DNA of 34,346 nucleotides from Spartobacteria bacterium (GTDB lineage: Bacteria; Verrucomicrobiota; Verrucomicrobiia; Chthoniobacterales; UBA6821): assembly GCA_947471565.1 (NCBI GenBank), contig CANIVT010000019.1:1-34346 (forward strand), written 5' to 3'. Positions 1 through 34,346 of the stretch are shown here, piece by piece; positions within the stretch are counted from its first letter, which is position 1; every line of letters starts with the position of its first letter. A program made the translations under genes and the position numbers. The notes under the pieces were generated by a model that was not told where the DNA came from, made no database searches, and saw nothing but the letters and a program-made list of their open reading frames with translations.

Positions 1-9
1 ACTGGCATG

Positions 10-70
10 CCGCGATCAGCGGCATTTCTTCAAAGCGAAGCCTCTCTCCAGAGCCCAGCCATAGGCTGGG
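10..70. promoter_or_regulatory. two dyads upstream of the sigma-54 promoter
   Basis: Two perfect inverted repeats lie here: GCCGC-gatca-GCGGC at 10-24 and CCCAGCC-ata-GGCTGGG at 54-70. They sit roughly 120-180 bases upstream of the sigma-54 -24/-12 element at 191-206, a typical distance for activator (enhancer) sites. They could equally be a hairpin or terminator of a gene outside the window. I see no convincing gene in positions 1-264. Confidence 0.25.
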
Positions 71-190
71 ATCATCCGACTACCGACAAAGTGTTGATTT
101 TTATCCTTCTCCAGTGAGCCTTCATCGTTATTTCGGAAAAACTGCCTGCCGATCAGCCATTTTACTCTGTAGAAAGGAGCTTTCCCATCT

Positions 191-206
191 TGGCACGGCC
201 TTTGCT
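191..206 (+). promoter_or_regulatory. sigma-54 (RpoN) promoter of the porin gene
   Basis: The sequence TGGCACGGCCTTTGCT matches the sigma-54 consensus TGGCAC-N5-TTGCW exactly, with GG and GC separated by ten bases. Transcription would start near 217, giving a leader of about 48 nt that is C/A-rich and has no Shine-Dalgarno sequence before the ATG at 265. Sigma-54 promoters need an ATP-dependent enhancer-binding activator; none is encoded in this window. Confidence 0.8.
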
Positions 207-264
207 TTTTAACGCTCACGGAGTTGCAGGCAACTCCTCAACCCAACTAACCAACAACCCAACC

Positions 265-1188
265 ATGAAAATCATCTCCTGCGTCTCCGCGATCGCCCTC
301 ATGGCGGCCGCCGGGACCACCCTCAAGGCGGACACCAACTCCGTCGCCTCTGGCAAGAATGCCAAGCAACCCATCCCCGTCGAAGCTCCGACCCCCGCCT
401 TCACCGGCACTGTCACCGCAGCCTACGACAGCATGTACAACTTCCGCGGTATCGACTGGATCCCGAATACCGGAATGTTCGATTTCACCTTCGCCCCGGC
501 CTGGCACATCACGGCGAACGATACGCTGAGCATGCCACTCTGGTTCTGTGTGGCCGTTGCCCAGAACAACTACCCGCAGTCGTATAACAGCAAGCCTTAC
601 ACCGAGCTGGATATCCCGATCAACTACCTGCACACCTTTGGCAACTTCGGTCTCGGTTGCGGCTACACCATGTACAACTACTTCAACTACGGCTTCCCTA
701 AGGTGCAGCAACAAAATCCTGGCTTGGGCACCTATGCTCCCGGAGGCACTGGTATTCAGCACGAGATCAACGTGACAGCCAACTACACCGTCAAGACCGG
801 TGCCGTGGCATGGACCCCCTCCGTCACCTATTTCTACGAGCTTGGGCAAGCAGCACCCAAAAGCTATGCCAGCATCAACGCTGGTTCGAGCTTCCTCACT
901 CCTGCCCTCGCCGCCTCGGTACCCCTCTACAAGGACATCGTGAGCTTTAATCCGGTTACCCAATATAACCTTTCTTTCGGCTATAATATCAATACGGCCG
1001 GTCAGAAGGTATTCGGGTTCAACAACTGGCAGCTCGTCGCTCCTGTGACCTGGAAGATCACCAGCGCCGTCTCCTTCACCGCGTATGCCGCCTACACCTA
1101 CCAGCCCGACCTCATGAACTCGGTCACGCTGACTCAGACTCCGATCAGCAAGTTCTATTGCGGTGCAAGCGTGGGATACGCCTTCTAA
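265..1188 (+). CDS. outer-membrane beta-barrel (porin-like) protein
   Basis: This encodes a 307-residue secreted protein. I chose the ATG at 265 because it begins a classical signal peptide (MKIISCV..., hydrophobic to about residue 18, then LKAD as a likely cleavage region). An in-frame upstream TTG at 190 lies inside the sigma-54 promoter and cannot be used by that transcript. The mature part has alternating aromatic and polar strands rich in Tyr, Asn and Thr, and ends in Phe (YAF), the usual terminal signal of outer-membrane barrels. The segment around residues 48-63 (TAAYDSMYNFRGID) resembles the YxxRG start of TorF-type putative porins. Sigma-54 control suggests a role in uptake under nitrogen or another limitation. 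The substrate cannot be read from the sequence. Confidence 0.75.
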   Translation: MKIISCVSAIALMAAAGTTLKADTNSVASGKNAKQPIPVEAPTPAFTGTVTAAYDSMYNFRGIDWIPNTGMFDFTFAPAWHITANDTLSMPLWFCVAVAQNNYPQSYNSKPYTELDIPINYLHTFGNFGLGCGYTMYNYFNYGFPKVQQQNPGLGTYAPGGTGIQHEINVTANYTVKTGAVAWTPSVTYFYELGQAAPKSYASINAGSSFLTPALAASVPLYKDIVSFNPVTQYNLSFGYNINTAGQKVFGFNNWQLVAPVTWKITSAVSFTAYAAYTYQPDLMNSVTLTQTPISKFYCGASVGYAF

Positions 1189-1211
1189 ACCTTTAGTGGT
1201 TAACTGACACG

Positions 1212-1250
1212 AAGGCCCCGGAGGCAACTCCGGGGCCTTTCGCTTTTGTC
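1212..1250 (+). terminator. rho-independent terminator after the porin gene
   Basis: A perfect 12-bp stem AAGGCCCCGGAG/CTCCGGGGCCTT (1212-1223 and 1228-1239) with loop GCAA is followed by TTCGCTTTT. It lies 23 bases after the porin stop codon. Confidence 0.9.
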
Positions 1251-1279
1251 GGGGAGAGTTCTCCCGTCACTGGATTTGC

Positions 1280-1407
1280 CCGCAGAGACGCGGAGGCGCA
1301 GAGTGTTTTGGCTCAAGTGATTCCAACAACCCTTAGTGCAGGACTTCTGTCAGCCCCAACCCCATTTGCCTGCCTCTCTCCGCAGCTCCGCGCCTCCGCG
1401 CGAGTTC
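1280..1407. repeat. inverted pair of CGCAGAG/CGCGGAGGCGC interspersed repeats
   Basis: Copy one (1280-1303) reads CGCAGAGACGCGGAGGCGCA and continues GAG. Copy two (about 1373-1407) is inverted, with core CTCCGCGCCTCCGCG. The shared core CGCGGAGGCGC(A/G)GAG would let the two arms pair around roughly 70 bases. Similar elements recur between genes in several GC-rich PVC-group genomes, to my knowledge. They sit between the convergent porin and ABC-ATPase genes. No coding capacity is seen. Confidence 0.55.
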
Positions 1408-1417
1408 TTTCTGCTCT

Positions 1418-2161
1418 TTAATAAGCCAAGACCTTCGCCAGAAAGCGTCGGGCTTCTGCCGAGCGGGGATCGTTGAAAAACTCCCCGGCCGCTCCCTCCT
1501 CCAAGACCTGGCCTTCAGCAAGGAAGGCAATGCGGTCGGCGATTTTGCGGGCAAAACCGATCTCGTGGGTCACGAGAATCATCGGCGTGTTGCTCTCCCT
1601 GAGCTCCGCGATAAGCGCCAGCACCTCGGCAGTCATCTCCGGATCAAGCGCTGAGGTCGGCTCATCAAAAAGCAAGAGCTGGGGCTTAGGCGCGAGTGCC
1701 CTGGCGATCGCCACGCGCTGGGACTGACCGCCGGAGAGCTGCAGCGGACGCTTCTCGGCGTGATCGGCGAGACCGAGCCGCTCCATGATCTGAAAAGCCC
1801 TCTCCCTTGCCTCCGCGTCAGGAATTGCATGAACCTGCACGAGGGGGAGCATTACGTTCTGCAGGGCGGTCATGTGAGGGAAGAGGTTGTAGGCCTGAAA
1901 AACGATGCCGAGCCGACTCCTGTAAGAGCGCAGCTCCTTTTCGGCTGTCGGCAGCAATGCGGCATCGATCCGCACCGCTCCCGAATCTGGTGCGGTCAGG
2001 CCCGCCAGAATCCGCAGGAGGGTTGATTTTCCTCCCCCGCTGGGGCCGATCAGAGCGAGCACATGGGAGAAGTCCGAAGTGAAGGTCACGCCGGAGAGGG
2101 CCCGTTGTGGCTTTCCTGCCGAGAGGAAGCTTTTGGTGACGGCGTGGAGTTCAAGCTTCAT
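1418..2161 (-). CDS. polar amino-acid ABC transporter ATPase
   Basis: This is a 247-residue ATPase of the GlnQ/HisP type that powers amino-acid import. All nucleotide-binding motifs are intact: Walker A GPSGGGKST (39-47), Q-loop Gln89, signature LSGGQ (142-146), Walker B with catalytic Glu167 in LLLFDEPTSALD, and switch His199 in LVTHE. Start: the ATG at 2161 begins MKLELHAVTKSF, the normal N-terminus of the family. A possible start ten codons upstream lies further inside the permease gene. The ATG overlaps the end of the permease gene by 11 bases, so the two are translationally coupled. No periplasmic binding protein is encoded nearby, so the substrate is unknown. Confidence 0.85.
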   Translation of the reverse strand: MKLELHAVTKSFLSAGKPQRALSGVTFTSDFSHVLALIGPSGGGKSTLLRILAGLTAPDSGAVRIDAALLPTAEKELRSYRSRLGIVFQAYNLFPHMTALQNVMLPLVQVHAIPDAEARERAFQIMERLGLADHAEKRPLQLSGGQSQRVAIARALAPKPQLLLFDEPTSALDPEMTAEVLALIAELRESNTPMILVTHEIGFARKIADRIAFLAEGQVLEEGAAGEFFNDPRSAEARRFLAKVLAY

Positions 2162-2942
2162 GGCGAAGACGGCGCTCCAGCGCCTTGGCAAGGAGAGAGA
2201 CGGGCAGTGTGAGCGCCAGATAACCGAGCGCGAGCGGCAGATAACTCTCCAGCGTCCGGTAGGTCGCGGAATTCACCTGCTGGGCGGCCAGCGTGAACTC
2301 CCCGATGCCGATGATCGACAGCAGCGAGGAGTCCTTGATCAGGGAGGCGAATTGACCGGCGAGCGGAGGAAGGATCTGACGCAGCGCCTGCGGGAGGATC
2401 ACAAAGCGGTAGCTTTGCCAGGGAGTCAACCCGATGGCACGGGCAGACTCCCATTGGGCGGCGGGTACACCCTCGATTCCAGCCCGGATCATTTCCGAGA
2501 GATAGGCTCCGCTGAAGAGCGAAAGGATCAGTACCCCGGCGACCAACCGGTCTTGCAATCCGACCGAGGCGGCAACCGCATAATAGAGAAACAGGATCTG
2601 GGTGAGCAGAGGGGTTCCCCGGATCAGCTCGACATACAAGATGGAGGCCGAGCAGAGAGGCAAGATGGCGGATCGCCGCAGGAGGGCGGCCACGGATCCG
2701 ATCAAAATGCTCAGAATCAGGGTGGTCGTTGAGATCACAATGGTTAGCAGCCAGCCTTGCCAGAAAACCTGACGAAATTTCCAGACGGCCTCCCATCCGC
2801 CCGCGGTGAAGACGGCCGATCCCCCGAGGGTGAAACTGCACAGCAGCGCCAGCAGGGCAAAGAGCAGGCAGACCCACAACCTCTCGATCCACACAGGGGA
2901 AGAGTGACCCGATCGTTCGAGGAAGAGGGCCGTTCCGTTCAT
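2151..2942 (-). CDS. amino-acid ABC transporter permease (HisM/GlnP type)
   Basis: This 263-residue inner-membrane permease belongs to the His/Glu/Gln/Arg family. A first hydrophobic helix (about 22-42) is followed by the permease core from about residue 60. The cytoplasmic EAA-like loop is clear around residues 146-182 (SEMIRAGIEGVPAAQWESAR, then GLTPWQSYRFVILPQ), which docks the ATPase. It starts five bases after tatD ends and overlaps the ATPase gene by 11 bases, so tatD-permease-ATPase look like one transcription unit. It may act as a homodimer, because no second permease gene is present. A binding protein must come from elsewhere if this is a standard importer. Confidence 0.85.
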   Translation of the reverse strand: MNGTALFLERSGHSSPVWIERLWVCLLFALLALLCSFTLGGSAVFTAGGWEAVWKFRQVFWQGWLLTIVISTTTLILSILIGSVAALLRRSAILPLCSASILYVELIRGTPLLTQILFLYYAVAASVGLQDRLVAGVLILSLFSGAYLSEMIRAGIEGVPAAQWESARAIGLTPWQSYRFVILPQALRQILPPLAGQFASLIKDSSLLSIIGIGEFTLAAQQVNSATYRTLESYLPLALGYLALTLPVSLLAKALERRLRHEA

Positions 2943-2947
2943 CGAAA

Positions 2948-3808
2948 TCAGCGGGAGAACCGGAAAAATTTCTCCGCCGTGGCAGTCGTGGCTGCAGCCA
3001 CCTCATCAACGGAAATCCCTCGCACCTCGGCGATTTTCTCAGCAACAAGACGCGTGTGGGCCGGCTCCGCTCGCTTGCCCCGATGTGGAACTGGCGCCAG
3101 ATAAGGACAGTCGGTCTCCACCATGTAGCCGTCGGCCGAGACCGCCGCAGCCGTGGCGCGCACCTGATCTGCATTTTTAAAGGTGATGATCCCGGTGAAG
3201 GAGACAAGATGCCCGAGTGCCGCCACCTCGGCAGCCTCCTCGGGAGTTCCGCCGAAGCAATGGAAGACTCCCCGGACCCTCCCAGTGTAGTCCTTCAATA
3301 CTTCAAGCGTGTCGCTCCATGAGGAACGCTGATGGATCACGACGTTGAGTCCGAGTGCCACGGCCAGATCGAGCTGTACACGGAAGGCATCGGCCTGAGC
3401 GGCCTTCCACGCCCCCTCGGCGATCATGCGCTCCTGATCTCTGCTGCTCTGAGCCAACAGGGTGGAGTCGACGGAGGCAACCTTCGGCGGCTGCAGCTCC
3501 TCCGGAATGTGGTGGTAATCGATTCCCGTCTCTCCGATTGCGACGACCTTGGGATGGAGTGCGAGTTCCCGCAGCGCAGGCAGAAAATCGAGCCCTTCTT
3601 CAATGACATTGGTAGGATGGATGCCGACGACGGCATACACATTCGGGAAACGCTCGGCGAGAGCGATAGCCCGTCGACTACTCCGAAGCCCCGTGCCGAT
3701 GGAGATGATCCTCGTGACAGACGCCTCCTTGGCCCGGGCGATGACCTCCTCAAGATCCGCCTCAAAATCGGGATAATCGAGATGGGCGTGCGTCTCGATC
3801 AGTTCCAT
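2948..3808 (-). CDS. tatD: TatD-family metal-dependent hydrolase/DNase
   Basis: This 286-residue TIM-barrel hydrolase has the TatD metal ligands in order: His7 and His9 (THAHLD), Glu93 (GETGID), His159 (VIHQR), His183 (FHCFGG) and Asp233 (ETDCPYLAPVP). Family members are cytoplasmic Mg-dependent 3'-5' exonucleases linked to DNA repair. It is slightly longer than usual because of a Ser/Gln-rich insertion at about 101-134, between the Glu93 and His159 motifs. It starts 91 bases beyond galE, across an apparent galE terminator, and is followed five bases later by the ABC permease gene. The tie to amino-acid transport looks positional, not functional. Confidence 0.88.
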   Translation of the reverse strand: MELIETHAHLDYPDFEADLEEVIARAKEASVTRIISIGTGLRSSRRAIALAERFPNVYAVVGIHPTNVIEEGLDFLPALRELALHPKVVAIGETGIDYHHIPEELQPPKVASVDSTLLAQSSRDQERMIAEGAWKAAQADAFRVQLDLAVALGLNVVIHQRSSWSDTLEVLKDYTGRVRGVFHCFGGTPEEAAEVAALGHLVSFTGIITFKNADQVRATAAAVSADGYMVETDCPYLAPVPHRGKRAEPAHTRLVAEKIAEVRGISVDEVAAATTATAEKFFRFSR

Positions 3809-3818
3809 GGAGGGAAAT

Positions 3819-3847
3819 GCAAAATGAAAAATGAAGAATGAAAAAAA
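3819..3847. repeat. AT-rich ATGAAAA direct-repeat tract
   Basis: Three tandem imperfect copies of ATGAA(A/G)A are followed by a run of A. The tract lies in the 91-base galE-tatD gap. On the minus strand its T-rich complement forms the tail of the galE terminator. Such slippage-prone tracts are sometimes shared between intergenic spacers of one genome; copy number elsewhere cannot be judged here. Confidence 0.4.
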
Positions 3848-3884
3848 GGGGCCAGGGAATGCTTCTTCAACGTCCGTTTCCTGG
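3838..3884 (-). terminator. probable terminator after galE
   Basis: On the minus strand an 8-bp stem (3877-3884 pairing with 3852-3859, one G-U pair) closes a 17-base loop. It is followed by CCCC and seven T (3847-3841). It begins 16 bases beyond the galE stop codon. The long loop makes it weaker than the canonical terminators in this window. Confidence 0.5.
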
Positions 3885-3899
3885 TTTCTTCATTTTCAC

Positions 3900-4874
3900 C
3901 TAGTCCCCGTAACCGTTCGGGTGCTTCACATGCCAGGCCCAGGCGCTTTCGATGATGGCACGGATGTCCTGATACTTGGGCTGCCAGCCGAGTTCGCGGC
4001 GAACCTTGTCCGAACCGGCAATGAGTCTCGGGGGATCGCCTGCACGGCGCGGCTTCTCGACGGCCTTGATTTCCTTGCCGGTGACGGCTCGGCAGCAGTC
4101 GATGATCTCCTTCACCGAGGTTCCTCCGCCGGTGCCGAGGTTGTAAAAGGCGCTTTTCTTGGCCTTGAGGGCGAGCAGGTGGGCCTGGGCGAGGTCCACG
4201 ATGTGGATGTAGTCGCGGATGCAGGTGCCGTCCGGGGTGGGATAGTCCGTGCCGTAGATATCGACGGACTCTTTCTGGCCAAGGGCGACCTTGAGCACGT
4301 TTGGGATGAGATGCGTTTCGATGCGGTGATCCTCCCCGAACTGATTGGTGGCGCCGGCCGCATTGAAATAACGCAGGGCCACGAAGGTGATGCCGTGGAG
4401 CTCGCCGTACCAGCGGAGCACCTTCTCAAACATCAGCTTGGATTCGCCATAAGGATTGATCGGCCTCTGGGGCAGGGTCTCGTCGATCGGCATCGACTCG
4501 GGAATACCGAAGGTCGCGCAGGTGGAGGAGAAGACGAAGCGCTTCACACCCTCAGCAACCATGGCCTCGAGGAGATTGACTCCATTGGCCACATTGTTAC
4601 GGAAATACTTCCCGGGATTGGTCATCGATTCCCCGACCAGGGCATTGGCCGCGAAATGCATCACGGCGGAAGCCTTTGACTCACGGAGGGCAAGCTTGAT
4701 TGCCTCGATGTCGGCGAGGTCCCCCTGAAAAAAGGTCGCCCGGCTATCAATGGCGAGGCGGTGCCCCTCGCTCAGGTTGTCGAAAACCGCAACCCCATAG
4801 CCCTCATTGAGAAGCTGCTCGACGCAAATGCTGCCGATGTATCCCGCACCGCCTGTGACAAGAATGGTTTCCAT
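3900..4874 (-). CDS. galE: UDP-glucose 4-epimerase
   Basis: This 324-residue SDR-fold enzyme interconverts UDP-glucose and UDP-galactose for exopolysaccharide, LPS or galactose metabolism. It shows the NAD-binding motif GGAGYIGS (8-15), the Ser region SSTCATFG (116-123), the catalytic pair Tyr142/Lys146 (YGESK) and the GalE substrate segment RYFNAAGA. The length is normal for GalE. The start at 4874 (METILVTGGAGYIGS) matches the family; a longer reading frame upstream adds 32 residues with no homology to the Rossmann start. It is divergent from the sigma-54-driven small ORF/transglutaminase unit. Confidence 0.92.
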   Translation of the reverse strand: METILVTGGAGYIGSICVEQLLNEGYGVAVFDNLSEGHRLAIDSRATFFQGDLADIEAIKLALRESKASAVMHFAANALVGESMTNPGKYFRNNVANGVNLLEAMVAEGVKRFVFSSTCATFGIPESMPIDETLPQRPINPYGESKLMFEKVLRWYGELHGITFVALRYFNAAGATNQFGEDHRIETHLIPNVLKVALGQKESVDIYGTDYPTPDGTCIRDYIHIVDLAQAHLLALKAKKSAFYNLGTGGGTSVKEIIDCCRAVTGKEIKAVEKPRRAGDPPRLIAGSDKVRRELGWQPKYQDIRAIIESAWAWHVKHPNGYGD

Positions 4875-4902
4875 GAAAGAAAGTCTACTCTGGGACCGTT
4901 CC

Positions 4903-4917
4903 TCCTGAAAATCAGGA
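4903..4917. promoter_or_regulatory. palindrome in the galE / sigma-54 divergent region
   Basis: The perfect dyad TCCTGA-AAA-TCAGGA lies between the galE start and the sigma-54 element at 4942. It could be an operator for galE or a hairpin in the galE leader. No regulator can be assigned. Confidence 0.3.
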
Positions 4918-4941
4918 ATACCTGCCATCGGAAGCGTTTGT

Positions 4942-4957
4942 TGGCACTCCGTTTGCT
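4942..4957 (+). promoter_or_regulatory. sigma-54 (RpoN) promoter of the small ORF / transglutaminase unit
   Basis: The sequence TGGCACTCCGTTTGCT is an exact match to TGGCAC-N5-TTGCW. The start of transcription would be near 4968, five bases before the ATG of a 39-codon ORF (4973) and about 144 bases before the transglutaminase-like gene (5112). The element lies in a non-coding gap and points at a gene, both of which argue against chance. Confidence 0.75.
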
Positions 4958-4972
4958 CGGTTAAAACCACCT

Positions 4973-5092
4973 ATGTCCGAAATCCACGCTCCCTACCTCA
5001 GCCAAAAAGCCGTGCTTCGCCGGCAGGTGGAGCTGCCGGGTCTTGCAAACAGGCCTTTCCCCTGGGTCGTGATCGCCTCAATGTTCCGGTGA
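4973..5092 (+). CDS. unrecognised 39-residue small ORF behind a sigma-54 promoter
   Basis: An ATG five bases after the predicted sigma-54 start site opens a 39-residue frame (MSEIHAPYLSQ...) ending in TGA at 5090-5092, 19 bases before the transglutaminase-like gene. Third codon positions are mostly G or C, like the neighbours. The product is basic in its middle (VLRRQVE) with a hydrophobic C-terminal stretch (WVVIASM). I do not recognise it. It could be a small peptide, a leader peptide controlling the downstream gene, or an untranslated 5' leader that happens to be open. There is no Shine-Dalgarno sequence, so translation would be close to leaderless. Confidence 0.35.
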   Translation: MSEIHAPYLSQKAVLRRQVELPGLANRPFPWVVIASMFR

Positions 5093-5111
5093 CTTTCAGA
5101 ACCAGATTCTC

Positions 5112-5996
5112 GTGCTACTCCGGATTGATCACATCACCGAATACCGGTACCGCAGGCCAGTAGGCCTGACGCCCCACCGCCTACGCCTTCATCCGCGCGG
5201 GGTCCCCGGCCTCAGGATCCTGCGTTCCGAACTCCGGATCGATCCCGGGGAGCATGCCCTGAGATGGAGCCTCGATGCGGAAGGTAACGTGATCGGATCA
5301 GTGACTTTCCCAGGCGAATGCGATCGCCTTCGGGTCGAGAGCACCCTGCTGCTGGAACAGCGGATCAGCAATCCCTTCGACTTTCTGCTCGAGACCCGCG
5401 CCCTCCGTCTCCCGGTCTCGTATGACGACCGAGAGCAACAATTCCTCACTCCCTTTCTGCAATCGAGCGACCCCGAATCCGCAAGGGAAGTCTCCCTGCT
5501 ACTGGAACCCTTTCTAAAAGGCGTCAGCGCGAGGGATTTGACACTCGATTTTCTGACAGCCTTCAACCGCGCCATCCCGGCTCTCTTCCGTTACTCGCTC
5601 CGCCACGAACCGGGCGTGCAGACCGCGGAGGAGACGATCACGCGCCGGGAGGGTACTTGCCGCGATTTCGCCCATCTCTTTATCGAGTCGGTGCGCACGG
5701 CCGGTCTGGCCGGCCGATATGTGAGCGGTTATCTCTGCTCGTCGCCTGGATCAACTCGAGAGGATCACACCCACGGGTGGTGCGAGGTCTATCTTCCCGG
5801 GGCGGGCTGGAGGGGGTTTGATCCGACCAACGGCATTCTGGCAGGCCCCCATCATGTGGCCGTGGCGACCTCCCTCTCGGCGGGGGACATTCCACCGGTG
5901 GATGGGTCTTACTGCGGCGAAAACGATCTGCTGGAGGCCCATGAGGTAACGATTTGCGCGAGGGAATTACTCCCCGGCGAAGAAGAGGCTGCATAA
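5112..5996 (+). CDS. transglutaminase-like cysteine protease-fold protein
   Basis: This 294-residue protein has the N-terminal beta domain typical of bacterial transglutaminase-like proteins (MLLRIDHITEYRYRRPV at the start) and a C-terminal papain-like core. The catalytic triad is visible: Cys183 in GTCRDFAHL, His221 in THGWCEVYLPG and Asp237 in GWRGFDPTNG. Such proteins are thought to act as cysteine proteases or amide hydrolases; the substrate is unknown. The GTG at 5112 is the first start after an in-frame stop at 5070-5072 and gives the usual N-terminus. The usual partners (alpha-E protein, circularly permuted ATP-grasp ligase) are absent. The gene is probably transcribed from the sigma-54 promoter at 4942. 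It lacks a signal peptide, so it is probably cytoplasmic. Confidence 0.85.
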   Translation: MLLRIDHITEYRYRRPVGLTPHRLRLHPRGVPGLRILRSELRIDPGEHALRWSLDAEGNVIGSVTFPGECDRLRVESTLLLEQRISNPFDFLLETRALRLPVSYDDREQQFLTPFLQSSDPESAREVSLLLEPFLKGVSARDLTLDFLTAFNRAIPALFRYSLRHEPGVQTAEETITRREGTCRDFAHLFIESVRTAGLAGRYVSGYLCSSPGSTREDHTHGWCEVYLPGAGWRGFDPTNGILAGPHHVAVATSLSAGDIPPVDGSYCGENDLLEAHEVTICARELLPGEEEAA

Positions 5997-6094
5997 GCAT
6001 TCCTTTCCAAAAGGCAATCATCGCGAAACTTCACAGCGACGGAAGGACACTCGATCTCAGGGCGGCATCCTTGCCTACCCGAGGCCTGGTTGGT

Positions 6095-7522
6095 TCAACC
6101 CACCTTGACCTTTGGGGCCTTGGGCTTCTCTTCTTCTTTGCCTGGAGTCTCACCCGATTTTTTCTCCTTGGAGGTCGGTGGGAGAACGGGAGGGAAGCCG
6201 TTGAGTCGGCGCCAGATTTCGTAACCGAGAGGCACCCGGTTCAGGAAGACCCAACCCACGACCTGATTCCCCTGCCGCAAAAATTTTGCGTCGGGCCATT
6301 CGTCGCCGGTCACATGATGCTCCGGTTCGATCAGGATCCGGAAATCACCCGTGGGCCCACTTGCCTGATCAACCTGCCGGACCTTCCCGCCGAACGTTCC
6401 AATGGAAACGTCGGGGAATCCTGAAAACAGGATCGCTGGCCACCCTTGGAACTGGAGACGGGCCGGCGGCAGGCTCCCCTTGCGATGTGCGTACGCCAGG
6501 ACAAGAGGTGCATCACGACCGTCCAGCGTCAGCTCGACAACCCGGTCCTTCGTGTCGGGGATGATGGTGCAGAGTTCGTCCCCCTCCTTGAGGTATTGTC
6601 CTCCGCCGCCAACATTGGCATGGACTCGGAAGACGAATCCGTCACAAGGTGCCACCACGTGGCGAGCCTTAAAACGCTCGACCCTGTTCTCGAGGTCCTG
6701 AACCTCCCTCTCCGTGGAGAAAAGGGTCTGCTCTCCCTTGCGGAGGTTGCTCCTAGCGACAGCGATTGAGGAAAGTCCGGCGGCATCCGTCTGAAGAACC
6801 TGCGCCTGCTGGGTGGCGTAGGCGGCCTTGGCCCTCTCGAGCTCGGCGGCCGAACGTTGCCGGTCGATGGAAGCCCTGTCGATCCGCAGCTTGGCCTCTT
6901 CGCGCGTGAGCTTGCTCTCGATGGCGCCGAGCGTACCGCTGGAATGGAGCTTATCGATCATGTCGAAACGGGTCTGCTCGAAGTTTTTCGAAAACTGCGC
7001 GTTGGAGAGGACATGATCGGCCACCTCCACGGACTGACGGGATGATTCGAGATTGGCCTTCGCCGCGTTGACGGCGGATTCGCGGGCGGCCTCCGTGGCC
7101 ACGGCTGCAGCGCGCAACTCCTCGACCTCCTGTTTTCCGGATGCAAGACGTCCGCGGAGGAACTCCAACTGGGCCAGGAGTCGGGGCCCGAGTTCGGGAT
7201 CGTTGTCCTCGAGGTCGACCACGGGGTCACCCTTTTTCACCACGGCTCCCTCGACGACGTGCCACTTTCGCACCTGTCCCGGGATGCGTGCCGTGAGCAC
7301 CTGGGAGCGCTCCACCGGAGAATAAGCGATCAAGGTGCCGCGACCCTGCACGGTCTGCTGCCACGGCACAAAGGCCAGCACGAACGGCGAGGCGGCCATG
7401 CACCAGAGCACGATACGGGAAATCCGACGGACAACGTCCGGGGTTTCCGTCGCACGTGTCAGATCCTCCCGGGTCACCGGAGTTCCACCGTGAGCTTCTT
7501 CGTGTGATTGGCTGAGGCTCAT
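6095..7522 (-). CDS. HlyD-family periplasmic adaptor (membrane fusion protein)
   Basis: This 475-residue adaptor would bridge an inner-membrane exporter to the outer membrane. An N-terminal cytoplasmic stretch precedes one membrane helix at about 37-54. A biotinyl-lipoyl half-domain follows (about 75-105, IPGQVRKWHVVEGAVVKKGD), then a long Ala/Glu/Arg-rich coiled coil (about 112-290) and the second lipoyl half (VVAPCDGFVFRVHANVGGGGQYLKEGD). The C-terminal tail is rich in Lys, Glu and Pro and looks disordered. The start codon overlaps the stop of the ABC gene by four bases (ATGA), so the pair is translationally coupled. No TolC-like outer-membrane gene is present here. The exported substrate is unknown. 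Confidence 0.88.
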   Translation of the reverse strand: MSLSQSHEEAHGGTPVTREDLTRATETPDVVRRISRIVLWCMAASPFVLAFVPWQQTVQGRGTLIAYSPVERSQVLTARIPGQVRKWHVVEGAVVKKGDPVVDLEDNDPELGPRLLAQLEFLRGRLASGKQEVEELRAAAVATEAARESAVNAAKANLESSRQSVEVADHVLSNAQFSKNFEQTRFDMIDKLHSSGTLGAIESKLTREEAKLRIDRASIDRQRSAAELERAKAAYATQQAQVLQTDAAGLSSIAVARSNLRKGEQTLFSTEREVQDLENRVERFKARHVVAPCDGFVFRVHANVGGGGQYLKEGDELCTIIPDTKDRVVELTLDGRDAPLVLAYAHRKGSLPPARLQFQGWPAILFSGFPDVSIGTFGGKVRQVDQASGPTGDFRILIEPEHHVTGDEWPDAKFLRQGNQVVGWVFLNRVPLGYEIWRRLNGFPPVLPPTSKEKKSGETPGKEEEKPKAPKVKVG

Positions 7523-9144
7523 GGGATCGTGACGGTGGTGCCGATGCGCTCCGCGACATCGCGCCTGGTCGTGGCCACGATCAGGGTCCAGGGGGCATCG
7601 GGAGAGGAAAGTCTGGCGATCAGGGCGGGATGGAGGGCCGGATCGAGCAGATCGAGCGTTCCGTCGAGAAGCATCAGACGCGGCTTGGCAAGGATGGATC
7701 GGGCGATTCCGAGTAGGACCAGTTCGGAGGCGGAGAGGGGGGATCCCGTCGAGGAAAGAGGAGTCGCCATCCCCTTGGGGAGGGTGTCGATGCGCCCGGA
7801 GAGCCCGGCATCGCGCAGAGCTTCTCGGATCTCCTCAATCCCAATCCCTTCGTTCCCGGCGCGAAGGTTCTCAAGAATGGTTCCGGAGAAAACCTCACCA
7901 CGGCCGGCATGGGCGATGAGGCTCCGGGCGGCGGCACGATCGAGCGAATGAGATCCGATCCCGTCGAAGGAGACCTGCGCTCCTTCGGGGGAACGGAGTA
8001 GCGAGATTGTCTCCAGAAAGTATGACTTGCCGCTTCCAGGACCACCGAGCAGAGCGATCCGCGAACCGGCAACTGCATCCAGCGAGATCTCACCATCGGC
8101 ACCCGGGCAGCTTGCCTTCACGGCCAGGGCTTTCTCCGATGGCTTCAGAATCTCACCCCCTTCTGATTCCAGGGCAAAACTGTCAATCACACCCAGCTTG
8201 TCGAGCGAGGCTTCCAGATCATAAAAGGACTCCAGATGCTTCCCGCTCTTGGCAAGGGCTGCCAGGACAAGGGTCACGATCAATTCGGAGGCGACCAACT
8301 GCCCCAGCGTGAGCTGGCGGTTGATGACCAACCATCCTCCGAGTCCCAGGAGCAAGGTGCTCGCCACGGCCTCCAGAAAGATCACGAACAGGGTCTGGCG
8401 CCAGACGATCCGATAATGGGATTTGCGGGCATCGACATAGCTGGCGGTGTGGGAGCGGGCGCGATTGATGGCCAGTTCCTGCATGGTGCCTGTTCGGAAA
8501 AGCGAGGGTGATCGGGCGATCTCTCCCAACCATCCCGCAAGGTCGAATTTGGCATAACTTTCCTCGATGCTCGAGGAGACGCCCCCCCTTCCGAGGACGA
8601 GAGTCACCACGATCACCGCAACCACGAGGATCACCGCAAAGGTGAGCAGGTAGGGATGGTAGCAGGAGAGTAGGACAAGGCCGACAAGCGTGATCATGAC
8701 GATGCCGACACCATCCACTAGGAGGCCGGCAAGTGCCTTCTGGACGGATACAACCTCGAAAAACCTGTTGGCCAGATCTCCCGCGTTGCGCCCCTCGAAC
8801 GTGGAGACGTCGGCTCGCGAAAAACGGGCCGAAAACCTTTCCGCGTAGCGAACGAAAAGACGTCGCTGGAGATATTCCGAGACCAGGATCTGAAGGGATT
8901 TCAGAGCGGCCGAGATGATCAGCAGCGTCAGCATCACCAACGCCAAGGCGATCACCGGCCAGAGCAGGACTCCGAAGGCGACGGTGTTCACGAGCGTTTC
9001 GATGGCGGCGGGTGCGACGATCGAAAGCAGCCCCACGCAGAGCGCGAAGACAAGGATCATCCCCACGTCACGGGGATCGAGATCGAGGGCGTTCCTGAGT
9101 CGCGTCCAGGAACCTTCGTCGGGATGATGGCGCGGGTGGGACAT
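7519..9144 (-). CDS. ABC exporter with degenerate nucleotide-binding domain
   Basis: A 541-residue half-transporter: a membrane domain with about six helices (roughly 25-310) fused to an ATPase domain. Walker A is good (GGPGSGKS, 367-374). Elsewhere the domain departs from consensus: the signature is LSASE instead of LSGGQ, the Walker B Asp494 is followed by Gly495 where catalytic Glu is expected (LMLLDGTLDLLD), and the switch His is Thr526 (IVATTRRD). It lacks the N-terminal C39 peptidase domain of bacteriocin exporters. I chose the ATG at 9144. An upstream TTG at 9192 lies within the -35 element of a good promoter. The gene is co-transcribed with the HlyD adaptor. It may be a slow, regulated or heterodimeric exporter. 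No partner subunit is visible. Confidence 0.8.
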   Translation of the reverse strand: MSHPRHHPDEGSWTRLRNALDLDPRDVGMILVFALCVGLLSIVAPAAIETLVNTVAFGVLLWPVIALALVMLTLLIISAALKSLQILVSEYLQRRLFVRYAERFSARFSRADVSTFEGRNAGDLANRFFEVVSVQKALAGLLVDGVGIVMITLVGLVLLSCYHPYLLTFAVILVVAVIVVTLVLGRGGVSSSIEESYAKFDLAGWLGEIARSPSLFRTGTMQELAINRARSHTASYVDARKSHYRIVWRQTLFVIFLEAVASTLLLGLGGWLVINRQLTLGQLVASELIVTLVLAALAKSGKHLESFYDLEASLDKLGVIDSFALESEGGEILKPSEKALAVKASCPGADGEISLDAVAGSRIALLGGPGSGKSYFLETISLLRSPEGAQVSFDGIGSHSLDRAAARSLIAHAGRGEVFSGTILENLRAGNEGIGIEEIREALRDAGLSGRIDTLPKGMATPLSSTGSPLSASELVLLGIARSILAKPRLMLLDGTLDLLDPALHPALIARLSSPDAPWTLIVATTRRDVAERIGTTVTIP

Positions 9145-9163
9145 GTCGCGGATAAGAGCAAGT

Positions 9164-9192
9164 AATATAGACCGGCGCTTCCGTTTGATCAA
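9164..9192 (-). promoter_or_regulatory. sigma-70-type promoter of the ABC/HlyD operon
   Basis: On the minus strand TTGATC (9192-9187) and TATATT (9169-9164) are separated by exactly 17 bases. Transcription would start near 9157, 13 bases before the ATG at 9144. The -35 element overlaps a half-site of the TTTGAT/ATCAAA motif described next, consistent with activator contact at the -35. Confidence 0.6.
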
Positions 9193-9229
9193 TTAGAGTG
9201 TATCAAATGGAGTTTTTGATAAAATCAAA
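9184..9229. promoter_or_regulatory. probable LysR-type operator of the ABC/HlyD operon
   Basis: Two dyads are present: TTTGAT-AAA-ATCAAA at 9215-9229, and TTTGAT (9184-9189) with ATCAAA (9202-9207) 12 bases apart. The first is centred at 9222, about -65 from the predicted start at 9157. The second reaches the -35. LysR-type regulators usually bind a recognition site at -65 and an activation site near -35. The same palindrome occurs in the lysR-dabB gap at 15329-15343, so that LysR protein is the likely ligand. Confidence 0.55.
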
Positions 9230-9265
9230 CGCTTATTTTAAACTTCACCGCTTCGCTCAGGAACT

Positions 9266-9302
9266 AGCACGGCATGCACATAGGTGCATACCGTGCTTTT
9301 TT
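9266..9302 (+). terminator. strong hairpin with T tract, plus-strand orientation
   Basis: A 14-bp stem with one mismatch (9266-9279 with 9284-9297, loop ATAG) is followed on the plus strand by six T. On the minus strand the same hairpin follows glnK1 by about 34 bases but has no T tract after it, only A before it. It may help end the dab-amtB1-glnK1 transcript. Its U-tract, though, would serve a plus-strand RNA starting in 9193-9265, where no gene is recognised. Confidence 0.65.
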
Positions 9303-9330
9303 CCTTTCCGGGAGCAATCAGGAACGCAGA

Positions 9331-11222
<1,892 letters not shown>

Positions 11223-11230
11223 GGGAAAGA

Positions 11231-11253
11231 AGTTTCGGGTTTTTACCGAAACT
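11231..11253 (-). other. stem-loop between dabA and amtB1
   Basis: A perfect 8-bp inverted repeat AGTTTCGG/CCGAAACT (11231-11238, 11246-11253) with a 7-base loop lies in the 55-base gap. On the minus strand it is followed by TCTTTCCC and the amtB1 ATG after nine bases. The T tract is weak, so it is more likely a processing, stability or partial-termination element than a full terminator. It could also control amtB1 translation. Confidence 0.5.
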
Positions 11254-11277
11254 CCTTGGATTTGTCCATGCGAGGGC

Positions 11278-13635
11278 TCACGCGATCACGGGCCTCCATC
11301 CACCCCGGCCATCCGACCAACCGTTGATCCGACCGTCTTTGTCCATGACGAAGAGGTCGATCCAGCCGTTGGCCACGAGATCGGAAACATGCCGGTGCTT
11401 GGCAAGTACCTTATCGATCGACTCCGCCGGAGCCTCCACGATGACGGCAAGCCGGAGCGGTTCATGGCGCCATTCCTGTCCATCATGCACCGACTGGAAG
11501 GGCAGGCCGTTCTTGAGATCGCCTCCATTCCCCTCGTGGACACCGAGCAGACCCGCCACGTTGTGGATCACCTTGTCACCTGCGCCGAAGAGCCGGTTAT
11601 CCACCGTGGATCCAAAGTACTGGAGATTGATCCAACTCGCCACGACCACCGGAGCGGTGAGTAGCAGCTCCAGCGTCGCCTCACCCTCGTCGAGATCATG
11701 CCGGTAGTCGTGCAGGAAGACCCTTCCATTAAGATCGAGCCCCCGTGTCCGCTCCCGCGGCGCGGCAATGAAGGCATGGTTGCCCGCAAGACCCCATTCT
11801 GGACGGACCTGCGCCCAATCCCGGCTCCTCAATCCGACCTTGGCTTCTAGCTCCGTCACGTCAGGATCAATTCCTAGCAGCGGCGCTCTCACCTTCCTGG
11901 CGATTCCGCCGGCAAGCCTGAGGTAGGCTGCGAGCAAGTTGACAGCTTCGGCGTGCGATTCAGGAACCGAGCCGAGGCCGAAGAGCGTCACCTCGTCGGT
12001 GGTCGTGTTGTGGAGGCCTGCCAGGAAGAGAGTTTCCTCCGGAATGATGATTCCCCGGTCAAACAACCCTTTCCGGACCGCGGGATCATTGAGGATGTCG
12101 GCGGCTGTCCTGGCATTGGCCTCACCGGTGTGGCCGCCGCAGGCACCGCAATCAAGGCTCGAGCCATAGGGGTTATTCTCCGTCCTACTCCCGTGGCCGC
12201 AGAGAAGGACCAACCGAGAGAGGCCTCCCTTGGCCATGCCCATGTGCCGCAGGGCACCTGCAGCGAGCGTCAGTTTCGTTTCCAAAGGCAGGACCGAGAC
12301 ATCGACATCGCAGCCGCAGCCCTGCTCGGAATGCGAGCGCCCCGTCAAATCCCGGATCATCCGGCCGACGAAACCGAGTCCAAGTGTCTCGATGAAGACA
12401 AAACTGGAAACCGCTGAGTTTTTGAATGACTTCCAAGCCCCGGCGAACCGCTTGTGCCTCGCGATCGCGCCGAGTTCACCCGGTGAACCATGGGCAGGGA
12501 CTTTCACGGCGGGGCTCAGGAGCACGGGGCACTGGGGGGTGCCGCTTGTCTCGCCCGCAGGCACCGCCTCGATCGGAAACCCGAAGAATCCAGCAAACCC
12601 GATCGTCTTTCCCGCTGGCGCGACCTTTTCGAGCGCCCTCCGGAAGACCTCCGACCGGACATCGATACAGAAGACCGCCTGGAAGTCGGGGGTTCCCGAG
12701 TCCTTGCCTCCGCCGAGCGAGGCAAGCTGACCAAAGAGCTTCCGCCGGGTGGCGATCTCGTGGGCCCGCTGCCAGAGGAACCGAGGGGCGGCTGCCGTGA
12801 GCCCGGTCTTTGCTGGATCCGCCTGGGCGGAGGTTGCGGACGAAGGGAAGGCGTGTTGCAGCGCGCACTCGTAGACCAGCCTGATGGCGAGCAGATGCTT
12901 CAGCGTGTCGTCAGCTTCACCCTGCAGGCGTTTTTCATGCGCAAGGAATTGCAGGTGACCGGCCCATCCGCCAATGCCGAGCAGCAGGGAGTGAAAGACC
13001 TCGACTGCCCCTTCACCATCCAGTCCCAACTCCCTTGCCGCCCGGTCGATCTCGATGGCGGGATCATCACCGATCCCCCCGACGAAGTTCAGCCATCCCT
13101 TCAGGCCAGCCGTCTCGGGATTCCTATCGAGCGCAGCGGCCTGCCGCCACGCTGTGAAGAGTGGCTGTCCTTTCCAGGGAAATCCCCAGAGCGCCTGACC
13201 GCCATCGAAATAGGCCGTGCACCACTTGGAAATCTCCTCGGTGACAAACGCACCCCACCGGGTTCCCGACTCCGCGTCAATCCGTGCGCTCGGCAAGCCG
13301 AGGGAAGCAGGGGGAAGTTCCCATGCATCCGCGCGGAGGGCAGCGACGAGATCCTCCGGGGAAAGGTCGGCATTGGCCTCACTGATCGCCCTCCGTAGAT
13401 CTTCGGAGGTGATCCTTCCGACCAGGTGTCGTTCCCGATAGAAGGAGGGAGGGAGTGCAAGGGGCGTGCCGGCATTCCGTGCCAGCACCTCGGCGGCCTC
13501 GGCGAAGGGCATGCCGGAGAGTCCTACGAAAGGATTCACGGCGACAAACCTCGAGAGCGGCCAGAGTGGAGCGATGCGGGACATGGCCTTGTCGGCCTGC
13601 TGCTTGAACGAGAGGGTGGAATCGTTGCAATTCAT
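11278..13635 (-). CDS. dabA: DabA, zinc-binding subunit of a DAB inorganic-carbon pump (UPF0753/DUF2309)
   Basis: A 785-residue cytoplasmic protein of the family whose Halothiobacillus member forms, with DabB, an energy-coupled CO2-hydrating pump (DABs accumulate bicarbonate). It has a beta-carbonic-anhydrase-like zinc site: Cys323 and Asp325 in VFCIDVRSE, His481 in LCGHGS and Cys496 in LDCGACGG. The 15-residue spacing between the last two equals that in the characterised protein. Length and N-terminus (an acidic lead, then APLWPLSRFVAVNPF) are typical. It follows dabB by 45 bases and precedes amtB1 by 55 bases. The expected product is bicarbonate in the cytoplasm for carboxylation reactions; whether the organism fixes carbon autotrophically cannot be told here. 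Confidence 0.93.
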   Translation of the reverse strand: MNCNDSTLSFKQQADKAMSRIAPLWPLSRFVAVNPFVGLSGMPFAEAAEVLARNAGTPLALPPSFYRERHLVGRITSEDLRRAISEANADLSPEDLVAALRADAWELPPASLGLPSARIDAESGTRWGAFVTEEISKWCTAYFDGGQALWGFPWKGQPLFTAWRQAAALDRNPETAGLKGWLNFVGGIGDDPAIEIDRAARELGLDGEGAVEVFHSLLLGIGGWAGHLQFLAHEKRLQGEADDTLKHLLAIRLVYECALQHAFPSSATSAQADPAKTGLTAAAPRFLWQRAHEIATRRKLFGQLASLGGGKDSGTPDFQAVFCIDVRSEVFRRALEKVAPAGKTIGFAGFFGFPIEAVPAGETSGTPQCPVLLSPAVKVPAHGSPGELGAIARHKRFAGAWKSFKNSAVSSFVFIETLGLGFVGRMIRDLTGRSHSEQGCGCDVDVSVLPLETKLTLAAGALRHMGMAKGGLSRLVLLCGHGSRTENNPYGSSLDCGACGGHTGEANARTAADILNDPAVRKGLFDRGIIIPEETLFLAGLHNTTTDEVTLFGLGSVPESHAEAVNLLAAYLRLAGGIARKVRAPLLGIDPDVTELEAKVGLRSRDWAQVRPEWGLAGNHAFIAAPRERTRGLDLNGRVFLHDYRHDLDEGEATLELLLTAPVVVASWINLQYFGSTVDNRLFGAGDKVIHNVAGLLGVHEGNGGDLKNGLPFQSVHDGQEWRHEPLRLAVIVEAPAESIDKVLAKHRHVSDLVANGWIDLFVMDKDGRINGWSDGRGGWRPVIA

Positions 13636-13680
13636 GGTGATGAAGGTTGATGGAGAGGTGAGGTGCTCGGATTAGAGCGA

Positions 13681-15270
13681 TCAGGATTTTCGGGATCGGG
13701 GCGGCCAGAGAGAGGCGATCAGGCGGTTGGCCGCCGTGTTGACATAGAAACCGTTGTAGGCGTGGACGAAGAGCGCCCGCCCCGCGGCGGTCGAGACCCA
13801 TGTCGGTGGAAGAAAGGCCCGGAGGGCAAGCAGTAGGAAAGAGAACGCCGTGACCAGCGCGATCGGCCAGGCAAGCGTGAACGTGGGGGCCGGGGCGACC
13901 GAGGTGCCGAGCAGATGCCGCGTCCCCTCGTGAAGCGCGACCGAGAGGAGACCGACGCCTGCGGCGACGGCGAGTCCGGAGAGGAGACCGATGATTCCGG
14001 AGGAAGTCGACCACCAGTGCCAGAGCAATTGGGCAAGAGCCACGGCGAGGATCAGTCCCAGGCCGAACCGACCGGAGTCGGCCCAGAGAGCGCCGCCCGA
14101 CACGAGGGAAAGAAGTCCGACAAGCGCACCCGCCACGGAGAAAGCGGCGAGGGCGCCGAGGACCCCCCGGTAGCGCCGTGCGGGCGGGGATCCGACTGCA
14201 CGGGCCGCGGCGATCACGCTTCCCGAGGAGAGGAAGGCATGGGCCTTGTACAGGGAGTGAGCGGCGATGTGGAGCAGGGCCAGCGCGAAAGCGCCAAGGC
14301 CGCATTGCAGCATCATGAAGCCCATCTGCGCGACCGTGGAGAAGGCGAGCGTCCGCTTCACGCTGGTCTGCGTGATCATGACTAGGGAACCGAAGAGGGC
14401 GGTGAATCCACCCACGGCGGCGAGCAACTCGAGGGCATGGGGAGCCTTGGCCATCAGTGGACTGAATCTGATAATGAGGAAGCCGCCGGCGTTGATGATC
14501 CCCGCATGCATGAGTGCCGAGACCGGCGTGGGAGTCTCCATGGTGTCGGGAAGCCAACCATGGAAGGGAAATTGGGCCGACTTCAGCACCGCTGCCAGTA
14601 CCAGAAGGAGCGCGATGCCTTGGATCGCTCCCGAATGCCCCCCCGCATCCCCGGATGCCGCGGCAAAGAGGGGTGCGTAGTCGAGAGTTCCGAAAGAACG
14701 CCAAGCGGTCCAGAGCGAGGCGAGGAGGGCGATATCGCCGAGCCTGCTGAAAAGGAACTTCTTCCGTGCGGCCATCATGGCGGCGGGCCTGTCGGGATAG
14801 AAGGTGAGCAACTTGTGCAATGCCATGCTAACCCCCATCCATGAGAGGACGAAGAGGGCGAGGTTCCCGGAGACCACTAGCAAAAGCACGCATCCAGCGG
14901 TCACCGAGAGCCATTTAAAGAAGCGGCCCTGGTCGGGATTGCCGGCCAGATAATTCCCCGAGAAACGGATCACGGCGACTGCCAGAAAGGCCGCCAGCAC
15001 GAGCATCACCGAGGAGACGGCGTCGAAGTAGGTGGAAAGAGCAACCGGCCCATACGAGGCCGCTGTGAATTCCAACGGATGTCCCGCAAGCACCAGGGCT
15101 CCGGCCGAGACGAGCGCCAGGAGGAGGGAAATCAATCCGAGGATCTGGCTGGCTTTGCCTGTCCATGCAGGCATGGCATTGGCGACTCCCCTCGGTAGCA
15201 CGAGCACAGCCAGAAGCGGCAGCGGTACGAGGAGTGGGAGGAGGAAGGCGGACGAGGCGTTTTGATTCAT
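13681..15270 (-). CDS. dabB: DabB, membrane subunit of a DAB inorganic-carbon pump
   Basis: A 529-residue integral membrane protein of the proton-translocating NuoL/Mrp antiporter family. It has about 13-14 hydrophobic helices and the family core with conserved Lys and His (KSAQFPFHGWLPDTMETPTPVSALMHA is recognisable near residues 239-265; also HIAAHSLYKAHAFLSSG further on). Paired directly with dabA, it is DabB and not a respiratory complex I subunit. It is thought to use the cation gradient to make CO2 hydration by DabA unidirectional. It is the first gene of dabB-dabA-amtB1-glnK1 and is divergent from lysR, with a palindromic operator in the 79-base gap. Confidence 0.9.
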   Translation of the reverse strand: MNQNASSAFLLPLLVPLPLLAVLVLPRGVANAMPAWTGKASQILGLISLLLALVSAGALVLAGHPLEFTAASYGPVALSTYFDAVSSVMLVLAAFLAVAVIRFSGNYLAGNPDQGRFFKWLSVTAGCVLLLVVSGNLALFVLSWMGVSMALHKLLTFYPDRPAAMMAARKKFLFSRLGDIALLASLWTAWRSFGTLDYAPLFAAASGDAGGHSGAIQGIALLLVLAAVLKSAQFPFHGWLPDTMETPTPVSALMHAGIINAGGFLIIRFSPLMAKAPHALELLAAVGGFTALFGSLVMITQTSVKRTLAFSTVAQMGFMMLQCGLGAFALALLHIAAHSLYKAHAFLSSGSVIAAARAVGSPPARRYRGVLGALAAFSVAGALVGLLSLVSGGALWADSGRFGLGLILAVALAQLLWHWWSTSSGIIGLLSGLAVAAGVGLLSVALHEGTRHLLGTSVAPAPTFTLAWPIALVTAFSFLLLALRAFLPPTWVSTAAGRALFVHAYNGFYVNTAANRLIASLWPPRSRKS

Positions 15271-15328
15271 GCACCCATCGTAAGGGCCTTCATTATTATT
15301 GATCCAATAGATGATTTTTAATAGATCG

Positions 15329-15343
15329 TTTGATTAAATCAAA
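15329..15343. promoter_or_regulatory. LysR-type operator between dabB and lysR
   Basis: A perfect palindrome TTTGAT-TAA-ATCAAA in an AT-rich 79-base gap between divergent genes. The same half-sites and 3-base spacer recur at 9215-9229 upstream of the ABC/HlyD operon. A second, weaker dyad ATTG-ATC-CAAT lies at 15298-15308. For lysR, a plausible -35/-10 pair (TTGATC at 15299-15304, TAGATC at 15322-15327, 17-base spacer) places the start inside the palindrome, as expected for autorepression. Confidence 0.6.
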
Positions 15344-15349
15344 TACGCT

Positions 15350-16264
15350 GTGTCCTTCCTCAATTACCATCATCTCCGTTATTTCCGGGCGATCGCTCAG
15401 ACGGGCAACCTGACCCGCGCCGCCGAGCATCTGCGCATCTCCCCCTCGGCGTTGAGCATCCAGCTGGGCCAGCTCGAGGGGAGCCTCGGCCAGGCATTGT
15501 TCGAGCGGCGCAAAAAGCGCCTGGAACTCACCGAGGCAGGCCGCCTTGCCCTGGACTACGCCGAGACGATCTTCCGCAGCGGCGAGGAACTTCTCGACGC
15601 TCTCAAGCACCGCGTGCCGAAGCAGCGCCAGATCCTGCGTGTCGGTGCCGTGGCCACCCTCTCGCGAAACTTCCAACTCGAACTACTTCGACCATTCCTC
15701 ACGAGGCCCGATGTGGAACTGGTGCTTCGGACCGGTGCCCTGCGAGACCTTTTGGGGATGCTCGAGGCCCACGCGGTCGACATCGTACTCTCCAACCTTC
15801 CGGTTCCTCTCGATGCAGAAACCGATCTGCGAAGCCATCTCCTCGACGAGCAGGAAGTGAGCCTCGTAGCCCACCGGAAGAACACCCGCTTCCGCTTCCC
15901 CGAATCACTTGATGGGATGCCGATGGTCCTGCCGACGCTGGAGAGCAGCATCCGTGGCCCTTTTGACCTGCTGCTTGAGCAGCACGGGGTGCGCCCTCAG
16001 ATCGTGGCGGAGGTCACCGACATGGCGATGCTGCGACTACTGGCCCGCGAGGCGGAGGCCGTGACGCTCGTACCCCGGGTCGTCGTCCGTGACGAACTCC
16101 GCTCGGGAACCCTGGTGGAACTCCACCGCATCAGACGGATCAAGGAGAGCTTCTACGCGATCACGCCCGCACGGCAGTTCCCCAATCCTCTGGTGAAGGA
16201 GTTGCTCGGCAACCCGCGCTCCACCACTCCCCGGCCTCGGAAACGGAAAAAGGCGGGGACATGA
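15350..16264 (+). CDS. LysR-family transcriptional regulator (NhaR-like N-terminus)
   Basis: A 304-residue LysR-type regulator. The winged helix-turn-helix occupies residues 5-63 (LNYHHLRYFRAIAQTGNLTR, then AAEHLRISPSALSIQLGQLE), most like NhaR-type members. The effector-binding domain follows from about residue 92. The start is GTG at 15350; no ATG in frame gives a complete helix-turn-helix. It is divergent from dabBA-amtB1-glnK1, so it probably controls that operon, and the matching palindrome at 9215 suggests it also controls the ABC/HlyD operon. The effector is unknown; CO2/bicarbonate status, ions or a nitrogen signal are candidates. The stop codon lies in the loop of a terminator hairpin. 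The C-terminus is very basic (PRPRKRKKAGT). Confidence 0.9.
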   Translation: MSFLNYHHLRYFRAIAQTGNLTRAAEHLRISPSALSIQLGQLEGSLGQALFERRKKRLELTEAGRLALDYAETIFRSGEELLDALKHRVPKQRQILRVGAVATLSRNFQLELLRPFLTRPDVELVLRTGALRDLLGMLEAHAVDIVLSNLPVPLDAETDLRSHLLDEQEVSLVAHRKNTRFRFPESLDGMPMVLPTLESSIRGPFDLLLEQHGVRPQIVAEVTDMAMLRLLAREAEAVTLVPRVVVRDELRSGTLVELHRIRRIKESFYAITPARQFPNPLVKELLGNPRSTTPRPRKRKKAGT

Positions 16265-16276
16265 GTCCCCGCCTTT
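16252..16276. terminator. bidirectional terminator between lysR and glnK2
   Basis: A perfect 9-bp stem GGCGGGGAC/GTCCCCGCC (16252-16260, 16265-16273), extended by A-T pairs, has the loop ATGA that contains the lysR stop codon. It is flanked by A on the left and TTT on the right, so it can work for both convergent genes. Confidence 0.85.
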
Positions 16277-16343
16277 CCGCGAAGGGCTTTCAGAAAAGCC
16301 CCTTCAGAGACGAAGCAAATCGTCCCGTTATTGAATTGATCGC

Positions 16344-18211
<1,868 letters not shown>

Positions 18212-18255
18212 GGGTTGTGTTGTTGGTGTCGCCCCTGAGGGCGGTAAGGCAATCA

Positions 18256-18271
18256 AGCAATCCCCATGCCA
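18256..18271 (-). promoter_or_regulatory. sigma-54 (RpoN) promoter of amtB2-glnK2
   Basis: The minus strand reads TGGCATGGGGATTGCT, matching TGGCAY-N5-TTGCW. Transcription should start near 18244, leaving a C/A-rich leader of about 33 nt to the ATG at 18211. Sigma-54 control of amtB is well established in other bacteria under nitrogen limitation (NtrC). I see no clear NtrC site (TGCAC-N7-GTGCA) in the 18272-18437 gap. Confidence 0.75.
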
Positions 18272-18424
18272 AGTTTTCTTCCGATGGTGTTTTGGGATGG
18301 GTTTTCTCTGTGAAGAAATTTTTTTGGCTATTTTTGTCCTTTGATCCCAGGTGCGCAAATTCTGGTTCTTTTTTGCCACCCTTTTTGCCCCTCAAAGAGG
18401 AACCCTCTCTCTCTTGCCCCTTCT

Positions 18425-18432
18425 GCTATAAA
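18425..18432 (+). promoter_or_regulatory. -10 element close to the start codon of the MsbA-like gene
   Basis: TGCTATAAA at 18424-18432 is an extended -10 (TGn-TATAAA) ending six bases before the ATG at 18438. Transcription would begin at or next to the start codon, giving a leaderless mRNA. No good -35 is seen 17 bases upstream. Confidence 0.35.
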
Positions 18433-18437
18433 ACCCC

Positions 18438-20186
18438 ATGCGAATCTTCCTGCGCGTCTTCGGTTATTCAGCCCGATACCCGTTCCTCGCGCTGGGCACC
18501 CTACTCTGCGCCGTCACGGGAACCTTGATGGTAGCGGTCTTCCCGGCCGTCACCCAGCGGGTGGTCGATGTGGTTCTCAGGCAGCATCACCCTGAGAAAC
18601 TGGTTCCGCTGGTGCTCGCGGGATTGGCCGCATTCTTTGCCCGGGATTTGCTCAATGCGTTGCGCATTCTTCTCAACAACCATTTCGAGCAGCGCGTGAT
18701 CTTCGACCTCCGGAGCGATCTTTACGCAAGGATCCAGAAACTCCCGCTGCCGTGGTTCGACAACCGCTCAACCGGAGACATCATGACCCGGTTGGTCGAG
18801 GACGTGACCAACGTGGAGCGGATGCTTATCGACGGAATCGAGCAGGGAAGCGTCGCCGTTCTCCAGATCGCGATCGTTCTGGTCCTCATGGCACACTACA
18901 GCCCGGGACTGACGCTGGCGGCACTGACACCCGTGCCCTTTCTCGCCCTTGGGGCGCTCGCCTACACGCTGACCGCCGGAAAACGCTATCGGGCAACGCG
19001 GGTCGCCACCTCGGATCTCAACTCCATCCTTCACGACAATCTCGACGGGATACGCCAGATCAAAACCTACGCCACCGAGGAGCGGGAGCATGCCCGCTTC
19101 AATGCCGCCAGCGAACGGCTTCGCCAAGCCACGCTGGTGGTGATGCGGTATTGGGCCCTTTACAGTCCCTCGATGAGTTTTTTGGGCAATCTCGGACTGA
19201 TGATGATCCTGCTGGCGGGCGGGCGCCAGGTGCTCGCGGGAACCATGGACCTTGGCGGCTTCGTCGCCTTCCTGGTCCTCGCCCCCTTCCTCTATGAGCC
19301 GGTCGGCCGTCTCCACTCGCTCAACCAGCTTCTCCAATCAGGCCGAGCCGCCAGCGAGCGGGTCTTCTCGATTCTGGACTCCCCCCTTGAGGAGGGATGG
19401 CGGGACAAAGGACCGACAGGAGCCCTCCCCGCCGCCTTGAGAGGAGAGGTGCGCTACGAGGGAGTTGGATTCGCCTACAAGACGGGCCAGCCAGTGCTTC
19501 ACGACATCACCCTCCATGCGACACCTGGTGAGATGATCGCACTGGTGGGCCCGACCGGTGCGGGCAAGACCACGCTCGTCAACCTGCTGAGCCGCTTCTA
19601 CGAACTGAGCGAGGGCGAGATCCTGCTGGACGGCATGCCCATCAGGTCGATCCCGCTCGCCGAACTGCGGCGCTCCGTGGCGATGGTCACCCAGGAAAGC
19701 TTCCTCTTCAATGGCACCACAGCGGAGAATCTCCTGATTGCCAAACCAGAAGCCACCGAGGAGGAACTCTGGCGGGTGCTCGCGGCCGCCAACGCGGAGG
19801 CCTTTGTCAGGAGGCTGCCGGAAGGACTCCACACCAAGCTCGGCGAGCGTGGTGTGAAACTCAGCGTCGGAGAAAAACAGCGCCTTTCCATCGCCAGGGC
19901 CCTACTGAAGAATCCACCGATCCTTGTCCTCGACGAGGCGACTGCGAGCGTGGATAACACGACCGAACGCCTGATCCAGGAAGCACTCCGTCACCTGCTG
20001 GCAGGCCGCACGAGTTTCGTGATCGCTCACCGTCTTTCGACCGTGCAGCACGCCGATCAGATCCTTGTCATGGAACGCGGCCGCATCGTCGAGCGGGGGC
20101 AGCACGACACACTGCTTTCTGCCGGTGGGCTCTATGCCTCTCTCTGCCGCGAAGCGGAGCATCGCAATGGCCTTTTGGGCGCTTGA
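18438..20186 (+). CDS. MsbA-like lipid/drug ABC exporter (fused membrane and ATPase domains)
   Basis: A 582-residue half-transporter that works as a homodimer. Residues 1-310 hold six membrane helices with the coupling-helix motif WFDNRSTGDIMTRLVEDV (106-123). The ATPase domain is complete: Walker A GPTGAGKT (371-378), Q-loop Gln419, signature LSVGE (475-479), Walker B with catalytic Glu500 (ILVLDEATASVD) and switch His531 (VIAHRLST). It resembles MsbA and other subfamily B exporters. Lipid A-core flipping is plausible because LPS genes lie elsewhere in the window, but multidrug export cannot be excluded. It is divergent from amtB2 with a 226-base gap and precedes the carbonic anhydrase gene by 77 bases. 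Confidence 0.88.
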   Translation: MRIFLRVFGYSARYPFLALGTLLCAVTGTLMVAVFPAVTQRVVDVVLRQHHPEKLVPLVLAGLAAFFARDLLNALRILLNNHFEQRVIFDLRSDLYARIQKLPLPWFDNRSTGDIMTRLVEDVTNVERMLIDGIEQGSVAVLQIAIVLVLMAHYSPGLTLAALTPVPFLALGALAYTLTAGKRYRATRVATSDLNSILHDNLDGIRQIKTYATEEREHARFNAASERLRQATLVVMRYWALYSPSMSFLGNLGLMMILLAGGRQVLAGTMDLGGFVAFLVLAPFLYEPVGRLHSLNQLLQSGRAASERVFSILDSPLEEGWRDKGPTGALPAALRGEVRYEGVGFAYKTGQPVLHDITLHATPGEMIALVGPTGAGKTTLVNLLSRFYELSEGEILLDGMPIRSIPLAELRRSVAMVTQESFLFNGTTAENLLIAKPEATEEELWRVLAAANAEAFVRRLPEGLHTKLGERGVKLSVGEKQRLSIARALLKNPPILVLDEATASVDNTTERLIQEALRHLLAGRTSFVIAHRLSTVQHADQILVMERGRIVERGQHDTLLSAGGLYASLCREAEHRNGLLGA

Positions 20187-20263
20187 ACCGGCCGCATTTT
20201 CTCTTGTCGCCCCATGGTTTTCTGTAACCTTTGCCTCCGCGCCGTCACCCCGGCCTCACCACC

Positions 20264-20911
20264 ATGACCAACGATCCAAACACCCTTACAAACCGCCTCC
20301 TCCTCGAGAACAAGGCTTGGTCCGAGGAAATCCTCAGTCATGACCCGGAATATTTCCATCACCTGGCCAAGGAACAGCGGCCGAAATTCCTCTGGATCGG
20401 CTGCTCCGACAGCCGTGTTCCGGCGGAAACGGTCGTGAATGCAAACCCCGGCGAGATTTTCGTCCACCGCAACATCGCCAACCAGGTCATCACCACCGAC
20501 TTCAACTGCCTGAGCGTTCTCCAGTATGCCATCTCGGTGCTTCACGTGGAGCACATCATCGTGTGCGGCCATTACGGGTGCGGCGGCGTGCAGGCGGCCC
20601 TGAGCCGTGAGAACTCCGGAATGATGATCGCCAACAAATGGCTGCTTCACATCAAGGATATCTACCGCCTTCACCAAACGGAGCTCGAGAGCCTCCCGAC
20701 CGAGCAGATGTTCCGTAGGATGATCCAATTCAACATCATCGAGCAGGTGAACAACCTGGCACACACCTCCATGATCCAGACCTCCTGGAAACAGCGAAAG
20801 GCACCGACCCTCCACGGCTGGGTTTATGGTCTGGAAAACGGGTTGATCGAGGAGCTCATCACTCTCGATTACAACGCCCCAATCGAGACGATCTACCGCT
20901 TCATTGACTGA
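20264..20911 (+). CDS. can: beta-class carbonic anhydrase
   Basis: A 215-residue enzyme that interconverts CO2 and bicarbonate. Zinc ligands are Cys47, Asp49, His103 and Cys106 (GCSDSRVP; CGHYGCGG), each five residues later than in E. coli Can. Trp44 and Arg69 correspond to residues that form the non-catalytic bicarbonate site of type II enzymes, so pH-dependent allosteric control is possible. The ATG at 20264 is used because it gives the family N-terminus; the frame could open 11 codons upstream. It is followed after 43 bases by a SulP permease, and the two probably form a unit in which bicarbonate brought in by SulP is equilibrated with CO2. Confidence 0.93.
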   Translation: MTNDPNTLTNRLLLENKAWSEEILSHDPEYFHHLAKEQRPKFLWIGCSDSRVPAETVVNANPGEIFVHRNIANQVITTDFNCLSVLQYAISVLHVEHIIVCGHYGCGGVQAALSRENSGMMIANKWLLHIKDIYRLHQTELESLPTEQMFRRMIQFNIIEQVNNLAHTSMIQTSWKQRKAPTLHGWVYGLENGLIEELITLDYNAPIETIYRFID

Positions 20912-20954
20912 CAGTGGGTCCCCCTTCTCTCCGGGGGTCAAGACGCCAAGGACC

Positions 20955-22511
20955 ATGAAATCCGTTTCCAACAACTATCTCGAGAACCTCAGGTACGACA
21001 TCCCCGCCAGTATCGGGGTTTTCCTTGTGGCACTGCCTCTCTGCCTGGGAATTGCCCTGGCATCCGGTGCTCCGCTTTTCTCGGGAATGATCGCCGGCAT
21101 GATCGGCGGTCTTGTGGTTGCCTGGGCCAGCGGCTCCCAGCTGAGCGTTTCCGGCCCGGCGGCCGGCCTCACCGTCATCGTCTTCGGTGCCATCGAGGCA
21201 CTCGGCGGGTTTGGGGCCTTCCTCATGAGCGTGGTGCTGGCCGGCGTCATCCAGTTGGCACTCGGTTATGCCAAGGCCGGAACGATCGGGGCCTTCTTTC
21301 CCTCCTCGGTGATCAAGGGGATGCTTTCAGCCATCGGGCTCATCCTGATCCTCAAGCAGATTCCGCACGCCACGGGATTCGACGCCCAGCTCGAGGGCGA
21401 TGAGTCGTACATGGGTGACACGGCCTCGGCCACCCTCCATCAGATTCTCGAATCCCTGCGCGGAATTTCCCTCGGGGCCAGCATCGTCAGCATCGTGGCG
21501 CTGGTCATCCTCTTTGCTTGGGAGTCGCAACCTATCCGGCGCAACCCCTTCCTGCGCATGGTGCCCGCTCCTCTGCTGGCAGTCATCTGGGGGGTGCTTT
21601 TCAACCTGCTTGCCGGGGACTTTTTCCCGGCACTCGCCATCAATCCGAAGCATCTCGTCACGCTCCCGCCGCTGGGATCTCCCATGGAATTTTTCCAACA
21701 GTTCCGGCTCCCCGATTTCTCTTCGCTGGGGAACCCCGCGATCTATAAGACGGCGGTCGTGCTGGCTGTGGTTGCCAGCTTGGAAACACTTCTCAGCATC
21801 GAGGCCGTGGACAAACTCGACCCGCACAAGCGCGTCGCTCCCACCAACAGGGAACTCAAGGCTCAGGGATTGGGCAACATCCTCAGCGGGCTGATCGGGG
21901 GACTTCCGCTGACCGCGGTCATTGTTCGCAGTTCCGCCAATATCAACTTCGGTGGCCGCACCCGTATTTCCTGTTTCCTGCACGGAGTGCTGCTGCTTCT
22001 GGCGGTGCTCTTCCTGGGCAGTCTGCTCAACCAGATTCCCCTCGCCTGCCTCGCGGCCATCCTCCTCCAGACCGGGTACAAGCTGGCCAAGCCTTCGCTG
22101 TTCCGCGATCAGTTCGCGCGGGGGTGGAATCAGTTCCTTCCCTTCGCGATCACCATCGTGGCGATCCTTGTGGAGGATCTCTTGGTCGGCATTGCCATCG
22201 GCATGGCCATCGGCCTTCTCTTCGTGCTGAGAGCCAATTTCCACCGCTCCATTTCGCTGACACAGCACGGCTCCAGCTACCTGCTCCGGCTCAACAAGGA
22301 TGTCTCCTTCCTCAACAAGGCCTACCTTCGCAAGCTCCTCTCCTCAATCAAGCGGGATTCCCACGTCACCCTCGACGGAAAGAGAGCTCAGTTCGTCGAT
22401 CAGGACATCATCGAGACCCTCGGGGACTTCATCATGGAATCCCACGGCAGGGGCATCAAGGTGGAGGTGGAAGGGATCTCCATTCCTGATGGGAGTTCCT
22501 CGGGTCACTAA
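20955..22511 (+). CDS. SulP-family anion permease, probable bicarbonate transporter
   Basis: A 518-residue membrane protein of the SulP/SLC26 family with about 10-12 helices and a short C-terminal STAS-like domain (about 430-510, SHVTLDGKRAQFVDQDIIETL). Recognisable family segments are NNYLENLRYDIPASIGVFLV at the start, SGPAAGLTVIVFGAIEALGG and GNILSGLIGGLPLTAVIVRSS. The family moves sulfate or bicarbonate; the adjacent carbonic anhydrase 43 bases upstream favours bicarbonate, as in CA-SulP pairs of other bacteria. The ATG at 20955 is preferred over a TTG at 20904 that overlaps the carbonic anhydrase gene. The short leader has a weak AAGGA before the ATG. It is a second possible inorganic-carbon system beside DabAB. 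Confidence 0.88.
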   Translation: MKSVSNNYLENLRYDIPASIGVFLVALPLCLGIALASGAPLFSGMIAGMIGGLVVAWASGSQLSVSGPAAGLTVIVFGAIEALGGFGAFLMSVVLAGVIQLALGYAKAGTIGAFFPSSVIKGMLSAIGLILILKQIPHATGFDAQLEGDESYMGDTASATLHQILESLRGISLGASIVSIVALVILFAWESQPIRRNPFLRMVPAPLLAVIWGVLFNLLAGDFFPALAINPKHLVTLPPLGSPMEFFQQFRLPDFSSLGNPAIYKTAVVLAVVASLETLLSIEAVDKLDPHKRVAPTNRELKAQGLGNILSGLIGGLPLTAVIVRSSANINFGGRTRISCFLHGVLLLLAVLFLGSLLNQIPLACLAAILLQTGYKLAKPSLFRDQFARGWNQFLPFAITIVAILVEDLLVGIAIGMAIGLLFVLRANFHRSISLTQHGSSYLLRLNKDVSFLNKAYLRKLLSSIKRDSHVTLDGKRAQFVDQDIIETLGDFIMESHGRGIKVEVEGISIPDGSSSGH

Positions 22512-22632
22512 GCGGCCAGAAAAGGCCTATCTGCGGCTTTTGCTTGGCAAATGAGGCGGCTTCGGCGAGTTGTCCTCACTCCTTTTTCACCACAACCTTC
22601 GCTGTATTTTTAACCCATTGAACCCGCACCCC

Positions 22633-23559
22633 ATGGAAAACGTCGTCATCATCGGATCCGGATGTGCCGGATGGACAGCCGCCATCTACACGGCACGCGC
22701 CAACCTCAATCCCCTCCTCATTACCGGCCAACAACCCGGAGGACTGCTGACAACCACCTCGATCGTCGAAAACTTCCCCGGCTTCCGCAATGGAGTCGAG
22801 GGAACTGCTCTGATGATGGAAATGCAGGAGCAGGCAACCCGCTTCGGAACCCGCGTCGAGTATCTCAGTCGCGTCGATTCGGTTGATTTTTCCGGCACCC
22901 CGCTGAAGCTGACTGTCGACGGCAAGGTGATCGAATCCCGCAGCATCATCGTGGCCGTCGGAGCAGGACACCGCCACCTTGGGGTACACGGCGAGCATGA
23001 GCTTGAGAACAAGGGCGTCACCTATTGCGCCACCTGTGACGGGGCGCTTCCCATCTTCCGCAATAAGACTCTTGTTGTGGTCGGAGGGGGTGATTCCGCA
23101 TGCGAGGAGGCCATGTACCTCACCCGCTTCGCCTCGCAGGTTTATCTGATCCACCGCAGGGATTCTCTCCGTGCGTCGCGCATCATGGCCGAGCGCACCC
23201 TAGCCAATGAGAAGATCACCCCCGTCTGGAACTCGGTCGTGGAAGAGGTCCTCGATGTCTCTCAGGACAAGGTCACAGGAGTGCGCCTGAAGAACACCGA
23301 GACCGGCGAGGCAAGCACGCTCGACTGTGCCGGCGTCTTTGTCGCCATCGGGCACACACCCAACACGCAGATTTTCCAAAACCAACTCACCATGACCGAG
23401 GCCGGATACATCGTCCTCGGCGAAGGCAGCAGAACCAATGTGCGTGGCGTCTTCGCCGCGGGTGACTGCGCCGACTCGGTCTACCGCCAGGCGATCACCG
23501 CCGCCGGCATGGGCTGCGCTGCCGCCATCGACGCGGAGCGTTATCTGGCGGGTCTCTAA
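22633..23559 (+). CDS. trxB: thioredoxin reductase
   Basis: A 308-residue FAD/NADPH flavoenzyme that reduces thioredoxin. It has the FAD motif GSGCAGWTAAIYTAR at 8-22 (usual Pro replaced by Cys11), the redox motif CATC (Cys132, Cys135), the NADPH motif GGGDSACEEA (151-160) with HRRDSLRAS for the NADPH phosphate, and the C-terminal FAD motif GVFAAGDC. The ATG at 22633 starts MENVVIIGSG, the family N-terminus; a longer frame from 22570 is not supported. It lies 69 bases before arsR, and the downstream arsenate reductase is of the thioredoxin-dependent type, so the pairing is functionally sensible even though arsR has its own promoter. Confidence 0.93.
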   Translation: MENVVIIGSGCAGWTAAIYTARANLNPLLITGQQPGGLLTTTSIVENFPGFRNGVEGTALMMEMQEQATRFGTRVEYLSRVDSVDFSGTPLKLTVDGKVIESRSIIVAVGAGHRHLGVHGEHELENKGVTYCATCDGALPIFRNKTLVVVGGGDSACEEAMYLTRFASQVYLIHRRDSLRASRIMAERTLANEKITPVWNSVVEEVLDVSQDKVTGVRLKNTETGEASTLDCAGVFVAIGHTPNTQIFQNQLTMTEAGYIVLGEGSRTNVRGVFAAGDCADSVYRQAITAAGMGCAAAIDAERYLAGL

Positions 23560-23593
23560 GAGACACTTCCTCAGGAAAACTCTTCCCCCAGAG

Positions 23594-23626
23594 TTGACTT
23601 GGTTCACTATTTGGCATATTTGCCAA
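23594..23626 (+). promoter_or_regulatory. ars operon promoter with overlapping ArsR operator
   Basis: TTGACT (23594-23599) and TATTTG (23617-23622) are separated by 17 bases. The perfect dyad TTGGCA-tatt-TGCCAA (23611-23626) covers the -10. A repressor bound there would block RNA polymerase, as expected for ArsR/SmtB autoregulation. Transcription would start at 23629, the A of the arsR ATG, giving a leaderless message. Confidence 0.65.
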
Positions 23627-23628
23627 CT

Positions 23629-23955
23629 ATGCGCATACGCCTTCCTCACCGCAAAGCGACGGCGTCCCAGCGCTCTTCCGTGGTGAAAGCCATGGCCCAC
23701 CCGACGCGGCTTCTCTTCATGGAGTTGCTCTTAGATGGCGAGAAATGCGTCTGTGAACTGACCGAAGCGGCGGGATGCGACATCACCACGGTCTCCAAGC
23801 ACCTAGCCGTGATGAAAAAGGCAGGCCTTCTTGTCTCCGAGAAGCGCGGTCTCCAGGTTTTTTACCAAATCGCCTGCCCCTGCTTTGTGGAATTCTTCCG
23901 TTGCATCGACCTGATCGCCTCCTCCCAAAACTCGCGCCTCCGTTGCGCCTGCTGA
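23629..23955 (+). CDS. arsR: ArsR/SmtB-family arsenic-responsive repressor
   Basis: A 108-residue winged-helix repressor. The core is AMAHPTRLLFMELLLDGEKC (21-40), then VCELTEAAGC and the recognition helix ITTVSKHLAVMKKAGL. Cys40 and Cys42 form the CVC pair at the position of the As(III) site in E. coli-type ArsR. More thiols are Cys50, Cys83, Cys85, Cys92, Cys106 and Cys108. The ATG at 23629 is chosen; a GTG frame from 23599 would run back into the -35 element. As(III) binding should release the operator at 23611-23626 and express the downstream DUF6428, arsC and acr3 genes. Confidence 0.88.
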   Translation: MRIRLPHRKATASQRSSVVKAMAHPTRLLFMELLLDGEKCVCELTEAAGCDITTVSKHLAVMKKAGLLVSEKRGLQVFYQIACPCFVEFFRCIDLIASSQNSRLRCAC

Positions 23956-23965
23956 TTCTTGATTT

Positions 23966-24424
23966 ATGAACACCTCAACCATCCTGCACATCCTCCGCGT
24001 TCACCCGGACCATCAACTCCGATTCCTGCTTCCCGATGGAGGACTCATCCCGGCTCATGCCCATGTCACAGAAGTTGGCCGGGTGGACAAAACCTTTCTC
24101 GACTGCGGGGGCACGGCCCGCAGGACCTCTTCGCTCTGTCTCCAGACATGGGTGGCAGACGACGTTGACCACCGACTCCATGCCGCCAAGTTGGCAGACA
24201 TCATCGATCGGGCGACACCCATCCTCGGCAACGATGATCTGGAGGCTGAGATCGAGTATGAGGACGGTTTCATATCCCAGTTCCCGATCGAATCAGCTGC
24301 CGCTCAGGGAGAGTCGCTCACCTTCACCCTCGGCAGGAAGCACACCGACTGCCTGGCCAAGGAGATCTGTCTCCCCAAACCACAGGAAAGTTCCTCCTGC
24401 TGCTCAGGAACCGGATGCTGCTGA
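23966..24424 (+). CDS. DUF6428-family protein with Cys-rich C-terminus (ars operon)
   Basis: A 152-residue acidic cytoplasmic protein that I place in DUF6428, a family seen beside arsenate reductases, by its N-terminal pattern (LPDGGLIPAHAHVTEVGRVD) and by context. Function is not established. The central CGGTARRTSSLCLQTWVADD region carries two Cys and the C-terminus ends SSCCSGTGCC, four closely spaced Cys that could bind As(III) or another soft metal ion. It begins ten bases after arsR and ends 42 bases before arsC, so it is inside the operon. A role as an arsenic-binding or chaperone protein is inference from the thiols and neighbours. Confidence 0.75.
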   Translation: MNTSTILHILRVHPDHQLRFLLPDGGLIPAHAHVTEVGRVDKTFLDCGGTARRTSSLCLQTWVADDVDHRLHAAKLADIIDRATPILGNDDLEAEIEYEDGFISQFPIESAAAQGESLTFTLGRKHTDCLAKEICLPKPQESSSCCSGTGCC

Positions 24425-24466
24425 GACCCTCCACCGCTGCTCCCTTTTAATTTTCTGAACTCCCAC

Positions 24467-24901
24467 ATGAAACCTCTCATCCTCATCCTCTGCACCGGCA
24501 ATTCCTGCCGCAGCCACCTCGCCGAAGGCATCCTTCGAGCCGCAGCCGGTGACCTCATCGATGTCGCCAGCGCAGGATCCAAGCCCGCCGGATATGTCCA
24601 TCCCAAGTCGATCGAAGTCCTGAAGGAAATCGGTATCGACATCTCGGCTCACCACTCCAAACACATGGATGAGTTCCTGAACCGTCCCGTTGATACCGTG
24701 ATCACCGTCTGCGGCAATGCCGATCAGGCCTGCCCCATGTTCCCGGGTCAGTTACACCGTTTTCACTGGGGCTTTGATGATCCGGCGCATGCGACGGGAA
24801 CCGAGGAGGAAGTCCTCAACGAGTTCCGCCGCGTTCGTGATCAGATCAAGCTCGTGTTCGAGGCCTACGCCGCTGGACTCAAGCGCGGAAAGTCCCTCTA
24901 A
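24467..24901 (+). CDS. arsC: thioredoxin-coupled arsenate reductase (LMW-PTP fold)
   Basis: A 144-residue enzyme that reduces arsenate to arsenite. The phosphatase-like loop CTGNSCRS contains nucleophile Cys9 and Arg15. The relay cysteines Cys82 and Cys89 lie in [10 protein letters not shown] and match the pair in the Staphylococcus pI258 enzyme, with the same spacing. WGFDDPA with the general-acid Asp is conserved. This is the thioredoxin-dependent type, unlike the glutaredoxin-dependent E. coli plasmid ArsC, and fits the nearby trxB. It precedes acr3 by 20 bases, which exports the arsenite formed. Confidence 0.95.
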
Positions 24902-24921
24902 CAAGAAAACCCTTTCATTCC

Positions 24922-25998
24922 ATGGATCAAACTCCTGCAACTCCAGTGAAGAGGCTCGCCTTCTTCGAGCGTAACCTGACCCTCTGGGTTCTTCTCTGCA
25001 TGGTTGCAGGGGTGATTTTGGGAACAGCAGCTCCTAAAGCCATCGCGTCCCTGAGCAGCATGGAGTTCGGACACGACTCCCATGTGAATGTCCCGATCGC
25101 CATCCTGATCTGGCTGATGATCTACCCGATGATGCTGAAGATCGATTTCGGATCCATCGGAGGAGTTGCCCGGAAGCCGAAAGGACTGATGGTGACCCTC
25201 TTCGTGAACTGGATCGTGAAGCCCTTCAGCATGGCCTTCCTGGCATGGGTGTTCATGCAGCACGTCTTCGCCAAGTGGATTGATGTGGAGACTGCCAAGA
25301 GCTACACCGCCGGTCTGATCATTCTTGCTGCCGCCCCCTGCACCGCGATGGTCTTTGTCTGGTCCTACCTGACAGATGGCGATCCCGCCTACACGCTCGT
25401 CCAGGTTGCGGTGAATGATCTCATCATGCTCGTGGCCTTTGCCCCGATCGTGATGTTTCTCTGCGGGGTTTCCGGCGTCGTGGTGCCTTCAGCCGTGCTG
25501 ACTACCTCGGTGCTGGTCTTTATCGTCATCCCCCTAGCTGCCGGATGGCTCACACGGACAGCGCTCCTGAAAACACATGGCGCCGAGTGGTTTGAGAAAT
25601 CTTTCCTCCCGAAATTCCAGCCGGTGACCATGGCGGCACTGCTGCTGACCCTGGTGCTTATCTTTGCCTTTCAGGCCGAAAACCTCACCCATCGGTGGCT
25701 GGCTGTGCTGCTGCTGGCCGTGCCAATCATCATCCAGGTCTATTTTAACTCCAGCCTGACCTACCTGATGATGAAATGGCTGAAGGTTCCTCACAACATA
25801 GCGGCACCGGGCGCCCTGATTGGGGCCAGCAATTTCTTTGAGCTCGCCGTGGCGGTGGCCATCACTCTCTTCGGCCCCTCCTCCGGGGCTGCCCTGGCTA
25901 CTGTTGTTGGTGTCCTTGTGGAAGTGCCCGTGATGCTTTCGGTCTGCAGTGCCTGCAATGCCACACGCGGATGGTTTCCGAAGGAACGATCCACCTGA
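24922..25998 (+). CDS. acr3: Acr3-type arsenite efflux transporter
   Basis: A 358-residue membrane protein of the BART superfamily with about ten helices. It extrudes arsenite, driven by the proton gradient. Acr3 markers are the N-terminal FFERNLTLWVLLCMVAGVIL, the conserved Cys in AAAPCTAMVFVWSYLTDGDP, NDLIMLVAFAPI, and the Glu in GASNFFELAVAVAI. The length is typical. It is the last gene of arsR-DUF6428-arsC-acr3. No arsA ATPase or arsM methyltransferase gene is present in the window. Confidence 0.95.
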   Translation: MDQTPATPVKRLAFFERNLTLWVLLCMVAGVILGTAAPKAIASLSSMEFGHDSHVNVPIAILIWLMIYPMMLKIDFGSIGGVARKPKGLMVTLFVNWIVKPFSMAFLAWVFMQHVFAKWIDVETAKSYTAGLIILAAAPCTAMVFVWSYLTDGDPAYTLVQVAVNDLIMLVAFAPIVMFLCGVSGVVVPSAVLTTSVLVFIVIPLAAGWLTRTALLKTHGAEWFEKSFLPKFQPVTMAALLLTLVLIFAFQAENLTHRWLAVLLLAVPIIIQVYFNSSLTYLMMKWLKVPHNIAAPGALIGASNFFELAVAVAITLFGPSSGAALATVVGVLVEVPVMLSVCSACNATRGWFPKERST

Positions 25999-26003
25999 GC
26001 ACA

Positions 26004-26026
26004 AACAAAGCGGCTTCAAGCCGCCG
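26004..26026 (-). terminator. terminator after ptsH, between convergent acr3 and ptsH
   Basis: A 5-7-bp GC stem GGCGGC/GCCGC (26010-26014 with 26020-26024, loop TTCAA) is followed on the minus strand by TTTGTTTGT. It lies 14 bases after the ptsH stop codon. On the plus strand it has no T tract but may still weakly end the ars transcript. Confidence 0.6.
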
Positions 26027-26037
26027 GGGTGCCGATT

Positions 26038-26328
26038 CTATTCTTCGCCGAAGCGCGTCCTGATCAGCGCATCGAGTTCGGCGATCACCGAGCCGGCATC
26101 CTGCCCCTCGGCGGTGACCTTGAGTACAGAGCCCTTGCCGGCGGCCAGCATCATGAGCCCCATGATGCTCTTGCCATTGACCCGTTCCTCATCCTTCTCG
26201 ACCCAGACCTCGGCCTGGAAACGGCTGGCCGTTTTGACGAAAAGCGCGGCGGGGCGCGCGTGCAGTCCGTTACGGTTCTCGATCACGAGATCCTTGGAGG
26301 CTTGCAGACCTTGGTTCGGGGTGGTCAT
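26038..26328 (-). CDS. ptsH: HPr phosphocarrier protein
   Basis: A 96-residue HPr-family protein with an eight-residue N-terminal extension. His23 (NGLHARPAA) is the PEP-dependent site and Ser54 (NGKSIMGLMML) is the regulatory site phosphorylated by HPr kinase. It lies ten bases after hprK. No enzyme I or sugar-specific EII gene is in the window, so it may be regulatory, signalling carbon status, instead of transporting sugars. It is the last gene of the kdsA-lptCAB-hprK-ptsH run. Confidence 0.93.
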   Translation of the reverse strand: MTTPNQGLQASKDLVIENRNGLHARPAALFVKTASRFQAEVWVEKDEERVNGKSIMGLMMLAAGKGSVLKVTAEGQDAGSVIAELDALIRTRFGEE

Positions 26329-26338
26329 CGGAATAGTT

Positions 26339-27313
26339 TCAGGAAGAGGGTTTTATCGCCCGGAGCAGGCGTTCGTTGAATTCGCGTGCCGTATCGTGAC
26401 CCATCGCCTTGAGCTTCTGGTCGAGAGCGGCCACCTCGACGAGGCGGGCCAGATCGCGTCCGGGGCGGACAGGGATGGTGATGTGAGGCATCGGGATTCC
26501 TAGGATCGCATAGCTCTCCCGGTCGAGGCCGAGCCTATCGATGTCGGGCATTTCGTGCCAATCCTTTAACGTCACGACCAAGTCGAGCTGCTTTTCGGGG
26601 CGCACCGATCCGGCTCCGAAAACGGCGGCCACGTTGATGATGCCGATGCCACGGACTTCCATGTGAAATCGGGTCAACTCCTTGCTGGTGCCGATGAGTT
26701 CGCGTCCCTCCATCACCCGGAATCTGGTGATGTCGTCGCTGACCAGACTGTATCCCCGTTCGATCAGGCCCAGGACACACTCGCTTTTTCCGATACCACT
26801 CGCCCCCTTGACGAGGACCCCGATCCCCATGATGTCGACCATGCTTCCATGCTCCGAGGCAATCGGAGCGAAGTCATCCTCGAGCGCGATGGTCGCGGCG
26901 TTGATGAACTTCATGGTCACCAGAGGGGTCCGGAAAACAGGCGTCCCGGCCCTGGCAGCCAGATCGAGGAGTCCGGGGGGCAGGGGCAGGGAGCGGGCCA
27001 CCACGACGCAGGGAATTTTCTGCGCGAAGAGGGAGCGGATCCGCTCGGTACGCTCGGCGGACGAAAGTCCCTTGAGATAACTCAACTCCGCATGCCCGAT
27101 GACCTGGATTCGCTTAGATGCAAAGTAGCGGAAAAAGCCCGCGATCGCGAGGCCGGGACGATTGATCGTCGGCTCGGCGATGCAGCGGTCCATTCCCTCC
27201 GAATCACCCATCAACTCCATGCCGAGGGCCTGACCGTGATCGGCGAAAAATCGCCCGACCGTCAGGGAATTTTTCCTGGCAGGGGTCGCTTTCTGGGTGG
27301 TCTTCCGAGCCAT
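26339..27313 (-). CDS. hprK: HPr kinase/phosphorylase
   Basis: A 324-residue bifunctional enzyme that phosphorylates and dephosphorylates HPr at its regulatory serine. It has the N-terminal domain (about 15-145), His155 in SEHGSMVD, Walker A GASGIGKS (170-177) and the family signature EVRGIGIINV (219-228), followed by the C-terminal VRPGRDLARLVEVAA. It starts four bases after lptB and precedes ptsH by ten bases. In many proteobacteria the genes after lptB are rpoN, hpf and ptsN, then sometimes hprK; here hprK follows lptB directly. Confidence 0.95.
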   Translation of the reverse strand: MARKTTQKATPARKNSLTVGRFFADHGQALGMELMGDSEGMDRCIAEPTINRPGLAIAGFFRYFASKRIQVIGHAELSYLKGLSSAERTERIRSLFAQKIPCVVVARSLPLPPGLLDLAARAGTPVFRTPLVTMKFINAATIALEDDFAPIASEHGSMVDIMGIGVLVKGASGIGKSECVLGLIERGYSLVSDDITRFRVMEGRELIGTSKELTRFHMEVRGIGIINVAAVFGAGSVRPEKQLDLVVTLKDWHEMPDIDRLGLDRESYAILGIPMPHITIPVRPGRDLARLVEVAALDQKLKAMGHDTAREFNERLLRAIKPSS

Positions 27314-27317
27314 CGGG

Positions 27318-28082
27318 TCACATGGCGAAGGACTCGCCCAGGTAAAGTTTGCGGCTGATCGGATCGTGCAGCAGGAAGTCCTTGTCCCCCTGGCTCTCCA
27401 CGCGTCCCTCGTAGATCAGATAGGCACGGTCGGTGATGGCCAGCGTCTCGCGGACATTATGGTCGGTGATCAGGATGGCGAGGCCCATGTCCCGCAGGTC
27501 GGAGACGATCTGCTGGACATCGTAAACGGCGATCGGATCCACGCCGCTGAAGGGCTCGTCGAGCATCAGGAGCTTCGGCTCGGTGACGAGCGATCGGGCA
27601 ATGGTGAGACGGCGCTTCTCGCCGCCGGAGAGGGTCAGGGCCTCGTTGTTGGCGATGTGGGCGATTCCGAAACGCTCGAGCAGCTCGTCACAGCGCGACT
27701 TCATCTGGGCCCGACTCATCGGACGAGTCTCAAGGATCGCCATGATGTTCTCTCGCACGGTGAGCTTGCGGAAGATCGACTCTTCCTGAGGCAGATATCC
27801 CATGCCCAGGCGCGCCCGCCTGTACATCGGCTCTTGGGTGACATCGTTGCCACGGAATAGAGCCCGTCCTCCATCAGGGCGAACCAACCCGACGATCATG
27901 TAGAAAGTGGTCGTCTTGCCGGCGCCGTTGGGCCCGAGCAGACCGACGATCTCCCCGGGGCGGACATGGATGTCGACCCCGTTCACCACGGAGCGGCCAT
28001 TGTAGATCTTCACGAGCCCCTCCGTCTGTAGGATCGGCTCCTCGGTGGAAGTCGGGGCGCTGGAAACAGTGGATTCGCTCAT
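27318..28082 (-). CDS. lptB: LPS export ABC transporter ATPase LptB
   Basis: A 254-residue ATPase that powers extraction of lipopolysaccharide from the inner membrane with LptFG. Motifs are Walker A GPNGAGKTT (50-58), Q-loop in YLPQEESIF, signature LSGGEKRR, Walker B LLMLDEPFSGVDP, and switch His in ITDHNVRETL. The phrase DPISRKLYLGESF at the C-terminus is typical of LptB. It has an extra N-terminal 15 residues rich in Ser/Thr compared with E. coli. It follows lptA by 28 bases. The LptF/LptG permeases are not in the window. Confidence 0.95.
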   Translation of the reverse strand: MSESTVSSAPTSTEEPILQTEGLVKIYNGRSVVNGVDIHVRPGEIVGLLGPNGAGKTTTFYMIVGLVRPDGGRALFRGNDVTQEPMYRRARLGMGYLPQEESIFRKLTVRENIMAILETRPMSRAQMKSRCDELLERFGIAHIANNEALTLSGGEKRRLTIARSLVTEPKLLMLDEPFSGVDPIAVYDVQQIVSDLRDMGLAILITDHNVRETLAITDRAYLIYEGRVESQGDKDFLLHDPISRKLYLGESFAM

Positions 28083-28110
28083 GGGATACGGCAGATGGTT
28101 CCGGGAATAC

Positions 28111-28695
28111 TCAGGGGGTGACGGAGTGATCGCCTCCCTGGTCCACGATCATCGTACGCTGGCCGCCGATGGTGCGGGATTTTCCCTTGGCGTTAAGGAT
28201 CATGACGGTGTTCTGCTGAGTAGCTACCTGGTTGTTGATACCCTGCTGGATCTGAGGCCATTCCTCCATGGTGACATCACCCGTGGACGCGTCATAGGTG
28301 GCCTTGCCGCATTTGCCGACCGATTTGACCAGATCCCCACGATCGTTCCTCTTTTCCTGAACGATGACGACGTTGCCCGTGGCGACGACCTTCTCAAGCC
28401 CCTTCCGATCGGGACGCATGACCACGTGCAGTTTGTCGCAGTTGAGGTCGAACTGGGAGTCCTTCACCGAGACATGCCCGGTGAAATCGGCGGAATTGCT
28501 CGTGTTCTCGAAGGTGGCCCCGTCATCGCTCTCGATCACCGTGCGGGCATTCTTGGGACGGTCGACATTACCCGCCATGGCCAAGGGCGCTCCTCCCTGG
28601 ACCGGGCCGACCGGTTGGGCAAGCGGACCGAAATCCTGTGCGATGGCCGACACGATCAGGAGTGCGGCTGCAGAGATTGGAAGAAAGCTTCTCAT
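28111..28695 (-). CDS. lptA: LptA-like periplasmic LPS transport protein (OstA fold)
   Basis: A 194-residue secreted protein. A signal peptide (MRSFLPISAAALLIVSAIAQ) is followed by an OstA/LptA-type beta-jellyroll at about 50-150: ATFENTSNSADFTGHVSVKD, LNCDKLHVVM, VVATGNVVIVQ and KATYDASTGDVTMEEWP are its repeating strands. It would form part of the periplasmic bridge that carries LPS to the outer membrane. It overlaps lptC by four bases (ATGA) and precedes lptB by 28 bases. Assignment rests on fold pattern and on position. Confidence 0.85.
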   Translation of the reverse strand: MRSFLPISAAALLIVSAIAQDFGPLAQPVGPVQGGAPLAMAGNVDRPKNARTVIESDDGATFENTSNSADFTGHVSVKDSQFDLNCDKLHVVMRPDRKGLEKVVATGNVVIVQEKRNDRGDLVKSVGKCGKATYDASTGDVTMEEWPQIQQGINNQVATQQNTVMILNAKGKSRTIGGQRTMIVDQGGDHSVTP

Positions 28696-29147
28696 GAGGA
28701 AGGTTGGCCGGATGTGGAATCGTTCCGGAAGGAGGCCCGCACCCGGCCTTTGAATCTGCCTGTTCGTGACACGGTGTCAAACTCTGCCTTCTCGCCGTTG
28801 ATGTCGAAATCGTCGCGCGTGATGATGGTCTTGGAATCCGCTGAAAGCAGCTTGGTCTGGGTATCCAGAAGGGCGTGGGGAATCTCCACGAGGATCTCCT
28901 TACCCTCCTTGTCGGTGAAGCTGATCTTGAGGTTATCAAACTCGACCTTGGAGTCATCGAGTTTGCGGGCCTTACCGGCCAGCAGGGTCATGGAAACCTT
29001 CCCCGATTCGTCGTACTGCGGAATCTTGATGCCGGTTACAGGCTCTCCGACGGGAATGGGAATGTCGATGGGGGCGGACTGGGGATCAGCAGCACGCAGG
29101 TTGGCCCCCAGCAGGACCAGGGCTGTCAGCACAACGACAGGTCTCAT
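28692..29147 (-). CDS. lptC: LptC-like LPS export protein
   Basis: A 151-residue protein with an N-terminal signal or anchor (MRPVVVLTALVLLGANLRA) and one LptC/OstA-like beta domain (IPQYDESGKVSMTLLAGKAR, then LDDSKVEFDNLKISF, DFDINGEKAEFDTVSRTGRF). LptC anchors the periplasmic bridge to LptB2FG. The start at 29147 lies one base after the kdsA stop codon; an upstream frame would overlap kdsA and lacks the signal peptide. It overlaps lptA by four bases. It could alternatively be a second LptA-type protein, as the family boundary is soft in non-proteobacteria. Confidence 0.75.
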   Translation of the reverse strand: MRPVVVLTALVLLGANLRAADPQSAPIDIPIPVGEPVTGIKIPQYDESGKVSMTLLAGKARKLDDSKVEFDNLKISFTDKEGKEILVEIPHALLDTQTKLLSADSKTIITRDDFDINGEKAEFDTVSRTGRFKGRVRASFRNDSTSGQPSS

Positions 29148-29148
29148 T

Positions 29149-30003
29149 TCAGGCAAGGGCTCGGCGGATTGCCAGAAGCGACCGGAGCAGTCCGGGAAGC
29201 TCCTTGTGCGGGATCTGATTGGGGCCGTCGGAGGGTGCCTTGGCTGGATTCTCGTGGGTCTCGAGGAAAATGCCGTCGACTCCCGCCGCCATGGCGGCAC
29301 GCGCGAGTACGGGAGCCAGATGTCCGTCACCCGTCGTGTGACCGCCACCTCCTCCGGGACGCTGGACGGAATGCGTGGCGTCAAAAATCACGGGGAATCC
29401 CTGCTCACGCATCCAGTAAAGAGAACGCATGTCGGCCACGAGATTGTTGTAGCCGAAGGTGGTGCCGCGTTCGGTGAAGCAGAAGCGGGGGCATCCCGCC
29501 GCACGAAGCTTGGCCGCAATCGGAGCGATATCCCACGGGGCAAGGAACTGTCCTTTCTTCACATTGACCGCACGGCCTGCGGAAGCGGCTGCGCGGGCTG
29601 CTCCCTCGATGAGATCGGTCTGGCGGCAGAGAAAGGCGGGAATCTGTAGGAGATCGATGAAATCGACGGCGATCTCGGCCTCCTCCGGGGTATGGATGTC
29701 GGTTGTCACCGGGGCACCGACAGTATCGCCTGCTTCAGCCAGCATCCGGCATCCGTCGAGCACGCCGACACCGCGGTAGGAGGTGCCGGAAGTCCGGTTG
29801 GCCTTGTCGTAGGAGGCCTTAAGCAGGAATTTCACACCGAGGTCGTCACAGATCGTCTTGATGACCTTGGCCGATTTGAGGAGATGCTTCTCACTCTCGA
29901 TCACGCAGGGACCCAGAATAAATAGCGGTTCCTTGCCCCCCAGGGTCAGGTTTCCGATCCGGAAACCGCCGACTTTGAGAGAACTGGTTTTCTTGGAGGG
30001 CAT
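29149..30003 (-). CDS. kdsA: 2-dehydro-3-deoxyphosphooctonate aldolase (Kdo-8-phosphate synthase)
   Basis: A 284-residue TIM-barrel enzyme that joins PEP and arabinose 5-phosphate to give Kdo-8-phosphate for LPS inner core. It has FILGPCVIES with Cys33, KASYDKANRTS, FCFTERGTTFGYNNLV, IFDATHSVQRPGG and FLETHENPAKAPSDGPNQ. Cys33 marks the metal-dependent class, as in Aquifex; the metal-independent E. coli enzyme has Asn there. It heads the run kdsA-lptC-lptA-lptB-hprK-ptsH, in which gaps are 28 bases or less. A -10 element lies just before its ATG. Confidence 0.95.
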   Translation of the reverse strand: MPSKKTSSLKVGGFRIGNLTLGGKEPLFILGPCVIESEKHLLKSAKVIKTICDDLGVKFLLKASYDKANRTSGTSYRGVGVLDGCRMLAEAGDTVGAPVTTDIHTPEEAEIAVDFIDLLQIPAFLCRQTDLIEGAARAAASAGRAVNVKKGQFLAPWDIAPIAAKLRAAGCPRFCFTERGTTFGYNNLVADMRSLYWMREQGFPVIFDATHSVQRPGGGGGHTTGDGHLAPVLARAAMAAGVDGIFLETHENPAKAPSDGPNQIPHKELPGLLRSLLAIRRALA

Positions 30004-30011
30004 GAGTCTTC

Positions 30012-30017
30012 AGTATA
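30012..30017 (-). promoter_or_regulatory. -10 element of kdsA, close to the start codon
   Basis: TATACT on the minus strand ends nine bases before the kdsA ATG at 30003, so transcription would begin about two bases before it. The -35 region (GTGACC, 18-base spacing) is weak. This would be another nearly leaderless message. Confidence 0.4.
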
Positions 30018-30088
30018 GCCCTCCACAAAGGAAAGGGTCACGAGGATTGTTGTCTCCGGAAAGGCACCCCCGCCCGTGTTCAGGAGGC

Positions 30089-30334
30089 CTACTGACCCGC
30101 CAAAACCTCCGAAACGACGCGCGCGAAATCGGCGAATCCCGAGTCGGGAACGATCACTGTGTTGCGACGGCCTTGGTTCTCCTCGGTGATGCGGAGGAAG
30201 CGGCCACGATCGTTCTCTCGGACCTCGAAGCGGAAAAACTTCCTCTCCACCTGGAGTTCGCGGGACTCCAGCACATTGTCGCGGGAATACTGGCGGTAGG
30301 CTTGGGAATAGGAGGAGTCGTTCTCTTCGTACAT
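30089..30334 (-). CDS. PUR-family (DUF3276) DNA/RNA-binding protein
   Basis: An 81-residue protein with one PUR repeat: VERKFFRFEVRENDRGRFLR followed by ITEENQGRRNTVIVPDSGFA and a C-terminal helix (DFARVVSEVLAG). Bacterial PUR-alpha-like proteins of Borrelia and Bacteroidetes bind single-stranded DNA/RNA as dimers; the cellular role is poorly known. The N-terminus (about 1-24) is Tyr/Ser/Glu-rich and probably disordered. It lies 34 bases after the endonuclease IV gene and is likely co-transcribed with it. Confidence 0.85.
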   Translation of the reverse strand: MYEENDSSYSQAYRQYSRDNVLESRELQVERKFFRFEVRENDRGRFLRITEENQGRRNTVIVPDSGFADFARVVSEVLAGQ

Positions 30335-30368
30335 GCGGATGCGGTTTTAGGGTGTCGGCGGACCAAAA

Positions 30369-31262
30369 TCAAACTCGTTTGCGCCCCACAAAACCGCGCA
30401 GCAAGGCCATCGCTTCGACATCCTCGGCGAGATCCTTTCCCTTGGGGGTCTCGAGCAGTTTGGGAATCCGCTCCAACTCCGGTGCATTCATGATCCAACG
30501 GAAAGTTTCCAAGCCGATCAGTCCTTTGCCCAGGTTATCGTGGCGATCGACGCGTGATCCGAGGGCCACCTTTGAATCGTTGAGGTGAAGGACGCTCAAG
30601 CGACGAAGCCCGATCACCCGGTCGAATTCCGCGAAGACCTGCTCAGCCCCCTTCGGAGCCGAAAGATCATACCCCGCCGCGAAGGCGTGGGCGGTGTCGA
30701 AGCAGACCTCCAGCCGCTTGTCCTCCTTCACTCCGGAGAGGATCGCCGCGATCTCCTCAAAGCGAGCCCCGAGGCAGGCGCCCTGACCTGCTGTGATCTC
30801 TAGGGTAATGCGAACCTTGAGGCCGGGATGTTCGGCGTGAAGCCGGTCCAAATTGCGCACCACGCAGGCGATTCCGTGATCCTCTCCCTTGCCCAGATGG
30901 GAGCCCGGATGAAGAACCAGCGAGCGGACACCGAGTTGCTCGCATCTCAGCATCTCGTCCGAGAGGGAGCGGAGCGACTTCTCATGGTTCTCCGTCCCCT
31001 CGACACCCAGATTGATCAGGTAGCCGGCATGGGCCACGACCGCTCCGAGTTTTTCGCGCAGCGGATGGTTGGTAAAGGCGGACACCTCCTCGTCCGAGAG
31101 CGGCTTGGCAAACCACTGCATGTTATTCTTCACAAAGATCTGCATCGCCGTGCAGCCGATGCCCACCCCGCGTTCGATGGCGGCGGCCACCCCGCCCACG
31201 GTCGGCACGTGGGAACCGAGGAGCGGGTAGAGATCCTTGGGAATGGTTTTCGTGGCGGCCAT
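30369..31262 (-). CDS. nfo: endonuclease IV (AP endonuclease)
   Basis: A 297-residue zinc enzyme that cuts DNA at abasic sites in base-excision repair. Metal-ligand motifs of the AP2Ec TIM barrel are all present in order: GSHVPTVGG, VVAHAGYLINL, LVLHPGSH, LEITAGQG, VCFDTAHAFAAGYD, VLHLNDSK, DRHDNLGKG and LETPKG. The length is normal. It follows the COX24-type small gene across a terminator-like hairpin and precedes the PUR-family gene by 34 bases. Confidence 0.95.
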   Translation of the reverse strand: MAATKTIPKDLYPLLGSHVPTVGGVAAAIERGVGIGCTAMQIFVKNNMQWFAKPLSDEEVSAFTNHPLREKLGAVVAHAGYLINLGVEGTENHEKSLRSLSDEMLRCEQLGVRSLVLHPGSHLGKGEDHGIACVVRNLDRLHAEHPGLKVRITLEITAGQGACLGARFEEIAAILSGVKEDKRLEVCFDTAHAFAAGYDLSAPKGAEQVFAEFDRVIGLRRLSVLHLNDSKVALGSRVDRHDNLGKGLIGLETFRWIMNAPELERIPKLLETPKGKDLAEDVEAMALLRGFVGRKRV

Positions 31263-31300
31263 GGAGGAAGCGTAATGTCGCTAGGGAAGCGCTTAGAACG

Positions 31301-31323
31301 AACAAAGCTCCCGGAAAGGGAGC
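31301..31323 (-). terminator. terminator after the COX24-type small gene
   Basis: A perfect 6-bp stem GCTCCC/GGGAGC (31307-31312, 31318-31323) with loop GGAAA is followed on the minus strand by TTTGTTCG. It separates the aminopeptidase-DUF2062-hisG-COX24 genes from nfo. Confidence 0.65.
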
Positions 31324-31372
31324 CTTGTCGTGGAAGAAAACTGTCGTGGGGCCCGTGGCCCGGAAAGGCCGT

Positions 31373-31477
31373 TTAGGACTTGTACCGCAGGCGCTTCTTG
31401 TGACGGTTCAGCTTCATGCGCTTGCGGCGCTTGTGCTTGGCGATCTTGGCTTTGCGTTTCTTCTTGATGGATCCCAT
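31373..31477 (-). CDS. AURKAIP1/COX24-domain small basic protein (bS22-like ribosomal protein)
   Basis: A 34-residue, extremely basic protein (17 Lys/Arg in the first 29 residues). It begins MGSIKKKRKAKIAKHKRRKR and continues with LNRHKKRLRYKS, the AURKAIP1/COX24 pattern. Mycobacterial bS22, a small-subunit ribosomal protein, and mitochondrial mS38 share this domain, so a ribosomal role is likely. The start (ATG at 31477) is fixed by the conserved MGS opening. It sits 35 bases after hisG and before a terminator. Genes this short are easily missed by automatic annotation. Confidence 0.88.
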   Translation of the reverse strand: MGSIKKKRKAKIAKHKRRKRMKLNRHKKRLRYKS

Positions 31478-31512
31478 CGGGCTTTTTTGTGTGGTTCTGT
31501 CGAAGCGGTCCG

Positions 31513-32391
31513 TTAGTAGACGACTTTGTTCAGAGGATATTCGATGATGCCTTCGGCACCGAGTGACTTCAGTTGCGGTATGATCTCCCGGACGATTTTC
31601 TCGTCGATGACCGTCTCCACAGCCACCCAGTCGTTTTGGGCCAGAGGCGAAACTGTAGGATTACGCAGAGCGGGTAGCGCGTCGAGGAGATTCTGCAGTT
31701 TCGTGCGGGGGAGATTCATCTTGAGACCCACCTTGTCACGGGCCCTCAGGGCACCCTCGAGAAGAAGGGTGAGGCGCTCCATCTTGGCACGCTTCCAAGG
31801 ATCGGAGAGGGCGGCCTTATTGGCGACGAAAACAGGGTAGGACTCGATGATGGTCTCGAGAATCCGGAGCTTGTTGGCCCGGAGCGAGGAACCGGTCTCG
31901 GTGATGTCGACGATCGCGTCGACGAGATCGGGAACCTTGACCTCCGTGGCACCCCAGGAAAACTCGATCTCGGCCTTCACTCCGTGGCTCTCAAAGTAGC
32001 GCTTGGTCAGGCCCACGGCCTCCGTAGCGATGCGCTTGCCCTCGAGATCCTTGACCGACTTGTAGGGGGAGTTTTCGGGCACGGCAATGACCCATCGGGT
32101 GGGGTTGGAAGTCGCCTTGCTGTAGGGAAGCTGGGCGAGCACCTCGACCTGAGAGCCGTTCTCCTCGACCCAATCGCGGCCGGTGATCCCGCAATCCAGG
32201 AAGTCTCCCTCGACATAGCGGCTCATTTCCTGAGCCCGGAGCAGGTTGATCCGGATCTCCGGGTCATCGATCACGGGGCGATAGGAACGACTGGCGCCAG
32301 AGATGGAGAATCCCGCCTTCTGGAAAAGGGAGATAGTCGCCTCCATGAGGCTGCCTGAGGGAAGTCCGAGTTTGAGAATGCCGTCCGCCAT
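31513..32391 (-). CDS. hisG: ATP phosphoribosyltransferase, long form
   Basis: A 292-residue enzyme for the first step of histidine biosynthesis (ATP plus PRPP). It has LKLGLPSGSLMEATISLFQK at the N-terminus, DCGITGRDWVEE, and the PRPP loop EFSWGATEVKVPDLVDAIVDITETGSSLRAN. The C-terminal ACT-like regulatory domain (about 215-292, NLPRTKLQNLLDALPALRNP) marks the hexameric long form, inhibited by histidine and independent of HisZ. I chose the ATG at 32391 (MADGILKLG); an upstream frame to 32439 would run through a stem-loop. No other his genes are nearby. Confidence 0.94.
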   Translation of the reverse strand: MADGILKLGLPSGSLMEATISLFQKAGFSISGASRSYRPVIDDPEIRINLLRAQEMSRYVEGDFLDCGITGRDWVEENGSQVEVLAQLPYSKATSNPTRWVIAVPENSPYKSVKDLEGKRIATEAVGLTKRYFESHGVKAEIEFSWGATEVKVPDLVDAIVDITETGSSLRANKLRILETIIESYPVFVANKAALSDPWKRAKMERLTLLLEGALRARDKVGLKMNLPRTKLQNLLDALPALRNPTVSPLAQNDWVAVETVIDEKIVREIIPQLKSLGAEGIIEYPLNKVVY

Positions 32392-32396
32392 AAAAT

Positions 32397-32439
32397 TTGT
32401 GGGGTTGGGACGATAGGCCCCGACAAGCCGACCCCACAA
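32397..32439 (-). promoter_or_regulatory. stem-loop in the hisG leader
   Basis: A perfect 9-bp inverted repeat TTGTGGGGT/ACCCCACAA (32397-32405, 32431-32439), with two further pairs inside after one mismatch, lies directly before the hisG ATG. On the minus strand the 3' arm is followed by ATTTTATG, five bases before the start codon. It could act as an attenuator, could affect ribosome access, or could be the terminator of the upstream DUF2062 gene. No His-codon leader peptide is seen in the 89-base gap. Confidence 0.45.
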
Positions 32440-32480
32440 GCTTAAAGGTGCAGGGGAAGCGTCCTCCCTTCAGGGGTTCT

Positions 32481-32996
32481 TCAGGGATTTTCCCAAGCCT
32501 GATCCTCGGGATCAGGTGTCGCGCGTGCGGCACGGCTATTCTGGCGCCATTTCATGATGAGCAGGACGGCTCCGTAGGAAAGCAGGGAAAAGGGGATCGC
32601 GAAAACAATGCCACCCACCAGCAAAGGAAGACCGATGTCGACGAAGTTATCCCATTGGAGAAGCTCGGAGATCTTGAAATCATCCCTGTTGAGAGGAGGA
32701 GCGAAGTGGTGGGGATGACTCAGAAGCCAGAAACCGATCTGGAACTGGAATCGGAGAATGAGAGGCCAGATCGGAATGAGGATGTCATGGAGTGACACGC
32801 CGATCACCGAGGCCACGACGCTGCAACGAGTCAGCAGCGAGACGCCCATGGCGCTCACCGTCTTGAGACCGAAAATCGGAATGAATCCGAAGAAGACGCC
32901 GATCGCAGTGCCGCCCGCCACCGAGTGGGGGGCGTCCTTGGCATCCAGAAGTTCATGGAACTTCCGGATATATTCCTGGATGTGGCGGCGAATCAT
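32481..32996 (-). CDS. DUF2062 membrane protein
   Basis: A 171-residue protein with the DUF2062 pattern: a short amphipathic N-terminus (RRHIQEYIRKFHELLDAKDA), then the family motif AGGTAIGVFFGFIPIFGLKT, a hydrophobic hairpin through about residue 92, and a last membrane helix (about 121-147). Function is unknown; some members are fused to glycosyltransferases. It starts 20 bases after the aminopeptidase gene ends and is probably in its operon. The C-terminal tail is polar (RAARATPDPEDQAWENP). Confidence 0.82.
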   Translation of the reverse strand: MIRRHIQEYIRKFHELLDAKDAPHSVAGGTAIGVFFGFIPIFGLKTVSAMGVSLLTRCSVVASVIGVSLHDILIPIWPLILRFQFQIGFWLLSHPHHFAPPLNRDDFKISELLQWDNFVDIGLPLLVGGIVFAIPFSLLSYGAVLLIMKWRQNSRAARATPDPEDQAWENP

Positions 32997-33016
32997 CGGT
33001 CGATGGGCCGGGTTGT

Positions 33017-34144
33017 TCAGCGCCGGACGCGTTTTCCGAGGAGCCGGTCGGGATTAAGTGCCTGCAGCGCCGCCGGGACGAAGAGACCGTCTTTGCGGAT
33101 GAGCTTTCCGTCGAACCAGACCTCGCCACCGCCGTAGTCTTTGCGCTGGATGCAGACCATGTCCCAGTGGATCGCGCTCTTGTTCCCATTGCCGGCCACC
33201 TCGTAGGCCTGGCCAGGAGTGAAATGGAAGGAGCCGGCGATCTTCTCGTCAAAGAGGATGTCGCGCATCGGGTGGAGAATGTGCGGATTGAAGCCCAGCG
33301 AGAACTCGCCGATGAAGCGTGCGCCGGCGTCGGTGTCGAGGATCTCGTTGAGAGCTTTCGTGTTGTTGGCGGATGCCTTCACAACCTTTCCTTTGGAGAA
33401 CTCCAGCCGCACGTTGTCGAAGGCGATCCCGCGGTTGAGCGTCGGGGCATTGAAGGTGACATAACCCTCCACCGATTCCTTCACCGGACATGAGAAGACT
33501 TCACCATCGGGGATATTGTGCTCGCCCCCGCAGATGACCGAACCGATCCCCTTGATGCTGAAGCGTAGGTCGGTGCCCGGCCCCGTGATTTCGACGCGAT
33601 CGGTGCGGTCCATGAGTGCTTTGAGCACCTTCATGCCGAGAATCATCTTCGAATAATCGAGCGTGCAGACGCGGAAAAAGAAGTCGGCGAAGGCCTCCGA
33701 ACTCATCTGTGCCTGCTGGGCCATCGAAGCCGTGGGCCAGCGCAGGACGACCCAACGGGTCTTGTTGATTCTGTAGTCGAGAGCGGGGCGGAGCTTGGAG
33801 GAAAGAAGCGCTGACTTTTCCTGCGGGACATCGGCCATCTCGGCGATGTTGTGGGAACCGCGCACGGCGATGTAGGCCTGCATCTTCTTCAGGCGTGCCA
33901 GATCGATCTCAGCCATGGTCGAGGCCTGCGTGGCCGTCACCCCAAGGGCCAACTCGCGGCTGACGCGGTTGGAATGGATCACAACGAAAGGCTCGGCCTT
34001 GGCAGCGCGCACGGCCCGAATGAGCGCGATCACAAATTCCTCGGGCGTCTCCGAGACGTCGATCATGACTCTCTCCCCCTTCTTGGGCTTGGTGGAGTGA
34101 GAGACTAGGACCTTGGCTAGGGAATCGTAGCGGGAATCGGACAT
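33017..34144 (-). CDS. M29-family aminopeptidase
   Basis: A 375-residue metallo-aminopeptidase of the AmpS/AmpT (thermophilic aminopeptidase) family. It has an N-terminal domain with [20 protein letters not shown], and the catalytic domain motifs [36 protein letters not shown] and IHWDMVCIQ, which carry the two Glu, two His and Asp that bind the metal pair. It ends [11 protein letters not shown], typical of the family. It removes N-terminal residues from peptides in the cytoplasm and is first in the run leading to DUF2062 and hisG. Confidence 0.9.
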
Positions 34145-34346
34145 CGGGTGAGGGTTTTAGGACTTAAATTTATTAGGCTGAGGGTTGAGGATCGATAGAG
34201 CAAGACGATCCCTTGTGAAATCCCGTTCCCTGCGGAATGAAAAAGAATTTATGAACAACTCTAAAAGATACTTCTCTCCTAGGAAGGATTACTCCTGCCA
34301 ATTACTGCTTCAATTCCTGTGGGGATACAAAATATCTATCCTCAAG
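34145..34346. other. AT-richer terminal region with an open partial ORF
   Basis: This 202-base end of the window is visibly richer in A and T than the rest. An ATG at 34251 on the plus strand opens a frame that continues for 32 codons to the edge (MNNSKRYFSPRKDYSCQLLL...), with AT-rich codons such as AAA, AGA, TTA and ATA that the neighbours avoid. It could be the start of a foreign gene or chance. The aminopeptidase promoter must also lie here; TAATAA on the minus strand (about 34170) is a possible -10 without a clear -35. Confidence 0.25.

Follow-up and report, generated by a model that had tools for sequence, protein, structure and literature searches.

We propose that the ABC protein encoded at 7519-9144 of the window (the whole 34,346-nucleotide stretch analysed here, contig 19 of a 2.28 Mb Spartobacteria assembly that is 97% complete) is the core of a tripartite exporter whose nucleotide domains are non-catalytic and at most ATP-gating, and which is possibly driven by ions. 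We put the probability of this reading at about 50%. Judged by their motifs, the ATPase domains are not a normal hydrolytic motor. The loss of catalytic residues is a trait of a whole family and not of one odd gene, which the earlier note, made from this DNA alone, could not see.

The ABC gene is an unbroken minus-strand open reading frame with an ATG start, and its translation is a protein of 541 aa. A PF00664 membrane domain (2.3e-9) is followed by a PF00005 ATPase domain (4.4e-11). Both are above the Pfam cut-off and the modelled fold also matches, placing the protein in the ABC exporter superfamily (type IV fold). The features of the locus are as follows.

6095 to 7522, minus strand: HlyD-family periplasmic adaptor, 475 aa (PF13437, 4e-10)
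7519 to 9144, minus strand: ABC exporter half-transporter, 541 aa, with a degenerate ATPase domain; the ATG start is common to all five same-genus orthologues
7522 to 8109, minus strand: ABC ATPase (nucleotide-binding) domain, residues 346-541
7567 to 7569, minus strand: switch position, Thr526 for His
7660 to 7677, minus strand: Walker B LMLLDG, with Gly495 at the position of the catalytic Glu (7660-7662)
7723 to 7737, minus strand: signature LSASE for LSGGQ, residues 470-474
7903 to 7905, minus strand: Q-loop position, Gly414 with Gln absent; the register is uncertain by one residue either way
8023 to 8046, minus strand: Walker A GGPGSGKS, residues 367-374, normal
8110 to 9087, minus strand: ABC membrane domain, residues 20-345, in this family more conserved than the ATPase half
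8284 to 8286, minus strand: Glu287 in TM6; conserved as Glu in 86 of 88 family members, against 0 of 29 control exporters
9164 to 9192, minus strand: sigma-70-like promoter match TTGATC-17-TATATT, 5' of the ABC gene, a match to the consensus only

Translation of 7519-9144 bore out what the earlier note had read in the motifs, namely a kept Walker A with LSASE, DG and Thr in place of LSGGQ, DE and the switch His. Two changes can be added to its list: the Q-loop Gln is missing, and in the alignment the D-loop Ser is replaced by Asp. The window protein does not have the catalytically complete ATPase site of type I secretion proteins. Since the ATPase fold and Walker A are kept, its ATPase domains probably still bind ATP. 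Hydrolysis is likely absent or far below the canonical level. Rfam and tRNA scans of the window gave no matches.

The ABC gene was present in five of the 15 other genomes of the same genus (E < 1e-40). These orthologues come from Spartobacteria or Chthoniobacterales MAGs, one of them labelled Proteobacteria. They are 79-91% identical, and all five carry DG, TT and LS[AT]SE. The degenerate ATPase domain is under purifying selection: across the genus, dN/dS was 0.08-0.13 in 15 pairs, the same pairs giving 0.04-0.14 for the membrane domain. A decaying pseudogene or a sequencing error would explain the odd motifs, and nothing else points to it. Since the same residues recur in all five orthologues and dN/dS is low, this explanation was rejected and its chance is negligible. 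The gene is thus no pseudogene, as had been proposed. It had also been proposed that orthologues with normal DE and His would point to a local mutation or error. None of the five in the genus has these residues, while 11 of 88 distant members of the family are complete.

The HlyD gene shares 4 bases with the end of the ABC gene, at its stop codon, and the window has the adaptor that a tripartite ABC exporter should have. Among the 58 family loci with flanks, HlyD adjoins the ABC gene in 56; in the other two a contig end truncates the locus. In 51 of the 58 loci an OEP/TolC-type gene lies close to the ABC gene; OEP identity was checked with Pfam on representative loci. Of the seven loci without OEP, contig ends truncate three, and the other four belong to the window genus (one of these is also truncated). 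In the window genus no TolC-type gene is linked to the ABC-HlyD pair, and OEP proteins are encoded elsewhere in the window genome. No cargo was recognised beside the pair. The ABC protein, as a homodimer, would form the core, in the inner membrane, of a tripartite complex similar to type I secretion systems, together with the HlyD adaptor and a TolC-type channel, the latter encoded unlinked in the window genus.

Upstream of the ABC gene on the same strand there is a P-II gene (9331-9669), followed by an ORF (9714-11222) that is presumably ammonium-transporter-like. The ORFs at 11278-13635 and 13681-15270 we take to be a DabA/DabB-type pair for inorganic-carbon uptake. A 112-aa ORF is found at the place of P-II in three of the five same-genus loci (L012, L018, L019). 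Between the P-II and ABC genes, a near-perfect inverted repeat followed by six T (plus strand) was seen by eye at 9266-9303; the terminator scan did not report it.

A whole-protein scan of genome contigs gave 30 loci, titled as Planctomycetota, Acidobacteria, Verrucomicrobia, Methylococcaceae and, in one case, a deltaproteobacterium. The family profile was then built from the membrane domain alone, and the ATPase domain had no part in the choice of members. With this profile, the family was found in 7 of 387 genomes of the window's own phylum, 44 of 392 genomes of the planctomycete phylum (that of the Pirellulaceae genome G422) and 11 of 297 genomes of the acidobacterial phylum (that of G419). 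Merging identical copies and dropping four rows left 88 aligned members. The dropped rows were L096 and L107, whose ATPase domain is cut by a contig end, the second fragment of L043, and L003, an ordinary exporter; L043 itself was kept though its frame is broken.

Among these 88 members, Walker A Lys is kept in 75, Walker A Gly in 78 and Walker B Asp in 84. The signature Ser is kept in 67, the signature Gly-4 in 27, the catalytic Glu in 22 (with Asp in five more) and the switch His in only 12. The Q-loop Gln is mostly absent; we give no count since counts depend on gap placement, most members being one residue shorter there. Eleven members have the complete set of Lys, Gly, Ser, Gly-4, Glu and His, and eight of them form one clade from the acidobacterial set (L086-L093). 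This clade keeps Lys, signature Gly, Glu and His and does not keep the Q-loop Gln, and is a natural active-looking comparator.

The ATPase domains appear to be maintained even where Walker A is altered. Three pairs without normal Walker A residues had ATPase-domain dN/dS of 0.12, 0.09 and 0.07, while six pairs keeping Walker A had 0.05 to 0.27; in a further pair without normal Walker A (L048/L049), dN/dS was saturated. Since the domains are kept, they do something. Furthermore, 57 of the 88 members have more than 150 codons before the membrane domain in open frame. In most members outside the window genus (for example L021:4371-4970) this amounts to about 170-200 residues, and no Pfam family was found in the eight such extensions scanned. 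The extension is possibly, as a guess, the remnant of a C39-like domain.

Two sets of control exporters, ordinary ones taken from genomes of this kind, were used for comparison. The first consisted of the best TIGR03375 matches (34 loci, 33 distinct). Since this set is biased towards good ATPase domains, a second was chosen by PF00664. It comprises 29 loci (the 30 best matches, out of a larger number, minus the family member L220) and shares proteins with the first. The PF00664-chosen controls have Lys, Gly-4 and His in 29 of 29, and Glu in 27 with Asp in the other two; both sets gave the same contrast with the family. One of the 33 distinct first-set controls (L150) carries D in place of E and N in place of H, and thus mild degeneration occurs elsewhere. 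Averaged over pairs of family members, the membrane domains are 50% identical and the ATPase domains 37%, while in the first control set the values are 21% and 44%, respectively. The absolute values are not comparable because family members are closer kin than the controls; it is the order within the sets that is reversed.

The presence of residues was mapped on a quickly built maximum-likelihood tree of the membrane domain and compared with 100 shuffles. There were 6 changes for Lys, 10 for Gly-4, 6 for Glu and 4 for His, compared with shuffle means of 12.4, 23.2, 19.5 and 11.5. With six canonical outgroups the numbers were 6, 10, 7 and 5, on a tree whose outgroup branch is very long and many of whose branches are weakly supported. 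The residue states follow clades, yet they have changed several times. The changes are read as losses because the residues are conserved in ordinary exporters.

Heterodimeric exporters often have a single degenerate site, as PMC7756269 describes, and the window protein might pair with an unlinked, catalytically complete half-transporter. However, its genome encodes just five PF00664 proteins. The four besides the window protein have Walker A, signature, Glu and His all intact, so none has a complementary defect, contrary to the unlinked partner suggested in the earlier note. Two related statements of that note hold: no partner gene is linked to the locus, and in a homodimer both sites would be impaired. 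Since the catalytic Glu and the signature Gly are both lost, no partner could make either composite site whole. In 53 of the 88 members Glu/Asp and signature Gly-4 are likewise both lost, and thus each composite site of any dimer would hold a defective half. Moreover, there is one family copy per genome (no further copy at E 1e-10 in 24 locus genomes, in two of which the gene is in two pieces), and no second ABC ATPase adjoins 57 of the 58 loci; L019 has an ABC gene 4 kb away. No subunit completing one canonical site was found in the genome or the loci, and a heterodimer is therefore very unlikely.

Alternatively, the protein might be a true but slow or unconventional ATPase, in which substitutes such as the D-loop-position Asp replace Glu and His and hydrolysis powers export. 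Walker A is intact in the window protein and its Lys is present in most of the family, Asp is conserved across the family (73 of 88) where the D-loop Ser would be, and degenerate single sites are tolerated beside a canonical one (PMC7756269). On the other hand, Glu, His, signature Gly and Q-loop Gln are jointly missing in the window protein. Seventeen of the 88 members have lost Walker A Gly or Lys, nine of them also having no Glu/Asp, and the D-loop-position Asp persists in 15 of these 17. It is thus not explained by catalysis, and its role as a substitute catalyst is disfavoured. In some members the ATPase domain is degraded throughout; for L095 the Pfam ABC_tran model gave no match up to E 1. 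Hydrolysis-powered export is therefore rather unlikely for the window protein. Part of the family may be ordinary ATPases, since 11 of the 88 are complete, though most of these do not have the Q-loop Gln.

A secondary SecA ATPase as replacement motor, an idea taken from PMC4452313, was rejected for the window, since its genome has a single SecA match (a 1004-aa frame). Nor is such a motor general, as the family genomes G417, G431, G432 and G434, among others, also have one match. Extra SecA_DEAD proteins of about 630-660 codons were seen in several planctomycete-type genomes, among them G747, G547, G418 and G421, with up to four SecA matches in G747 (compare PMC4452313).

The protein might also be a structural or regulatory gate and no motor at all, the complex being a passive or regulated conduit or the ABC protein a dock of HlyD and TolC for another transporter. 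Asn426 and Arg482, which are in the ATPase domain and outside the catalytic set, are invariant in all 88 members, and the frequent linkage of TolC-type genes is also consistent with this. However, the membrane domain is the most conserved part and has many invariant polar residues, more in keeping with a path for the substrate than with a scaffold. In addition, there is one inner-membrane exporter per locus, save for the distant ABC gene of L019. We consider this explanation improbable.

We return to an exporter core in which ATP binding would at most gate the protein or stabilise one of its states. An ion gradient would power export, as has been reported for LmrA without its NBD and for NBD-less SbmA. 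LmrA lacking the NBD carries out proton-coupled transport, and its pH dependence needs a Glu in TM6 (PMC2704374, PMC6155054), while SbmA, a transporter with the same fold that is driven by protons, is regarded as a probable derivative of ABC transporters (PMC13316013). By analogy with these precedents, an ion gradient is the energy source that we favour, tentatively. The monomer structure model of the window protein (mean pLDDT 78) best matches PCAT1 (8vow) and HlyB (8dck) in the PDB, with TM-scores of 0.64 and 0.67 and an rmsd near 13 A. The membrane domain is rich in invariant polar residues; Glu195, His243, Lys299 and Asp309 are invariant across the family. Glu287 is near the start of TM6. 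Since it is also present in the 11 complete members, it does not track the loss of the motor. The distances to Walker A differ between Glu287 and the TM6 Glu of LmrA. Glu287 is a candidate ion or substrate site, and no equivalence to LmrA Glu314 is claimed.

The main known cases of transport by ABC exporters without ATP hydrolysis are engineered truncations (LmrA-MD) and SbmA, a protein lacking an ATPase domain. In the natural family described here the motor has been lost to different degrees, the operons are intact and some members look canonical, and thus hydrolysis-free export is testable by comparison of members. Perhaps, though we hold this with reserve, the family represents multi-phylum tripartite exporters that have repeatedly dispensed with hydrolysis, are driven by ions and retain a fossil ATPase as gate, with stages from intact to degraded. 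It may not be ordinary ATP hydrolysis that powers these pumps, and in many planctomycetes the annotation of such genes as ATP-driven type I secretion proteins may be mistaken. No description of the family was found in titles and abstracts of open-licence PMC papers, which is weak evidence of novelty.

In fold and domain order, the family resembles the ABC proteins of type I secretion (HlyB, LssB, PrtD) and PCAT1/NHLM-type proteins, and most of its loci have the HlyD adaptor and TolC-type gene of type I secretion systems. In contrast to these systems, the window protein has lost catalytic residues, and the window pair has no adjacent TolC gene or recognised cargo. The window protein is far below every curated NCBIfam cut-off. 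Its best match is TIGR03796 (141 of 853 bits), and the curated type I secretion models TIGR03375 (105 of 693 bits) and TIGR01846 (95 of 726) are not reached. Heterodimeric exporters (TM287/288, TAP, MRP1, Pdr5 NBS1) show the same kinds of substitution at Glu, His and the signature, and site 1 of Pdr5 is as strongly altered as the sites of the window protein (PMC7756269). However, they keep one canonical site, while for the window protein no partner was found and both sites would be affected. SbmA-like peptide transporters (SLiPT) and NBD-less LmrA, as far as the sources cited above describe them, work without ATP hydrolysis on an ABC-exporter membrane fold in which membrane glutamates are important. 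SbmA has neither NBD nor coupling helices and imports, whereas the family keeps the NBD fold and its operon suggests export. The secondary SecA_DEAD/HlyD/OEP loci of PVC bacteria also combine HlyD with OEP and occur in overlapping phyla; the ATPase proposed for them is a different one and, in the authors' own account, an ABC homologue is absent (PMC4452313).
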